Source of the DNA: Desulfobacteraceae bacterium Eth-SRB2
GTDB lineage: Bacteria > Desulfobacterota > Desulfobacteria > Desulfobacterales > UBA11574
NCBI GenBank assembly: GCA_004193595.1
Contig: RPGQ01000002.1
Coordinates: forward strand, 243,752 to 307,751
DNA: 64,000 nt
Reading direction: 5' to 3'
Position 1 is the stretch's first letter. The number at the start of each line of letters is the position of its first letter. The notes beneath the pieces are model-generated. The model was not told the DNA's origin. It ran no database searches and saw nothing but the letters and a program-made list of their open reading frames with translations. The position numbers were made by a program, and so were the translations under genes. This document shows positions 1 to 64,000 of this stretch, piece after piece.

Positions 1-748
1 AATGTTCGATCTGGGTGGTAACCCGTGATCGTTCAAGTCCTAAAACCTTGTTTACAAGATGATCTCCAAAGTCTGTCCAGTTGATTTCAGGATAGGCCAC
101 AACATGTGCATTGAAATTACCGGTTGCCCCACCGAATTTGGCGGAAAACGGGATGGTTTCCAATAGGTTTTTCTGTTTTTTCAGCCGTTCCACGAACACA
201 AAAAATTCTTTGCCCAGGCACGTAGGTGATGCGGGTTGGCCGTGAGTTCTTGCCAGCATGGGCACGTCTTTCCATTGATTGGCTTTTTCATTCAAGTTTT
301 CAATAACGTCATCTAAAACAGGTTGCAAAACATGGACCCATGCATCTTTTAATGAGCAGGGTATGGCGGTGTTGTTAATATCCTGGGACGTTAACCCAAA
401 ATGGATAAACTCTCTGAAGCGATGCAATCCAAATTCATCAAATTTTTCCTTTAGAAAATATTCAACCGCCTTGACGTCATGATTGGTAACCGCCTCGATA
501 TCTTTTACTTTGCAAGCGTCATCATGGGAAAACTCCTTATAAATACCTCTCAATGCTTCGAATATACTCTTGTCAATATCTGTCAATTGAGGAATCGGCA
601 AATTACATAATGCAATAAAATATTCCACCTCCACCAGCACCCGATATTTTATCAATGCGCCTTCAGAAAAGTAATGGGCAAGTTTCTCGGCAACTTTGCG
701 ATACCGGCCGTCAACAGGAGAAATCGCATTTAAAGATGAAAGTTTCAT
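1..748 (-). CDS. purB: Adenylosuccinate lyase, N-terminal 249 residues (runs off window)
   Basis: Cleaves adenylosuccinate to AMP and SAICAR to AICAR in cytosolic purine synthesis. The minus-strand frame opens at ATG 748 with MKLSSLNAISPVDGRYRKVA, the typical start of the E. coli-type PurB subgroup. It continues with TSQDINNTA (residues 120-128) and ARTHGQPASPT (166-176), which carry active-site residues of the fumarase/aspartase superfamily. About 249 of the usual ~450 residues are visible; the C-terminal signature loop lies beyond base 1. It is absent from the ORF track because it is open at the window edge. A palindromic repeat lies 37 bp upstream of the start. Confidence 0.95.
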   Translation of the reverse strand, partial: MKLSSLNAISPVDGRYRKVAEKLAHYFSEGALIKYRVLVEVEYFIALCNLPIPQLTDIDKSIFEALRGIYKEFSHDDACKVKDIEAVTNHDVKAVEYFLKEKFDEFGLHRFREFIHFGLTSQDINNTAIPCSLKDAWVHVLQPVLDDVIENLNEKANQWKDVPMLARTHGQPASPTCLGKEFFVFVERLKKQKNLLETIPFSAKFGGATGNFNAHVVAYPEINWTDFGDHLVNKVLGLERSRVTTQIEH

Positions 749-784
749 GTTATTTTGCCCCCGATTTAGTGTTTTACGATTGTC

Positions 785-930
785 TAGTGTCCATCCATAA
801 ATGGTAGATTTTGGTTTTCGGCAAGGCCCGGGCGAGTTTTCAACCGCAGGCATAGCGCGCTATTTCGAGGATTGAAAACGAGCGAGAACCTCGCCGAGGG
901 CAAAAATAAGCCGTTTATGGATGGACACTA
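785..930. repeat. MITE-like palindromic repeat, type A
   Basis: About 146 bp bounded by TAGTGTCCATCCATAAA and its inverted match TTTATGGATGGACACTA. The interior is GC-rich and carries CGCTATTTCGAGGATTGAAAACGAG. Further copies or ends lie at 17963-18100 and 39601. Both ends are TA, as expected for insertion at TA by an IS630/mariner-type transposase (inference). It lies between purB and the histidine kinase. Confidence 0.75.
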
Positions 931-1275
931 TTTACGGTTTCATTAACATGTACTTTAATATGGGCATCGTGTCAACAAAACCGGTATACCCCTCAGGGTA
1001 AATGGATTTGATTTCGGTGCAGCGGAACGATGGCGTGTTTCTCTTGGAAACCGACTGACTGTTTGAAGGGCTTTAGCACGCGTTAGCCCAAGCCGAATGA
1101 AATGATAACTAAAAAAATCAATGAGATAATTTAGCGAAGGATTTTTCTTAATAACTGTGGCGCGGCTAGGGCTTACGGGTGCTTAAGCACAAGTTTCAGT
1201 CGGTTGGAAAGAGATACACGTCGTCGTGGAGCATCCTACGTGTATTGGGATCCAAATGCGTTTGCCCTGTTAGCC
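931..1275. other. Intergenic, no gene seen
   Basis: About 345 bp between the type A repeat and the end of the histidine kinase. Short ORFs of the track here are not convincing. The stretch is part of the left arm of inverted duplication A; its noisy partner is at about 5310-5620. Confidence 0.6.
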
Positions 1276-2796
1276 TCAGACCGGTTCTCTTTCAATGATG
1301 GGAAAAAACATGTTGACGGTGGTTCCCTTTCCCATTTCGCTATCCACCAAAATTGCACCATCATGATTCATTACAATACCCTGCACGACTGCTAATCCCA
1401 TTCCGGACCCCTTGCCAACTTCCATTGTCGTAAAATATGGGTCAAAAATACGGTCTTTGATTCTTGGATCAATTCCATGCCCCGTATCACTTACGCTTAG
1501 CTTTATGAATATACCCGGAAATAAATTATAGGATTGAGCGATTGATTCTTCCAATATTACGCGCTCCAAGCTGATTTCGAGAATACCGCCGGCTTTTTCC
1601 ATTGCGTGGACTGCATTGGTACAAAGGTTTATAATTACCTGATTGATTTGTGTGGGGTCGGCAAGGAATATCTCTGATTCTCTTGGGATATTGGATCGAA
1701 TATCGATGTTTGTAGGAATTGAATGTCGTAATAATGCCAAAGCTTCGATAATGATGGGATTGATTTTTACCGGTTTTCGATCATAATCTTCCTTACGAGC
1801 TAAACTAACAATCTGCTTCACCATATATTTTGCTCGCAGGACGGCTGTTTGAATCTCCTCAATATTATAATGAGCCGGGTTCCCCTCGGGGATATCATCC
1901 ATTGCCAGTTCCGTATTGCCAAGAATAATTGCGAGGATGTTATTAAAATCATGGGCAAGACCACCGGCTAAGGTTCTGATTGGCTCCATTTTATGCGCTT
2001 GTCTGAGTTGTTTTTCAAGTCGTTTGCGACGGGTAATATCTCGCCAAACCGATCTACCATATAGAACATTACCCTGCTCATTATTTACGGCGGATACATT
2101 CAGACTCACATCAATTTTGCTGCTATCTTTTCGCTGGAGTTGCAATTCTTCACCTTCTATTTTTCCGTTCTTCACAAACGCAGGAAACACATCTGCTTTT
2201 GCATATTTGGCACTTTCAGGGGTGTACATATCGAAAATTAGCCGACCAATGATTTCTTCTTTTGTGTAGCCCAATGCATCGACTAATGTTTGGTTACAAT
2301 TGAGAATGGTTGCTGTTTTCGCATCAACGAACACGTTCATATCGGGGGCGTTGTCATACAGATCACGATATTTTTCCTCGCTCTTGCGCAGATTCTCCTC
2401 TGCCTGCTTTTGTTCGGTGACTTCCAGTATGGTTTCAAATCCACCCACAATATCACCATTTTTATCACTGAAGGGATAGCCCCGAATGAACCAATACCTC
2501 CCATCAGGAGTAATCTTTTCTATTGCTTGAGGTTGGCATGTTTCCATGGCTTTCATGACCGGGCAATCCGGGCAGGGATCGCTGCGCTGTGCCCATATCT
2601 CATAACAATAGCACCCTATTATTTCTTCATACCTCATATGCGTTGATTCACAAGCAGACCCATTGGCCCATAGAATCTTCATTTCGGTGTCTTGATACAT
2701 AACAGGTTCTATCAGGCTGTTAAGAATTGTTTCTTTTTCCTTTTCCGAACTCTTGCGCTCGACACTTAGCGGCGGCCGTTCGCAGTCGTGCTTATT
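1276..2796 (-). CDS. PAS-PAS sensor histidine kinase, 5' end missing
   Basis: Cytoplasmic or membrane-associated two-component sensor kinase. From Met 2700 (474 aa) it reads: PAS with a Cys-rich DPCPDC segment (about 1-95), PAS (110-225), HisKA with GGLAHDFNNIL giving the phospho-His at about 250, and HATPase_c with DTGHGID and GSGMGLAVVQGI. The frame stays open to 2796 with kinase-like linker sequence (ERKSSEKEKETILNSL) but has no start codon before a TAA. The listed Met is therefore probably internal and the N-terminus is lost at a junction near 2770. No transmembrane segment and no receiver domain are visible. A noisy inverted copy follows at 3838-5300. Confidence 0.85.
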   Translation of the reverse strand, partial: NKHDCERPPLSVERKSSEKEKETILNSLIEPVMYQDTEMKILWANGSACESTHMRYEEIIGCYCYEIWAQRSDPCPDCPVMKAMETCQPQAIEKITPDGRYWFIRGYPFSDKNGDIVGGFETILEVTEQKQAEENLRKSEEKYRDLYDNAPDMNVFVDAKTATILNCNQTLVDALGYTKEEIIGRLIFDMYTPESAKYAKADVFPAFVKNGKIEGEELQLQRKDSSKIDVSLNVSAVNNEQGNVLYGRSVWRDITRRKRLEKQLRQAHKMEPIRTLAGGLAHDFNNILAIILGNTELAMDDIPEGNPAHYNIEEIQTAVLRAKYMVKQIVSLARKEDYDRKPVKINPIIIEALALLRHSIPTNIDIRSNIPRESEIFLADPTQINQVIINLCTNAVHAMEKAGGILEISLERVILEESIAQSYNLFPGIFIKLSVSDTGHGIDPRIKDRIFDPYFTTMEVGKGSGMGLAVVQGIVMNHDGAILVDSEMGKGTTVNMFFPIIEREPV

Positions 2797-2799
2797 TTA

Positions 2800-3834
2800 C
2801 TTATCCTGTTTGACTATGAATTCCGGCGATGAAATCACTTCCTTGAAAGCAGGATGAATTTATTGCCGCGCCCTAACATCTGTAAGTATTAAGGTAGCTT
2901 CACCTGTCTTCAACTTTCCTTTTTTAAACAGAATTTCGAGAGTTACCTGAAGGTTTCTTCGAGGAAAAAAGCCGTTCCATCTGGCTCAATAGATAATAGC
3001 ATCCCCTCAAAAACACCATACCTTCCGAAATTTTACTCTCTGCAGTTGCCGAATAAAGATAACTTTAAATCGGCCTAAGCTGCTCGGGGATTGCTTTCAG
3101 GTCAGGAAATTTTCGCATCTGCGTATCACAAGGCCTTTCTCTATATTTGTAAAATGAAGGTCCTTAAGTTTTGATCGATTTCCCTTCTTTCATCCAAAAG
3201 CGAGCAATGACGGATCTTTGAGGAAAACATGGCAAAACCGGACATCAAAGCGTCACCTTATGAAATCTCCAGGAACGCCTTGACGAAAATCCGATTTTGT
3301 TCGAAATCGTCATGAAGGAGGCTTTGAATAGAGGCATCTGCATTAAGATGCTTTCGAACTTAGTATTGATTCTGACGCCGCAATCCCTCCTTTGCGCCAA
3401 TAATATCCTAAGGAGGTAAGATGTCAACTCAGCATAGCATGATTATCAATTATGTATCAATGAGGTTTGTTTTTTCTACGATAATCTCTTTTTTCATAGA
3501 AATTCTCGGTATTATTGAATTGTAGTGCAAAGTTTCCAAAACTGAACCCAACCGTCAATTTAATATCGTCTATGACGCAATGCGATGTTTAGAAATCAGG
3601 GACAGGGCTATGAAGGTTTCCGTTCAGTTGCATTCAGAGGTAATTCTTCTTTATGATTGACTGCACAGTTAAATGGTTGTTAGTCAAGACACCATCAAGA
3701 AAATAAAAGGAAAATAGATAGGGCAAGAGAATTCTACAACATGGCAGAAATAGCTATTTGTGCCAAAAGAAGTTTACGAAAATAAAATCTCTAAACACCT
3801 TGTTTTCAGGATAGATCATGCGAGCGGGAATTCC
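2800..3834. other. Centre of inverted duplication A, no clear gene
   Basis: About 1 kb between the two kinase copies, matching neither arm. A plus-strand frame starting ATGGCAAAACCGG near 3229 is interrupted within about 30 codons, and continuing it needs frame changes, so it may be unpolished coding sequence. A Shine-Dalgarno-like AAGGAGG occurs at about 3410. I recognise no family. Confidence 0.5.
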
Positions 3835-5709
3835 TGTGTCGACGCAGAGTTCGAGAAAAGGAAAAACGAATTCTTAACAGCCTGATAGGGCATATTGTGT
3901 ATCGAACACCGAAATATGAAGATTCTATGGGCCAATGCGGGTCTGTAGAATCAACGCATATATGGTATAGAAATAATGGGAGTGCTATTGTTATGAGATA
4001 TGGGCACAGCGCAGCAATCCATACTGGATGCCCAGTCATGAAAGCCATGGAAACATGCCAGCCTCAAACGATAGAAAGATTACTCCTGATCGGTATTAAC
4101 GGTTCATTCGATTCCTTCGGTAATAAAATGAGTGATATTGTGGGTGGATTTAAACCATACTTTGATCCGCGAACAAAGCAGGCAGGAGAATCTGCGCAAA
4201 GGCGAGGAAAAATATCGTGATCTGTATTGCTTGCCCCCGATATGAACGTGTTCGTTGATGCGAAAACAGCAACCGGTATTCTCGTTTAATAGCGGCAAAC
4301 ATTAGTAGTCATTTCATTGCATTGGGCTACACAAAGAAGAAATCATTGGTCGGCTAATTTTCGATGGCACCTAAAGAGGTGCCAAATATGCAAAGCAGAT
4401 GTGTTTCCTGCGTTTGGCGAAGAACGGAGAAAAATGAAGGTGAAAAGAATTGCACTCAGCGAAAGATAGCAGCAAAATTGATGTGGATCTGAAGATGTAT
4501 CGCCGTAAATAATGAGCAGGGTAATGTTCTATATGGTAGATCGGTTTGGCGAGATATTACCCGTCACCAAACGACTTGAAAACAACTCCAGACAAGCGCA
4601 TAAAATGGAGCCAATCAGAACCTTAGCCAGTGGTCTTGCCCATGATTTTAATAACATCCTCGCAATTGACTAAGCGGCAATACAGGAACTGGCAATTCCT
4701 CTAAACAATACTTTCCAAATATAAAAACCTTCATTATTAATTACAACATGTTGTGATAAAATTCATAATTTATCCACATGTGGTGGCAAATGAACTTATA
4801 ACGTGATGAGCGGGAATTGCTGCCCAGACAGTAACAAACTAAGTTAGCTATCAAATCCTTTTCAGGTATTTGGGAAAGGAAAAACCGCGCAGCTTACAGG
4901 TCACATAAATTGAAAGCAAATTGCCGACCCCCTCGATAATCGGAAGGAAATTATAAACTAGCTACCAATGCAAATTAAAATGGAAAGCGGCGGTATTCTC
5001 GAAATCGAAATTTGTAATATTGGAAAAGTCAATCGCTCAATCCTATAATTTATTTCGAGGTATATTCATAAAGCTAAAGCGTAAAGTATTTTTAAGGGCG
5101 TAGGAATTGATCAGAATCAAAAGACCGTATTTTTTTGACCTTATTACGACAATGGAATTGGCAGGGTCCGGAATGGGATTAGCAGCAGTCGGTGCAGGGT
5201 ATTGTAATGAATCATGATGAATTGCAATTTTAATTGGATAGCGAAATGGAAAGGAACCACAAATCGTATTTCCCCATCATTGAAAGAACCGGTCACTGGG
5301 GCTAACGGGCAAACGCATTTTGGATCCCGTAGGATGTCGACGACGTGTATCTGCTTATGACAGAAACTTATTGTAAGCACCCGTAAGCCCGCCATATACA
5401 GTTATTAAGAAAAATCCTTCGCTAAATTATCTCATTGATTTTTAGTTATCATTTCATTCGGCAGGCTAACTTGCTTCAAAGAAGCCCTTCAAACAGTCAG
5501 TCGGTTTCAAGAGAAATTGCCTTAATCCCGTTCCGCTGCACCAATCAAATCCATTTTACCTGAGGGTATGCCGGTTTTGTTGACGCGATGCCCATATTAA
5601 AAGTACGTATTATTAAAGTACGTAAATGATGTCCATCCATAAAACGGCGGCTTATTTTGCCCTCGGCAGTTCTCCGCTCGTTTTCAATCCTCGAAATAGC
5701 GCTATTATG
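3835..5709. repeat. Right (noisy) arm of inverted duplication A
   Basis: The reverse complement aligns with about 855-2768 along its whole length: kinase gene, downstream intergenic region and part of the type A repeat. Differences are dominated by one- to few-base insertions and deletions in coding and non-coding parts alike. The left arm is intact. This looks like unpolished long-read sequence joined as a fold-back, not a gradually decaying gene duplicate. Confidence 0.8.
3838..5300 (+). pseudogene. Frameshifted inverted copy of the PAS histidine kinase
   Basis: Recognisable pieces run in order: GQCGSVESTHIW, then the VMKAMETCQPQ stretch, the region with CCCGATATGAACGTGTTCG, the GLAHDF-encoding segment (about 4630), and the C-terminal part near 5150-5290. 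No frame stays open for more than about 100 codons. Compare the intact gene at 1276-2796. Confidence 0.8.
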
Positions 5710-5710
5710 C

Positions 5711-5963
5711 TTTTTATACTCATGGGCACCTTAATTGTAAATTTATACATTTTAAGGTACCATATCTTTAAAGGAATGTCCCGCTTTTTTTTAATTTTTA
5801 CATTTTTTTTCTGAAATCAGTTTGAACTTACAATACTTTTTATACTCATCGGCACCTTAATTGTAAATTTTTACATTTTAAGGTACCATATCTTTAAAAG
5901 AATGTCCCGCTTTTTTTCAAAATTTTATATTTTTTCTGAAATCAGTTTGAACTTACAATTTTT
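5711..5963. repeat. Tandem duplication, two units of ~126 bp
   Basis: The unit beginning TTTTTATACTCATGGGCACC at 5711 recurs at 5837 with a few base changes. Both units contain GGTACCATATCTTTAAA and AATGTCCCGC and are very AT-rich. No coding potential is seen; it sits between the end of duplication A and the next kinase. Confidence 0.8.
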
Positions 5964-6043
5964 TTAAGAAAAAATACACCCTTAATTGAGCCAAAACTAA
6001 ATGAGTTGCTAAGCCTAAAAGCTCAATCGGAAAAAACTATGGT

Positions 6044-8059
6044 TCATCGCAGGAAGTTCAAATTCTTCTCACATCGCAATATGGCCCAACCTCCGGGATC
6101 CGCCTTTGGGTCCCGCATGCCGGTTGTGTAATCTGTTGAATTACCCTCCAAAACGTTCTTCACCTTCTCTGACAACGCTGCGAGTTTAAATGGTTTTTGC
6201 ATAAAGGCTTGAGCACCCGCGTCCAAAATTTCTTGAGCAGGGCCGTCGAAGGTATAGGCGCTCGAGATGATCACCTTGAGGTTCCTGCGGGCTTTCATGA
6301 GAAGTTTATAAATCAGGTCGCCGCGCATATCGGGCAAATGAATATCCATGATGGCGAGGTCGATGTCTCCATCATAGGACCTGCCGACATTGACGCCCTC
6401 CGTTCCTGTCCCGGCGGTTAGAACGTGATAACCGAGCCTTTCCAATATGGTTCGGGTGACATCCATCACCGGCTCTTGATCCTCGATAATTAAAATAGTA
6501 CCTGTTCCCCTGGCAAGCTCGGTTTTTGGCTTTATTATTTCTTTTGGCTTGTCCTCAACGGCAGGCAAATAGATACGGACCACGGTCCCTTTGCACAATT
6601 GGGATTCAACCGAAATCCAGCCCCCATGGTTCTTGACAATGCCATACACGGCAGCCATTCCAAGCCCGCGACCCTGAAATTTTCTGGTGAAAAAGGGCTC
6701 AAATATCTTACGTTTTGTCTCTGCGTCCATCCCTTTTCCATTATCCTGAACCGTGAGGCAGCTGTAGCGCCCCGGCTTAAGACCAGGATTGTATTTCGCA
6801 ACCCCCTCGTCGATTTCTTTATTGCTGGTCCTTATGATGATCTGACCTTGACCTTCTATAGCCTCTGCCGCATTAATCACCACAGCCGAAAGCACCATAT
6901 GCATCTGGGTCATGTCCGCCTCTACGTTGAGAATATCGCCGGTAAGATTTATCTTAACACAGATAGCGGGAGCGATTTTGTGCTGAATCATGGACATCGT
7001 CTCTTCCACGAATTCACTTAAAGACATTTTTGTCGGCCAGTACCTTCCCCCTCGTGCATATGCCAACAACTGGTCTGTCAGGTGGACCATCCGTTGGGCG
7101 GCGTCGCTCATGGCTTCGACATACCGATCGATTCCTGCCATGTCGGGCAGGTCCATCTTAAGAAGTTCTATGTTTCCGGTAATGCCTGATAACGCGTTGT
7201 TGAAATCGTGTGCAATCCCGCCGGCCAAAGTAAAAATGCTTTCCATCCTTTGGGCTTGAAGTTCCTTTTTCTCTTCTTCCGCCAGCTTGCGTCGAGTGAT
7301 ATCTTGAATTTGAAGCAGATAACCACTGGCACAGCGGTCTGTTCCGCCTTCCATGGGAGTAATTACGATTTCAAAATAGCCCATCCCCGATCTGTCTCTT
7401 TCAAACCATTCAAGTTCATTGACCTTATCAAAGTCAAAGGGAGCTTCGTATCTTACCGTTTCTCCTTTAAGGAGTCTTGCCTTCAATTCAGGAGACGCAT
7501 TTTGCGCATCAATCAGTTTGAGACCTTTCATATGAACAAGGTCGGATACCCCAAAGATATCCATGCAAGATTTATTGGCCTCAACCAACAGGCCGTTTTG
7601 ATCGTAAACCGCAATACCGATAGGAGATTGTGAAAAAATCTCTCTGAATCTTCTCTGTGAACCTTGCAGCGACTCTTTAAGTTTCCATTCGCGAACCACC
7701 TTGCCAATCACGCTGGGTATCAGGGTAAAGAAATCTCCGGACTTTACCAAATAATCCCATGCTCCCAACTTCATGGCCTGAATCGCGAGGTTCTCATCTC
7801 CTTGGCCGGTAATTATAATGACCGGAATGTCCCTCTTTTCTTGATTCAAAGATTTTAAAAATTCGATGCCATTCATGCCGGGCAAAAGGTAATCAGCCAT
7901 AACAAGGTCCGGATTAATCTCATCGAGCCTTTGGAGACAACCGGCTGCCTCCTGAAAATAATGGATGGAAGCGTCCGGATAGGCCTTTATGATCGCCCGT
8001 TTCATGAGCTGATAGTGCGCCTCGTCATCTTCAATAATCACAAGCTTCAACTGTTCCAT
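6044..8059 (-). CDS. Hybrid histidine kinase REC-PAS-HisKA-HATPase-REC
   Basis: About 671 aa from ATG 8059 (MEQLKLVIIEDDE), chosen because the first receiver domain begins there; the longer ORF only adds repeat-encoded residues. Order: REC1 (about 3-120; IIEDDE, PDLVMADYLLPGMNG, ending DYLVKSG), PAS (about 150-260), HisKA with GGIAHDFNNAL, HATPase_c with DNGKGMD and GRGLGMAAVYGIV, and a C-terminal REC2 (LIIEDQE, IMDIHLPD, MQKPF). No membrane segment, so it is probably a cytosolic phosphorelay hub taking phosphate at both ends. Its partner is not evident nearby. Confidence 0.88.
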   Translation of the reverse strand: MEQLKLVIIEDDEAHYQLMKRAIIKAYPDASIHYFQEAAGCLQRLDEINPDLVMADYLLPGMNGIEFLKSLNQEKRDIPVIIITGQGDENLAIQAMKLGAWDYLVKSGDFFTLIPSVIGKVVREWKLKESLQGSQRRFREIFSQSPIGIAVYDQNGLLVEANKSCMDIFGVSDLVHMKGLKLIDAQNASPELKARLLKGETVRYEAPFDFDKVNELEWFERDRSGMGYFEIVITPMEGGTDRCASGYLLQIQDITRRKLAEEEKKELQAQRMESIFTLAGGIAHDFNNALSGITGNIELLKMDLPDMAGIDRYVEAMSDAAQRMVHLTDQLLAYARGGRYWPTKMSLSEFVEETMSMIQHKIAPAICVKINLTGDILNVEADMTQMHMVLSAVVINAAEAIEGQGQIIIRTSNKEIDEGVAKYNPGLKPGRYSCLTVQDNGKGMDAETKRKIFEPFFTRKFQGRGLGMAAVYGIVKNHGGWISVESQLCKGTVVRIYLPAVEDKPKEIIKPKTELARGTGTILIIEDQEPVMDVTRTILERLGYHVLTAGTGTEGVNVGRSYDGDIDLAIMDIHLPDMRGDLIYKLLMKARRNLKVIISSAYTFDGPAQEILDAGAQAFMQKPFKLAALSEKVKNVLEGNSTDYTTGMRDPKADPGGWAILRCEKNLNFLR

Positions 8060-8724
8060 TTCGGTAATCCTTAGGGCGTTACTATTGAATCGATAAGAAT
8101 TCGCTTTTTGAAAACGAATTAAATTGAATCCAACTCTTTGAATTGATATTGAATTGAATTGATAAGAATTCCCTTTTCGAGAGCCAAATAAGGGAAAATT
8201 TAAGGTTGTGTGCCAAAACAGGCTGAATAGCAATATGCAGTAGGGCCGGATATCAAACAGCAATCATGCGGCGGCAACCGACCACCGGAGTTCTGTTAAC
8301 AGATACCGGCAGTATTGTCAAGACGGCATTTTTTTCTAACCGGTCTGAAATGTTGGAATTTTGGGCATAGTAAGCCTGATTGGCTGAGGGTGGTTTTTAA
8401 AAATAGACATCTGCGGGGTAATCCAGCGCGTCGAACACCTTGGTTTCCTTCCCGTCCTTTGATTTGTATCCCACCGGATCGGTTTCCCGGCGGTCTCTTA
8501 TTGTCTCCGGACCGGCTGCAAATGGATGGAAATCAAGACCGTTGGTAAACGCTGATGCCTTTCTATTGACAAACTGTGGCTCCGAAGCCCTTTTTTTAGG
8601 TGTCAGGTGTCAGGGGCCAGGTGTCAGGGGCCAGCGCCTCTGTTCATCATTCCTGACACCAAATAGCCATGGCAATCTTAGCAAACAACAGTCTTGATTT
8701 ACAGCCCCTCGGTCCTTTTCAACT
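8060..8724. other. Intergenic repeats, no gene seen
   Basis: 8060-8200 holds short repeats of the form GATAAGAATTC and TTGAATTGAT; a related GGATAAGAATTCGCTTTTTGAGAGCGG block recurs near 36390. 8529-8665 is a dispersed repeat recurring at 54363-54490. The remainder (about 8264-8528) shows no convincing ORF. Confidence 0.6.
8529..8665. repeat. Dispersed repeat with GGTGTCAGGTGTCAGG array
   Basis: GGAAATCAAGACCGTTGG through CTTTCTATTGACAAAC and the tandem TCAGGTGTCAGG/GGCCAGGTG units, closed by CCTGACACC. A near-identical copy lies at 54363-54490. The GGTGTCAGG/CCTGACACC ends can pair as a hairpin. Confidence 0.75.
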
Positions 8725-9315
8725 TCAAACCCTATCCTTTTCTTTGGAATAATATTCCTGGTTGTCGTAAAACGTTCGGGGGATTTTATTTTGACTGTAT
8801 TCCGGCGTTTTAAGTTTGGAACACTCGAGGATCATCCAGATCTTGGACAGTCTATCCTGGCCGGTGACCCGCTGCCGGATTCTAAAAAATGGAAATTTCT
8901 CGGTTCTGTCCACGGCAATCCGGATATACAATAGCTCCAGGCAGTTTATCATGACGATAAAACCGATAATGGTGTTGAACCATATATAATCAGTGAGCGC
9001 TCCGGGTTGATAAAGGGGCGAAGATTGAAAAATGTAGCGGAAGGAATAGATCTGAAAAACCAGGTACGCCAGGCCAATGGTCAATAAAAGAATCCCGAGA
9101 AGCCCCTTGGCCTGATAGAACATTCGATCCCTGGATTCCAACTCGGAACAGATATCAATTCTTTCTTCTTCCGGTGGGATTTCTTTGCCGTATGCCACAA
9201 TCATCAACCATAACCGGTAGGCCCGTTCCCTTTCCCGGAAATACCCCCCGAAAAAAAAACTGAATATGCTCGTAAGGGCAGCGGAAGAAATCAAAAAAGC
9301 GGCTGGTTTATACAT
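8725..9315 (-). CDS. Unrecognised membrane protein, 196 aa
   Basis: Family not recognised. Three hydrophobic segments can be seen: residues about 5-24 (AAFLISSAALTSIFSFFFGG), about 70-92 (GLLGILLLTIGLAYLVF) and about 113-130 (IGFIVMINCLELLYI). A charged segment with EIPPEEER lies between the first two, and the C-terminal half is soluble and basic. The start at 9315 fits because the hydrophobic segment begins at once. It stands alone between repeats. Confidence 0.65.
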   Translation of the reverse strand: MYKPAAFLISSAALTSIFSFFFGGYFRERERAYRLWLMIVAYGKEIPPEEERIDICSELESRDRMFYQAKGLLGILLLTIGLAYLVFQIYSFRYIFQSSPLYQPGALTDYIWFNTIIGFIVMINCLELLYIRIAVDRTEKFPFFRIRQRVTGQDRLSKIWMILECSKLKTPEYSQNKIPRTFYDNQEYYSKEKDRV

Positions 9316-9349
9316 AAAACCCTCTCAAGTGGATATGAATCATATAGGA

Positions 9350-9600
9350 TGTCTGGGAAATTCTACAGTTTATTGAAAATACGGATATTTTTTAGGCTTA
9401 TATTTTTAACTCGGACATGGAAAAATGGAATGATGGAATACTGGAATGATGATTTAAAGAAGATGACATTCCTCTATTTAATTCCTGTCAAGAGGAATTT
9501 TACAATAACCCAGCTTTCCATTTTCCCAGAACCCAAGATTTTTACCCAGTGAAACTTTTTTCTATTTCACCGGGGCCGGTATTCCAATATTCCGACATTC
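9350..9600. repeat. Dispersed repeat, type F (GGAATATTGGAATG)
   Basis: Begins GGAAATTCTACAGTTTATTGAAAATAC and contains stacked nine-base-like units such as TGGAATGATGGAATACTGGAATGA, with complementary TTCCA units further on. Related copies lie at 10285-10510 and 45248-45460. No gene. Confidence 0.7.
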
Positions 9601-9673
9601 TCCTGCTGCATAGCGGGATGAGCTAAGCGAACTAACTTGATTTAAAACCATGAACGTTCTTCAAAGTCAATCT

Positions 9674-10249
9674 TCAAATACGACCAAACTCAGCAAAATT
9701 AATAAGAACAATCCATGCTTTGGCATCGAATTTTAAAGATGTATCGTTACATAACCGTAACGCTTCCTTCCGGGACACAAAAATAACCTCGATATTCTCA
9801 GATCCTTCATTGCCGTCAGTTGAGGGGTCTCCATCACATTCAATATATACCATGGAAACGGATTCATCGGTCATTCCCGCGGATGAATATATGGAAGGGC
9901 CAATTTTTATGAAACGGGTGAGATCTAAACCGGTTTCCTCTTTTAACTCACGACGAGCTGCTTCCCGGACCGTTTCCCCTTCATCAATAAGTCCCGCCGG
10001 GAAACCGTATTCATAATCGGCTAACGGGACCCGGTATTCTTTGGTGATGACCATCTTTTTTTTAGATTTATGAAACGGAACCATGACCACCGCATCGGGT
10101 TTGGCAAAATCCCTGGTCACACATTTGGGTTCTTTTACTCTGGAAGCGACCTGCCAAATCTTATGCACATCATTTCTATCAACATAGGACACATTGAACA
10201 GGTTTAACCATTTGAGGTTCGTCAGTTTCTTTGAATCTATAATCTTCAC
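9674..10249 (-). CDS. Nudix hydrolase (ADP-ribose pyrophosphatase-like)
   Basis: 191 aa. The Nudix box is complete: GLIDEGETVREAARRELKEE followed by TGLDL, fitting GX5EX7REUXEEXGU, with the metal-binding Glu residues present. The upstream PAGLIDEGE and the N-terminal substrate region resemble ADP-ribose/NDP-sugar pyrophosphatases, which clear nucleoside-diphosphate derivatives in the cytosol; the exact substrate is not determinable. It starts MKIIDSKKLTNLKW. Repeat elements flank it on both sides, so it is probably monocistronic. Confidence 0.9.
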   Translation of the reverse strand: MKIIDSKKLTNLKWLNLFNVSYVDRNDVHKIWQVASRVKEPKCVTRDFAKPDAVVMVPFHKSKKKMVITKEYRVPLADYEYGFPAGLIDEGETVREAARRELKEETGLDLTRFIKIGPSIYSSAGMTDESVSMVYIECDGDPSTDGNEGSENIEVIFVSRKEALRLCNDTSLKFDAKAWIVLINFAEFGRI

Positions 10250-10284
10250 TTGCTGTTCCTTTTGGGCTAATTGAACGTCTCTGA

Positions 10285-10510
10285 AATTCTACAACTTCTT
10301 AAAAATACAGGTTTATTAATGGCAACCTGTTTATTTCATCGGATTGGAAGAATGGAATGTTGGAATATTGGGGATAAAAGCGGAAGTAAAACATTATAAT
10401 TGTAAAAAACTCCTTTCCTTCAACTTCGTTCAGGACAAGCTCACCCATTATTCCATTACTCCATTATTCCACTATTCCAATTGGGGCGAAGCCCCTGAGT
10501 TCTTTTTTCA
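10285..10510. repeat. Dispersed repeat, type F
   Basis: GAAATTCTACAACTTCTTAAAAATAC, then GGAATGTTGGAATATTGGGG, and the closing half with CCATTATTCCATTACTCC and CCAATTGGGGCGAAGCCCC. Same design as 45248-45460. It lies between the Nudix gene and the end of the MFS gene. Confidence 0.7.
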
Positions 10511-10517
10511 CAAGCCC

Positions 10518-11729
10518 TTACCTGCTGTCTGATAGTTTAAGAAAAAATAATAAAAAGAAACCCGCCATGATCAGCACCCCGGAAAAACTGATGCCCCAGG
10601 AAAAACAACCCTTGTCCGCCATAACCCCGATCATAGCAGGAACAACACCTCCCCCTAAAACAAAAGCCACGGGTATGGTTAACGATATGGTCATATTTCT
10701 GTTTTCCGGCGTACTTATTGTTGACAATGCCGCAAAGCCCGCGGGATAGAAGCATACCGCCAACAGGGGCTGAAGGAATACCATGCCTGCAATCCAGTGT
10801 GTCGGAACCATCCCTATCAGCACTGTAAGGATTCCGGTAACAAAAAATGCTCCAATCATAATGGGTTTCGGACCCAACCGATCGGTTGCCCATCCCCCTA
10901 AAAACGCCATCCCTAACGTGGAAATGCGGGAAGTTCCGACCAGACCGTTCGCCCAATCCAGACTCATGCCATGTTCGGTTACCAGGTATAAGGGGAGCAT
11001 ATTATAAATTCCCAATGTACTTGTAATGGCCAAACTGAATAGAGCAATCAAGATCCAGAAAGCGGGAATCCGGAAAATTTTCTTAATGGACGAAAAATTA
11101 GGAGCCTCTCCTAAGAAGTTCCCTCCTTTACCCAATTTGGAAAAGACAATTCCCATAATAACCGAAACCATTCCAACAAAAAATAAAATATTACGCCAGA
11201 CAAACCAGTGAAGAAGCATCTCGGCCAATAACGGTGTCAAAATAAAACTTAAATTCGGGGCAAGTTCATGAATCGCCACTGCTTTACCCCAGTGCCTGGG
11301 TTTAACCAGAGAGGTGACGGTTGTAATTCCCGATGGAAGATATATGCCTGCGGATATTCCAAGCACAAATACACAACATCGCATGGCAAAAAGACTTTTG
11401 CTAAAAGAAATTAATGAAAGCGCCACACCCACAGCGATTGCAGAAACAGCGATGGTTTTTCTATGGGTAATACGAGAAGATATGTGCCCGGACCCCAGAA
11501 GGGATATGAAGTACCCCATGGAAAGGAACAGAAAAAGCGAACCCGCATCACCATGGCTAAATCCCAACTCTCTTTCAATGGTAGGCAGTAACGGAGCTGC
11601 AATGATTCGGGCGGTAAAGTTTAACAAAAATATGGACGCGATGAGCAGGAGTGGACTGAGTTGGGTGCGAAACGTCTCACTGCCGATGGTATTGCCTTTG
11701 CCAACCTGAGGGGTCTCAACATCATTCAA
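10518..11729 (-). CDS. Major facilitator superfamily transporter, 403 aa
   Basis: Inner-membrane secondary transporter with about twelve hydrophobic segments spread along 403 aa. The cytoplasmic loop after segment 2 (SSRITHRKTIA) is in the usual place for the MFS loop 2-3 motif, and a second-half counterpart is GGWATDRLGPKP. The C-terminus ends LLFFLKLSDSR. Substrate unknown. The start at 11729 (MNDVETPQVG) has only a weak ribosome site. It lies downstream of tex on the same strand, with 59 bp between. Confidence 0.85.
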   Translation of the reverse strand: MNDVETPQVGKGNTIGSETFRTQLSPLLLIASIFLLNFTARIIAAPLLPTIERELGFSHGDAGSLFLFLSMGYFISLLGSGHISSRITHRKTIAVSAIAVGVALSLISFSKSLFAMRCCVFVLGISAGIYLPSGITTVTSLVKPRHWGKAVAIHELAPNLSFILTPLLAEMLLHWFVWRNILFFVGMVSVIMGIVFSKLGKGGNFLGEAPNFSSIKKIFRIPAFWILIALFSLAITSTLGIYNMLPLYLVTEHGMSLDWANGLVGTSRISTLGMAFLGGWATDRLGPKPIMIGAFFVTGILTVLIGMVPTHWIAGMVFLQPLLAVCFYPAGFAALSTISTPENRNMTISLTIPVAFVLGGGVVPAMIGVMADKGCFSWGISFSGVLIMAGFFLLFFLKLSDSR

Positions 11730-11788
11730 AATTTATTTTTCCATCCCGGATTTTCCATCATTCGAGTTCGCCACAGAGGTTCCAACCC

Positions 11789-14053
11789 TTACGACGTGCT
11801 TTTAAAAATGTCCGCAAAGGGGTTGTTAAAGGGGGTGTTTTTTGTCTTGACTTTCTCTTCCCCGATCCGACGCTCCGGTTTTGTCCTTTGTTGTTTGCCG
11901 CGAATTTTCGGCTTTTCACCGGGATTGGATTTCATGGAGAGGCTGATCCGGTTTCTTTCCAGGTCAACATCAAGTACGGTGACCAGGACCTTTTGCTGAA
12001 CCTTTACGACTTGGGCGGGATCTTTGACAAACCTGTCCGACAATTCGCTGATATGAACAAGACCGTCCTGGTGAACCCCGATATCCACAAACGCCCCGAA
12101 AGCGGTAACATTGGTCACAATGCCCGGCAGCTTCTGGCCGGATTCCAGATCCTCAATTTTCTCGATGCCGCTGGCAAAGGCAAAGGATTCAAATTCATCC
12201 CGAGGATCACGCCCGGGTTTGGCCAGTTCTTCCATGATATCTTTCAGGGTGGGAATACCCACACGGTCCGTCACATATTTTGAAATGTCAATTTCACGCC
12301 GAAGTTGCGCATCATTCATCAGATCGGAAACCGTGCATCCCAGATCCTGGGCCATGGAAAGTACAATCCCATAGCTTTCCGGGTGCACGGCGCTTGCATC
12401 CAGCGGGTTAGCGCTGTTCTTTATCCTTAAAAACCCGCTGGATTGTTCGAAGGCCTTGGGCCCAAGACGGGGGACATTTCTTAAATCATCTCTGGAAGCA
12501 AATGCACCGTTTTCATCCCTGTATTGAACAATATTTTTTGCAAGCCCGGGACCAAGACCCGAAACATAGGTAAAAAGCTGTATGCTGGCCCGGTTGACGT
12601 CAACGCCCACACCATTAACACAGCTAATCACAACATCATCCAGGCCTTCCTTCAACCAAGACGGGTCCACATCATGCTGATACTGGCCCACGCCGATTGA
12701 CTTGGGATCTATTTTTACCAGTTCCGCCAGGGGGTCCATCAGCCGTCTGCCAATGGACACCGCGCCTCGTACGGTAAGATCATGGTCAGGGAACTCTTGG
12801 CGTGCCGTTTCCGAGGCAGAGTATATCGAAGCCCCGCTTTCATTAACCATCAATATCAGGATATTTTTTCCCGGATTCATCTGCTTCAAAAACGCCTCTG
12901 TCTCCCTGCCGGCGGTCCCGTTTCCCACGGCAATGGCTTCAATATCAAAGCGCTCGCATAAGGATTTTACCGTGTTCCCGGCGTTTTGGGCCTGTTTTTC
13001 AGACAGATGCGGATAAATGGTATCATTGTGGAGAAGTTTGCCCTGCCGGTCAAGGCAGACCACCTTGCATCCGGTTCTGAATCCGGGGTCAATGCCCATC
13101 ACCCGCCTGCCGCCAAGAGGGGGTGCCAGGAGCAACTGGCGCAGGTTGTCCGCAAATACCCTGATTGCTTTCGTATCCGCCCTTTCTTTTGTGGCAATAC
13201 GCAGTTCGGTTTCCATGGCCCGTGACAAAAGCCTTTTGTAGCTGTCGGTCACCGCCAGTTTTACCTGTTCCGAATCCAGGCCGTCTCCTTTGACAAACAG
13301 ACCTTCGAGAACCTTAACCGCCTCATTCTCGGGTGGGGCAAGGGTCAGATTTAATATATCTTCTTTTTCCCCCCGGCGCATGGCAAGGACCCGGTGGGAC
13401 GGCGCGGCGAACGCGGGTTCCTCCCAATCGAAATAATCCTTGTACTTGGTTCCGTCCTGTTCCATGCCGGATGCGACCCGGCTTTTTAAAACCGCCTTGC
13501 CGGTATACAAATTCCGCAGCACAACCCTTGCATGGGAGTCCTCGTTAATGATTTCAGCAATAATATGCCGTGCACCGGAAAGCGCATCTTCCACCGTGTC
13601 AACTTCCTTTTGAGGGTCGATAAATGCCGCGGCGGCTTCTGCCGGATCTATTCCCCTTTGTTCAAAAAGTTCCAGGGCAAGCGGTTCAAGCCCTTTTTCC
13701 CTGGCAACCGTGGCTTTGGTGCGGCGCTTGGGCCTAAACGGCAGGTAGATGTCTTCCAGAACGGAAAGCGTTTGGGCGGCCTGCACCCTCTCTTTCAGTT
13801 CATCGGTCAAATGGCCGTGTTTTTCGAGAGAGTTGAGAATGGTTTCCCTGCGGCCGTCAAGTTCCTCGATATATTTCAATCTGTCCCTGATGGAAGTTAC
13901 CGCAATTTCGTCAAGACTGCCCGTGACTTCCTTTCTGTAGCGTGCGATAAACGGAATGGTTGCGCCTTGTTCTAAAAGGGTTACCACGGCGTTTATCTGT
14001 ATTTCCTTAAAGCCGAGTTCTTTGGATAGAGTGGTGATCTGTTTATCGTTCAT
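11789..14053 (-). CDS. tex: Tex-family S1 RNA-binding transcription accessory protein
   Basis: About 754 aa from ATG 14053 (MNDKQITTLSKELGF), chosen because it follows a CGAGGACC ribosome site and matches the family start; the longer ORF adds a low-complexity tail. Order: Tex N-terminal domain with GATIPFIARYRKEVTGSLDE (about residues 29-48), YqgF/RNase H-like domain with VMGIDPGFRTGCKV, helix-hairpin-helix segment with SGLGPGLAKNIV and NVPRLGPKAFEQ, and a C-terminal S1 domain (GIVTNVTAFGAFVDIGVHQD). The basic tail ends GKQQRTKPERR. Tex binds nucleic acid and acts in transcription; it is usually a single gene, as here. Confidence 0.95.
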   Translation of the reverse strand: MNDKQITTLSKELGFKEIQINAVVTLLEQGATIPFIARYRKEVTGSLDEIAVTSIRDRLKYIEELDGRRETILNSLEKHGHLTDELKERVQAAQTLSVLEDIYLPFRPKRRTKATVAREKGLEPLALELFEQRGIDPAEAAAAFIDPQKEVDTVEDALSGARHIIAEIINEDSHARVVLRNLYTGKAVLKSRVASGMEQDGTKYKDYFDWEEPAFAAPSHRVLAMRRGEKEDILNLTLAPPENEAVKVLEGLFVKGDGLDSEQVKLAVTDSYKRLLSRAMETELRIATKERADTKAIRVFADNLRQLLLAPPLGGRRVMGIDPGFRTGCKVVCLDRQGKLLHNDTIYPHLSEKQAQNAGNTVKSLCERFDIEAIAVGNGTAGRETEAFLKQMNPGKNILILMVNESGASIYSASETARQEFPDHDLTVRGAVSIGRRLMDPLAELVKIDPKSIGVGQYQHDVDPSWLKEGLDDVVISCVNGVGVDVNRASIQLFTYVSGLGPGLAKNIVQYRDENGAFASRDDLRNVPRLGPKAFEQSSGFLRIKNSANPLDASAVHPESYGIVLSMAQDLGCTVSDLMNDAQLRREIDISKYVTDRVGIPTLKDIMEELAKPGRDPRDEFESFAFASGIEKIEDLESGQKLPGIVTNVTAFGAFVDIGVHQDGLVHISELSDRFVKDPAQVVKVQQKVLVTVLDVDLERNRISLSMKSNPGEKPKIRGKQQRTKPERRIGEEKVKTKNTPFNNPFADIFKSTS

Positions 14054-14534
14054 TGGTCCTCGATTAGAATTCAGGGATTTTGCCCCGCCTGCCATTGCAA
14101 GCTCGCCCGCCGGCAGTGCAGAGCGAGGCGGCCAGGGGCACGAGCGGGCAGGCCCAATTGAAATAATAGCACCGGTGAAATAGAAAAAAGTTTCACCCCG
14201 GTACGATCTTACGGCCTGCCCCGGTACTTCCACGGGAACCTACCCCAGTACCATCTGCCGGAGCTACGGGGCAGGCGGAGCAGGCTCGGTAAAACTGATG
14301 GGTTTGATAACATAAACACGCTGCCATGAAAATACTTATGAATTTGACCCCGCTATCTCGGGATAGAATTTATGCAAGGCGTTAAACGAGTTTCCGGGAA
14401 GCCAAAAAAATTAATATAACCACCAGCACGTCGATTGCAAGGGTTGAAGGCGATTTTGTTTCTACAGCTCTTGAGCGATATGCTCGGCCTAAATCATAGC
14501 GCAATTACACAAATTACATAATAAAAACCCTGGC
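14054..14534. other. Upstream region of tex, no gene seen
   Basis: GC-rich inverted sequences near 14100-14290 (CCCGCCTGCC/GGGCAGGC) surround the tex promoter area. No RNA gene or ORF was recognised; AT-rich sequence follows to 14534. Confidence 0.5.
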
Positions 14535-14785
14535 CCAGAGGGTTCGGCTTTGCTTATCCCCAGAGGGGATTTAGTTTGCCGGCATTTAACGATTTACGGA
14601 GTACTGGAGTATTGGAGTGGTGGAGTAATGGAAGAAACCCCTTTTTTCATCGCTCTCAGAAAACAGATCCCTGGAGAAAATCTGAAAATTTAAAGCTCTT
14701 TTTTTTAAATCAACACTCCAATACTCCATTACTCCGGTTGATTTATACGGGCAGAGCCATAGAACTCTGACTCCCGCAATGCGGG
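14535..14785. repeat. Dispersed repeat, type E (GGAGTATTGGAGTGG)
   Basis: About 250 bp with a second, nearly identical copy at 54520-54770. Contains TTATCCCCAGAGGGGAT, GGAGTACTGGAGTATTGGAG and the complementary CACTCCAATACTCCATTACTCC, so the halves can pair. It ends with TATACGGGCAGAGCCATAG. Confidence 0.85.
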
Positions 14786-14946
14786 ACAGGCTTGGCCCAA
14801 AGGACCAGGTTTTTCAGGACAAAATAAAAACTCGGCCCGGACGCGCCGGAAAAAATCATGAAAAAAGGGCAGACACCCCTCCCGAACGGTGGGATGACCT
14901 GCCCTGACAACGGCTTCAAAACTCATCCATTTACCGGCAATTGGCC

Positions 14947-15246
14947 CTATTTCAGCTGCAATCCTAAATTATATGTCTCGTATTCAACCAGGCCATCAAG
15001 CAATGATTCAAACTTAGTCTCATTTTCCGCTCTTACCTTACTTTTTTCCCATTGGTTCCAATCCTCTATTTTCTGCCACATGGATACCACCACCACATTA
15101 TTTCCATCCTCACATCCACTCAACGTTTCCGATGAAATGTAACCCGGCTGGTCCATGGCATTGTACCGGGCTTTGATAAAAAGTTTTGAGGCCTCATTAA
15201 GTTTACCGTCTTTTATTTTTCTTTTGATTAAAACTTTGACCGCCAT
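14947..15246 (-). CDS. ABM-domain (antibiotic biosynthesis monooxygenase fold) protein, 99 aa
   Basis: Small dimeric alpha+beta barrel fold. MAVKVLIKRKIKDG..., ARYNAMDQPGYISSETLSG and VVVVSMWQKIEDWNQWE match the ABM/heme-degrading-like family pattern (strand, helix with the PGY turn, strand with W..W). Members oxidise small aromatics or act on haem; many have no known substrate, so I assign no reaction. A strong ribosome site (GAAAGGAGGTCACT) precedes ATG 15246. It lies 111 bp downstream of the cNMP-binding gene, separated by a terminator-like hairpin. Confidence 0.8.
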   Translation of the reverse strand: MAVKVLIKRKIKDGKLNEASKLFIKARYNAMDQPGYISSETLSGCEDGNNVVVVSMWQKIEDWNQWEKSKVRAENETKFESLLDGLVEYETYNLGLQLK

Positions 15247-15291
15247 AGTGACCTCCTTTCGTTACATCGGTGAATAATGGGAATTGCCGTA

Positions 15292-15325
15292 AGCCTTTTT
15301 TGAAAACAAAAAAGGCTATACTCTT
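15292..15325 (-). terminator. Hairpin terminator between cNMP-binding and ABM genes
   Basis: AAGCCTTTTTTG-AAAA-CAAAAAAGGCT is a near-perfect stem with a T-rich strand on both sides. It lies just past the stop of the cNMP-binding gene. Confidence 0.7.
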
Positions 15326-15357
15326 TTTGATTTAAGCCGGTTAGCAAAAATTAACAT

Positions 15358-15846
15358 TTATGCAGCGGCTTCGGATACCTCAATCTGGCCTGAACCTCCG
15401 GTCATGGAAACCGCGGCTTGCGAGGAAGATGTAATCATTTTGTAGCTCCAAATCAAACGATTTCCGATTAACCCTGCCAGGCGTTTTATGAAAATGAGTC
15501 CATTCACCGGGTCTCCTTCAACAAGCTTTAGCAATGCTCTACTGTCAAATTTTTGAAGTATGGTTTCTTGCTGACATTCTCCCGATGCAGAATAAACATC
15601 CCGTTCGATCAGACTCGACCAGCCAAAAGCCTCTCCGGCACGATCCACGGTATAAACCATCTGCCCGGTCTCACCGATAGCCAGTTTAACCCGTCCTTTG
15701 ATAAGAATATAAAAATTGACTGCGGGATCTCCCTCGTGAAAGAGAAAGTCTCCTTTGTGATAAGATTCTTTTTCCCCAATATTCATAACTTCCTTCACGA
15801 AATCCCTTTTCATACCCCAAAAAAGATCTGATTGCTGGATATACAT
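15358..15846 (-). CDS. Cyclic-nucleotide-binding-domain protein without HTH
   Basis: 162 aa from ATG 15846 (MYIQQSDLFWG), preferred over the upstream Met because GAGGAAGGGGGAGCC precedes it. One CRP-type cNMP beta-roll is seen: SYHKGDFLFHEGDPAVNFYILIKGRVKLAI is the hallmark, followed by GEAFGWSSLI in the phosphate-binding-cassette position. The usual C-terminal winged helix is absent; the protein ends VSMTGGSGQIEVSEAAA. It may therefore be a stand-alone sensor, not a transcription factor. A frameshifted inverted copy lies at 33909-34235. Confidence 0.82.
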   Translation of the reverse strand: MYIQQSDLFWGMKRDFVKEVMNIGEKESYHKGDFLFHEGDPAVNFYILIKGRVKLAIGETGQMVYTVDRAGEAFGWSSLIERDVYSASGECQQETILQKFDSRALLKLVEGDPVNGLIFIKRLAGLIGNRLIWSYKMITSSSQAAVSMTGGSGQIEVSEAAA

Positions 15847-16591
15847 GGCTCCCCCTTCCTCTCCGGATGACCACTGAACCGCCAAGAAAATACGGTGTAA
15901 ATCCCGTGGTTATCATAATAGAGTAAAAAATTAACTAGTTTCCATCCAGAAATGGCCCTTTTCCGCAATCTCTGCGTCAATCTGCGGAATTACTTGTTCC
16001 CGCCGCAGGGCGGGACGCGGTGTTCCTTGATTTCCTTGACCTTGCGAAAAATTGCTAATTTCTGCATTGGAAACTTAATTTGTGCCCAATATAAATTTAT
16101 GGATGGGCACTAACTAAAAAATAAAAATGGATTAGGTGCCAATTCATAAAAAATTCCCCTAAAGAGGTGAAACACCGCCCCTTTAGGGCAGGATATGGGC
16201 ATTTTTAGGAAACCTATTTTCATAATCATCCTCAATGTCCAAAAGTTCGGATAATAATAAATAACGGTCAAAAGTTGCGGTTAATCAATCTTAACAGATC
16301 GAAAAGCAGAAAAATCGTTGTCAGATTCTGATCGATAATAAGCACAAATCATTCTATCAGAGCATGACGAATATGAGAGGGCGCCGAGTAAGAATACAAA
16401 ATGAAGGATAATCGTAACGTTGCATAAAACGCAGTGAACTATTCCAGAATGCAGTATGAGATTCTGTTATGTTATTTAATTTAATATCACAAAAGATAGG
16501 AGCCTGTCAAATTTTTATTAGAATTAAAGATTGATTAGTGACTTGGCTTTGATTATATTAAATTGTTTTATTTCAACCTAAACCATAAGGT
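15847..16591. other. Intergenic, short repeats, no gene seen
   Basis: Contains GTGCCCAATATAAATTTATGGATGGGCAC near 16082, a small palindrome related to the type A repeat end, and CCCCTAAAGAGGTGAAACACCGCCCCTTTAGGG near 16155. No convincing ORF. The part up to about 16340 is present in the noisy arm at 33435-33900. Confidence 0.55.
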
Positions 16592-16733
16592 GAGACCTTT
16601 GAAAAATGCTCAATTTTGTTTAAGGCCAAGGAAAATGAAAATTTTAACCACAGGAATACATTGAGTATTTTGAGGATTAAAATTTGAGTTTGACGCTGGA
16701 ATTGGGTAAAAGGGAGTGTTTTTCAAAGGTCTC
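16592..16733. repeat. MITE-like palindromic repeat, type B
   Basis: 142 bp bounded by GAGACCTTTGAAAAATGCTC and inverted GAGTGTTTTTCAAAGGTCTC. The core is CCACAGGAATACATTGAGTATTTTGAGGATTAAAATTTGAG. It ends 22 bp before the HAD gene start. A longer relative is at 20363-20701. Confidence 0.8.
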
Positions 16734-16755
16734 ATGATAACGCTTGATCCGAACT

Positions 16756-17544
16756 ATGTTGACGTCAATTCTGTTTGACTTAGACAATACGCTGATTTTA
16801 TTTGACGAAGCCAGGTTTTTCCAGGAATATTTTCGCAGGATAGAAACCTTGTTTGCGGATCTCATGCCCGCGGATATTTTCCGGAAGCGACTAATAAGCG
16901 CAACCCAGGCACTATTGCAAAACAACGGTGAAATGACCAATGTCGAATACTTTTTAAAGGCCTTTAATGAACAATCTGCAAATCGGCGAGACAAACTATG
17001 GAACCGCTTTTTGTATTTTTACGAAACCGAATACGATAAAATTAAAGTAAAGGTAACGCTTCCGGATGATCTTCATGAAACTTTTGATAAAATTGTCCGG
17101 ACCGGTTTAAAGCTGGTGCTGGCCAGTAACCCCATCTTTCCTTTAAATGTTCAGATGAAACGCCTGGCCTGGGCCGGGTTGGATCATTTTCATTTCGATT
17201 TGGTGACCCATATTGAAAATATGTCGTTTTGTAAACCGCGGATAGAATATTACCTGGAAATCTGCCAAAAAATCCATGAACCTCCCGAAGCTTGCCTGAT
17301 GGTCGGTAACGACCCCATTAATGACATGATTGCGACCAGGGCCGGATTAAAAACCTATTTGACCGACGACAGCAAAGATTCTTGGCGAGTGACCTTAGAT
17401 GTGAGCGAAGATCTGCTAAAAGATCAAATCCTGGATATTCCGGAACCGGACTTTAAAGGCCCTTTGTCGGATGTGCGCCTCGTGGTTCAACGTTACTCTG
17501 AAAATCCATCCGTAATTACAAGGACAGACGTAACTTCTAAATAA
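16756..17544 (+). CDS. HAD-superfamily hydrolase
   Basis: 262 aa from ATG 16756 (MLTSILFDLDNTLI); TTG 16744 is the alternative start. HAD motif I is FDLDNTLI (nucleophile Asp in DXDNT), motif II is VLASNP, and motif III/IV is PRIEYYLEIC...MVGNDPINDMIATRAG. A helical cap lies at about residues 20-100. This gives a cytosolic phosphatase or phosphoglycolate-phosphatase-like enzyme; substrate unknown. No clear ribosome site, because the type B repeat ends 22 bp upstream and may have replaced the native leader. Confidence 0.88.
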   Translation: MLTSILFDLDNTLILFDEARFFQEYFRRIETLFADLMPADIFRKRLISATQALLQNNGEMTNVEYFLKAFNEQSANRRDKLWNRFLYFYETEYDKIKVKVTLPDDLHETFDKIVRTGLKLVLASNPIFPLNVQMKRLAWAGLDHFHFDLVTHIENMSFCKPRIEYYLEICQKIHEPPEACLMVGNDPINDMIATRAGLKTYLTDDSKDSWRVTLDVSEDLLKDQILDIPEPDFKGPLSDVRLVVQRYSENPSVITRTDVTSK

Positions 17545-17728
17545 ATTGTGGGGCCAACTGGTGATAAAATATAACCAGTCTGGCTGTTTGAGCAGGTTAG
17601 TAAGTTTTAATAAAAAAACAGCGAGTTATAGAATTTGTCATATAAACGCATGATGGCGCCTTTAGGCATTGGGTATTCGGTGAGAAGTTGAAGACATTGA
17701 TGACAGCTTGAAATATTAGGAGAAAACC

Positions 17729-17965
17729 ATGGGCGATATAAGAATGACCGGAGAAATTCGGACGGACTACGATTGTGAAGTAGCGGGCCTTCCCGCGGAG
17801 AGATGGGGAGAAGCCGTATTTAAGGTTGACGATGAAGAAATTGTTCTAGAAATCAGCGTAGAGAAAGATGTTATTGTCGCGATAATGGCCGGTGACAATA
17901 GTGTCTGGAAGGGCACACTCGAGGGCCTTAAGAAGCTTCTACGGGGTGAAATAAAAGCCAGGTAG
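17729..17965 (+). CDS. Small unrecognised protein, 78 aa
   Basis: No family recognised. An acidic, beta-rich sequence of alternating hydrophobic and charged residues (VDDEEIVLEISVEKDVIVAIM), ending with a basic helix GLKKLLRGEIKAR. A good ribosome site (TTAGGAGAAAACC) precedes ATG 17729, which supports it being real. The TAG stop is the first three bases of a type A repeat (TAGTGTCC), so the repeat abuts or truncates the gene. Confidence 0.65.
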   Translation: MGDIRMTGEIRTDYDCEVAGLPAERWGEAVFKVDDEEIVLEISVEKDVIVAIMAGDNSVWKGTLEGLKKLLRGEIKAR

Positions 17966-18100
17966 TGTCCATCCATAAATGGTAGATTTTGGTTTCCGGC
18001 AAGGCCCGAGCAAGTTTTCAACCGCAGGCATAGCGTGCTATTTCGAGGATTGAGAACGAGCGAGAACGCCGCCGGGGGCCGAAAGATGCCGTTTATGGAT
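17963..18100. repeat. MITE-like palindromic repeat, type A (right end degraded)
   Basis: TAGTGTCCATCCATAAATGG through CGTGCTATTTCGAGGATTGAGAACGAG to GCCGTTTATGGATG. The last bases of the right end (GACACTA) are lost. Same interior as 785-930. Confidence 0.8.
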
Positions 18101-18380
18101 GAGGCAATAGGTAGCCTGGTGTACCATACCCTCCCGCTGAGGTGGGAAGGGTAAACGCCAGGCCGAGTTTTTCATGAGAGATATGGGTTCCTGTCGGGAA
18201 TAATCCCTATGGCATAGGATTTTCACCTATAAGAATGAGTCTTTTATCTTATGGACATATTTTATTAAATCATTAATATTTGAATAGAACTAAATGCCAC
18301 TCAGCTTCAACATTATGATTTAAACCATGTGACGACTTGGTCTTTACGAAGGTTATACTATAAAGAAAAAGGAGCTGGAT
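18101..18380. other. Structured intergenic region
   Basis: GCCTGGTGTACCATACCCTCCC pairs with GGGAAGGGTAAACGCCAGGC (about 18112-18162), giving a long two-part stem. I could not assign it to a known RNA class. An AT-rich stretch follows, possibly the promoter of the small ORF at 18381. Confidence 0.4.
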
Positions 18381-18488
18381 GTGACATTTATTCAGCTTCT
18401 CGAATGTACGTGCATCTCAATGCAAAACTGCATTGTACAACGGCATTCAGGGAAGCTAACAGATAATAACGCCGGGTGTTCTCTTTGA
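18381..18488 (+). CDS. Candidate 35-aa Cys-containing small protein
   Basis: Too short for the ORF track. GTG start eight bases after AAAAAGGAG; encodes VTFIQLLECTCISMQNCIVQ..., four Cys in 35 residues, then TGA. A strong terminator lies 25 bp downstream on the same strand, consistent with a short transcript. The region could instead be a non-coding RNA. Not recognised. Confidence 0.3.
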   Translation: MTFIQLLECTCISMQNCIVQRHSGKLTDNNAGCSL

Positions 18489-18513
18489 AAAGAAAAGCCA
18501 TCCGGCGAATACA

Positions 18514-18543
18514 GGCAGACCAAAATGGGGTCTGCCTTTTTAT
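18514..18543 (+). terminator. Rho-independent terminator
   Basis: GGCAGACC-AAAATGG-GGTCTGCC followed by TTTTTAT. The orientation ends a plus-strand transcript coming from 18.1-18.5 kb; ihfA ends convergently on the other strand, and the minus-strand reading has no T-run. Confidence 0.85.
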
Positions 18544-18824
18544 TTTCCGTTTATCATGTCCTTCAACTTGCCGGAACATTTAAACGTAATAACTCTTCTT
18601 GGGGCTAACATCATAGCATCACCCGTAGCAGGATTTCTGCCTTTACGTTCCTTCTTTTCTCTTACACAGAATTTACCAAATCCGGAAACCAACACATCCT
18701 CACCGGATTCCAGTTCACTTTTTATGATCTCTAAACAGGTTTCTACGATTTCTGAGGATTTATTCTTGGTTAGACCGATCTTATTGTGAATGGATTCTAC
18801 GATTTGAGCTTTTGTTAGGGTCAT
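18540..18824 (-). CDS. ihfA: Integration host factor alpha / HU-family DNA-bending protein
   Basis: 94 aa from ATG 18824 (MTLTKAQIVESIHNKIGL), with AAAAGGAGACC upstream; the longer ORF overlaps the upstream gene's end. It shows the HU/IHF pattern: GEDVLVSGFGKFCVREKKERKGRNPATGDAMMLAPRRVITF, the beta-arm with RNPATG whose Pro intercalates DNA. The alpha-like call rests on the N-terminal TLTKA and overall length. Probably co-transcribed with the membrane protein gene that ends 19 bp upstream. A noisy inverted copy is at 30974-31256. Confidence 0.92.
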   Translation of the reverse strand: MTLTKAQIVESIHNKIGLTKNKSSEIVETCLEIIKSELESGEDVLVSGFGKFCVREKKERKGRNPATGDAMMLAPRRVITFKCSGKLKDMINGK

Positions 18825-18843
18825 GATAAGGTCTCCTTTTTGT

Positions 18844-19215
18844 CTATAAAATCCAAGATAAAATTGCTGTTCCAAGTATTATGGCAAAAATGCCAAAAAA
18901 TCTATGGGTTTGATCGGATAATGAGTTAAGATACCAATCAGAGAATTTATCATAAAAGCCTTTAGGGTTTATGAAAATAAATAAACCTTTAGCCATACCT
19001 AAAAATCCGATTATTCTTATAAACCATGGATGACAAGTGGCTGATGCAGAAATTAAAAAGAGGATACCAAATATAAACGGTAGAATAGCTAGTATTTTAT
19101 AATATATTCCTTTAATGATGCTTTTCCCAACATTTCTGGTTTCGCGGGTATAAAGAATCGTACAACATCCAACAAAGATCCAGATCAAGCTAATTGCATA
19201 AAGAAACCATTTCAT
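18844..19215 (-). CDS. Small four-segment membrane protein, 123 aa
   Basis: Not recognised. Hydrophobic segments: about 3-20 (WFLYAISLIWIFVGCC), 41-58 (ILAILPFIFGILFLISA), 65-83 (WFIRIIGFLGMAKGLFIF) and 104-122 (FGIFAIILGTAILSWIL). It ends 19 bp before ihfA on the same strand, suggesting an operon. Start at ATG 19215 (MKWFLYA). Confidence 0.7.
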   Translation of the reverse strand: MKWFLYAISLIWIFVGCCTILYTRETRNVGKSIIKGIYYKILAILPFIFGILFLISASATCHPWFIRIIGFLGMAKGLFIFINPKGFYDKFSDWYLNSLSDQTHRFFGIFAIILGTAILSWIL

Positions 19216-19535
19216 GTTCGAATTCCTTTTTCATATGAGATTAAACCTGAATTTTTCATAAACTCATATTAATTACGTAACTATAATATTCTCATCAATT
19301 TTCAGGCAAAAATTGATGCCGCAAAGTCAGCAAACAATACATGAAACTGTATATTCTCAATTCCGATGAGCTTTGTCAAGATTTTCTTAGGTACAAGATG
19401 CTGTATTTTTTAATATTCTTGACAGTTTTTTTGTTTGTGATATGGAAATCTCATAAATTGAAGCTTCCCGCATTGAGTCGCCGATGCGTCTTAACCGCTT
19501 TGGCGACAGCGTGGTGCGGGATATCAAAGCGGGGT

Positions 19536-20327
19536 TCAGATTTCGATAACCAGTCCAATGGGACAATGGTCTGAGCCAAAAATATCATTGTCGATAAAAA
19601 CCTCTTTAACCCAGCCGTTATCGATAATATCTTTTGTAACAAAAAAATAATCAATACGCCACCCTATGTTTCGCTCCCTTGCCTTGAATCGATAGGTCCA
19701 CCATGAATATTTTATGGCATCCGGATAAAAACATCTGTAGGTGTCCACATAGCCATTTTCAATAATCCTATCGAGCCAATCACGCTCGATTCTTAAAAAC
19801 CCGGATTTTTTTTCATTGGGTTTGGGATTTTTCAAATCAATCTCATTATGAGCTGTATTGTAATCTCCGGTAATGATAAGGCTTCGGCCCTGGTTTTTAT
19901 ATTCATCGGCATATTTGAAAAAATTTTCATAAAAATCGAGTTTGTACTGAAGCCGTTCCTCGCTCATTTGACCGTTAGGAAAATAAACGTTAAAAAATAT
20001 AAAATCATCAAAATCCATCTCGATAATCCGACCCTCGCTATCGAATTTCGGCTCACCAATATTGTAATTAATTCTCTTGGGCTCAATCCGGGTATAGGTG
20101 CAGACCCCACTGTATCCTTTTTTTACCGTGGCATGGGACCAGAATGATTTATAGCCGGAAATATTTTTCATCTCATCCGTAAGCTGTGAATCCTGAATCT
20201 TTGTTTCCTGAATGGCAAATATATCGGCATCCACCTGTTTGAATAATGTAAAAAAATCCTTTTTAATGGCCGCTCGAATGCCGTTCACATTCCAAGAAAT
20301 CAGTTTTATTTTCTTTTTCTTCGGCAT
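19536..20327 (-). CDS. xth: Exodeoxyribonuclease III (AP endonuclease)
   Basis: 263 aa from ATG 20327 (MPKKKKIKLISWNVNGIRA). Mg-dependent base-excision repair nuclease of the EEP superfamily. Motifs in order: SWNVNGIRA (about 11-19), IQETKI with the metal-binding Glu (41), VYFPNG, ITGDYNTAHNEID (Asp/Asn of the active site), SWWTYR, IGWRIDYF and GSDHCPI (His near the C-terminus). Length and motifs match the ExoA/Xth family. A type B repeat lies just upstream. A frameshifted inverted copy lies at 29484-30330. Confidence 0.96.
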   Translation of the reverse strand: MPKKKKIKLISWNVNGIRAAIKKDFFTLFKQVDADIFAIQETKIQDSQLTDEMKNISGYKSFWSHATVKKGYSGVCTYTRIEPKRINYNIGEPKFDSEGRIIEMDFDDFIFFNVYFPNGQMSEERLQYKLDFYENFFKYADEYKNQGRSLIITGDYNTAHNEIDLKNPKPNEKKSGFLRIERDWLDRIIENGYVDTYRCFYPDAIKYSWWTYRFKARERNIGWRIDYFFVTKDIIDNGWVKEVFIDNDIFGSDHCPIGLVIEI

Positions 20328-20362
20328 ATCAGACTCTCCCACACGGCTGTCTGTTAGAGTAT

Positions 20363-20701
20363 GAGACCTTTGCAAAACGCCCCTTTTTGCTCAATTTCTG
20401 CGTCCCCGATAATCGGGATTTATCAACAGGCTCAAATTTTAATCCTCGAAATACTCAATGTATTCCTGCCTGCCCTGTGAAATGCGGAGCCTATTTCTCC
20501 GGGGTGGTTAAAATTATCGCCTTTCTTGAACTTAAACAAAAATTGATGCATTCGTAAAAAGTCTGGAATCCCCTTAAAGCGTCATTCCGGCGAAGGCCGG
20601 AATCCAGTTATTTCAATATGTTCTGGATGCCGGATCAGGTCCGGCATGACGAATTCGGACTTTTTACGAGACCATCAAAATTAACATTTTTCAAAGGTCT
20701 C
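20363..20701. repeat. Type B palindromic repeat with a nested second repeat
   Basis: GAGACCTTTGCAAAACG on the left and inverted TTTTTCAAAGGTCTC on the right, 339 bp. The core has CTCAAATTTTAATCCTCGAAATACTCAATG, the reverse of the 16.6 kb copy. A different element, CGTCATTCCGGCGAAGGCCGGAATCCAG to CCGGATCAGGTCCGGCATGACG, is nested at about 20581-20651. Confidence 0.75.
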
Positions 20702-20720
20702 AGTATTTCTCAGAAATATG

Positions 20721-20895
20721 TTCCGTGTACAGGGGTGTTAAACGAAAACCCTTAAAATTGCGATAAGTCACCGGCAAGGTGCTTTACAATGGCTTTACAA
20801 TACCCGAAAATGTGGGTTTTATCAAAGATGTTTTGATAAAATTATTTCGTGCAAAATTTTTGAGGAATTTTTTTAGAATTTTTTTAAAAAATATT
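20721..20895. promoter_or_regulatory. Shared intergenic element with operator-like palindrome
   Basis: Contains TTTTATCAAAGATGTTTTGATAAAAT (20817-20842), nearly perfectly palindromic. The flanking ATTGTAAAG, CCCGAAAATG and GGGGTGTTAAA recur in inverted order at 38820-38970, immediately upstream of a methyltransferase gene. It is either a dispersed repeat or a regulator site; the sequence alone does not decide. Confidence 0.45.
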
Positions 20896-20990
20896 TTGTT
20901 AATTGTGAATAACTTCTTCCGTGATTTTAAAATTCGATATCACAACTATTAAACCGACTTCAAAATACAAGATAGCAGATATTCAAACCA

Positions 20991-21209
20991 TGCTTATCCG
21001 GTTGACACATACGTGCCCCTTGTCCCGTGTTCGGCCAGCGACGTAAGGGCGGTAGCGTCTTCGGCTCTCCTACTATCAGCCCGCAACCCGCAGCTTGTAG
21101 AGCATTTGGCGGACTGTCTCGTATCGGGTCAACCCAGATCTCGCACCACTATCGGTTGTGCGGGGTGGAAAACTACCTTTTCGAGTTATATGTGCCAACC
21201 GGATAAGCA
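20991..21209. repeat. 219-bp element with 21-bp terminal inverted repeats
   Basis: TGCTTATCCGGTTGACACATA at 20991 and TATGTGCCAACCGGATAAGCA at 21189 match 20 of 21 in inverted orientation. The interior is GC-rich and non-coding. The class is not recognised; it may be a non-autonomous transposable element. Confidence 0.65.
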
Positions 21210-21222
21210 TGATTCAAACTTG

Positions 21223-21253
21223 AAAAGGCAGAGCCAAACGACCCTGCCTTTTT
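21223..21253 (-). terminator. Bidirectional hairpin terminator of the PKD gene
   Basis: AAAAGGCAG-AGCCAAACGACC-CTGCCTTTTT, with T-runs on both strands, 37 bp past the stop of the secreted protein at 21290. Confidence 0.75.
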
Positions 21254-21289
21254 ATCGGTATGTGAATAAGTGGAAATACTTTTTATCTA

Positions 21290-24200
21290 CTACTTCTTGG
21301 TATGGATAACGATTGAACCACCTCCGATCTCTTGGTCGAAGCCGTTGTCGTAGATTACGGTCTCTTCGGCGGTAACTTCGTCCTCCTCCCAGATTTTGAT
21401 TCGGAAGGTATCCGGTTCATCGTCACCAGCCCAGATCATGAACTTGTAATCCCCTGAGCCATTAATGGTGCCGGTACCCTTAAATTTGGCATAGTTGCTG
21501 CCGGTGACCAACAGCCAGTCATAGCTGCCACTGTGGAAGTTCAGGTCCGCCGTTTGAAACTGGAACTCTGTCTGGCCAGTCGGGACGTTGGCGCCCTTCT
21601 TGTATTTGGAAACAAATCCAAAGTTCGCCTTGCCTGTGAGTGTCGGAATTGGTATGTAAGCTCCTTCTGGCGAGTCGATCCAGCCGCCGCCGGTCACGAA
21701 GCCGGCGCTCGGGTCATAGATCACGGCGGAGGTGCACACTTCTTCTGAATCCACTGTGCCATCGTTAACAGTGAGGCAGACATTGTATATACCGGCTTCA
21801 GCGTAAGTGTTGCAGGGTGCCTCACCAGTGCCCGTGCTTAAGTCTCCGAAATCCCAGCTGTAGGTCAGTGAATCGCCATCCGGATCAGATGAGCCGGTTC
21901 CATCAAAGCAGCTCTCTAAGGGATTGACGTAGGGTCCATTGGGATCGGCTACGGGCGGCAGATTGGGACTGACTGTAACTGTTGTGCAGGTGATGTCTGT
22001 TTTGCCATAGCTGTCGATGACCTTCAAGCAGATGTCATAGACTTTACCAATTGGCGCATCCGACGGTACAAACAGATCGGCCTCACATCCAGTAGCATCG
22101 TCAAATTCACCGTCATTGTCTAAGTCCCAGGCACAGGTAATCACATCGTCGGGATCCGGATCATAGGAGCCGGTTCCATCCAGAGTAATCATGGAGCCAG
22201 GTGAGGCCAGATAAGGGCCGTTCGGATCGGACACCGGTGCGTGGTTGCCGATTTCAATTGTGGTGTAATCGATGTCTGAACAGGGTTCGATTGGTATATC
22301 GTTGACCACACTGGGAGCATCGGTGACTCTTAAACCAATAACCCCTGTGTAAGGTGCGGCCCAGGTCCATTGGGGATTTACACCCACTGCGTCGGAAGAC
22401 TCACCGAAGCAATCACTATCCTCTGTGCCGAACAACCCGTCGTTGTCCAGATCCCATTCATATTTATCAATTGGAGGATTATCCGGATCCCAAGAAGCCG
22501 AAGCATCCAAGGTAACCGGCGTATTAACCCAACCTATGTAAGGACCTCCGGCGAAGGCATGGGGACAGTGCGGTGGTGGATGAACATAGATTTCACATGG
22601 ATAGATGCTTGTCTGCGGTCCACCCAAATTGACAGGATTGTCATCGGTAACCCTTACAGATACCGGATGATATCCTTCTGTTGAGAATCCTCCAACAATA
22701 GTGGCAGTTCGTCCAGTGGCATCGTCAAATTGTCCGTCATTGTCCAAATCCCACTCGTAGCTGACGATGTGTCGGGTAATATCAGGATGGAATGAACATG
22801 AAGCGTCCAGATGGATGTCCTGGCCAAGATTATATTCTTGTTCGTCGCAATCGCAGATCACAGCCTCAGGCGGGATGATAGTCACACCTTTTAACAAGAT
22901 CAGAACTCGCCATCCAGTGCTAAAGGCATGAAAAACGGGGTTTGGACCCGGTACATCATCCCAACGACCATCGGTCTGTTGTGTACGAACAATATAATGG
23001 GCCAAACCTTCCCTTGATGCAGTGTCCGGAGAATAGTACCAGTCAAAGCTATTTAGTGTCTGACCCGTAATGGTACAATCATATTCTGTAATGTGGGTGA
23101 TGTCCGGCTCAGGTATACGCATCGCTTTCATGGTCCCATACATACCATAGCTATTGCCCAACAAACGCTGGTAATCCCAACCTCCTCCACTATCATTCCA
23201 GTGGCGGTAGAGGAATCCAATAGCACTTTGAACTTTAGGATCGGTTAAAGGGGTCCCCAAAAATTCATGGCAGATGATACCTGCCGCTGCCTTAGTACAG
23301 TTCGGCATATCTATATCCCACATGTAACCAAAGCCGCCATTGTTTGTGTCACAAAAGGTGTGATGGGTGTGGTCTAAGAAATAGATCAACTCATCGCGCA
23401 CGAACTGAGGCACTGTTGATCCCATGTTCTCTTCTGCGGCAATCATTCCTAAAGGTGGCCACTGGGTAGTTGACATGTCCGAATCTGAGAAATTAGCCCA
23501 ATAACGCCAGCCACCACGAAAGGTCCCGCTGTCAACCTGTCCCCAAGCAAAATAATCCACCATATCCTGTACGATCTCGGCATATGTTCTTTCATACACG
23601 CCGGGTCTGCCCACAGCAGCAACTTTGTTAGGTGCACCGCTACTAGCCAGTGTCACCATGCATATGCCACCGATATAGGTTTCCCGACTGTCATGGATTG
23701 GCGTACCATCTGCAGGCCAACCTTCCGAGTAATTGGTTACCAGTCCAATACCATTTCCATTCGTATCAGGATCTCTTGCAGTCTGATCAGAAATGTTCCA
23801 TGAATAAGTTCGGCGGAGTAAGACGTTTAAGCCTCGCTGCACGGTTTCCACGTAAGGATCACTATCGTAATCCATATTAGTCTTACTCCCATGCAACTGG
23901 AATGCGTCGATTGCAGCACCGACCACTGCCAATGGATGGTACACATTTAAATCCCAGTGGCCGTAAGGTTGTCCATAACCGTAACCAGGGGCACCACCAG
24001 CAGGGAAATTATCACGAATCATGTTTGTGTGAAGCCACCAAAGTCCCTCATCAATGGCCATATTGATGCGTACATCCAGATGATTGGGGACGCTCAAATC
24101 GGAACTCTCATAAATTCTGACCGGATATTGGTCTTGGGCCTCATTACCTGATCCATCCTTAACATGCAGTGTTGCAATGAATAGCCGACCTGCTAAACCT

Positions 24201-24478
24201 GTATAGGTGTGTTTGACGCCTAAGTTGTAGGAGTCTGTAATTAGTGTCCATAGCATTGCTGGACTGCCATCTCCAAAATCCCAATAATACTCCGTAGCCC
24301 CGCCTCTATCGATTCCCTTTAAGGTTGTTTCCGCGTCTCTATAGGTATAGTGAGCAATAGATGGGCTTGAAGGTTGCCATGGCACACAGATTGCCTGAGG
24401 TTGCGCTGATACCACACTGGCAAAGGCCAAAAGCACCATAGCGCAAAATACGACAGAAAGGTAAAACAACTTTTTCAT
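21290..24478 (-). CDS. Large secreted toroid / multi-PKD protein, 1062 aa
   Basis: Signal peptide MKKLFYLSVVFCAMVLLAFASVVSA, cleaved about residue 25, so exported. An early PKD-like piece (YWDFGDGSP) is followed at about 130-520 by a helical repeat region resembling alpha/alpha toroids (GWDYQRLLGNSYGMYG, QQTDGRWDD, STGWRVLILLKG). Then come at least four PKD domains marked by YEWDLDNDGQFDDATG-type units and GGPYIG/PNGPY starts. The C-terminal ~110 residues (GGGWIDSPEGAY, FGFVSKYKKGANVPTG, GSNYAKFKGTGTING) resemble the post-COAP-1 type domain seen at the ends of secreted PKD proteins. Cell-surface or extracellular; substrate unknown. A ribosome site (GGAGGGAATG) precedes ATG 24478. Confidence 0.88.
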   Translation of the reverse strand: MKKLFYLSVVFCAMVLLAFASVVSAQPQAICVPWQPSSPSIAHYTYRDAETTLKGIDRGGATEYYWDFGDGSPAMLWTLITDSYNLGVKHTYTGLAGRLFIATLHVKDGSGNEAQDQYPVRIYESSDLSVPNHLDVRINMAIDEGLWWLHTNMIRDNFPAGGAPGYGYGQPYGHWDLNVYHPLAVVGAAIDAFQLHGSKTNMDYDSDPYVETVQRGLNVLLRRTYSWNISDQTARDPDTNGNGIGLVTNYSEGWPADGTPIHDSRETYIGGICMVTLASSGAPNKVAAVGRPGVYERTYAEIVQDMVDYFAWGQVDSGTFRGGWRYWANFSDSDMSTTQWPPLGMIAAEENMGSTVPQFVRDELIYFLDHTHHTFCDTNNGGFGYMWDIDMPNCTKAAAGIICHEFLGTPLTDPKVQSAIGFLYRHWNDSGGGWDYQRLLGNSYGMYGTMKAMRIPEPDITHITEYDCTITGQTLNSFDWYYSPDTASREGLAHYIVRTQQTDGRWDDVPGPNPVFHAFSTGWRVLILLKGVTIIPPEAVICDCDEQEYNLGQDIHLDASCSFHPDITRHIVSYEWDLDNDGQFDDATGRTATIVGGFSTEGYHPVSVRVTDDNPVNLGGPQTSIYPCEIYVHPPPHCPHAFAGGPYIGWVNTPVTLDASASWDPDNPPIDKYEWDLDNDGLFGTEDSDCFGESSDAVGVNPQWTWAAPYTGVIGLRVTDAPSVVNDIPIEPCSDIDYTTIEIGNHAPVSDPNGPYLASPGSMITLDGTGSYDPDPDDVITCAWDLDNDGEFDDATGCEADLFVPSDAPIGKVYDICLKVIDSYGKTDITCTTVTVSPNLPPVADPNGPYVNPLESCFDGTGSSDPDGDSLTYSWDFGDLSTGTGEAPCNTYAEAGIYNVCLTVNDGTVDSEEVCTSAVIYDPSAGFVTGGGWIDSPEGAYIPIPTLTGKANFGFVSKYKKGANVPTGQTEFQFQTADLNFHSGSYDWLLVTGSNYAKFKGTGTINGSGDYKFMIWAGDDEPDTFRIKIWEEDEVTAEETVIYDNGFDQEIGGGSIVIHTKK

Positions 24479-24930
24479 ACATTCCCTCCTTTTCTTCTGT
24501 AAAGTTATCTATAAATGGAACGGGTAAGAAACAAAAATTCGTTACCTGGATTTGGCTTTTTAAAAAGATGAATATTTTCCTAACAGAACAAGACAGCGTT
24601 CTGTCAGGAGCAAGGCATGCACATTTTGAGTGGTTTTTCTATGGGGCGACCTCAGGAGAATCTCATGGTCCTTAAACCGGTCTGGGCCACAATTATACAT
24701 GTAACCCGAGCCGGAAAACCACAGCATTTAGTTTTGCCGGAAAAGTTTTAAAGTTATGCAACTTGAGTTTTGAAGGTTATGCAGGAGGGGCACGAATAGA
24801 AAATGTTCGTGTTAAAGTATATGGAGTTATGAAATCTTTGTATATGAAAACATTGGGAATAGCGCAGTCATTTGAAAAGGCTTGATAAGTATCCTGGGTT
24901 AGAAAAGTTTTATTATTATAGGGTATACCG
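24479..24930. other. Upstream region of the secreted protein gene
   Basis: AT-rich sequence that must hold the promoter of the 21290-24478 gene. I see no convincing -35/-10 pair and no ORF. Confidence 0.45.
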
Positions 24931-26400
24931 TAATGCTTGATACTAATAATAGTTCTTGACAGGTTTTACACGGCTTCCAAATAAAGCTCCTCGCCCTGAC
25001 TCTCTAAGGCATGGATACCAACATACTCTTCTTGGCTATTCATTTTCATTTACATCAATTTCTCCATCCTCTTCCCAATATTTATTTTCTTCAGCTACCG
25101 TCTTTGCGATCAGTTTTTGGCATATTTTCGATGTGACCCGGGAAAAAGCCAAAGACAAATTATTGCGAAACTTTCGAAGCGTAAAATCACAATGTTTAGC
25201 CATATAATTTTTTACAACCCCCCAGCACATTTCAATAGGCTGAAGTTCAGGGTGGTATTGAGGTGTCCGTAAAATAGAATGTCCCTCTGCTTCTACTATT
25301 TTATCAATCTTGTACTCAGGTTTTGGTTCAAATAATTTGCACAGAACGTACAATTCAGCTTTCAGTAAATCTTCCCCCCATGGGATTCCTTTGTCATCCA
25401 ACCATTTGCGTAAATTTTCTTTGCGTGCGTTTGATTTAGGGAATGCGCTTTCTTCTGTGGTATTATGATAACTGGCATTGTCCATAATGATAATTGAATT
25501 TTCCGGGATATCAGGCAATAGCTGCTCTGTGAACCATTTAGAAAAGTTACCCCAATCCATTTGGCCATGGTAATCACCGGTTTTCTTTTTTGCTTCAAAA
25601 ATCAACTGGGCGTTGTTAACCCAGCCGTCAAGCGTGATTGCATTAACTACAATCAAGCGTTCACCCTTCCCGGCTGGCTTATTCACATCAGGACCATCCT
25701 CATCAAAATACCAAGTGAACTGGTTAGAGTGGTTTTTATTTATGAACGTTTCATCAAGGTAAACCTCAGGACGTACAAACGATCCATCCGGTTTCCTGTT
25801 CAAACGTTTCTGTCTAATATACTGTCTTCTCGCTAAAATTACATAATCCCGCTCTTTCAGGGCTGAACGTCGTTTCCCGGTTCCATAAGTGAAGCCCCAT
25901 CTATTCAATGTCCTCCATAGTGTTGTTGTGGGAAAATTGTAATCGGGGTTAATTTTTGCTAAATGTTTACGAACAAGATCAACTGACACATGCCGACCTT
26001 TCAGGTTCTGGGAACGTATATACTGCCGCACAACTGGCTGTAAGTTATGCGGAATCGCATATTCCGGCTTGCCTCGTGTTTTGGGTAAGCTGTCCGGAAC
26101 GTTTTGCTTGTTCTTATTATACTCGGCCATGATTCTTCTAACCGTAGCTTGGCCAATACCTAAACCCTTTGCTGTTTGTTCTATAGCCCACACGGCCTTG
26201 AGTTTCTTTTCACCTCTCTCAATATCATTAAATTGCTTTAAATTGATTACGAGTTGTTTCATACCTTGTGTGAATTCTTTACCTTGAAATGACATTGCCG
26301 CAACCCCATATAAATTTTAGCAATAACTCTCATATCTTAAACAAAAATTATAGGCTATTGCAATAGAATTGTCAAGCAAGAAATATCAAGTCATATGGAA
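24930..26400. mobile_element. IS630-type insertion sequence, ends uncertain
   Basis: The transposase at 25036-26295 is the core. Weak inverted similarity (ATGCTTGATA...TTCTTGACAG near 24934 and, reversed, CTTGACAATTCT...TATCAAGTCAT near 26370-26395) may mark the ends. It lies at the centre of inverted duplication B. Confidence 0.35.
25036..26295 (-). CDS. IS630-family DDE transposase
   Basis: 419 aa. The N-terminal HTH region (TAKGLGIGQATVRRIM, about 47-62) is followed by a second HTH-like part (KGRHVSVDLVRKHLAKINPDYNF) and a DDE_3-type catalytic domain: YLDETFINKN (first Asp), IIMDNASYHN (second Asp) and PELQPIEMCWGVVKNYMA (Glu). Full length with no frameshift, so it may be active. IS630/Tc1-mariner enzymes insert at TA, the same target suggested by the TA-flanked palindromic repeats here, though their ends do not match this IS. 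Confidence 0.92.
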   Translation of the reverse strand: MSFQGKEFTQGMKQLVINLKQFNDIERGEKKLKAVWAIEQTAKGLGIGQATVRRIMAEYNKNKQNVPDSLPKTRGKPEYAIPHNLQPVVRQYIRSQNLKGRHVSVDLVRKHLAKINPDYNFPTTTLWRTLNRWGFTYGTGKRRSALKERDYVILARRQYIRQKRLNRKPDGSFVRPEVYLDETFINKNHSNQFTWYFDEDGPDVNKPAGKGERLIVVNAITLDGWVNNAQLIFEAKKKTGDYHGQMDWGNFSKWFTEQLLPDIPENSIIIMDNASYHNTTEESAFPKSNARKENLRKWLDDKGIPWGEDLLKAELYVLCKLFEPKPEYKIDKIVEAEGHSILRTPQYHPELQPIEMCWGVVKNYMAKHCDFTLRKFRNNLSLAFSRVTSKICQKLIAKTVAEENKYWEEDGEIDVNENE

Positions 26401-26699
26401 TATGCTATAACATATCCTCTGGCAAGCGAATCGAGATTGATTTGAGGGACGGTTTCAGTTTTGGAAATGAAGCTCTCTTTAACTTTTTTGAATCAAAATA
26501 ATCAAGGGCTCATTAAAGAAAATTTGTTCACATTCCCAGTTTTGGACCTGGTGTTTGAGCAAATTTTTATCTATGTTACCCTCATCCCATTGAAATCCGG
26601 TAAATTGTTCTAAATCATTTGTCATAATATATTATTGTATATTATTGCCATATACAATTCAAGTTTGATTTTGATGTCAAATCAACAGGAATGAAAATT
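26296..26699. other. Intergenic, no gene seen
   Basis: AT-rich sequence between the transposase and the start of the noisy arm. Contains ATATTATTGTATATTATTGCCATATACAA near 26630. No ORF recognised. Confidence 0.5.
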
Positions 26700-27150
26700 A
26701 TTGGTATGTATGGGACCATGAAAGCGATGCGTATACCTGAGCCGGACATCACCCATTACAGAATATGATTGTACCATTACGGGTCAGACACTAAATAGCT
26801 TTGACTGGTACACTATTCTCTGAACACTGCATCAAAGGGAAGGTTTGGCCCATTATATTGTTCATTACCTGTAGACCGATGGTCGTTGGGATGATAATAC
26901 CGGTCCAAGCCGTTTTCATGCCTTTAGCACTGGATGGCGAGTTCTGATCTTTAAGGTGTGACTATCATCCCTTACAGAACAATGATCTGCGGTGACGGGC
27001 AGAATATAATCCTTGGCCAGGACATCCATCTGGACGCTTCATGTTCATTCCATCCTGATATTACCCGACACATCGTCAGCTACGAGTGTGGGATTTGGAC
27101 AATGACGGACAATTTGACGATGCCACTGGGTACGCCCCTAATATTATAAG
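26700..27150 (+). pseudogene. Degraded fragment of the toroid/PKD protein gene
   Basis: Reads GMYGTMKAMRIPEPDIT and later DIHLDASCSFHPDITRHIVSYE across frameshifts, corresponding to 22690-23150 of the intact gene. It stops abruptly at DDATG, where the RAYT fragment begins. Confidence 0.8.
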
Positions 27151-27153
27151 ATT

Positions 27154-27777
27154 CTATTCATCCATCAATGAATATCCATTTTCTGATGCTATTCGCTCTC
27201 CACGCCGAGCACTCATACTGACCGCAGGCTGCGAGATATTGAGCTTTGGAGCCAGGTCCGCCATCGTAAACCCCAACTCCCTGACCGCCCAGTAACACAA
27301 AAGACTTCTTGCTTTGACTTTTACCGGTTGCTTTCCGGGCTGAAATATTTCTTCCGGTTTAATGGAAAAAATCTCAGCCACCCGATCAGCGAGTTTATCT
27401 ATATCATAGCCTTGAGACTTTAGCTGGTATTTGCGTTCAAGAAACTCATCGGCAGCCTTTAAAACCCTCTCAACGAAATCAGAATCGCCAAGCACACGTT
27501 CATCACTTTTAAAGTGAATGTTTGCCCGCCGAAGAGACTTGATCACAGACCAGCCGCCGCTGCTTCGGATGAGTCCTCCTCCGGTGAGTTCGGGGCGCTT
27601 GCCATCCTGGATGCCTTTCTGAACAAATATTTTGTAACGGCGTCGCGCAGTTAATCTCTTTTTATCGAACAGTTTCAGAACATACGCATCATTTTGCCAC
27701 TCTTTTTTCTTTTTCCCCATGATAACGGCATGCCCGCAAAAAGGGTATTTGTCCAGTGCTTTTATGTCTGTAACCAC
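27154..27777 (-). pseudogene. RAYT / Y1-type transposase, C-terminal fragment
   Basis: 207 aa without frameshifts. ALDKYPFCGHAVIMG, RPELTGGGLIRSSGGWS, DERVLGDSDFVERVL and LLCYWAVRELGFTMADLAPKLNIS, the last a DnaA-like/HTH tail, match the C-terminal half of REP-associated tyrosine transposases. The N-terminal HUH and catalytic Tyr part is missing, and the Met (a GTG) is an internal residue. The fragment is clean although it lies in the noisy arm, so it may have been polished by reads from another locus. Confidence 0.75.
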
Positions 27778-28440
27778 ACTGGGTAACGATATCGAATTTC
27801 AAAGACTCTTTGCCTTATCCCAACGATTCGGATTTATCTCGGCACGAGAATTAGCCTTGTTGGGCATTCCATATATAAATATAAGCCACTTTAAAAATGC
27901 AACAATACTACAGCTATTTTTCAAAAAAGCTATTTATACGATCACCTGTTTCTGTGATTTCTGGCTGGGATTTCGGAGACTTAAGCACGGGCACTGGTGA
28001 GGCACCCTGCAACGCACGCTTGAAGCCAGGCATATACAATGTCCTCACTGTTAACGGTTCATGCATAATTTTGTGACGGACTTTGGGGACGTCTATTGGA
28101 TTATAGCTTTCTCAATAATGTAATCATAGAAATGACATGGAACTATTTCTCAAAATCACATACGCCGCTTTCCTGATTTGGTTCTTCAGCTTCTTTATCG
28201 TTTTCCTGGGAAGCCACTTAAAAGAACTAATCGACAATTATCGGTTATGATATCTGTAATTCATTCATTTTATAAAAATTTCAATACACTGGCAAGCTGT
28301 ACGCTCTTAAAAAACACGATATTTATGAGATAATCTCAATAGATCGCAGAAAATGCAAGACCTGATGTAACAAATGGATATCTGAAAAATTGCTAATTAA
28401 ATGCTTTGAGATAGGTAGTTTTTACTGCAGAAAACGGCTG
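27778..28440. other. Mosaic segment of the noisy arm, no gene
   Basis: 27957-28062 repeats part of the PKD gene (TGGGATTTCGGAGAC...). 28063-28440 matches neither the left arm nor any family I know, and has no long ORF. Confidence 0.5.
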
Positions 28441-28575
28441 AACTGAGTGGGAGAGGACGAAGTTACCGCCGAAGAGACCGTAATCTACGACAACGAGCTA
28501 CCAAGAGATCGGGAGGTGGTTTCCAATCGTTATCCATACCAGAAAGTAGTAGATAAAAAGTATTTCACTTATTTC
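28440..28575 (+). pseudogene. C-terminal scrap of the PKD protein gene
   Basis: DEVTAEETVIYDNE and the following bases match the last about 45 codons of the gene ending at 21290, with a frameshift before the stop. The terminator and the 219-bp TIR element follow in inverted order. Confidence 0.75.
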
Positions 28576-29483
28576 ACATGCCCGATAAAAAGGCAGGGGT
28601 CGTTTGGCTCTGCCTTTCAAGACCCCAAATCGTGCTTATCAGGTTGGCTATAACTCCGAAAAGGTAGTTTTCCACCCACAACCGATAGTGGTGCTGAGAT
28701 CTGGGTTGACCCGATACAGAACAGTGCATAAATGCTCTAAGCTGCGGGTTGCGGGCTGATAGTAGGAGAGCCGAAGACGCTACCGCGCCCGTCGCTGGCC
28801 GAGCACGGGACAAGGGGCACGTATGTGTCAACCGGATAAGCATGGTTTGAATATCTGCTATCTTGTATTTTGAAGTGGTTTAATAGTTGTGATATCGAAT
28901 TTTAAAATCACGGAAGAAGTTATTCACAATTAACAAAATATTTTTAAAAATTCTGAAAATTCATAAAATTTTTGCACGAAATAATTTTATCAAAACATCT
29001 TTGATAAAACCACATTTTCGGGTATTGTAAAGCCATTAGTAAAGCACCTTGCCGGTGAGCTTATCGCAATTTTAAGGTTTCGTTTAACACCCTGTACACG
29101 GGTGTATTTCAGAAGGAAATGCTGAGACCTTTGAAAATGTTAATTTTGATGGATGTAAGTAAAAGGATCGAATTCTCGTCATTTTGGACCTGATCCGTCA
29201 GAACACTATTGAAGTAACTGGATTCCGGCCTTCGCCGGAATGACGCTTTAAAGGGAGTTCAGACTTTTACGGAAGCCATCAATTCCCTGTTTAAGTTCAG
29301 AAGGCGATAATTTTACCCCGGAGAAATGAGCTCCGCATTTCACAGGGCAGGCAGGAATACATTGAGTATTTCGAGGATTAAAATTTGAGCCTGTTGTTGA
29401 TAATCCAAATTATCGGGGACGCAGAAATTGAGCCAAAAGGGGCGTTTTACAAGGTCATTTATACTCAACAGACAGCCGTGTGG

Positions 29484-30330
29484 GAGAGTCTGATATACCG
29501 AAGAAAAAGAAAATAAAACTGATTTCTTGGAATATGAGCGGCATTCCGAGCGGCCATTAAAAGGATTTTTACATTATTCAAACGGGTGATATATTTGCCA
29601 TTCAGGAAACAAAATTCAGGATTCACAGCTTACGGATGAGATGAGAAAAATATTTCCGGCTATAAATCATTCTGGTTATGCACCACGGTAAAGGATACAG
29701 TGGGGTCTGCACCTATACCCGGATTGAGCTAAGAAAATTAATTACAATATTGGTGAGAGCCGAAATTCGATAGCGAGGGTCAGTTATCGAGGATGGATTT
29801 TTTGATGATTTTATATTTTTGGCATTTATTTTCTAACGGTCAAAATGAGCGAGAACGGCTTCAGTACAAACTCGATTTTTATAATTTTTTCAAATATGCC
29901 CGTGAATATCGAAACCAGGGCCGAAGCCTTATGTTACCGGAGATTACAATACAGCTCATAATGAGATTGATTTGAAAAAATCCCAAACCCAATGAAAAAA
30001 ATCCGGGTTTTAAGAATCGAGAGGCGTGATTGGCTCGATAGGATTATTGAAAATGGCTATGTGGACACCTCACAGATGTTTTTATCCGGATGCCATAAAA
30101 TATTCATGGTGGACCTATCGATTCAAGACAGGAGCAGGAAACATAGGGTGGCGTATTGATTATTTTTGTTACAAAGATATTATCGATAACGGCTACAGGT
30201 TAAAGGTTTTATCGACAATAGTATTATTTTGGCTCAGACCATTGTCCCATTGGACTGGTTATCGAAATCTGAACCCCGCTTTGATATCCCGCACCACGCT
30301 TTGTCGCCAAAGCGGATTGAACGCATCGAC
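29484..30330 (+). pseudogene. Frameshifted inverted copy of xth
   Basis: Pieces such as ERLQYKLDFY, CFYPDAIKYSWWTYRFK and NIGWRIDYF are readable, but only across many single-base indels. Compare 19536-20327. Confidence 0.85.
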
Positions 30331-30588
30331 GACTCAATGCAGAGCTTCAATTTATGAGATTTCCATATCACAAACAAAAAACTGTCAAGAATATTAAAAA
30401 TACAGCATCTTGTACCTAGAAAATCTTGACCAAAGCTCATCGGAGATTGAGAATATACAGTTCATGTATTGTTTGCTGACTTTGCGGTAATTTTTGCCTG
30501 AAAATTAATGAGAATATTATAGTTACGTAATTAATATGAGTTTATAAGAAAAATTCAGGTTTAATCATATGAAAAGGAATTCGAACAT

Positions 30589-30951
30589 GAAATGGTTTCT
30601 TTATGCAATTAGCAGTCTGGATCTTTTGTTGGATGTTGTACGATTCTTTATACCCGCGAAACCAGAAATGTTGGGAAAAGCATCATTAAAAGGGAATATA
30701 TTATAAAATGCGCTATTCTACCGTTTATATTTGGTATCCTCTTTTTAATTTCTGCATCAGCCACTTGTCATCCATGGTTTATAAGAATAATCAGTTTTTA
30801 GGTATGGCTAAAGGTTTTATTTATTTTCATAAACCCTAAAGGCTTATGATAAATTCTCTGATTGGTATCTTAACTCATTATCCGATCAAACCCATAGATT
30901 TTTGGCATTTTGCCATAATACTTGGAACAACAATTTTATCTTGGATTTATA
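30589..30951 (+). pseudogene. Frameshifted inverted copy of the 123-aa membrane protein gene
   Basis: ATGAAATGGTTTCTTTATGC to TTATCTTGGATTTATAG matches 18844-19215 with scattered indels. Confidence 0.85.
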
Positions 30952-30973
30952 GACAAAAAGGAGACCTTATCAT

Positions 30974-31256
30974 GACCTAACAAAGCTCAAATCGTAGAAT
31001 CCATTCACAATAGATCGGTCTAACCAGAATAAATCCTCAGAAATCGTAGAAACCTGTTTAGAGATCATAAAAAGTGAACTGGAATCGGTGAGGATGTGTT
31101 GGTTTCGGATTTGGTAAATTCTGTGTAAAGAGAAAAGAAGGAACGTAAAGGCGAAATCTGCTACGGGTGATGCTATGATGTTAGCCCCAAGAAGAGTTAT
31201 TACACGTTTTAAATGTTTCCGGCAAGTTGAAGGACATATGATAAACGGAAAATAAA
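30974..31256 (+). pseudogene. Frameshifted inverted copy of ihfA
   Basis: ATGACCTAACAAAGCTCAAATCG to ATAAACGGAAAATAA matches 18540-18824. The differences are almost all one-base gains or losses (for example CCC to CC, TCCGG to TCGG, GTTCC to GTTTCC). Confidence 0.88.
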
Positions 31257-31614
31257 AAGGCAGACCCATTTTGGTCTGCCTGTATTCACCAGATGGCTTT
31301 TTCTTTCAAAGAGAACACCGGCGTTATTATCTGTTAGCTTCCCTGAATGCCGTTGTACAATGCAGTTTGCATTGAGATGCACGTACATTCGAAGCTGAAT
31401 AAATCACATCCAGCTCCTTTTCTTTATAGTATAACCTTCGTAAAGACCAAGTCGTCACATGGTTTAAATCATAATGTTGAAGCTGGTGGCATTTTAGTTC
31501 TGTCAAAATAACTAATGGATTTAATAAAATATGTCCATAGAAGACCAAGGCTCATTCTTATAGGTGAAAATCTATGCCATAGGGATTATTGACAGACATA
31601 TCTCTCATGAAAAC
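31257..31614. other. Noisy copy of the 18.18-18.53 kb intergenic region
   Basis: Contains the reversed terminator (GGCAGACCCATTTTGGTCTGCC) and the region of the candidate 35-aa ORF, with indels. No independent gene. Confidence 0.6.
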
Positions 31615-31944
31615 TCTCAATTTTTGACATGTTTCTTCTTAATTACAGACACTAACATATTTATTGGATAGTTTTCTCGCGAAGCAATGAAAATCGAAGA
31701 TAGCGAGAAAATGCAATAACCGTGCACATTAAAAAGTTAAATTTCATCTTCAGCTATTTCATTTTTATCATATTTAAAAATTATCAACAATATTATTGTG
31801 TTTCACATCTTGAAGAAATATTAAAAAAATAGCCAAGCGGCTTTTGACGCCCATATGGCATGTTATACCGCTGCGGCATAACAACCCCATTTGAAAGGAG
31901 GAAATGTCATGGATGAATTTAAGCCCTAATTGATTGTCCTGATT
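31615..31944. other. Unmatched insert in the noisy arm
   Basis: Replaces the type A repeat present at the equivalent left-arm place. Ends with a strong ribosome site and start, GAAAGGAGGAAATGTCATGGATGAATTTAAG. The 31 bases CATGGATGAATTTAAGCCCTAATTGATTGTC recur at about 32620, at the start of the integrase fragment. No family recognised. Confidence 0.5.
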
Positions 31945-32085
31945 TAGAACCAATTTCTTCATCGTCAGCTTTTAAATACCGGCTTCTCCCCATCTCTCCG
32001 CGGGAAGGCCCGCTACTTCACAATCGTAGTCCGTCCGAATTTCTCGGTCATTCTTATATCGCCCATGTTTTCTCTAATATTTCAA
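31945..32085 (-). pseudogene. Noisy partial copy of the 78-aa gene
   Basis: The reverse complement matches 17720-17865, including the ribosome site and MGDI start. Its 3' part is replaced by the unmatched insert. Confidence 0.7.
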
Positions 32086-32259
32086 GCTGTCATCAATGTC
32101 TTCAACTCTCACCGAATACCCAATGCTTACAAAAGGCGCCATCATGCGTTTATATGACAAATTCTATAACTCGCTGTTTTATTAAAACTTACTAACCTGC
32201 TCAAACAGCCAGACTGGTTATATTTTATCACCAGTTGGCCCCTAATTTATTTACGAAGT

Positions 32260-32617
32260 ACGTCTGTCGCGTAATTACGGATGGATTTTCAGAGTAACGT
32301 TGAACCACGAAGACGCACATCCGACAAAGGGCCTTTAAAGTCCGGTTCGGAATATCCAGGATTTGATCTTTTAGCAGATCTTCGCTCATCTAAGGTCACT
32401 CGCCAGAATCTTTGCTGTCGTCGGTCAAATGGGTTTTAATCCGGCCCTGGTCGCAATCATGTCATTAATGGGGTCGTTACCGACCATCAGGCAAGCTTCG
32501 GGAGGTTCATGGATTTTGGCGAATTTTCCAGGTAATATTCTATCGCGGTTTACAAAACGACATATTTTCAATATGGTCACCAAATCGAAATAAAATGATC
32601 CAAACTGGCCCAGGCCA
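32260..32617 (-). pseudogene. Noisy partial copy of the HAD hydrolase gene
   Basis: Reads PPEACLMVGNDPINDMIATRAGL on the minus strand and corresponds to about 17185-17544. The copy breaks off at 32617, where the integrase fragment starts, so the HAD nucleophile end is absent. Confidence 0.8.
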
Positions 32618-32621
32618 TCAT

Positions 32622-33141
32622 GGATGAATTTAAGCCCTAATTGATTGTCAGGGCCGGCAAAGGTGACAAAGATCGAGAAACCCTTCTGGCGACTCAAATT
32701 AAAGAAGATCTGAGCAATCATATCCGAAAGGCCTGGGTCTTGTATAATGAAGACCAGAAAAACAAAGTCCCTGGCGTTTATATGCCCCATGCCCTGGAAC
32801 GTAAATATGCCAATGCCGGAAAAGAATGGCACTGGCAGTGGGTGTTTGCTTCACAAAAATTGTCAGTCGATCCGAGATCCAAAACCATACGAAGACATCA
32901 TCTGCACCCGTCCAATCTGCAAAGGGCCATCAAGCGGGCAACAAAGCGAGGTAGTATCAGCAAAAGGATCACAGTGCACACGTTGAGACACAGCTTCGCC
33001 ACCCATCTTTTAGAAAGCGGCTATGATATCCGAACCGTCCAATAACTCCTGGGACATGCCAGTGTAAAAACTACGATGGTATACACTCATTTATCTCAAA
33101 TGAATTTAATGGGTGTAAAAAGTCCTCTTGACGCCATTTAA
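32622..33141 (+). pseudogene. Integron integrase (IntI type), C-terminal half with internal stop
   Basis: Tyrosine recombinase catalytic domain. [16 protein letters not shown], then [30 protein letters not shown], the extra region specific to integron integrases, then [22 protein letters not shown], a TAA at 33043 where E or D is expected, and [16 protein letters not shown] with the catalytic Tyr, ending GVKSPLDAI. The N-terminal SAM-like domain and the box I Arg are missing. The break at 32620 follows the HAD fragment directly. Confidence 0.82.
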
Positions 33142-33908
33142 ACCGATCCAGATCGGTCGGGGTTCGGGATTATCCCGCCCGACTCTAATTCAAAACCGTA
33201 ACTTTCTGTTCAAATGCCCCCGCTGGTCCATTAAGAGCCTATTCAAAAAAGCGTTAAAAGAAAGACGCCCCTAAATTTCTAAGATTCATAAGGGTTGACA
33301 CGACCCCGCTAAGCAGTTGGCAGTTTTTAGGTGTCTTGGCGTGATCACACAAAATAGGTCAACCGGTGATATGTAATGGATCTAATAACTTTTTGGCTGG
33401 TTTGAAGATCTGTGCTATCTCCAACATTATCGATCAGAATCTGACAACGATTTTCTGCTTTTCGATCTGTTAAGATTGATTAACCGCAACTTTTGACCGT
33501 TATTTATTATTATCCGAACTTTTGGACATTGAGGATGATTATGAGAAATAGGTTTCCTAAAATATGCCCATATCCTGCCTAAAGGGGCGGTGTTTCACCT
33601 CTTTAGGGGGAATTTTTTATGAATTGGCACCTAATCCATTTTTATTTTTTAGTTAGTGCCCATCCATAAATTTATATTGGGCACAAATTAAGTTTCAATG
33701 CAGAAATTAGCAATTTTTCGCAAGGTCAAAGGAAATCAGGAACACCGCGTCCCGCCCTGCGGCGGGGATAAATAATTCCGCAGATTGACGCAGAGATTAC
33801 GGAAAAGAACCATTCTGGATGAAATAGTTAATTTTACTCACATTATGATAACTGCGGGATTTACCGTATTTTTCTTGGCAGTTCAGTGGTCATCGGAGGA
33901 AGGGGGCC
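33142..33908. other. Non-coding, partly noisy copy of 15.85-16.34 kb
   Basis: 33142-33430 is downstream of the integrase fragment and unmatched. From about 33435 the left arm resumes (GATCAGAATCTGACAACG) and includes the small GTGCCCATCCATAAATTTATATTGGGCAC palindrome. Confidence 0.55.
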
Positions 33909-34235
33909 ATGTATATCCAGCAATCAGATCTTTTTTGGGGGTATGAAAAGAGGAGTTTCGTGAAGGAAGTTATGAATATTGGGGAAAAAGAAAGAATCTT
34001 ATCACAAAGGAGACTTTCTCTTTCTGAGGGAGATCCCGCAGTCAGATTTTATATTCTTATCAAAGGACGGGTTAAACTGGCTATCAGGGTGAGACCGGGC
34101 GGATGGTTTATACCGTGGATCGTGCCGGAGAGGCTTTTGGCTGGTCGAGTCTGATCAGGCAGGATGTTTATTCTGCATCGGGAGAATGTCAGCAGAAACC
34201 ATACTTTAAAGGGCCGGATCGATTCTGAAAATCAG
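33909..34235 (+). pseudogene. Frameshifted inverted copy of the cNMP-binding protein gene
   Basis: MYIQQSDLFWG, KGRVKLAI and the later GECQQK-region match 15500-15846 across several indels. The end of duplication B lies here; unrelated sequence follows. Confidence 0.85.
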
Positions 34236-34917
34236 GAAGAGAGGCTATATCGACTTATAGATCATACAACCCCAGGTCAATCCCGCTCCTAAACAGATGA
34301 GTGGACATACTCTAATATGGTTTAGATCTTGCTTGGAAAGCTTCAATCAAAGACCTGTGATTTACTGCTATAGATCAAAGCTCGTCATAGTTTTTGAGAC
34401 ATTGTGTTTTTGAATATCATAAGGGTAAACTCTTTTTGAGGGGTTTGCCTTTTTTTGCATTTTTATAGGAAATACGATATATGAACTTTAAATTGAAGTG
34501 CTTGGACCTGCGTTTTTGGCAAGTTATCCCCAGAATCCATGATCCACTTTTAATGAAAAAGATTCGGTGATGATGCTGGTTCCGAATCTTCATTTTTAGG
34601 CGATTCACGATTGATGCAAGGAATCAAGCATTTTCACCTTTAGGGTTCCGCCACAATATCTTGAAAATCTGCATTGATCTATTTCCCCGAAACAAACCCG
34701 AGAGCTAACATTATACCTTTTCTGCAACAGGTATTTTAAGCTATTAAATTCACTCTTGCTTTTTATTTGAAAATTAGCTAAATTTAATTATACAGGAAAG
34801 CCTATTTCTCCAGTTGCCACCTCTAATTTCTAAAGTCTCTTTAAATAGGTTGATGTAATCATCGCCCATTTTTTAGTCAACATAAAAAATGTTTTTTAAA
34901 CACCGTAAGTTTCTGTT
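34236..34917. other. Intergenic, AT-rich
   Basis: Contains a terminator-like hairpin at 34427-34458 (GGGTAAACTC...GGGGTTTGCCTTTTTTT). No ORF with support. Marks the start of the AT-rich accessory stretch. Confidence 0.5.
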
Positions 34918-35385
34918 ATGTTTATCAGAAGTAATTTTGCTGAGCGCAGGAAGTATAATCGCTTCAAGGTAGCTGAAGGAGCTTTTGCTAAATTTCATAA
35001 GCCTCGTCTTTTTAAATTAATCAAACCCCGTATTGTCAAATCCGCTCCGATTATCGATATAAGTTTAGAAGGGCTTGCCTTTCAATATACAGATCGTACC
35101 ATGTGGTCACCCAATTTCAATGAATTATCTATTTCAAAGGCTGCTGTTGATGTAAAAATTGACAATGTACCCTTTAAAACCATTTCAGATTTCTTAGCAT
35201 CCAGATTTTCAGACTCTACGTTAATCAGAAGATGTGGCGTCAAATTTGGGAAATTGACACCATCTGAAAAACTGAAAGAAGTGGCTTATAAATATAATAC
35301 TTTGTTTGCTCCATCCACTACACCTGAGAATCATGTGCAATTTATACTTTTGCTTTGGTTTTACGAAATAATGGAGATGCCTTAA
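34918..35385 (+). CDS. PilZ-domain-like protein, possibly truncated
   Basis: 155 aa starting MFIRSNFAERRKYNRFKV; RRKYNRFKV is the PilZ Arg-containing start motif that binds c-di-GMP. IDISLEGLAFQYTD fits the later D/NxSxxG motif, and RRCGVKFGKLTPSEKLKE fits the final strand and helix. The last about 30 residues (FILLLWFYEIMEMP) are unlike the family, so a frameshift near 35290 is possible. Weak ribosome site. Likely a c-di-GMP effector. Confidence 0.7.
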   Translation: MFIRSNFAERRKYNRFKVAEGAFAKFHKPRLFKLIKPRIVKSAPIIDISLEGLAFQYTDRTMWSPNFNELSISKAAVDVKIDNVPFKTISDFLASRFSDSTLIRRCGVKFGKLTPSEKLKEVAYKYNTLFAPSTTPENHVQFILLLWFYEIMEMP

Positions 35386-35540
35386 TATGCCCTGATGCAG
35401 AGGAACAAAGAGGCTTATTTGGAAATGTGCGTGAACGTTCAATGAAAGAGATTGCACAGAGAGTATGCATAGAATAAGAGTTGTTAAGCTTGGTTACTGT
35501 CATATGATGCAGAATATATACAAGGATTTGGAGGATAGCA

Positions 35541-36308
35541 ATGAAGAATAGATATTCAAGAAAAAGTATTTTATGTTCGGAGAAATATTATGGAAGAGGG
35601 TTTCATAGTCCTGGTGGTTATGAAGTGTTGGATCTTTTATTTAAAACATTAGAATTAGATAACATAGAAAATGTATTAGAAGTTGGTAGTGGATTAGGAG
35701 CAGCTACCCATTATTTTAATAAGTATTTTGGTGCTCAGGTGATAGGTTTAGATTTATCACGAGATATGGTAGATATTTGTAAAAAACGACAGACATCAGA
35801 TGAATCTAAGAAAGTTGAATTTATTCAAGGTGATTTACGTTTTACAGAATTTAACAAAAACCATTTTGATTTAATATGGATTCGAGAAACATTATTGTAT
35901 ATTCCTGAAAATGAAAGAAAAAAAGTATGGAATAATTTTTACTCTTTCTTAAAACCAGGGGGAACTTTAGCAATTATAGAGTGGTGTAGAGAACGAGAAT
36001 CTGTACCTGATGAGGTTATTGAATATAGGAAAACTTCTAATCATCACGATCAATATCCGCATGAGTTATTATCAGACTTGGGAAATTCTGGTTTTACTAT
36101 TTTCTTGTTGAAGGATTTGACGAATTTATATGTTCAAAATTTAAAAGATGGTTTGAACATATTACAAGAAATGGAAAATGAATTTAAGAAGGATTTCACA
36201 GTAGAAGAATTTAAAGCATTAGTAGAAAGAGTTGAATTGAAAATTAGAGCGTTTACTAGACGAGATTTTATAATGACTCTAGTAAAAGCAAAGAAATACA
36301 ATAATTAA
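35541..36308 (+). CDS. Class I SAM-dependent methyltransferase, AT-rich
   Basis: 255 aa. NVLEVGSGLGAATHYF (about 49-64) is motif I, VIGLDLSRDMVDICKKR is motif II, and FDLIWIRETLLYIPENERKK is the post-II/III region. This resembles phosphoethanolamine/UbiE-like methyltransferases; the acceptor is unknown. A ribosome site (TTGGAGGATAGCA) precedes ATG 35541. GC is visibly lower than in the flanking metabolic genes, with many AAA/GAA/TTA codons, suggesting acquisition. Confidence 0.82.
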   Translation: MKNRYSRKSILCSEKYYGRGFHSPGGYEVLDLLFKTLELDNIENVLEVGSGLGAATHYFNKYFGAQVIGLDLSRDMVDICKKRQTSDESKKVEFIQGDLRFTEFNKNHFDLIWIRETLLYIPENERKKVWNNFYSFLKPGGTLAIIEWCRERESVPDEVIEYRKTSNHHDQYPHELLSDLGNSGFTIFLLKDLTNLYVQNLKDGLNILQEMENEFKKDFTVEEFKALVERVELKIRAFTRRDFIMTLVKAKKYNN

Positions 36309-37168
36309 AAGGTTGATAATTAAATTACGCACGTAGAAAATATGCCAATATATGAGTTTAAATGTTCAAAATGCGATGAATTTTCAAAGGGATAAGAATT
36401 CGCTTTTTGAGAGCGGATCAAGCAAAAAAACCAAGGTTGATAGGGTTGTGTGACGACTGGGGATAAGTAACAATATATTGTGCCGCAACTGATGCGGTAC
36501 CAAGCCCCAACCGGCTCCATTCAACAAAGACCCAAATACAGAATGAAGATCGTAATGTCAACCCGGCAATTAGCTTATGTAACGAGTATCTCACTTGAGC
36601 AGATCCTCATCTTCGGGCCTGGAATTAAGTCAGAAAATCCCATACCTATCGGCAGCTCTTACATAGACTCGATGCTTAATTCCTGCTTTGAATCGTGAAC
36701 CCAGACCATCACTTGAAGGGTATTGATTGGGTTAAGAAATCATCTATCCGAAACCATTGATAACTGCTATAAAACACACGTATCATATCCAAAATTCGTA
36801 TGATATCATTTTTCAATAAGGGCAAATCCATTTCACAGGGTTTGCCTTTTTGATTTTATTGATATATGTAATGAACAAGAATTGATTTCAGGTTGTTGTT
36901 CTGGCAAGTTATTTAAAAATCTATCAATACAGTTAAATGTGCGGCTAACGTATTAATAATTATAAGCGTTTCACTATATTTTTAGGTCGTATAATAATAG
37001 TTATGCTCTTGTACAAGAAGCCCAGTTTAAGTCGATATTGTAGTATAAAGTATTGCTTTGCGGTCGGGTTTATGAAAGGCATGTGGGAGCTATCCGGGTT
37101 ATAGGCGTCCCGGCAGAATTTAATAGCGTTCAATATGCTTGATGTCATAATTTTGAAGGAAAATTTTG
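36309..37168. other. Intergenic with short repeat and terminator
   Basis: 36390-36470 holds GGGATAAGAATTCGCTTTTTGAGAGCGG, related to the upstream region of the 6.0-8.1 kb kinase. A terminator lies at 36821-36852. No gene recognised. Confidence 0.55.
36821..36852 (+). terminator. Rho-independent terminator
   Basis: GGCAAATCC-ATTTCACA-GGGTTTGCC followed by TTTTTGATTTT, about 510 bp past the AT-rich methyltransferase gene. Confidence 0.8.
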
Positions 37169-38569
37169 ATGGATGTATCTGCAAAACAACTTGTTGCCTT
37201 GTTTAAAGAAACAATAAACTTTCCACAACCAAACACACTAGAAGGAAGTGTAGAAAGCGCAAGAAATTACTATAAAATGATTCGGCAATTTGCTACTATG
37301 GGTAATATATATCAGTACTTGATACCAGAAGAATATGATGTTTTATCCATTTTGGAACTTGCAGATTTTATTTTAAATTTGAAGTTTGAAGAATTTCAAA
37401 AGATAGCGAATAACTTACCATTCATACTGGATGGGTTTATTCTGAAAGATAAGACAACATCCTATCCAGAAGCAGATGTTGACCCTTCATGGGAGCCTAC
37501 TATAGCTATGCTTTCTAAAAATCTCCCGGATGAAATAGACCTGACCGACAGCAGTCAGGATAATCTATTTTTTGAAGCAGCCACTGACTTATTGAACAAA
37601 TACCCAGAGACTTCTGCTCTTCAAAATCTTGACAGATGGATAACTTCCCGTCCAGAGAAGTATAAAAATGCAATGCTTCTGGTTTCAAAGCAAGCTCTTT
37701 CCAAAATGTATGTGAAGCAAATAGATTATCCTCTACATGTATCACTGGTACTCGCCATGTATAATGAGCACAATCGGATTCTTCCAAAAAGCAGTGATAA
37801 CCCCAATGGTGAAGATTTTGTCCGACGTAAGATAAAAAAAATGGAGTGGCTATTGAAAGATTCGCCTCTTAATTTCAACATGATTCTTGTTGATGATGGC
37901 TGTCCAAAACAGAGTGGGAAAAAAGCACAGGAAATTATTGAAAAAGAAGGATACAAAAATGTAAAGGTACTTTATCTTGACGATGGCATCAAAAGACAGT
38001 CAGTGGTTATTAAAGGATTAAAATCCACAAGTGACAGCCGAAAAGGAGGATCTATTCAATATGGTATGTGGCAAGCATTGGAAAATTATTCCGAAGGTGA
38101 TAAGCCGCATATAGTTGTCTTTACAGATGCTGATATGGCAACACCTGTTAATGAAATTGGACTTTTATTGGGAAAACAAGACGATAAAACCATGCTTACT
38201 ATTGCGTCACGCTATGACGCTGGGAGTATTTGTCGCGGTCCATGGGGGAAGAACGGAGAAGTTCAAGGGTTGACTGAGTTCGATCGTCGAATGGTCGGCT
38301 TGCGGGGACTTGTGTTTTCAAAACTGTTTCCGCAAACAGGGAAAATCACAGATACTCAATGTGGTCTCAAGGCTTTTAATTCAAAACTTTTAAGACAAAT
38401 ACTTTTGAAAACCAAGGTAAGGACATTCTCATTTGATATCGAATTGTTGGTGCTTGCAGCATCTACCGATACAGCCATAGCTATTGCTCCAATTTACTGG
38501 CATGACAGCTTTGCCGAATCCAGTTTTTGGGCAAATGCAACTGAGAAAACAAATGATGATGATAGTTAG
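37169..38569 (+). CDS. GT2-like glycosyltransferase with N-terminal extension
   Basis: 466 aa from ATG 37169. Residues about 190-466 form a GT-A fold like dolichol-phosphate sugar transferases: VSLVLAMYNEHNRI, FNMILVDDGCPKQSG, VVFTDADMATPV (DXD-like) and ITDTQCGLKAFN, then FSFDIELLVLAA. The first about 190 residues are helical and not recognised. The C-terminus (SFWANATEKTNDDDS) ends early compared with relatives that continue past this strand, so truncation is possible. Probably membrane-peripheral and using a nucleotide-sugar donor. Confidence 0.78.
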   Translation: MDVSAKQLVALFKETINFPQPNTLEGSVESARNYYKMIRQFATMGNIYQYLIPEEYDVLSILELADFILNLKFEEFQKIANNLPFILDGFILKDKTTSYPEADVDPSWEPTIAMLSKNLPDEIDLTDSSQDNLFFEAATDLLNKYPETSALQNLDRWITSRPEKYKNAMLLVSKQALSKMYVKQIDYPLHVSLVLAMYNEHNRILPKSSDNPNGEDFVRRKIKKMEWLLKDSPLNFNMILVDDGCPKQSGKKAQEIIEKEGYKNVKVLYLDDGIKRQSVVIKGLKSTSDSRKGGSIQYGMWQALENYSEGDKPHIVVFTDADMATPVNEIGLLLGKQDDKTMLTIASRYDAGSICRGPWGKNGEVQGLTEFDRRMVGLRGLVFSKLFPQTGKITDTQCGLKAFNSKLLRQILLKTKVRTFSFDIELLVLAASTDTAIAIAPIYWHDSFAESSFWANATEKTNDDDS

Positions 38570-38819
38570 TAGTTTCCCCTGCTGTATTCTTCCAGTAATC
38601 CACACTGTTGATATCTGCAATTTATTTTGAAATTTGAAGTCGGTTTTTTGGTTGTGATATCCTTTTTCATCAGTGCCCGTTGGCACCATAAATAATCCAC
38701 TAAACTTGGCACAAAAAATTGATAAATAAATTTTTAAATCTTAAGATTGAGGAGAAAAATCAAAAAATTTTACTTTTTTTTAAAAAAAATCATCCGCAAA
38801 AAAACATTTTTTCAAAAAA
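38570..38819. other. Intergenic, no gene seen
   Basis: AT-rich sequence leading into the shared regulatory-type element. Long A/T runs near 38760-38830. Confidence 0.45.
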
Positions 38820-38970
38820 GTTTTGCACGAAATAATTTTATCAAAACATCTTTGATAAAACCCACATTTCGGGTATTGTAAACCCATTGTAAATCTTTTG
38901 TCGGCATTTTTGCCGGTAAGTTATAACAATTTTGGGCCTTCAGTTTTAACACCCCTATACAGAACGGGAG
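38820..38970. promoter_or_regulatory. Second copy of the palindrome-bearing element
   Basis: ATTTTATCAAAACATCTTTGATAAAA (about 38835-38860), then CGGGTATTGTAAACCCATTGTAAA and TTTTAACACCCCTATACAG. Inverted relative to 20721-20895. It ends about 40 bp before the ribosome site of the methyltransferase, where an operator would lie. Confidence 0.45.
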
Positions 38971-39003
38971 GATTTGAAACAGCTTCTAAAAGAGGAGAAT
39001 AAA

Positions 39004-39603
39004 ATGGACAAGGAATCAAATCTTTCAGAAACATTGAAAGATGAAAAACCCGTAAGTACGGCTCACCGCCATAGAGGAAAAACATCAGAAAGTTTCCTAA
39101 ACAAAGACATAATACTAAAAGAGCTGGATATCCTTCCGGGTCAAACAATCCTTGATGCCGGCTGTGGAAACGGCTACATGGCAAAGGAATTCTCGAAAAT
39201 ACTCAACAATACGGGAAAGGTCTATGCCCTGGATCCTGACACAGAGGCAATAAAAACGCTCAAACAAAAAACAAAAGGAACGAATATAGAACCCATAGAA
39301 GCAGATATAACCCAAACAACGCCCATAGAAGGATTATCAATAGACCTGATCTATCTCTCAACAGTACTCCATGGCTTTTCAGAGGACCAAATAACCAACT
39401 TTTTATTAGAAGCAAAGCGTCTACTAAAACCAAAGGCTCGTTTGGCAATTATAGAAATACAAAAACAAGACACTCCCTTCGGACCTCCTCTAGATATAAG
39501 GTTTTCACCTGAAGAGTTAAAAGAGATAATAAATCTAACACCTAAAACCTTGGTAGAAGTAGGACAATATTTTTATATGCAGATTTTTGAAAACATTGAG
39601 TAG
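39004..39603 (+). CDS. Class I SAM-dependent methyltransferase (UbiE/MenG-like)
   Basis: 199 aa from ATG 39004 with AAGAGGAGAATAAA upstream; the longer ORF from 38974 lacks a site. The motif I region is TILDAGCGNGYMAKEFSK (about 48-65), motif II KVYALDPDTEAIK, and post motif IDLIYLSTVLHGFSEDQ. The acceptor is unknown. The TAG stop is the first three bases of a type A repeat end (TAGTGTCTATCCATAAA). Confidence 0.83.
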   Translation: MDKESNLSETLKDEKPVSTAHRHRGKTSESFLNKDIILKELDILPGQTILDAGCGNGYMAKEFSKILNNTGKVYALDPDTEAIKTLKQKTKGTNIEPIEADITQTTPIEGLSIDLIYLSTVLHGFSEDQITNFLLEAKRLLKPKARLAIIEIQKQDTPFGPPLDIRFSPEELKEIINLTPKTLVEVGQYFYMQIFENIE

Positions 39604-39694
39604 TGTCTATCCATAAAACTCCAATTCTTGTTAACAAATCTTGAATTGTGAATAATTATTGACTCAAATAAATATTTTCTGTATTTTTAAGGTG

Positions 39695-40495
39695 ATGAAT
39701 ACATTAGGCAACCCGTATAAAGAAATGGGGACCACGTGCACAACGAGGCCCATCGCAAAAAAAAAGGTGGTTTGGAAGCGGTTCGAATCGGAGCCCTTTG
39801 AAGAGGGAAGGTTCCAGGCCAAGGTTCTCTCCCGAAGGTTCATTAATTCTGCGGCCACGGTTTTCCGGAAGGCCTACCCGGAAGTTTACGGTTCCCCGCA
39901 CGAGTTCGTGCTCATGCCGGAAAAATACGAGGAGCTTATTGCTCTCGACGAAAGCTGGGAAGAAGATAGCCGGAGGAAGGTGTATTGCATGCCCGTGGTG
40001 GTAGAACTCGAAACCGACAAGGTGGTCTCGGCAACCATGCTCACAAAGGTCGAAAAGAACCTCCAGGTTGAGTTCACTTTTGCAGCCACCCTTCCCGATT
40101 ATCGACTTAAGAAAATCATGCAGAACTTGAGGGCGATCACCTGGAAGGTTGCCCTGTCCTCAGGGGCGGAATACTTCACCACCTTCCTGGAGACCTGGCA
40201 CGACATCTCCCAAAAGTGGTGCATTAAGGACGGCTGGCGGGTGGCAGGAATTTTCCCGGGAAACTTCGTTCGATGGAAAAAACCGGACCAGGAGTACCGG
40301 GGCTGCACCGTCCACTGCTACCGCTATGTCCGTAACGGTGAGGACTTCGCTACCATGCCCGAGGAATGGAGCATCGCCCCGGAGTTCAGTGAACTCTGGG
40401 AAGTACTGGAACGGATAAACAAGAAAATTGGCGGGAAAGGGGATGTTCCATCATGGCTGGAAGAGTATGATCCAGGGTTCCTGAAAGACTTCTAA
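39695..40495 (+). CDS. GNAT-like acetyltransferase (tentative)
   Basis: 266 aa from ATG 39695 (MNTLGNPYKEMG), which follows TTTTAAGGTG; Met 39659 is the alternative. VVVELETDKVVSATMLTKVEKNLQVEFTFAATLPDYRLKKIMQNLRAITWKVALSSGAEYFTTFLE has the strand-strand-R/LxxxxL helix-strand order of the GNAT acetyl-CoA fold. Family and substrate uncertain; a beta-lysine acetyltransferase-like protein is possible. GC is clearly higher than in the preceding AT-rich genes. Isolated gene. Confidence 0.55.
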   Translation: MNTLGNPYKEMGTTCTTRPIAKKKVVWKRFESEPFEEGRFQAKVLSRRFINSAATVFRKAYPEVYGSPHEFVLMPEKYEELIALDESWEEDSRRKVYCMPVVVELETDKVVSATMLTKVEKNLQVEFTFAATLPDYRLKKIMQNLRAITWKVALSSGAEYFTTFLETWHDISQKWCIKDGWRVAGIFPGNFVRWKKPDQEYRGCTVHCYRYVRNGEDFATMPEEWSIAPEFSELWEVLERINKKIGGKGDVPSWLEEYDPGFLKDF

Positions 40496-40564
40496 GCAAT
40501 AGGGAACAGTCGTGCAGATTAGGACCAATAACAGCGGATGAATTGTGTTTTCTTGATCATAGAA

Positions 40565-40802
40565 ATTAGGTAACCGTTCACAGGTTCAGGGTTCAACGTT
40601 CAGGGTTAAGGACAAAGAAGGCATTGAAGATCCGAAGGTCCTCGTTACAAACGTTCATTTTCCCAAGTAATTGCCAACTTGGCTTCAAATTTTGGATTAG
40701 GCCTGACGAAATTGACGTTTTTCTCGTAAATACGCATCCCAAATGCAGTCCGGGAACGAGAATGGAACCTTGAACCCCTGAACCTTTGAACCCGTGAACG
40801 CC
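40565..40802. repeat. Palindromic repeat with GGTTCAGGGTTC arms
   Basis: GTTCACAGGTTCAGGGTTCAACGTTCAGGG on the left and CTTGAACCCCTGAACCTTTGAACCCGTGAAC on the right, about 240 bp. The arms are built of repeated GTTCAGG/CCTGAAC units. Fills the gap between the GNAT-like and CMD genes. Confidence 0.75.
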
Positions 40803-40842
40803 TACGAAATTAGATATTAATATTAACTAAAGGAGGTTTCCC

Positions 40843-41175
40843 ATGTCAGAGCAAAAAATACCCAGTAAGCATTACCACAAACTATCCGAGCTTTTCCCCG
40901 AGGCTATTTCCGCTCTGGAGAATCTCGGTTCAACCATTCGACGTGTGGGTCCTATAGATGAGAAAACAATAAATCTAATTCAACTTGCAGCAGCTGCCGC
41001 AATCCAATCAGAAGGTTCGGTTCATTCTCATACTCGTAGAGCACTTCAAGCGGGGGTCACAAAAGAAGAAATCTATCATGCCCTCATACTCCTTGTTTCA
41101 ATCCTTGGATTTCCCAGGGTCTCAGCTGCAATCTCCTGGAGCCGGGATGTCATGGATAAAGAAGATAGGAAATAG
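40843..41175 (+). CDS. Carboxymuconolactone decarboxylase (CMD/AhpD-fold) family protein
   Basis: 110 aa, ribosome site AAAGGAGGTTTCCC. NLIQLAAAAAIQSEGSVHSHTRRALQAGVTKEEIYHALILLVSILGFPRVSAAI matches the CMD helix pair. The usual CxxC or ExxCxxC redox residues are absent (SVHSH instead), so an AhpD-type disulfide role is unlikely. Function unknown. Confidence 0.85.
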   Translation: MSEQKIPSKHYHKLSELFPEAISALENLGSTIRRVGPIDEKTINLIQLAAAAAIQSEGSVHSHTRRALQAGVTKEEIYHALILLVSILGFPRVSAAISWSRDVMDKEDRK

Positions 41176-41314
41176 AGCGGTTAACCAACCGGATGCAGAT
41201 TATGGGTAAAACTCGCGCCGAACAGGCTCGGTTGTGCAAACCAAAGCCTCAAGATTTGAAAACGGTTTATTCCTATTTAGTACCTGGATTTTGCGAAATT
41301 CAGGCAGTAAATTG

Positions 41315-41800
41315 TTAAACCGCAATCAATTGATCTATCTCTTTTCGTACTGCTGAATAATATGTTTTCCATAAAAGCATTTTAGGCGTACGAAATTCTT
41401 TAAAATCAGGGTTAAGGTAGTCCTCATCTTCGAGCGCCATTTCAGTACCCGTGTTGTCGTAAAACAAAATGCCCGGCGTCTTATCTAGACCAAAGTCAGA
41501 TGCCAGCTTTGTTGCTGTTGCTTTATCCGGTTTTCCGTTTTCAACAACTTTAACCCGGGTAAATGCAATATTGTTTGTATAATCAGATGAAATGTATTTA
41601 AATAATGTTGCCACGCGTTGTGAAGATTCATCATTGTTCGAGTAAAAAAATACAACCAGTGGCTTTTTTCGCCCGCGAACGATACTCCAATAGTTTTCAA
41701 GGTTGATATCTACAACCGACGAGTTTTCCAGGATTTTTTCTACGCTTAACTTGGATAGGCGTCGGATTTCCGCCATATCGATCTTTGGATTAGTCTTCAC
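41315..41800 (-). CDS. Thioredoxin-fold protein without CXXC
   Basis: 161 aa. KPLVVFFYSNNDESSQRVATLFKYIS (about 46-71) is the first strand-helix of a thioredoxin fold, with SNNDESS where CXXC would be. FGLDKTPGILFYDNTG contains the cis-Pro segment. It is therefore probably not an oxidoreductase. Start MKTNPKIDMAEIRRLS. No neighbour on the same strand close enough to define an operon. Confidence 0.65.
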   Translation of the reverse strand: MKTNPKIDMAEIRRLSKLSVEKILENSSVVDINLENYWSIVRGRKKPLVVFFYSNNDESSQRVATLFKYISSDYTNNIAFTRVKVVENGKPDKATATKLASDFGLDKTPGILFYDNTGTEMALEDEDYLNPDFKEFRTPKMLLWKTYYSAVRKEIDQLIAV

Positions 41801-42037
41801 AGAAAAGCTCCGAATTGCGCGGAAAACAAAAGCTGAAAAAATAAATTTCTTTAATCATCTTTGATCCTTTCAATAATGAGCATAAAATAGAGTGGTCGGG
41901 CTAATCGCCGTAGTGAATTACAACTCATTGCCGTCACAAAATCAAGTTTTTTTGTTTTCACTGCATTTGCTGTCAATCTAAATTTGAATGAATCAAATAT
42001 TTTTCCCATTTTGTTTACGATTATTTAGGGTTAAGCC

Positions 42038-42655
42038 TTATATGAATCCTAACAACCTAAAACCGTCACAAAAAAGAATAACTGCCAACGCACATAAGGC
42101 CATGCCAAGAAAACGCATGGTATAAATGTAGACATTGCCGGTTAAAAACGATCGGGACTTGCCGACGACTAAAGCGATCACGATTTTTGATCCAACAAGC
42201 AAGGCATAAAAACTGCCGATGAACGCAAGAGGGGCAAAAATGCCTTGGTTCATTGCTTTGGTTACTGTGGGCGCCCCAACACTAAACCAAAACAGATAAG
42301 GATGAGGGTTTAGGGCATTTACTATTATTCCTTTTGTCAAGGAGTTGGGTCTCATCCCTTGCAAGTTCAGTTCAACTCCTTTCGTACGTATACTTTGGAA
42401 ACCCAAATATAGGACAAAAAATCCACCCGCACATGAAATAACGCCTAATACCTTATGGAAACCGGATAACTTTACCAATATGAACAAAGTAAAAATGATA
42501 ATTGGCAAGTCGGTAATAATTGGAGCAAGCGCGACTTTAACCCCCGCTTTTATATCGTGTTGAAGCGTTTCAGAAATTACAAGCGTAAGAAGTGGTCCCG
42601 GGGCAAAACCTGCGGACAGGCCTAATATAAATCCTATACCTAAGAAATTTAACAT
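42038..42655 (-). CDS. LysE/RhtB-family exporter
   Basis: 205 aa, about six hydrophobic segments. GFILGLSAGFAPGPLLTLVISETLQHDIKAGV is the family N-terminal signature, and VNALNPHPYLFWFSVG corresponds to the NPK/NPxxxxF loop. Inner-membrane export of amino acids or similar metabolites; substrate unknown. Start MLNFLGIGF at 42655. Confidence 0.88.
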   Translation of the reverse strand: MLNFLGIGFILGLSAGFAPGPLLTLVISETLQHDIKAGVKVALAPIITDLPIIIFTLFILVKLSGFHKVLGVISCAGGFFVLYLGFQSIRTKGVELNLQGMRPNSLTKGIIVNALNPHPYLFWFSVGAPTVTKAMNQGIFAPLAFIGSFYALLVGSKIVIALVVGKSRSFLTGNVYIYTMRFLGMALCALAVILFCDGFRLLGFI

Positions 42656-43240
42656 TATTGATTATCTTCCTCTAACATAATCGTTTTTATTCATCGGGTA
42701 TGCCTTCGGTTTTCGCGAATCCTTATGCATCAAGATCTCAGCACATCTCTTCGCAAAAAATCGCTCAACTTAGGTTGCACCAAGGTTCGCCTCTCAGCAG
42801 CAGATTTTGGATGATCTTCGCCTTTGACAATATATCATTAAAATATTATGGATGTTAACCTTTATCATAGCCAAAGGATGAATTAAATCTCTAATTACAG
42901 CCCCTGAGCCCTCCGAAAAAACCACCGAATTCATAACAGTTGACCCTGCTGATGACCCTTGCAAGAAAAACTGTTCCTCTTATGTCTTTTCCCTATGTCG
43001 TTACCTACCCTATTCTTTCCTGAGATTCTTTCCTGAGATAAATATTTCATTTAACACTCTCCAAGTGCATTGATCGATATCAAGACAGGGAAAAGGTGCG
43101 GTGCGGTCTTTTCCAGAAAGTGAAACGTCAGCAATATATTTGTAATACCTAATATAAATAAAATAACTATATATTTATTTAGATTTTTATCCCTTTATGG
43201 TATAGATATTTTAATTATTTTAGTTTTTATAATTTTTATC
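42656..43240. other. Intergenic with a repeated promoter-like block
   Basis: 42825-42905 (GCCTTTGACAATATATCATTAAAATATTATGG to GATGAATTAAATCTCTAATTAC) resembles the promoter region of the B12-binding gene at 57325-57420, but no related gene follows. AT-rich sequence continues to the promoter at 43241. Confidence 0.5.
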
Positions 43241-43268
43241 TTGACATTCTTTTTTTAGCAGGTATACT
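43241..43268 (+). promoter_or_regulatory. Sigma-70-type promoter
   Basis: TTGACA (43241-43246), 16-bp spacer, TATACT (43263-43268). Perfect -35 and a five-of-six -10. Reads toward the leader hairpins and the HTH-REC gene. Confidence 0.75.
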
Positions 43269-43274
43269 GATTGT

Positions 43275-43455
43275 AACAATTTATAAAAAGCGGGCTTTTT
43301 TTCGGCCGTCGCGATTTTCTCTCTGAAGTTTTGGGAAATATGTTGAATGGGATATTTTTTCCTCTCACACGCTGAACATCAGAGCCGAAACATCACTTGC
43401 CTGATGTAGGCTTAATCCTGAAAAACCCCGTTTCCTTTTCCGGGGCCTTTCACTT
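43275..43455 (+). ncRNA. Candidate leader / small RNA ending in a terminator
   Basis: Downstream of the promoter, AGCC-GAAA-CATCA-CTTGCC-TGATG-TA-GGCT (43383-43412) forms a two-part hairpin. CCCCG-TTTCCTTTTC-CGGGG-CCTTTCACTTTT (43426-43455) looks like a weak terminator, 58 bp before the next gene. It could be an attenuator for that gene or an independent small RNA; class not recognised. Confidence 0.45.
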
Positions 43456-43512
43456 TTAACAGAACCAGACCGTCGTTTATGAAGTTATTTAAAGGTTCAA
43501 GGAGGATAGGAT

Positions 43513-44085
43513 ATGGATGATACATTTACCGTTTTCAAAGCGAGCAAGCATTGTAAAGTTTCTTCAAGAACTATCATCAACTGGATAGAAGCCGGCCATA
43601 TAAATGCATACAAGACGGTTGGCGGGCATCGGCGAATAAAAAGGACGGATCTGGAGGAATTCATGAAAAAGCAGGGAATCCCAATTCCGATCGAAGAGAT
43701 GAAAGATGAAAGAAAAAGGATCCTTGTCGTGGATGACGATCCTATTATTGTGGAAACAATTGTTCAGGCCCTTGAAGAGGATGAATACGATTACGATGTG
43801 ATTTCCGCTTCCGACGGGTTTGAGGCAGGACTCCAGGTCAATCACTTTCACCCCCATCTGATGATTCTGGATATAATGATGCCCGATATCAAAGGAAACG
43901 AAGTTTGCCGGAAAGTCAAGTCAAATGAGCTCACCCGGGATACAAAAATTGTAGTTTTGTCCGCTTATCTGGACGAGGAAAAATTTAAGGAAATGAAGGC
44001 CCATGGCGCCGATGTCTGCTTTTCCAAACCTTTGCCGCTCCCTCAACTGAAGGAGGAAGTTGCCCGGTTACTGGAGCTCAAATAG
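43513..44085 (+). CDS. Response regulator with N-terminal excisionase/MerR-type HTH
   Basis: 190 aa, ribosome site CAAGGAGGATAGGAT. Residues about 5-55 (VSSRTIINWIEAGHINAYKTVGGHRRIKRTDLEEFM) form a SinR/BldC-MerR-like winged helix. Residues about 70-188 form a REC domain: ILVVDDDPIIVE, HLMILDIMMPD (phospho-acceptor Asp), VLSAY and CFSKPLPL with the conserved Lys. A cytosolic phosphorylation-controlled DNA-binding protein. It opens the run of genes leading to the Hdr/Met cluster, so it may regulate it (inference from position). Confidence 0.9.
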   Translation: MDDTFTVFKASKHCKVSSRTIINWIEAGHINAYKTVGGHRRIKRTDLEEFMKKQGIPIPIEEMKDERKRILVVDDDPIIVETIVQALEEDEYDYDVISASDGFEAGLQVNHFHPHLMILDIMMPDIKGNEVCRKVKSNELTRDTKIVVLSAYLDEEKFKEMKAHGADVCFSKPLPLPQLKEEVARLLELK

Positions 44086-44124
44086 TGGCCCGAGTTCTCG
44101 GACCGCCATGAAAGGAGGCAAACT

Positions 44125-45003
44125 GTGAAACTTAAAGACGCACTGACAAGAAAGAAATTTGTTATTACTTCCGAAATCCAGGCACCCATGAAGGATGATA
44201 ATCCTGAAAACCTGGTTGAGGATCTGAAACGAATAAAAGGGCGCGTGGACGGTGTATCTGTAATGGAAGTGGAGCTTGAAGGGATTGTGGGAGACAGCAT
44301 TAAAACATGTGAAATCCTTCAGAATAACAGGTTTAACGCCATTTACCAGACCACAACCCGCGATAAAAATCGCATTCAGCTTCAAAAGGACCTTACAAAT
44401 GCCCATGAGACCGGCGTTGAAAATCTCCTTGTCTTTACAGAAGATTATCGAATCACCGGTGACAGCCTTCAAGAGACCATGTTCTTTCATGTGGATTCAG
44501 GTAAGCTGGCATCGGTACTCGATCATATAAAGGGAGGTCATTCCATTGATGGTAATACATTGGCTTCAAACATCGAATTTGTCCTCGGATCGGGCGTGGA
44601 GACCCCCTGGGGTAAAAATGTTCCGAAAAAGGGCATGCAGGAGATGGAAACCATGGGAAATATGGGGACCCAATATTTTCTCACGACTCCCATTTTCGAC
44701 CTCGATCAGTTTGAAAGGTTTATCAAGCAGGTGAAACCCTTTCAGATACCCGTAATCGCAGAAGTGATGATCTTAAGAACCGCCGGAATGGCCAGGTTCA
44801 TCAACCGTCACTTCAAATCAGGGCTGGTACCTGACGGGGTCATTAAGAAACTGTCGGGGTCTTGGGACTTGGAAAGGGCAAGCATTGATCTTTTTGCCGA
44901 TACGGTAAAGGGCCTGAAGGATCTTTGCCAGGGGGTTCACATCATTACATTCGGAGGAGTGGACAAACTGAAACTGTACATGGATGCAGCCAAGCTTAAA
45001 TAG
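44125..45003 (+). CDS. Methylenetetrahydrofolate reductase-like protein (MetF paralogue)
   Basis: 292 aa starting at GTG 44125 after AAAGGAGGCAAACT. Same TIM-barrel family as the MetF at 51215: FVITSEIQAPMKDDN at strand 1, TTTRDKNRIQLQKDL in place of CRDRNRLAI, VENLLVFTEDY in place of IRNMLCLSGDH, and a C-terminal IPVIAEVMILRTAGMARFI in place of ILAGVTPMKSTRMAQYM. GD at the flavin/folate loop is replaced by TED, so activity may differ. It follows the HTH-REC gene by 39 bp. Confidence 0.8.
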   Translation: MKLKDALTRKKFVITSEIQAPMKDDNPENLVEDLKRIKGRVDGVSVMEVELEGIVGDSIKTCEILQNNRFNAIYQTTTRDKNRIQLQKDLTNAHETGVENLLVFTEDYRITGDSLQETMFFHVDSGKLASVLDHIKGGHSIDGNTLASNIEFVLGSGVETPWGKNVPKKGMQEMETMGNMGTQYFLTTPIFDLDQFERFIKQVKPFQIPVIAEVMILRTAGMARFINRHFKSGLVPDGVIKKLSGSWDLERASIDLFADTVKGLKDLCQGVHIITFGGVDKLKLYMDAAKLK

Positions 45004-45034
45004 TTTCGATCGAGAAATCCGCTTGCTAAAATAG

Positions 45035-45063
45035 TTGACAGTACCACATTGTGGTGATAAGAT
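45035..45063 (+). promoter_or_regulatory. Possible promoter with palindromic spacer
   Basis: TTGACA (45035-45040), 17 bp, TAAGAT (45058-45063). The spacer carries ACCACATTGTGGT, a near-palindrome in operator position. It lies 460 bp upstream of hdrCB, with a repeat in between. Confidence 0.4.
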
Positions 45064-45247
45064 TGTGTATGCCACCAGACAAAAAATGTATGCCGATTAA
45101 TAGTTGAATTTTCCGTTCCGATATTGAAACTCCTCCTGCAACTTCAGGCATAATTTCTTTGTACGGCTGACACCAGACCGCTATACATTTCGGTCGCAGT
45201 TTTTGTAGTGCATCAAAGCTCGGTAATTGTAAACCGTATCATTAAAC

Positions 45248-45460
45248 GTCTCGGAAATTCTACAATTTATTGAAAATAAAGCTCTTTTTTAGAATTATAT
45301 TTTTAACTCGGTCATGGAATAATGGAATATTGGAATGCCGGAATATTGGGGATAAAAGCGGAAATAAACCATTTTAATTGTAAAAAACTCCTTCAAACCC
45401 ATCATTCCATTACTCCATCATTCCATTATTCCAATTGGGGCAAAGCCCCTAAATTTTCCT
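45248..45460. repeat. Dispersed repeat, type F
   Basis: GGAAATTCTACAATTTATTG, GGAATAATGGAATATTGGAATG and CATTCCATTATTCCAATTGGGGCAAAGCCCC, with the same order as 10285-10510. Sits in the long leader between the MetF paralogue and hdrCB. Confidence 0.8.
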
Positions 45461-45524
45461 TCAAACAGTACATTAAAGTTCCGAAGTGCAGTTATCAGCG
45501 TCAGCAATAAAGGAGGTCAATGAG

Positions 45525-46811
45525 ATGACATCACCGATCGAATTGGATGAACTATATTGTGATTTTAAGGAGAGTGTTCAGGCAAGTATTCCCGAGGCCA
45601 ATCTGGATTTGTGCCTGACCTGCGGGGCTTGCACGGGAGGATGCCCCGCATCGGAGCTATTGGACATGGATCCGAGGAAGCTTGTGAGAATGGTGTTGCT
45701 GGGGATGGATGATGAAGTCAGGAAAACACCATGGGCATGGGTATGTACCATGTGTGCCAGGTGTTTCAAAGCATGCCCGATGAAAATCAATATTCCAAAA
45801 CTTGTCTATAGTGTGAGAAGATCATGGCCCAGGGACAAAGCTCCCAAAGGTATCAGAGGGTCCTGCGATCAGCATATCCGGGCGGGAAATGCCATGGGGG
45901 TTCCTTCCAAGGACTTTATATGGGTCGTGGAGGATGTTGCCGAAGAGATACAGGAAAACGATCCCAAGTTCAAGGATCTTAAGGTCACTGTAGACCGGAA
46001 GGGAGCCCACCTCGTCATTAATCAGAATTCGCGCGAACCGGTGACGGAGCCGGACGAGTTGGGACCGTTATGGAAGATACTTCACATGGTTGAAGCCGAT
46101 TGGACCTACCCGTCGGTCATGTGGGCAGGGGAAAATTACTGCCTGTTTCTTGCCGATGAGGAGGGATGGAAGTATATTCTTGAAGAGTTCGTCTACCATA
46201 TCGACAACAACCTTGGTGCAAAGGTTGTTGTCAATACCGAATGAGGGCATTCATTCTTTGCAATCCTGGAAGGATTGAAAAAATTCAATATACCTCACAA
46301 CTTCGAATTTACAAGTATCATCACCCTGTATGCACAGTGGATAAGAGAAGGAAAACTGAAGGTAAATTCCGACTGGAACAGGGACCTTAAAATTAAATTC
46401 ACCCTACAGGACCCCTGTAACATCGTCAGAAAAACCTGGGGAGAACTGATGGCCGACGATCTGCGGTTTGTGATTAAAACAATTGTCGGAGAGGAAAATT
46501 TTGTGGACATGATCCCCTGCGGAACGAACAATTTCTGCTGCGGCGGCGGCGGCGGTGCATTGCAGGCGGGACTGCCCGAACAGCGGCGGGCATACGGCAA
46601 GGTTAAATTTGACCAGATCATAAAAACAGGGGCAAATTATGTGTTCGCGCCATGCCACAACTGCCATGGTCAGATGGAAGATATCGGTGAATTTTACGGC
46701 GGCAATTACCATGTCGTACATATTTGGACCATAATGTGCCTGGCCATGGGGGTGTTGGGGGAAAACGAAAGGGCTTACCTCGGGCCGGACCTTGCAAAGG
46801 TCGGGCTTTAG
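45525..46811 (+). CDS. hdrCB: HdrC-HdrB fusion, selenocysteine-containing (UGA at 46242)
   Basis: 428 aa when UGA 46242-46244 is read as Sec (residue 240); the ORF track splits it at that codon. ATG 45525 follows AAAGGAGGTCAATGAG. HdrC part: two 4Fe-4S motifs, CLTCGACTGGCPAS (30-43) and CTMCARCFKACPM (74-86). HdrB part: one CCG domain with NTE-U-GHSFFAILEG (Sec in the first Cys place), DPCN (298), CGTNNFCCGGGGG (332-343) and CHNC (377-380), which bind the non-cubane cluster. Reduces a disulfide or passes electrons within the Hdr complex. Followed by hdrA; a palindromic repeat supplies its stop codon. Confidence 0.88.
46242..46284 (+). promoter_or_regulatory. Bacterial SECIS-like hairpin after the hdrCB UGA
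   Basis: UGA, then TTTG-CAATCC-TGGAA-GGATTG-AAAA with the loop beginning 22 nt after the UGA. Outer TTT/AAA bases extend the stem past a G-A mismatch. Loop GG bases and distance agree with the usual bacterial SECIS arrangement read by SelB. Confidence 0.7.
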
Positions 46812-46970
46812 GGTTCACGAAGAAATAAGTTCGCAATCTTTAGGCGTTGAAGCGCCCGGCCGGCAAGGCGCGAAAGCGCAGGAATATCTGGATATTCCGA
46901 GTTTTCGCAACGCAGCCAGGCGGGATGCATCGGCGCATAAAATGTGAAGTTATTTCTGAGTGAGCCCTTA
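46807..46970. repeat. MITE-like palindromic repeat, type D, inside the hdr cluster
   Basis: TTTAGGGTTCACGAAGAAATAAGTTCGCA on the left and inverted TGTGAAGTTATTTCTGAGTGAGCCCTTA on the right. The hdrCB TAG stop (46809-46811) lies in the left end. A sister copy is at 55991-56191. Confidence 0.8.
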
Positions 46971-47044
46971 GCCGGCTGTTTGCCGATGAATATCCCATAC
47001 CGGAGAATATAGCAGAGAGCTTCCGGGCAAAGGAGGACGTAATA

Positions 47045-50000
47045 ATGTCAAAACAAGCCATAGGTTCTGTTCTGGTCGTTGGAGGCGGAATTGCGGGAAT
47101 CCAGGCATCTTTGGACCTGGCTGATTCAGGCTACCTCGTCTATCTGGTTGAAAAAAATTCGGCCATCGGTGGCGTCATGTCACAATTGGACAAAACTTTT
47201 CCAACCAATGACTGTTCCATGTGCATCATATCACCAAAACTGGTCGAGGTCGGCCGGCATCTTAACATTGAGTTACTAACCTTGTCAGAAGTGCAAAGCA
47301 TCTCCGGGGAACAAGGAAATTTTGAAATCAAACTCACGCAGCATCCCCGATATGTTGACGTGGATAAATGCATTGCCTGTGGTATTTGTGCTGAAAAGTG
47401 CCCTAAAAAAGTCTTAAATGAATACGACGCCGGTCTTGGCAAACGCAAGTCTATCTATCTGAAATACGCACAGGCGGTCCCATTAAAGTACGCTATTGAT
47501 GAAAATTGTATCTATTTTAAAAAGGGGAAATGCAAAGCCTGTGAGAAATTCTGCCCTTCCGATGCAATTAATTTTGATGACAAACAAAAAGAGTTAACTA
47601 TAAATGCAGGTGCGATACTTATAGCTCCCGGCAGTGCTGTGTATGATCCTTCCGTATATGATACTTATGGCTACAAACAATCTCCCAATATAGTCACAAG
47701 CCTGGAATTTGAGCGAATACTTGCTGCAACGGGACCTTTTGCCGGTGATTTAGTCAGGCCTTCGGACAAAAAGGCACCGGCCAAAATAGCCTGGTTGCAA
47801 TGTGTAGGGTCAAGGGACATAAATACCTGTGACAACAGCTACTGTTCGTCGGTCTGCTGCATGTATGCCAATAAACAGGCGGTGATAGCCAAAGAGCACT
47901 GTGACGATCCTTTGGACACCGCGATTTTTTTCATGGACCTGCGAACCTATGGTAAGGATTTTGACAAGTATAATCTGAGGGCTCAGGAAGACCATGGCGT
48001 CCGTTTTATCCGATCGAGGATCCACTCGGTTTTCCCTGATGATGATGACAAGCTCCGTATCGTATATGCTACTGAATCAGGAAAAAGAGCAGAGGAGAGA
48101 TTTGACATGGTTGTCCTTTCCGTGGGGCTTTCTCCGGGTAAAGATGTGGCGGGGCTTGCTGAAAAGATGGGGGTGGAACTTAACAACCACGGATTTGCCA
48201 GAACAAGCTGCCTTTCTCCGGTAAGCACCAACAGGGAAGGCATTTTCGTTTGCGGAACTTTTCAAGAGCCAAAGGATATACCGCATACGGTAATGGAGGC
48301 TTCCGCCTCTGCGGCAGCCGCAACCGGCAACCTTTCCCATGCCAGGTGGTCTCTTACCCGCGTAAAGGAAATGCCCCCCGAAGAGAATGTGACCGGACAG
48401 AAACCGAGGATTGGCGTATTCGTGTGTAACTGTGGAATCAATATCGGCGGAGTGGCGGACGTCCCGGCAATACGGGATTATGCCAGGGATCTGACCCATG
48501 TGATCCATGTGGAGGATAATCTGTTTACATGCTCCCAGGACAATCAGGACCACATCAAGCAAATAATACGGGAAAAAGGTATCAACAGGGTGGTTGTGGC
48601 GTCATGCTCACCGCGCACCCACGAGCCGTTGTTTCAAGAAACTATCCGTGATGCCGGCTTGAACAAATACCTTTTTGAAATGGCCAATATTCGGGACCAC
48701 AACACCTGGGTTCACATGGACAATCCGGAAAAAGCCACCGAAAAGGCCAAGGATTTGGTTCGCATGGCGGTTGCCAAGGCAGCTTATAGTGAACCGCTCC
48801 ATCAGGTCTCTTTAAAGATAAGCAAAGCCGCCCTTGTAATCGGCGGCGGAGTCTCGGGCATGGAAGCCGCCGTTGGAATCGCAGACCAGGGGCGCCCGGT
48901 TTACCTGGTGGAAAAATCCATAGAACTTGGGGGAAACGCCAAGTTTCTCGGGACGACATGGCAGGGAGAACAGATCGGACCCTATCTTGAAGATCTTGTG
49001 AACCGTGTGAAAAATCACCCCGACATCGAGCTGTTCATGCAGACAAAGGTAACCGGGACCACAGGAACCATGGGTAATTTTTCCACAACACTCACCTCTC
49101 TGAACGGAGAGGGCAAGGAAATTAAAATCGATCACGCGGTAACCGTCCTTGCCACAGGGGGAAGAGAGAAAGTCCCGGAGCAATATCTTTATGGGGAGCA
49201 TCCCCATGTGATGACCCAGCTGGACATGGACCGAGCGTTTAGTGAAAGCGATGAACGACTTTCAGGGACAAAAAGCGTTGTTTTTATTCAGTGTGTAGGA
49301 TCCAGAATACCCGAAAGGCCATACTGCAGCAAAATTTGCTGCACACACAGTCTGAAAAGCGCCCTGCTCCTTAAAAATAAGAATCCGAAAATGAAGGTTT
49401 ACATTGTCTACAGAGATATCCGTTCCTACGGATTCAGAGAAGAGCTGTATGTACAGGCAAGGGAGGCCGGAGTGATATTTATCCGCTACAATCTGAAGAA
49501 TTTGCCCAAGGTTGAATCCCTGGAAGACGATCATCTTTCGGTGACGGTTACGGATCATGTTCTCGGCATGCCGGTACGTCTTAAGCCGGATCTTCTGGTA
49601 CTTGCATCCGGGATTGTACCCAACGCCAACACGGCATTGTTTGAATTTTTCAAGGTTCCGGTAAACAGTGAGGGATTCCTAATTGAAGCTCACGCGAAAC
49701 TCCGTCCCGTGGATTTTTCATCAGAGGGAATCTTTTTGGCCGGCCTTGCGCATTATCCCAAACCCATAGAAGAAAGTATCGCCCAGGCAAAGGCTGCCGC
49801 CTCAAGGGCGATGACCATTCTTGCAAAGGAAGAGATCATGGTGGGTGGCGTTGTCGCATCAGTTGAGGACGCAAGATGTGCCGCCTGTCTCACCTGTGTC
49901 AGAACGTGCCCATACGGAATACCCAAAATCAATGAAGATTCCCATGCGGTTATTGATTCGGCGGAATGTCACGGCTGCGGAATGTGTGTGTCTGAATGCC

Positions 50001-50083
50001 CTGGAAAGGCAATATCACTACAGCATTTCACCGACGAACAGCTTTTGGCAAAAACAAGCGCACTTTTTACTTCCGGAGGATAA
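47045..50083 (+). CDS. hdrA: Heterodisulfide reductase subunit A, double-length form
   Basis: 1012 aa, ribosome site AAAGGAGGACGTAATA. FAD- and Fe-S-containing subunit that splits electrons in Hdr complexes. Module 1: VLVVGGGIAGIQAS (about 9-22), NDCSMC (55-60), ferredoxin-type CIACGICAEKCPKK (109-122), second cluster set CKACEKFCPSDA (163-174) and CVGSRD...YCSSVCC. Module 2 repeats the Rossmann and CVGSR patterns from about 595: LVIGGGVSGMEAA, QCVGSRIPERPYCSKICC. The C-terminal ferredoxin has CAACLTCVRTCPYG and CHGCGMCVSECPG (about 945-990). About 1000 aa is the duplicated HdrA form. mvhD follows after 3 bp. Confidence 0.95.
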   Translation: MSKQAIGSVLVVGGGIAGIQASLDLADSGYLVYLVEKNSAIGGVMSQLDKTFPTNDCSMCIISPKLVEVGRHLNIELLTLSEVQSISGEQGNFEIKLTQHPRYVDVDKCIACGICAEKCPKKVLNEYDAGLGKRKSIYLKYAQAVPLKYAIDENCIYFKKGKCKACEKFCPSDAINFDDKQKELTINAGAILIAPGSAVYDPSVYDTYGYKQSPNIVTSLEFERILAATGPFAGDLVRPSDKKAPAKIAWLQCVGSRDINTCDNSYCSSVCCMYANKQAVIAKEHCDDPLDTAIFFMDLRTYGKDFDKYNLRAQEDHGVRFIRSRIHSVFPDDDDKLRIVYATESGKRAEERFDMVVLSVGLSPGKDVAGLAEKMGVELNNHGFARTSCLSPVSTNREGIFVCGTFQEPKDIPHTVMEASASAAAATGNLSHARWSLTRVKEMPPEENVTGQKPRIGVFVCNCGINIGGVADVPAIRDYARDLTHVIHVEDNLFTCSQDNQDHIKQIIREKGINRVVVASCSPRTHEPLFQETIRDAGLNKYLFEMANIRDHNTWVHMDNPEKATEKAKDLVRMAVAKAAYSEPLHQVSLKISKAALVIGGGVSGMEAAVGIADQGRPVYLVEKSIELGGNAKFLGTTWQGEQIGPYLEDLVNRVKNHPDIELFMQTKVTGTTGTMGNFSTTLTSLNGEGKEIKIDHAVTVLATGGREKVPEQYLYGEHPHVMTQLDMDRAFSESDERLSGTKSVVFIQCVGSRIPERPYCSKICCTHSLKSALLLKNKNPKMKVYIVYRDIRSYGFREELYVQAREAGVIFIRYNLKNLPKVESLEDDHLSVTVTDHVLGMPVRLKPDLLVLASGIVPNANTALFEFFKVPVNSEGFLIEAHAKLRPVDFSSEGIFLAGLAHYPKPIEESIAQAKAAASRAMTILAKEEIMVGGVVASVEDARCAACLTCVRTCPYGIPKINEDSHAVIDSAECHGCGMCVSECPGKAISLQHFTDEQLLAKTSALFTSGG

Positions 50084-50086
50084 AAA

Positions 50087-50521
50087 ATGAACGAAACATT
50101 TGAACCACAGATTGTTGCTTACTGTTGCAATTACTGTGCTTATGCAGCCGCGGATCTGGCGGGTTCCATGCGCCTTTCCTATCCTTCCAACGTCAAGGTG
50201 ATTCAGGTACCCTGCACCGGTCGAGTGGACATTCTTTATCTCCTGAGGGCCATAGAGGATGGCGCCGACGGAATTTATGTGGCCGGGTGACTGGAAGGAG
50301 AATGCCATTTCCTGGAAGGAAATGTTAAAACAAGAAAAAAAGTGGAATATGTTCAAAGAATTCTGGAAGAGCTGGGTATTGAACCGGCCCGGGTAAGGAT
50401 GTTCAACCTCTCCTCGGCCATGGGACTACGGTTTGCCGAAATTGCCAGAGAAATGACCAGGGAAATTAGAGAGCTCGGACCGAGTCCGGTTCAACCCTAT
50501 CCAAAAGCAGCTCAAAATTAA
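50087..50521 (+). CDS. mvhD: MvhD-type hydrogenase delta / electron-transfer subunit, selenoprotein
   Basis: 144 aa when UGA 50288-50290 is read as Sec (residue 68); the ORF track stops there. Start ATG 50087 with GGAGGATAAAAA. VAYCCNYCAYAAADLAG and IQVPCTGRVD are family Cys motifs, and YVAG-U-LEGECHFLEGN is the place where VhuD/MvhD proteins have Cys or Sec. The frame then continues RKKVEYVQRILEELGI and FNLSSAMG to TAA 50519-50521. MvhD carries a 2Fe-2S cluster and passes electrons to HdrA. Order hdrCB-hdrA-mvhD-metV-metF fits one complex. Confidence 0.9.
50288..50326 (+). promoter_or_regulatory. Bacterial SECIS-like hairpin after the mvhD UGA
   Basis: CATTTCC-TGGAA-GGAAATG (50306-50324), the loop beginning 22 nt after UGA, exactly as in hdrCB. 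Both share CCTGGAAGG at the top, but the lower stems differ and each remains paired. Confidence 0.72.
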
Positions 50522-50549
50522 CGACACAACCAACCACAAGAGGTGAACC

Positions 50550-51218
50550 ATGATAGTCGCAGATCGAAAATCTCTGGATGAGATACAGGAGATGATAAAA
50601 GATTACAAAAAAATTCTTCTGGTAGGGTGCAAGGGCTGTGTGACCGTCTGTAATGTCGGCGGGATGAAGGAGGTGCAGGTTCTATCTTCTATCCTGAAAA
50701 TTGCACGAAAGAAGGAGGGCAGAGAACTGCAGGTAGAGGAGAGAACCATAGAGCGTCAGTGCGATTTTGAATATGTGGAACAGCTCAGGGCCGACTGTGA
50801 CAGGTTTGACGCCATCCTGTCTATGGCCTGCGGAGTGGGACCCCAGTTCCTTGCGGAAGCCTTCCCATCACAAAAAATTTATCCCGCACTCGATACGAAA
50901 TTTTTCGGAGGTGCGGTGCAGCACGGGATCTGGGAGGAGCGCTGTGCAGGATGCGGCACGTGCGTAATACATTTTTATGACAGTTTGTGCCCCATTGCCC
51001 GGTGTGCCAAGAGCCTGCAGCATGGGCCCTGCGGCGGAAGCGCAAACGGCAAATGCGAGATTTCAGAAGACGTCGATTGTATCTGGGACATCATTGTCAG
51101 AAAAAAAATGGAACAAGAGCGCCTGGAGGACCTTAGAACCTACAGGGCCTTCAAAGACTGGCGCTCGGCACGAGACGGCGGCCCCAGAAAAAGTATAAGG
51201 GAGGAATTGGTGCAATGA
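50550..51218 (+). CDS. metV: MetV, zinc/Fe-S partner of methylene-THF reductase
   Basis: 222 aa, AAGAGGTGAACC before ATG 50550. Cys pattern: LLVGCKGCVTVCNVGG near the N-terminus, then CAGCGTCVIHFYDSLCPIARCAKSLQHGPCGG and NGKCEI near the C-terminus. This is the MetV/MTHFR-C-terminal family pattern; MetV coordinates Fe-S clusters and binds MetF in acetogens. Its stop overlaps the metF start by four bases (ATGA), so the two are translationally coupled. Confidence 0.9.
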   Translation: MIVADRKSLDEIQEMIKDYKKILLVGCKGCVTVCNVGGMKEVQVLSSILKIARKKEGRELQVEERTIERQCDFEYVEQLRADCDRFDAILSMACGVGPQFLAEAFPSQKIYPALDTKFFGGAVQHGIWEERCAGCGTCVIHFYDSLCPIARCAKSLQHGPCGGSANGKCEISEDVDCIWDIIVRKKMEQERLEDLRTYRAFKDWRSARDGGPRKSIREELVQ

Positions 51219-52156
51219 GCGATAACGGATTGAAATCGGGAAGTAATCTGGAAAAGATTTTAAAGGCAGGTCATTTTGCTTTTACAGGTGAATGCGGTCC
51301 GCCCAAGGGAGCTAATGTAGAGCATTTGAAGGAAAAGTTCGAGCATCTTAGAGGCATTGTCGATGCCGTAAACATAACCGATAACCAGACCGCCGTTGTG
51401 AGGATGTCCAGTACTGCGGCGTCGGCAATCATGGTTGCCCAAGGTCTTGAACCCAATTTTCAGATGGTTTGCAGGGATCGGAACCGCCTGGCTATAATGG
51501 CGGATATTCTGGGAGCATACTCTCTGGGTATCCGTAACATGCTGTGTCTTTCAGGTGACCACCAGCAATTCGGCAACCATCCTGAAGCAAAAAACGTCTT
51601 CGATATAGATTCCATGCAGCTCATCGCCCTGGTCAAGATGATGCGGGATGAGGGCACGTTTATGAACGGCGAAGATATTGATGTTCCGCCGAAACTTTTC
51701 ATCGGCGCGGCCAGCAACCCGTTTGCCGATCCTTATGAATTCCGGATTTACAGGCTTGCCAACAAGATAGACGCGGGAGCTGATTTTATCCAGACCCAGT
51801 GTATCTATAACATGGAAAGGTTCAGGGACTTTATGAAAAGGGCTGTGGATATGGGGCTGGCGGAGAAAGCATACATCCTTGCCGGTGTAACTCCCATGAA
51901 ATCGACACGCATGGCACAGTATATGGCTAAAAAGGTCCCCGGGATAGATGTGCCCGAATCCCTTATCAAGCGTCTGAAGGGGGCCGTCAACGGAAAACAG
52001 GCTGAAGAGGGGATCAGATTTGCCATTGAACAGATCGAGGAGTTCAAAGAGATGGAGGGGCTTGCCGGAGTTCATCTCATGGCCATTGAATGGGAGCACA
52101 AGGTACCGGAAATCGCTGAAAGGGCCAACATGTTACCCCGTCCCAAGATTGATTAA
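51215..52156 (+). CDS. metF: Methylenetetrahydrofolate reductase
   Basis: 313 aa, FMN/FAD TIM barrel that reduces methylene-THF to methyl-THF in the methyl branch of the Wood-Ljungdahl pathway. FTGECGPPKGANVEHL at strand 1, NITDNQTAVVRMSS, MVCRDRNRLAIMADILGA, IRNMLCLSGDH (flavin/folate loop), FIQTQCIYN and ILAGVTPMKSTRMAQYM all match the family. The last gene of the cluster; a type C repeat starts 2 bp after the stop. Confidence 0.95.
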   Translation: MSDNGLKSGSNLEKILKAGHFAFTGECGPPKGANVEHLKEKFEHLRGIVDAVNITDNQTAVVRMSSTAASAIMVAQGLEPNFQMVCRDRNRLAIMADILGAYSLGIRNMLCLSGDHQQFGNHPEAKNVFDIDSMQLIALVKMMRDEGTFMNGEDIDVPPKLFIGAASNPFADPYEFRIYRLANKIDAGADFIQTQCIYNMERFRDFMKRAVDMGLAEKAYILAGVTPMKSTRMAQYMAKKVPGIDVPESLIKRLKGAVNGKQAEEGIRFAIEQIEEFKEMEGLAGVHLMAIEWEHKVPEIAERANMLPRPKID

Positions 52157-52157
52157 G

Positions 52158-52302
52158 TAGTGCCTGAACGAAAACTGTCTTTTTCGCCAATATCTGCGTC
52201 AGACTCAAATTTTAATCCTCGAAATACTCAATGTATGTCTGTGGTTAAAATTTTCGTCTTCCTTGATCTTAACGAAAAATCCTAGTTTTCGTTCGGCCAC
52301 TA
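52158..52302. repeat. MITE-like palindromic repeat, type C
   Basis: TAGTGCCTGAACGAAAACT on the left and inverted AGTTTTCGTTCGGCCACTA on the right, 145 bp. Core CTCAAATTTTAATCCTCGAAATACTCAATGTATGTCTGTGG is shared with the type B repeats. TA at both ends. Confidence 0.82.
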
Positions 52303-52379
52303 AGTAATGGAACGCTGGTGTACCGAACCGGTAACTGCCGTGAGTCTCCATTTTCCATATTTTTAAAAGTGAGGAACGA

Positions 52380-54218
52380 ATGTATAAAGCTAAAGCCCAT
52401 GGATTGACCGATGTGCTCAATACCCTTGAAGACGGCATATATGTTATCAACAACGATTACATCGTCGAATTCATGAACAAAGCCATGGTCAAAGTATTCG
52501 GAAACGGTACAGGGAAAAAATGCCATCGGGTGATTAACAGGAGCGATGAAATCTGTCCCTGGTGCAGGGCCGACGACGTGTTTGAAAAGGGTGAAACAAC
52601 ACATGAAGAGCTCCACCTGGCAGCTATAGGAAAGACCTATGATCTGCTGGAGCTTCCGCTTAGGAACATGGACGGTTCAACATCCAAGCTCAGTATATAT
52701 CGTGACATTACCTCGAGCAAAGATCAGGAAAAGAAGCTGAGGGCATCGGAGCAAAACTACCGGAGGCTGTTTGAGAACGTTGCAGTAGGAGTGTACATAA
52801 GCAGCAAAAAAGGTAGATTCCTGAATGCAAACCGGGCGCTTCTGGATATGCTGGGTTATGAGGACAAGGCGAAATTTCTCGGTATCGATATAGAGCAGGA
52901 CCTGTACGTAAAGCCGGAAGACAGAAAAAAATTCCAGGAGATGATAGAGCGTCACGGCAGTGTAATAGACTACGAAGTGGATTTCAAGCGCAAGAACGGC
53001 ACCCCGATTCCGGTTCTTATTACCGCGAATGTTCGAATGAGCCAGACGAGAAACATCCTGGGCTACGAGGGAATTTGTGTTGATCAGTCCCAACGGAAGC
53101 AGATGGAAAAAAAGTTGAGGGAAGCCCACGATTTTATGGACAATACCATCCAGAGCTCACCCAATGCAATCATGTGTACGGATATGCAGGGAAATATCAT
53201 CATGTGGAATCACGGGGCCGAGGAAACACTCGGCTACAGGGCTTCGGATGTTATCGGAAAAATGAACGTTGTTGGAAACCTCTACACCGCCAGTATAGCC
53301 AGGAATGTGATGAAAATGATGAGAAGCGACCAATACGGCGGCAAGGGTAAGCTGCGATCCTGCCCCATGACATTCAAGCGTAATGACGGTCGGGAGGTGG
53401 AGGGTAACCTTTCCGCCAGTATCATCTATGACGATCAGGGAAACGAGATAGCATCCGTTGGCTTTTTTGTGGATCTCGGTGAAATGCTGGAAATGAACAG
53501 GAAACTAAAACAGACCCAAGAGCAGTTGCTGCAGTCTGAAAAGCTTGCAGCCATGGGACGCCTGACATCACAGATTGCACACGAACTGAACAATCCGCTT
53601 TATGGAATAATGAACACCCTGGAGCTGATGAAGACGGAAATTTCGCCCGATAATAAGCGAAGAAAGCTGCTGGACATGTCGCTTTCCGAGACGGAACGGC
53701 TGGCCGACATGCTTAAAAAGATGCTCTCTTTTTCAAAACCGGACCAGGAGCAGCGATCCCCGGCAAATCTGAATACAATCATAGACGAGATTCTTCTTCT
53801 TCATAGGAAGCAGTTTTGGGAAAACACAATAAAGATAGAAGCCACATTCGATGAAGCGTTAGATCTGGTATATGCTTCAAAAAACCAGCTTCGCCAGGTT
53901 TTCCTGAATATGATCTCAAATGCTAAAAATGCAATGCCGGATGGCGGCACCCTGACGGTTACAACCGCCAGTGATACTGATCATGTCAGGGTACTCATCT
54001 CCGATACCGGATGCGGCATAAAGGAAAAGCATCTTGATATAATTTTTGAAACATTTTTTACAACAAAAACCGATAGTGTAAAAGGGGTGGGGCTGGGCCT
54101 TTCCGTATGCTACGGATTCATCAAGGATCATGGCGGAGACATACTTGTGGAAAGTGAACCGGGCCAAGGCACCACCTTTACCATTATCCTGCCGGTTTAC
54201 AGGAAAACTTCAGATTGA
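52380..54218 (+). CDS. Triple-PAS sensor histidine kinase
   Basis: 612 aa, GTGAGGAACGA before ATG 52380. PAS1 (about 10-110) with an unusual Cys set, CHRVINRSDEICPWCRADD; PAS2 (about 125-245), PAS3 (about 260-375), HisKA with LTSQIAHELNNPLYG, HATPase_c with NAKNAMPDGG, DTGCGIKEKH and GVGLGLSVCYGFI. No membrane span and no receiver domain. The Cys in PAS1 could sense metal or redox state (inference). It follows metF on the same strand after a repeat. Confidence 0.9.
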   Translation: MYKAKAHGLTDVLNTLEDGIYVINNDYIVEFMNKAMVKVFGNGTGKKCHRVINRSDEICPWCRADDVFEKGETTHEELHLAAIGKTYDLLELPLRNMDGSTSKLSIYRDITSSKDQEKKLRASEQNYRRLFENVAVGVYISSKKGRFLNANRALLDMLGYEDKAKFLGIDIEQDLYVKPEDRKKFQEMIERHGSVIDYEVDFKRKNGTPIPVLITANVRMSQTRNILGYEGICVDQSQRKQMEKKLREAHDFMDNTIQSSPNAIMCTDMQGNIIMWNHGAEETLGYRASDVIGKMNVVGNLYTASIARNVMKMMRSDQYGGKGKLRSCPMTFKRNDGREVEGNLSASIIYDDQGNEIASVGFFVDLGEMLEMNRKLKQTQEQLLQSEKLAAMGRLTSQIAHELNNPLYGIMNTLELMKTEISPDNKRRKLLDMSLSETERLADMLKKMLSFSKPDQEQRSPANLNTIIDEILLLHRKQFWENTIKIEATFDEALDLVYASKNQLRQVFLNMISNAKNAMPDGGTLTVTTASDTDHVRVLISDTGCGIKEKHLDIIFETFFTTKTDSVKGVGLGLSVCYGFIKDHGGDILVESEPGQGTTFTIILPVYRKTSD

Positions 54219-54362
54219 GAAATAACAATATTTCCCCTTAGGCAGACCTTTGACAGGGAGGGCGGACCGGCGGCGTAACGAAAAAAGAAAAGCATAAAAA
54301 GAAATTCGAGTGGTCCTGTCAAAAAACCTGAAGAAATGAACCCATCATTCCATTACACCAGG

Positions 54363-54490
54363 ATGGAAATCAAGACCGTTGGTAAACGCTGATGCCTTTC
54401 TATTGACAAACCGTGGCTCCGAAGCCCTTTTTTCAGGTGTCAGGTGTCAGGTGTCAGGAATGATGAACAGAGGCGCTGGAACCTGACACC
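54363..54490. repeat. Dispersed repeat with GGTGTCAGGTGTCAGG array, copy 2
   Basis: GGAAATCAAGACCGTTGG through CTTTCTATTGACAAAC to three TCAGGTG units and CCTGACACC, near-identical to 8529-8665. Confidence 0.8.
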
Positions 54491-54519
54491 AGGCATACGG
54501 GAAGGAATAAAAATCCGGG

Positions 54520-54770
54520 TCCAGAGGGCCCGGCTTTGATTATCCCCAGAGGGGATTAAGTTTGCCTGCAATTAACGATTTACGGAATACTGGAGTATTG
54601 GAGTGGTGGAGTAATGGAAGAAACCCCTTTTTTTATCGCTCTCAGAAAACAGATCCCTGGAGAAGATCTGAAAGTTTAAAGCTCTTTTTTTTAAATCAAC
54701 ACTCCAATACTCCAGCACTCCGGTTGATTTATACGGGCAGAGCCATAGAACTCTGATCTGGCCCTAAGGA
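54520..54770. repeat. Dispersed repeat, type E, copy 2
   Basis: Near-identical to 14535-14785, including GGAGTATTGGAGTGGTGG, CTCTCAGAAAACAGATCC and GGTTGATTTATACGGGCAGAG. Confidence 0.85.
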
Positions 54771-54878
54771 CCAGGTTTTTTAGAACCCAATAAAAATGAT
54801 TGCAGAAGAACCGGTTTTTACTGCTGACCGTGGATTTGTCAGAAGGACAGGTATCCATTTCCTATCAAAAAATGCAGC

Positions 54879-55793
54879 CTAACTTATCCTGTCGGTTATT
54901 TGCAGGATGGTTTTTGAGAATTCTTTTTTAAACCGCTCATTCTCGGTGTTTGAAAACTCATCGAATTTTACAATTTCCAATTCCTTCATCACATTTAAAA
55001 GTTCAAGTATGGCTCTTTCCGCAAGATCATGGGTTTGAGTCGCCCTCAGATCCTTGTCTTCGGTCTTTTGGATCGATGAAACGGCATCTTTAAATTGACC
55101 ATCAGGATCGCTGATGCGTTTCAGCAGTATCTCAGAAATAAGAGTAAAAAGAGCGTCGATTCTATCACTTTTTATCAGTGTCGGGCTGTGGAAAAAAGAA
55201 AAGTCTTCGTGCACACGAACCGTGCCTTTACCGAGATTCAGTATTTTTTCGAACCAGTTCATCGTGTATTTCTTATATTCATCCTGGCTCCATTTACCCT
55301 TTTCCCAAATATGTGCCCTGATGGCTTGTGTCAGATAGGTGAGACAGTCCTCTTGGGTATCATAGTCATAGGTTCCCAATAATGCTCCTGACTCAAAAAT
55401 ATCTATTCCCGGCTTTTTTGCATGCTCTGATATTTCAGCACATAAAATTCTTGGATCTTTTTCAGGTCTGATGATCAGAATTTTATAGGATGGTTTTCCC
55501 TCGTCAATCCGTTGAAGTTCGTCTGCAGATTCAGGGGGGGTAATGGGTCCGGCAATAGATGGCGGCAAAAACGCCGCCGTAAGGTTGGGACTCAGGTCAA
55601 CGACTTCCAGGGCGGCCTCGAAGACAGAAACGTCATCCTTTTCCAGAGACTGAACCGGAATCAGTTTACCGGGTTTCATATAGGGTGAAAAAAGATTCAG
55701 TATTGCCTCAAGCGCTCCTTGCCAGTGGGCGCTTCTGGGATCTTTTTTTTCGTCAATCCACTGTTTAACTTTTTGAGATATCTCGTCCATCAA
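54879..55793 (-). CDS. Unrecognised soluble protein, 304 aa
   Basis: No family recognised. No signal peptide or membrane segment; mixed alpha/beta with an acidic, helical C-terminal third (TEDKDLRATQTHDLAERAILELLNVM). The N-terminal part includes SIAGPITPPESADELQR and KILIIRPEKDPRILCAEISEHAK. Start ATG 55793 (MMDEISQKVKQWIDEKK) follows AGAGGAACGTTTG. Flanked by repeats, so probably a single gene. Confidence 0.65.
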   Translation of the reverse strand: MMDEISQKVKQWIDEKKDPRSAHWQGALEAILNLFSPYMKPGKLIPVQSLEKDDVSVFEAALEVVDLSPNLTAAFLPPSIAGPITPPESADELQRIDEGKPSYKILIIRPEKDPRILCAEISEHAKKPGIDIFESGALLGTYDYDTQEDCLTYLTQAIRAHIWEKGKWSQDEYKKYTMNWFEKILNLGKGTVRVHEDFSFFHSPTLIKSDRIDALFTLISEILLKRISDPDGQFKDAVSSIQKTEDKDLRATQTHDLAERAILELLNVMKELEIVKFDEFSNTENERFKKEFSKTILQITDRIS

Positions 55794-55990
55794 ACGTTCC
55801 TCTTTTCTAATACGCAGTGTTTAAAAGACAGTCGTAAAAAACAGCCGATAACCCGCGCCTAATTGTAAAATTTAAAAACCACATCAAATCAGATGTTCAG
55901 TGTTCCTTTTTTAATATATTGCCTGCTAGTTTTGCAATCATTTTAATTTATTTTCCTCAGAATTTAGGTATATCGTTATAATTTTAGGCC

Positions 55991-56191
55991 TTTAGGGTTC
56001 GCGCAAAAATAACTTCGCAGAATTGGCGCTCAGATTTGGTTCAGATTTGGCTGATCCGAGAGAGCAAAACCACAGGAATAGCGAGCTATTTCGCGGCCAA
56101 TTTTATAAGATCGGGTGCGAGTGAGGTATCAGCCAAAGATGGGCTGAAGCTGAGATGTAAAAATGTGAAGTTATTTTTGCGCGAGCCCTTA
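55991..56191. repeat. MITE-like palindromic repeat, type D
   Basis: TTTAGGGTTCGCGCAAAAATAACTTCGCA on the left and inverted TGTGAAGTTATTTTTGCGCGAGCCCTTA on the right. Core has CCACAGGAATAGCGAGCTATTTCGCGG. Its right end (TTA at 56189-56191) is the TAA stop of the minus-strand metE-like gene. Confidence 0.82.
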
Positions 56192-57262
56192 AGTTACAGA
56201 CATAAATTTTTCCGACACGGCGGATGTCAGTTCATAGATCCTTTGCGCCTCTTTAACAGACAAAAGACCGGTACCGCAAGAAGGAGTGATCATGCTTTGC
56301 CGCAAGATAATTCGCTGATCTAAGCCGCTACCAACCAGTTCTGACAAAAGCTGATTCAAACGATTAAAAAGCGTGTCTGCTCCTTCTGCAAAAGGGTCGT
56401 CCAGAGTGGGAACAATGCCCCAGGCCATTACGCCGCCGCGCTCAATAAAATCCTTAATCTGAGATGTATAGGCAAAGAGAGAATCTCCGTATCGATAGGC
56501 ATCCAGACTCATAATTTGCAGTTCTGATTCAAAAAGCAACGACCAATCAACAGAATCGCAGGAATGCACTCCCACCATGGCATTCTCGGAAAGAACACCA
56601 CGGAAAATGGTATTTAAGTCTTCAATGATCATGTCTCTTCTCAGTGTAAGATGATGCATGGAGCCATATGCCCTGATGGCAGGATCATCTACAAAAATAA
56701 TTGCCTGCCTCCCGAATTGTGACAAGGCGGCTGCCTGACAATTCGCGTTCAGGGCCAGCGTCCTGACTATGACATCACGCAACTCATCCTGGTAATAGGC
56801 AATCCGGCCCTTATCGTCTTTTAACTGCAAACCGGCGGACAGCGGACCGACTATTTGTCCTTTCAAAAATTTAACGTCGTCGGCTCTTATGTTTTGCACA
56901 TTTTCCAGGAACGCATGAAATCCTCCGGCCGCATGTTTGGGAGGAACAAATTTTTCCAAGGCGACAGAGTCACCCTCTTCAGCAGAGAGGCAGATTGTGT
57001 AAAAATCGGTAAGGCGATGCGGCCAGCTCTGTTGACTCATATCAAAAAAATACGTATGGTTTTTCGCCACCAGCAGGCCGGCTTCCACAAGGGGTTGGAG
57101 GAACTGAAATACAAAATGTTCTTCCATTCCCCGACGCGGCATCTGCGGCCAGTGGGGAATGGCAGGAAAGTATCTCCTAATGAGCTTTATGGCCTGACCT
57201 GGATCGGTAAACGGAAGACTGCCAATGCCGGTGGCAAGTCCGCCTGGATTAAATCCTAACAA
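56189..57262 (-). CDS. Short MetE-like (cobalamin-independent methionine synthase C-domain) protein
   Basis: 357 aa, about half the length of MetE, corresponding to its catalytic barrel. GIGSLPFTDPGQA near the start, MVGVHSCDSVDW (His-x-Cys zinc ligands) and MITPSCGTGLLSVKEA (third Cys) are visible, so zinc-thiolate methyl transfer is feasible. Such core-MetE proteins are known to work with corrinoid proteins; the B12-binding gene lies divergently 188 bp away. The start is a TTG (57262) with no clear ribosome site; no ATG is available before an upstream stop. A role in methionine or methyl-corrinoid metabolism is inference. Confidence 0.78.
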   Translation of the reverse strand: MLGFNPGGLATGIGSLPFTDPGQAIKLIRRYFPAIPHWPQMPRRGMEEHFVFQFLQPLVEAGLLVAKNHTYFFDMSQQSWPHRLTDFYTICLSAEEGDSVALEKFVPPKHAAGGFHAFLENVQNIRADDVKFLKGQIVGPLSAGLQLKDDKGRIAYYQDELRDVIVRTLALNANCQAAALSQFGRQAIIFVDDPAIRAYGSMHHLTLRRDMIIEDLNTIFRGVLSENAMVGVHSCDSVDWSLLFESELQIMSLDAYRYGDSLFAYTSQIKDFIERGGVMAWGIVPTLDDPFAEGADTLFNRLNQLLSELVGSGLDQRIILRQSMITPSCGTGLLSVKEAQRIYELTSAVSEKFMSVT

Positions 57263-57335
57263 TTTTTGCTCGCTTTCTTCATAACCAGAACAACCTTATT
57301 TTTTTTAGGCGGTGGATTTTGAATGGTTTTCACCT

Positions 57336-57364
57336 TTGACAATGTTTCATTACCGTATTATATA
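57336..57364 (+). promoter_or_regulatory. Sigma-70-type promoter of the B12-binding gene
   Basis: TTGACA (57336-57341), 17-bp spacer, TATATT (57359-57364). The whole block to 57420 resembles 42825-42905. Confidence 0.65.
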
Positions 57365-57450
57365 TTTTCAATTTTTAACCTGAATCTTGTATGATTAGGG
57401 TGAATTAAATTTCTGATTACAAAAAACAGTTATGGGGAAAACTGGAGGAA

Positions 57451-57939
57451 TTGTCAAGAAAATGGCAATCAAAAGGGTTGCCTTCCAGGTCAGGGCTTGA
57501 AAAAGCAGCCGGAGATTTGCGTGAATGGAAAGTGAAAACAGGTGTTTCAGGGTTGTGGGACAACCCCCCGTTGATGATTACGGCAAGCCTTGACGATGGC
57601 CTGGGCCATGGACTCGAAGTTATTCGGATGTTTTCCGAAACAGCGGGTCTTGAAATCATTGAACTCGGCCTGCTTTTGACGCCGGATAAAATCATAACCG
57701 CATGTAAAAAAAATGAACCTGATTTATTAGGATTAACCGTACTCCAGTTTGATTCAGAGGAAAACATTTTAATGATAAGCAGAAACCTTTCGTCAAAAAC
57801 AAAAATAATTGCAGGGGGACCGGTTTTTATGGCAGACCGTGAATTTGCCCGGCGGACAGGTATCCATTTCGTAGCAAAGAATGTAGCCCATTTTATCCGG
57901 TTTCTGCTTGAGTTTGAAAAAAGTAACAAACAATCATGA
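57451..57939 (+). CDS. Cobalamin (B12)-binding domain protein
   Basis: 162 aa from TTG 57451, supported by CTGGAGGAA five bases upstream. PLMITASLDDGLGHGLEVIRMF is in the DXHXXG position (here DDGLGHG), followed by IIELGLLLTPDKII, LLGLTVLQFDSEEN and IIAGGPVFMADREFARRTGIHFVAKN, the Rossmann-like B12 fold with GG before the last helix. The His of DXHXXG is not in the standard place, so base-off binding is uncertain. Likely partner of the divergent metE-like enzyme. Confidence 0.75.
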   Translation: MSRKWQSKGLPSRSGLEKAAGDLREWKVKTGVSGLWDNPPLMITASLDDGLGHGLEVIRMFSETAGLEIIELGLLLTPDKIITACKKNEPDLLGLTVLQFDSEENILMISRNLSSKTKIIAGGPVFMADREFARRTGIHFVAKNVAHFIRFLLEFEKSNKQS

Positions 57940-58176
57940 ATGACGCAAGGAAACAGTAAAGAGGCGCTGTTAAACCTTTGCCCTGTGGCTGGAAATTTTC
58001 CGGCAGATGCAAGATTATACCATAAAATAGGTCAGGCAAAGGACCCCGACACCCCCGGCATCCTAAAAGACATAAGAATAAATATCCGGGATAAAATTAA
58101 GAATTCTTCCGTGTATAATGCAAAAGAATTTGCAGCACTCATGGAACATGAATTTTGTAAAATTATTGGACGTTAG
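57940..58176 (+). CDS. Small unrecognised protein next to the B12-binding gene, 78 aa
   Basis: Starts directly after the TGA of the B12-binding gene, with no ribosome site of its own, so it is translationally coupled or a frameshift continuation. SKEALLNLCPVAGNFPADARLYHKIGQAKDP and a basic helical C-terminus are visible. Not recognised. Confidence 0.5.
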   Translation: MTQGNSKEALLNLCPVAGNFPADARLYHKIGQAKDPDTPGILKDIRINIRDKIKNSSVYNAKEFAALMEHEFCKIIGR

Positions 58177-58328
58177 GATAAAATCCAATTTAGGCGGATG
58201 TTCTCTGTAATCTTTCAGTGATCCAAATTTTGATAATTGATTGCCGGGGCACTCCAAGACGCTTTGGTTCGTCAATAGTTTTTGCTGGGATTACAATTCG
58301 GTCGGGATAATCCCATAACTCATTGAAT

Positions 58329-59630
58329 TCAAATCAGCTTTCCAATTTTTTCTATTTGCTTCTCGATATCCTTTTTGAAATAATGGTCATGGGTAAGCGG
58401 CAATGCCTTTTTATACATTTCAAGAGCGGCGGGATATTGCTTTTGCTCCGTTTTCAGTTGGGCATAGGTATACCATACCTTAAAGGAGTCGTTGTCCATG
58501 GCCAGCGCCTTGGAAAGATAAAAATCCGAGAGATCGAGTCGTTTGACGGTTAAGCAAAATTCTCCCAGTCTGAAAAACACTTCTTCCTCGCTTCCTAAAA
58601 TCGAGAGAAGTTTGGTAATCTCTGCATTGTATTCCAACGTCCGGCCGGCCGATTTGTATCCCGCCGTGGCTATGATATGCGGCATGGGGTGATCCGGAAA
58701 CGTTTCTACGGCTTTTTTGGCCAGACTTAATGTGCCTTGTACCCGCCCCTCCTTCATCAGTTGTGCGGCCTGCGCCACTTCATTTTCCAGGGGAAGCAAT
58801 CGGTAATCGATATTGTCTCCGTTTACAATCACATGAATAAAGTGATTGAATGCCCCATCTTCCAGGATCCCGGCCAGCGGCGCGCCGGAGCCTCCGGCAA
58901 TGATCTGGCCCAAGCCGCCAACAACCGAAAAGTTATAAACATGCACGTGCCCGACGAATACCATATCAACATTGTACTGTTTGAATAGACCGGCAAGCTC
59001 ATCCCGTTTTTCCGGATATTTGTTCAACGAATCCTTCAGATGTTTTATCTTCGGATATAAGGGCCTGTGTAGCGTGACAAAAATATGTTTACCCTCAGCC
59101 CGTTTCAAATCCCCTTTCAGCCACTCCAGTTGTTTGCCCGTGATTTGCGACGTTTCATTCTCAAGTTCACTGCACAGAACGATAAAATGACAGTTCTTTT
59201 CATCAACCGAATAATAAAGCGTTCCGGTCTCCTTGTTTTTATATCGTTTAGCAAATGCTTCCCGGGCAAATTCCGTGTAACCGGAATGATTTCCCATCGT
59301 AATGTACAAGGGAATATTCTTTTCCCGTATCGGCTCCGTGGCTTTTTCGAAATCGTCGAATTCCTCCCTCGCCTTGTCTTGTGAATACGCATCATAACCC
59401 AAAACAAGATCGCCGGTGTTAAGTATCAGGACAGGGTCGAGTTCGACGGCCTTTTCAACCACCTTGTGGTATATGTACGGCTGTTCCGGTCGAAACACAT
59501 TTGCCGGCCGGTTATCCCCCATAACGACAAAATTCAAAGTCTGTTCTTCATGGTGCTTAGCAGTGGGAATAGTGCCACAGCCAAACAAAAAAACCAACAA
59601 AACGCATACACCCAAAAATTTTCTTTTCAT
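58329..59630 (-). CDS. Metallophosphoesterase lipoprotein with TPR-like C-terminus
   Basis: 433 aa. The lipoprotein signal MKRKFLGVCVLLVFLFGC has a Cys at 18. Calcineurin-like metal motifs in order: VVMGDNRP (D-x-N variant), LILNTGDLV, MGNHSGY (GNH), THR-type HRPLYP and VFVGHVHVYN (GHxH). The last about 130 residues hold three TPR-like helix pairs (VWYTYAQLKTEQKQYPAALEMYKKAL). Exported and anchored to the membrane; the phosphoester substrate is unknown. Confidence 0.88.
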   Translation of the reverse strand: MKRKFLGVCVLLVFLFGCGTIPTAKHHEEQTLNFVVMGDNRPANVFRPEQPYIYHKVVEKAVELDPVLILNTGDLVLGYDAYSQDKAREEFDDFEKATEPIREKNIPLYITMGNHSGYTEFAREAFAKRYKNKETGTLYYSVDEKNCHFIVLCSELENETSQITGKQLEWLKGDLKRAEGKHIFVTLHRPLYPKIKHLKDSLNKYPEKRDELAGLFKQYNVDMVFVGHVHVYNFSVVGGLGQIIAGGSGAPLAGILEDGAFNHFIHVIVNGDNIDYRLLPLENEVAQAAQLMKEGRVQGTLSLAKKAVETFPDHPMPHIIATAGYKSAGRTLEYNAEITKLLSILGSEEEVFFRLGEFCLTVKRLDLSDFYLSKALAMDNDSFKVWYTYAQLKTEQKQYPAALEMYKKALPLTHDHYFKKDIEKQIEKIGKLI

Positions 59631-59946
59631 GCCTTTTCCTCCTCACTTTCAGGATTCAACGTTGTTTTGAATCGGCTCAGGTCAATCTGATGTACCTCCA
59701 AAAACACACAGGAAGGCCTCAATTGCTCGCACTTCTCGCCTGACGAAAAGGAACGGCAGGCACGTTGATATGTGCTTTGACTCCAGGGGCCTCTATACGG
59801 GCTTTTCTTGGCATAGGATTTCTATAGTTCAATCACAACCAGTTGTCAACCAATATTCCAATGGACGTCCCCAATATTCTAATGATGGAGCATGATCAAC
59901 GGTCCGTTTTCGCTGAAAAGCTAAGGCACGACAAGGAGGTGGCATC
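59631..59946. other. Intergenic, no gene seen
   Basis: Between the lipoprotein and the recombinase start. CCAATATTCCAATGG and CCAATATTCTAATGATGGAGCATGATCAACG lie near 59850-59910. No attI was identified with confidence. Confidence 0.45.
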
Positions 59947-60309
59947 ATGCTCCATCGGTATTGCATTCAGTTTCTTGCATACTGTGAGTTGGCCGATTTC
60001 TCGGTGCGTTCCGTCCAGGCTTTAACCATCCGGCTGAATGAATTAGCAAACTTTCTAAAAATACAGAGAATTCGGTCTGTTAAAAAGGTTCGCTATCGGC
60101 ATCTAATCGATTTTGCATCCGACTACAATGCCCCCTCAATTCATGTCACAAAATCCCGGGTCCGGACCCTAAGACAATTTTACCATTTTTTGACGCTTCA
60201 CCGGATCATACCTGAAAATATCGCCACCGGTATACCCTATCCAAAAATTGAAAAAACGGTGCCAGAGTTTCTCACACAAGAGGAATCCTCCATAGGCGGA
60301 CAAGTATAA
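59947..60309 (+). pseudogene. Tyrosine recombinase, N-terminal part only
   Basis: Strong ribosome site GACAAGGAGGTGGCATC before ATG 59947. The N-terminal SAM-like core-binding domain is intact: FLAYCELADFSVRSVQALTIRLNELANFLK, RTLRQFYHFLTLHRIIPENIATGIPYPKIEKTVPEFLTQEES. After about 116 residues the similarity stops and a TAA comes within a few codons, so the catalytic domain is missing. The sequence is more XerC/phage-like than IntI-like, so it does not simply pair with the integrase half at 32.6 kb. Confidence 0.8.
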
Positions 60310-60744
60310 GCTTTTAATTCACCACTTATAGTGCGTCACAAATGAATTGATACCTAAATATCTGAATTATTGTGCGTCCATCTTTATATCTGTTGTCCAA
60401 AATTCATCCTCAATTTTTCTTACTTTTTTAATAATTTTTTCGCATGTTGAAGCGGTGACTTTATAAGACAATTTCCTATCTCGAAAAAATTTTGAAGGAA
60501 GAGCTTCTTCCATATCAAACGGAAATGTTCGAAATGTATGGTTCAATTTATTTACCTTCATACAAAAAGGGATTTCTTCAAGATAGAATTGATTTTTAAA
60601 ATTATAACAAAACAATTAACCCGACTTGCGAGCACGCGTATTTTCTTGATGTATATTCAGGTACATACAACGCTCAAAGTTGGTAGCCAACTATTTGGCA
60701 AGCGGGTTATCTCGGTCGTTAGCCAAAAAGCACGAGGCATCTAT
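60310..60744. other. Start of cassette-like region
   Basis: A minus-strand 82-aa ORF (60367-60615, LPSKFFRDRKLSYKVTAS) is possible but unsupported. 60660-60730 contains ACAACGCTC and CGTTAGCC, which may be a weak attC-like pair. Confidence 0.4.
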
Positions 60745-61481
60745 ATGAATGCGGACAAAAAAATTATCAGTAGACTAGTGGAGTTGATCGAGCGTGGGCT
60801 TGAGATTGAGAAAACAAAAGAAGTACCACCTCCTAATTGTATTGGCTTTGACTCGACAGTTGATTCTCAAGCGGCCAATCAATGGCACGCCAGCGCGAAG
60901 AACATCTTGGCAAAGGCATTTAGCAGAGATAGTGAGCATTTTAAATTATTCGAGGAGTGCTGCAAAGATGGAGTAACTTTTTCACCATTGCATGAAGGTA
61001 TTGGCATCCTGAATGCTGCCAAGGAAGATTTTGAACATGGGTATATACAAGATGTACGAAATCTTGTTGCTGCTGAAATGTTCAGTGACCTGTTAGATCA
61101 GGCCTCTGAATTACTGGAGGCTGGTTACCACGGACCAGCTGCAGTTCTTTCAGGAGCTGTTCTTGAAGACAATCTTCAAAAAATTTGCGAAATAAAAGAT
61201 ATTGAATTACCGCAAAGCCAAAATTAGATTTCATGAACGCTCAATTGGCTAAGGTTGGTGTGTTCAATAAGTTGACCCAAAAACGAATCACAGCGATTGC
61301 TGATGTTCGGAATTCGGCTGCACATGGTAAATGGGACCAGTTCAAACCAGAAGACGTCGAGGATATGATCAGATGGATAACTGGTTTTATCGAAACACAT
61401 TTAGCTAACCAAGGCTTGCACGGGATCGCGGCAAAGGGCGCCGCTTCCCGTGAAGCCCGCCGTTGTGCTCACAAAATATAA
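60745..61481 (+). pseudogene. Cassette 1: hypothetical protein, frameshift near 61218
   Basis: Start ATG 60745 (MNADKKIISRLVELIERG). The frame runs to a TAG at 61225. Shifting one base restores PKLDFMNAQLAKVGVFNKLTQKRITAIADVRNSAAHGKWDQF to a TAA at 61479. The RNSAAHG helix resembles DUF4145/HEPN-like proteins (uncertain). The 3' end overlaps the attC-like site at 61403-61468. The stop is TAG, so it is not a selenocysteine codon. Confidence 0.65.
61403..61468 (+). other. attC-like site
   Basis: AACCAAGGCTTGCACGGGATCGCGGC pairs with GCCGCTTCCCGTGAAGCCCGCCGTTGT, leaving single unpaired bases in one strand. The outer AAC/GTT pair and the two-box stem with extrahelical bases are attC hallmarks. 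Confidence 0.6.
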
Positions 61482-61487
61482 CAAGAG

Positions 61488-62387
61488 ATGAAAAATAAAA
61501 ACACACCCAAAAGACATCATTTTGTGCCAAGATGGTATTTAGAATTATTTGTTAATCCAACAGATGGTTTTCTGGAATTATTCGATAAAAGTCAAAAAAA
61601 ATGGAGACGCCAAAAACCGAATAAAGTAATGGTAATAAACAACTATTATCGTCAACTTTGGGCACCAGAAGGCACAGATGTGAATATAATTGAAATCCTA
61701 CTCGGTAGCAAAATCGAACCCCAAGCAAAAAATGCTTTTGATAAAATTTTCAATCAAGAACAACTAAACACTGAAGATGTTGGTGCCTTAATAGCTTTTA
61801 TAGAAATTCAACGATTAAGGGTCCCTCGTGAAGCAAAAAAAGCGAATCAATTAACAGAAGCACTCATGCTAAAATATATACATGAACACCCTGACTTTAA
61901 GGATATCTCAATAATTTTTAAAACACTTCCTATTAAAATCGAAATCCTTGACCCTGTAAGATTTGAGTATATGAAAACCGTCATAGGTATTTTTTCTTCA
62001 ATCATACCTCATATGCTTTGGGAAATTGTTACTTCTGAATTTGGAAGCTCCTTTTTAACAACGGATTCTCCGGTTACATTATATAATTCGGCATTTCTGC
62101 CGCCTTTTGAACCTGGAATCAAGCATGCTGGCACACAGGTTATTTTCCCGTTATCTCCTAAAAAGTTACTTATTTTAGCTCACCCCCGTTATGCTTATGA
62201 CAAAACTGTAGATCCTCAAGAACATGTAGACTATAAACACGAAAACTCAAAAAAAATTCAAGTATTATCTGGTAGAGAATTACCTATTGAAGGAGTTAAA
62301 AAAATAAACTGGATGATGTTGCAACTTTCAGACAAACATATTGTAGCGAGCGACAAAAAAACTATCGAAGAGGCATTGGCAACATAG
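61488..62387 (+). CDS. Cassette 2: DUF4238-like protein, 299 aa
   Basis: KRHHFVPRWYLELFVNPTDGFLELFDKSQKKW at the N-terminus is the DUF4238 signature (HHFVPR-x-YL); VGALIAFIEIQRLRVPREA and SSFLTTDSPVTLYN follow in family order. The biochemical role is unknown. Starts 7 bp after the previous ORF ends, with weak ribosome site. AT-rich compared with the core genes, as usual for cassettes. Confidence 0.75.
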   Translation: MKNKNTPKRHHFVPRWYLELFVNPTDGFLELFDKSQKKWRRQKPNKVMVINNYYRQLWAPEGTDVNIIEILLGSKIEPQAKNAFDKIFNQEQLNTEDVGALIAFIEIQRLRVPREAKKANQLTEALMLKYIHEHPDFKDISIIFKTLPIKIEILDPVRFEYMKTVIGIFSSIIPHMLWEIVTSEFGSSFLTTDSPVTLYNSAFLPPFEPGIKHAGTQVIFPLSPKKLLILAHPRYAYDKTVDPQEHVDYKHENSKKIQVLSGRELPIEGVKKINWMMLQLSDKHIVASDKKTIEEALAT

Positions 62388-62443
62388 CACAACAAGGCTA
62401 ATTCAGCCGACGCAAAAAACCGCGCGGTGATTAGCGGTTATTC
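62387..62443 (+). other. attC-like site
   Basis: CACAACAAGGCTAATTCAGCCGACGC...GCGCGGTGATTAGCGGTTATTC. CTAATTCAGCCG pairs with CGCGGTGATTAG with one extrahelical base. The stem core is shared with 63362-63443. Confidence 0.65.
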
Positions 62444-62460
62444 GGTCACAGAGATAAAAT

Positions 62461-62796
62461 ATGGCAGAATACGGTGAATGGAATCGCAAAGGGGCAACTC
62501 TCAGTGATGTAACGGCGAATAAGGAATATGGAGTTGACCGGGACTTCATTGTGAAGGGCATACAAACCGGTAAACTTGAATACCGAGAAGGGGTGATATG
62601 GGGAAATCCATATCTCAGGCTTTTGAGAAGTCAGCTTGAGAAGTACATCGCCGAAGAGCTTGGCCATGGCCCTTTGTCGAACGTCAAGAAACAGACAGAG
62701 CTTAGAAAGATCAAAAAAGAAATCGCCAATTTAAAAAAGAGACTGAATGAACTTCAGGCCCGAAAAATGGAACTTGAGAAACAGATAATGAAATAG
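62461..62796 (+). CDS. Cassette 3: small coiled-coil protein, 111 aa
   Basis: The N-terminal half (GATLSDVTANKEYGVDRDFIVKGIQTGKLEYREGVIWGNPYLRLLRSQLEKYI) looks like an HTH/excisionase-type fold, and the C-terminal LRKIKKEIANLKKRLNELQARKMELEKQIMK is a clear coiled coil. Function unknown. On the plus strand, directly after an attC-like site. Confidence 0.65.
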   Translation: MAEYGEWNRKGATLSDVTANKEYGVDRDFIVKGIQTGKLEYREGVIWGNPYLRLLRSQLEKYIAEELGHGPLSNVKKQTELRKIKKEIANLKKRLNELQARKMELEKQIMK

Positions 62797-62798
62797 GA

Positions 62799-62935
62799 GA
62801 CCGAACAAGGCGCTTGAGAGGGCCTGGGCAAAGCCGTCCGTTTTTGAAAGGCAGTATTTAATCAACAGGCTATGTTTTTATCGTAGTTTTTCGCTTATCG
62901 TTGCCCAGCCCCTCAGCTTAATCGAACCCATTAAA
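62799..62935 (+). other. Long attC-like hairpin (weak)
   Basis: CCGAACAAGGCGCTTGAGAGGGCCTGGGCAA pairs with TTGCCCAGCCCCTCAGCTTAATCG about 65 bp away. The right GTTRRRY box is not canonical. Confidence 0.4.
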
Positions 62936-62952
62936 TAAGGAGCCAATACGCA

Positions 62953-63342
62953 ATGAAGTCAAGGATTACACGCATCACACTTGGTGTTGCTGATATGTTA
63001 AGAGCGATACAATTCTATAATGAAGGCCTTGGATTTTCACTTTCCGAAGTAAATGAATATTCAGCAACTTTCCATATGGAAGGAGTAGTTCTTGCATTAG
63101 TCCCATGGGATATACTTACTAATGATGCTGATGTAAACAATGAGGGTGAAGGGTTTGATGGTTTTGTATTGTCACACTATGTTAATTCGAGTGACGAAGT
63201 TCACGAAATACTTAGAAATGCAGAGCCTGCTGGAGCTTATGTAACCAAGCGTGCAACGAAAAAACGCGATGGAGGTTACTCAGGATATTTTTCGGATATG
63301 GACGGTTATGTTTGGGAGGTAGCCTATTATCCCAATGCATAG
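62953..63342 (+). CDS. Cassette 4: VOC/glyoxalase-family protein
   Basis: 129 aa. ITRITLGVADMLRAIQFYNEGLGFSLSE is the first VOC beta-alpha-beta unit; GYSGYFSDMDGYVWEVAYYPNA is the last, with the metal-ligand Glu in WEV. A small-molecule-binding or glyoxalase/dioxygenase-like fold; substrate unknown. Ribosome site AAGGAGCCAATACGCA. Confidence 0.85.
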   Translation: MKSRITRITLGVADMLRAIQFYNEGLGFSLSEVNEYSATFHMEGVVLALVPWDILTNDADVNNEGEGFDGFVLSHYVNSSDEVHEILRNAEPAGAYVTKRATKKRDGGYSGYFSDMDGYVWEVAYYPNA

Positions 63343-63361
63343 AATTTATATATAATTCCTG

Positions 63362-63443
63362 GTATAACAAGTCTAATTCAGCCGACGCAAAAAGCAGCGC
63401 GGCTGATTAGCGGCGAACCCCGCAGTAAGATGCAAAGTTAGGC
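63362..63443 (+). other. attC-like site with GTTAGGC box
   Basis: GTATAAC at the left and GTTAGGC at the right pair as R''/R'. Inside, CTAATTCAGCCG and CGGCTGATTAG pair with an extrahelical T. This is the best-formed attC in the window. Confidence 0.7.
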
Positions 63444-64000
63444 GCAATTAGATTGGCGTTTTCTGATAAACATGACGATAAGAAATTATTTTAAACAGTC
63501 TGCATTAATACTTCGGCATTTCAAGAAAAAAAAATTATTATCAATAAAAATAGTAGAAGAAAATTAAAAATACTCTGCTTCTTTAGAAAACGGTTAACGA
63601 TAAAAAAAAAAAAATATTAGTAGACAGAGAAAGGGAAGTCCTATATCCACCCGTCTCAAGACAGTATCCGTAAAGCAATGGAAAAACTTCCAAGTATTAA
63701 ACTTGTCAAAGAACTGATACGAAATGGAGAACTTAATTTGCGATTCCAAAAACCGTTTAGACCTAAAAGAGAGTAGCATCCTTTCTCTGTCTACTAATAT
63801 TTGTTTTATCGTTAACCGTTTTCTAAAACGGAAAGGGGAAGTATTTTTAATTTTCTTCTTCTATTTTTATTGATAATAATTTTTTCTTGAAATGCCCGAA
63901 GTATTAATGCAGACTGTTAAAAAATAATTTCTTATCGTCATGTTTCATCAGAAAACGCCAATCTAATTGCGCCTAACTTTGCATCTTACTGCGGGGTTCG
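63413..64000. repeat. Inverted duplication C at the window end
   Basis: 63413-63631 and 63780-64000 are inverted copies over about 219 bp, with homopolymer-length differences (for example nine versus six A after CAAG). The right arm runs to the window edge. Confidence 0.8.
63642..63776 (+). pseudogene. Possible tyrosine-recombinase C-terminal tail
   Basis: In the loop of the inverted duplication, the frame YIHPSQDSIRKAMEKLPSIK to KPFRPKRE-stop resembles the tail after the catalytic Tyr of phage-type integrases (Y-x-HPS/T...). Only about 44 codons, no start. Confidence 0.35.

Follow-up and report, generated by a model that had tools for sequence, protein, structure and literature searches.

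An in-frame UGA codon in the electron-transfer gene hdrCB of the sulfate-reducing-type Desulfobacteraceae bacterium Eth-SRB2 is, by comparison with homologs, almost certainly a selenocysteine (Sec) codon. The sequence-only reading had proposed as much, and the proposal stands: the corresponding column in homologs holds only TGA or Cys codons, a hairpin behind the UGA is kept, and the genome has the sel genes. The joint statement, that codon 240 specifies Sec and that this Sec lies in the first CCG repeat of the protein, is very likely, the second half of it resting on alignment to a protein of solved structure.

The hdrCB gene and its reading frame

Features of the window (the whole 64-kb stretch of DNA that was analysed) are collected in Table 1. 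The translation of hdrCB, from an ATG at 45525 picked for agreement with homologs, runs in frame through the TGA to a TAG at 46809-46811, confirming that an HdrC-HdrB fusion is split at this TGA. The interrupted codon is that of residue 240, the next residues are G-H-S, and the frame goes on as GHSFFAILEGLKKFN. Full-length homologs span the TGA at identities of up to 94%.

Table 1. Features in and around hdrCB (window coordinates)
Feature	Position	Strand	Remarks and evidence
Divergent second MetF homolog	44125..45003	+	Pfam MTHFR, 3.2e-17; adjoins hdrCB in relatives too
hdrCB (HdrD-like) selenoprotein gene	45525..46811	+	428 codons plus TAG stop; translation, homologs
HdrC-type part of hdrCB	45612..45776	+	Two 4Fe-4S motifs; Pfam Fer4_8/Fer4_17
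Cys206 codon	46140..46142	+	Homolog alignments
TGA codon 240, read as Sec	46242..46244	+	Cys/Sec column in 130 loci
His242 codon	46248..46250	+	Aligned with EtfD His583, sixth noncubane ligand (PMC13083937)
SECIS-like hairpin CAATCC-UGGAA-GGATTG	46261..46277	+	Covariation; loss in Cys versions
Complete second CCG domain	46416..46664	+	Predicted noncubane [4Fe-4S] site; Pfam, HdrB/EtfD alignment
hdrA	47045..50083	+	1012 aa, Sec-free
mvhD	50087..50521	+	FlpD/MvhD Pfam match, 4.4e-49; in-frame TGA 50288-50290
metV-like (MTHFR C-terminal domain protein)	50550..51218	+	Pfam PF12225, 4.1e-30
metF (methylenetetrahydrofolate reductase)	51215..52156	+	Pfam MTHFR, 1.7e-41

The product fuses an HdrC dicluster domain to an HdrB part (Pfam Fer4_8 and CCG). 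In the HdrC-type part, which also matches HdrC in the PDB, the motifs C30-C33-C36-C40 and C74-C77-C80-C84 are invariant among 50 homologs. The HdrB part has a single Pfam CCG match (residues 293-384) rather than two complete CCG domains; this second CCG domain carries C298 (DPC), C338-C339 (CC), and C377 and C380 (CHNC). Cys206, invariant in the hdrCB family and replaced by Gly in DsrK, is the sole other Cys remaining in the first repeat. Residue 240 (Cys or Sec) and His242 are likewise invariant in the first alignment, of 50 full-length homologs. The protein falls below the cut-offs of both the HdrB equivalog model TIGR03288 (20 bits against 345) and the NCBIfam DsrK model (113.7 bits against 400), and a true DsrK is encoded elsewhere in the Eth-SRB2 genome.

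Codon 240 is either UGA or Cys

Across 130 homologous loci, the codon 240 column holds TGA in 100, TGC in 26, TGT in 4, and no other codon, in answer to the question whether the column is Cys or Sec. A search of 292 genomes from the same order returned exactly one internal TGA in most of the matches listed, and none in the others. The U240-G241-H242 motif (UGH) is invariant in the Sec homologs of hdrCB. Cultured relatives with this gene include Desulfospira joergensenii, Desulfocicer vacuolatum and Desulfonema magnum; the residues around the Sec read NTEUGHS, or NTEUGHE in D. magnum. Well-supported tree branches require at least four changes between Sec and Cys at residue 240, and the exchange recurs among close homologs within this one order. 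Three more TGA-containing UGH paralogs occur in the Eth-SRB2 genome, two of them on contigs C50 and C74. L152, a TGA-bearing UGH protein of more remote kinship (WPEUGHAYLATRSGL), has no equivalent of C206.

A real stop at codon 240 (separating two genes or marking a pseudogene), or a misread TGC or TGT, would agree with the split made by mechanical ORF calling, and 7 of the 25 long ORFs of the window do use TGA as a stop. Such an explanation is nonetheless highly improbable. Coding constraint persists beyond the TGA, where differences fall mainly at the third codon position (for example 24/11/99 against L024). The same TGA is found in 84 distinct sequences, including one in complete genome NZ_CP061800.1, and a check for base error found it recurring across many separate assemblies, the complete chromosome of Desulfonema magnum among them. 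A matching hairpin, described below, accompanies the TGA versions and is lost in nearly all Cys versions.

The ordinary use of TGA to end other genes of the window also argues against a changed genetic code that would decode UGA as Trp or Gly. To this reading we give a negligible probability. No support for it was found, homologs in the 130 loci have Cys and never Trp or Gly, and tRNA-Sec and the hairpin are both present. On the comparative data we reject a true stop, a pseudogene, a base error and a changed code alike.

The machinery for inserting Sec is encoded in the genome. The genes selB (383.6 bits), selA (606.7) and selD (379.7) all score above curated cut-offs, and a pair of tRNA-Sec genes, both with anticodon UCA, completes the set whose absence would have told against Sec. 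These tRNA-Sec genes (L010 and L011) differ from each other within one assembly; the second, found where a small contig begins, may be a contaminant (contamination is estimated at 2.6%). The selD gene (L018) is itself interrupted by a TGA in frame and probably encodes a selenoprotein too.

A hairpin that follows the Sec codon

The SECIS-like hairpin pointed out after the UGA (arms 46261-46266 and 46272-46277, loop UGGAA at 46267-46271) begins 16 nt 3' of the UGA and has a stem of 6 bp. All six pairs form in 81 of the 84 distinct TGA sequences, by Watson-Crick pairing alone in 59, and the stem changes in a compensating manner, from CAATCC/GGATTG to CAGTCC/GGACTG, or to CATTCC/GGAATG in L146. 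It can be paired in only 2 of 26 distinct Cys sequences, both with G-U pairs, and in none of the 26 by Watson-Crick pairs alone. These counts are inflated by kinship of the sequences, although the tree still has four or more switches of the Sec/Cys label. When the window peptide was recoded at random with synonymous codons, 0.5% of trials yielded six Watson-Crick pairs. Folding energy of the region is unremarkable (z = -0.9) and does not single out the hairpin, so the evidence for it is covariation together with loss in Cys versions. Rfam at gathering thresholds gave zero matches across the window.

Residue 240 and the cluster sites of EtfD

The best fold match in the PDB to an AF2 model of the hdrCB product (mean pLDDT 83.8, pTM 0.86) is EtfD (E 9.6e-10, TM 0.67 by query), followed by HdrB. 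In EtfD, a linear [3Fe-4S] cluster (D1) has ligands Cys503, 538, 581 and 584, while a noncubane [4Fe-4S] cluster (D2) has Cys637, 672, 673, 709 and 712, with His583 completing the set (PMC13083937). A HMMER alignment of the family profile to 9ojn_A (weak, E 8.5e-4) places U240-G-H242-S243 against C581-P-H583-C584. This register is clearer than that to HdrB, though weak in score; the hmmsearch alignment to HdrB begins exactly at U240 and pairs it with Cys81, not Cys78, which leaves the HdrB register uncertain. Since U240 aligns with EtfD C581, Sec240 very probably belongs to the first CCG repeat, from which most cluster ligands have been stripped.

That placement revises part of the sequence-only reading, which took Sec for the first Cys of the CCG domain having the DPC, CC and CHNC motifs and suggested it as a ligand of the HdrB noncubane cluster. 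That domain has C298 for its first Cys and supplies five Cys (298, 338, 339, 377 and 380) to its own site; the counterpart of Sec240, Cys581, comes from the other, first CCG site. By alignment to EtfD, the hdrCB product retains all five D2 Cys plus the His, which lies just two residues beyond Sec240, while of the D1 set only U240 and perhaps C206 are left, with S243 in place of Cys584.

Could Sec240 still ligate a cluster, either the noncubane cluster or an unusual one in the first CCG site? The aligned EtfD Cys581 does ligate D1 (PMC13083937), and residue 240 is strictly Cys or Sec in the 130 loci. We consider this unlikely, as most other D1 ligands are lost, with C206 alone left in the repeat, and the noncubane site is already supplied with five Cys and a conserved His. 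At the Sec column, the DsrK encoded by Eth-SRB2 reads CGH. C206 is absent both from DsrK and from the UGH paralog L152, so that a Sec-Cys pair is not general to UGH proteins.

Gene neighborhood

The gene order hdrCB-hdrA-mvhD-metV-metF is found in the window and in relatives, as is the neighborhood 5' of hdrCB, where a response regulator accompanies the divergent MetF homolog. A paralogous cluster, ordered hdrA-mvhD-metV-metF-hdrCB, lies on contig C55 of the same genome. From this neighborhood we infer an HdrA-centered electron-transfer complex with MetF. The hdrA of the window lacks the NAD(P)-binding (glutamate-synthase-like) insert of about 460 aa found in the same gene of the relatives compared. 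One such relative (L072, 7521-11864) has hdrA at the same place with the insert present, and is 89% identical to the window hdrA after the insert and 68% before it. The genome paper of Desulfobacterium autotrophicum (PMC2702500) describes its HdrL as an insert-bearing fusion of this kind.

The mvhD gene is the second selenoprotein gene of the cluster, its TGA being codon 68, and the hairpin after its UGA has the same CC-UGGAA-GG apex as that of hdrCB. Homologs of mvhD have TGA at codon 68 or at another Cys position. In the syntenic mvhD of relatives (69-77% identity), codon 68 specifies Cys and it is codon 17 that is TGA. On this comparison, the Sec of mvhD has moved between two Cys positions.

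Between hdrCB and hdrA lies a repeat of about 146 bp (46820-46965). The genome holds 14 copies of nearly full length, 77-100% identical, and one of these follows the paralogous hdrCB of C55 by about 1 kb. On the 5' side of hdrCB, the region 45315-45433 has an imperfect 36-nt inverted repeat of the GGAATATTGGAAT type.

A proposed role for Sec240

Sequence comparison establishes the Sec codon, the hairpin, the Cys/Sec exchange, the alignment to EtfD and the gene cluster. The mechanism that we propose goes further. Sec240 would be decoded by SelB and tRNA-Sec(UCA), guided by the hairpin that lies 16 nt further on. Two [4Fe-4S] clusters of the hdrCB product would be of the ferredoxin type, and a third [4Fe-4S] cluster, of the noncubane type, would be bound by C298, C338, C339, C377, C380 and probably H242. 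Sec240, with C206, would be the remnant of the first CCG cluster site. Presumably close to the noncubane cluster, it may react with a partner disulfide or thiol, or else tune electron entry. The product may form a complex with HdrA, MvhD, MetV and MetF, in which the MetF step would be the interconversion of methylene- and methyl-tetrahydrofolate.

That Sec240 is a redox-active selenol(ate) beside the predicted noncubane cluster seems to us about an even chance. We put forward only tentatively, as a possibility on the doubtful side, the conversion of one cluster site in the HdrB/EtfD fold into a cluster-free Sec240 (plus Cys206) redox center adjoining the noncubane [4Fe-4S] cluster. Selenol and cluster together would then let a partner disulfide or thiol react in two one-electron steps. 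Ferredoxin:thioredoxin reductase carries out comparable chemistry with a cubane cluster and a disulfide.

Residue 240, as Sec or Cys, might instead have no direct catalytic part and chiefly shield the cluster from oxidation or ease its repair. Cys can evidently serve, as the repeated exchange in close homologs of the same order shows; Sec/Cys exchange, however, is common for catalytic Sec as well, and Ser, Ala and Gly are never seen at residue 240 in the 130 loci. We regard a purely protective residue as distinctly unlikely.

Relation to known selenoproteins

The hdrCB product is a further member of an already known selenoprotein family, because two earlier accounts precede it. The 2009 genome paper of Desulfobacterium autotrophicum HRM2 names HdrD4 among its selenoproteins; like the hdrCB product, HdrD4 is reported as soluble, with domains homologous to HdrC and HdrB, and as containing Sec (PMC2702500). 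A 2026 review includes in its listing, with credit to Kryukov and Gladyshev 2004, a selenoprotein called "Fe-S oxidoreductase-like" whose Sec motif is UGH (PTHR43551/COG0247 GlpC; PMC13188914). Going by the description there, it has the same UGH and one Sec and comes from Deltaproteobacteria, for which the review notes a four-selenoprotein cluster with hdrA and frhD; it is also clustered with hdrA and frhD/mvhD selenoprotein genes. Set against what that listing gives, the Eth-SRB2 cluster has metV-metF added, and its hdrA is Sec-free.

The closest solved fold is EtfD of Mycobacterium smegmatis (PDB 9ojn; PMC13083937), which has a C-x-H motif at the same place and shares the five noncubane Cys. 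EtfD is membrane-bound and has its full linear [3Fe-4S] site, whereas in the hdrCB product that site is stripped and one Cys has become Sec. DsrK shares the HdrD-like layout but has Cys for Sec and does without C206. Methanogen HdrB/HdrC (PDB 5odc) shares the HdrC ferredoxin part and the second CCG domain; its first CCG domain is complete, while that of the hdrCB product, one fused chain, is not.

What this analysis adds is the alignment to the EtfD cluster ligands and the tracking of Sec and Cys by presence and absence of the hairpin. An earlier report of either did not turn up in the literature searched, and may exist. Ordinary annotation will split or truncate hdrCB, and the function of the family's Sec has been left open in the catalogue. 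The alignment to EtfD gives this Sec a concrete place, in the stripped first site beside the predicted noncubane cluster. With at least four exchanges, the natural Sec/Cys pairs of a single order are ready comparisons for the contribution of selenium to an Hdr-type complex that would be tied to MetF.
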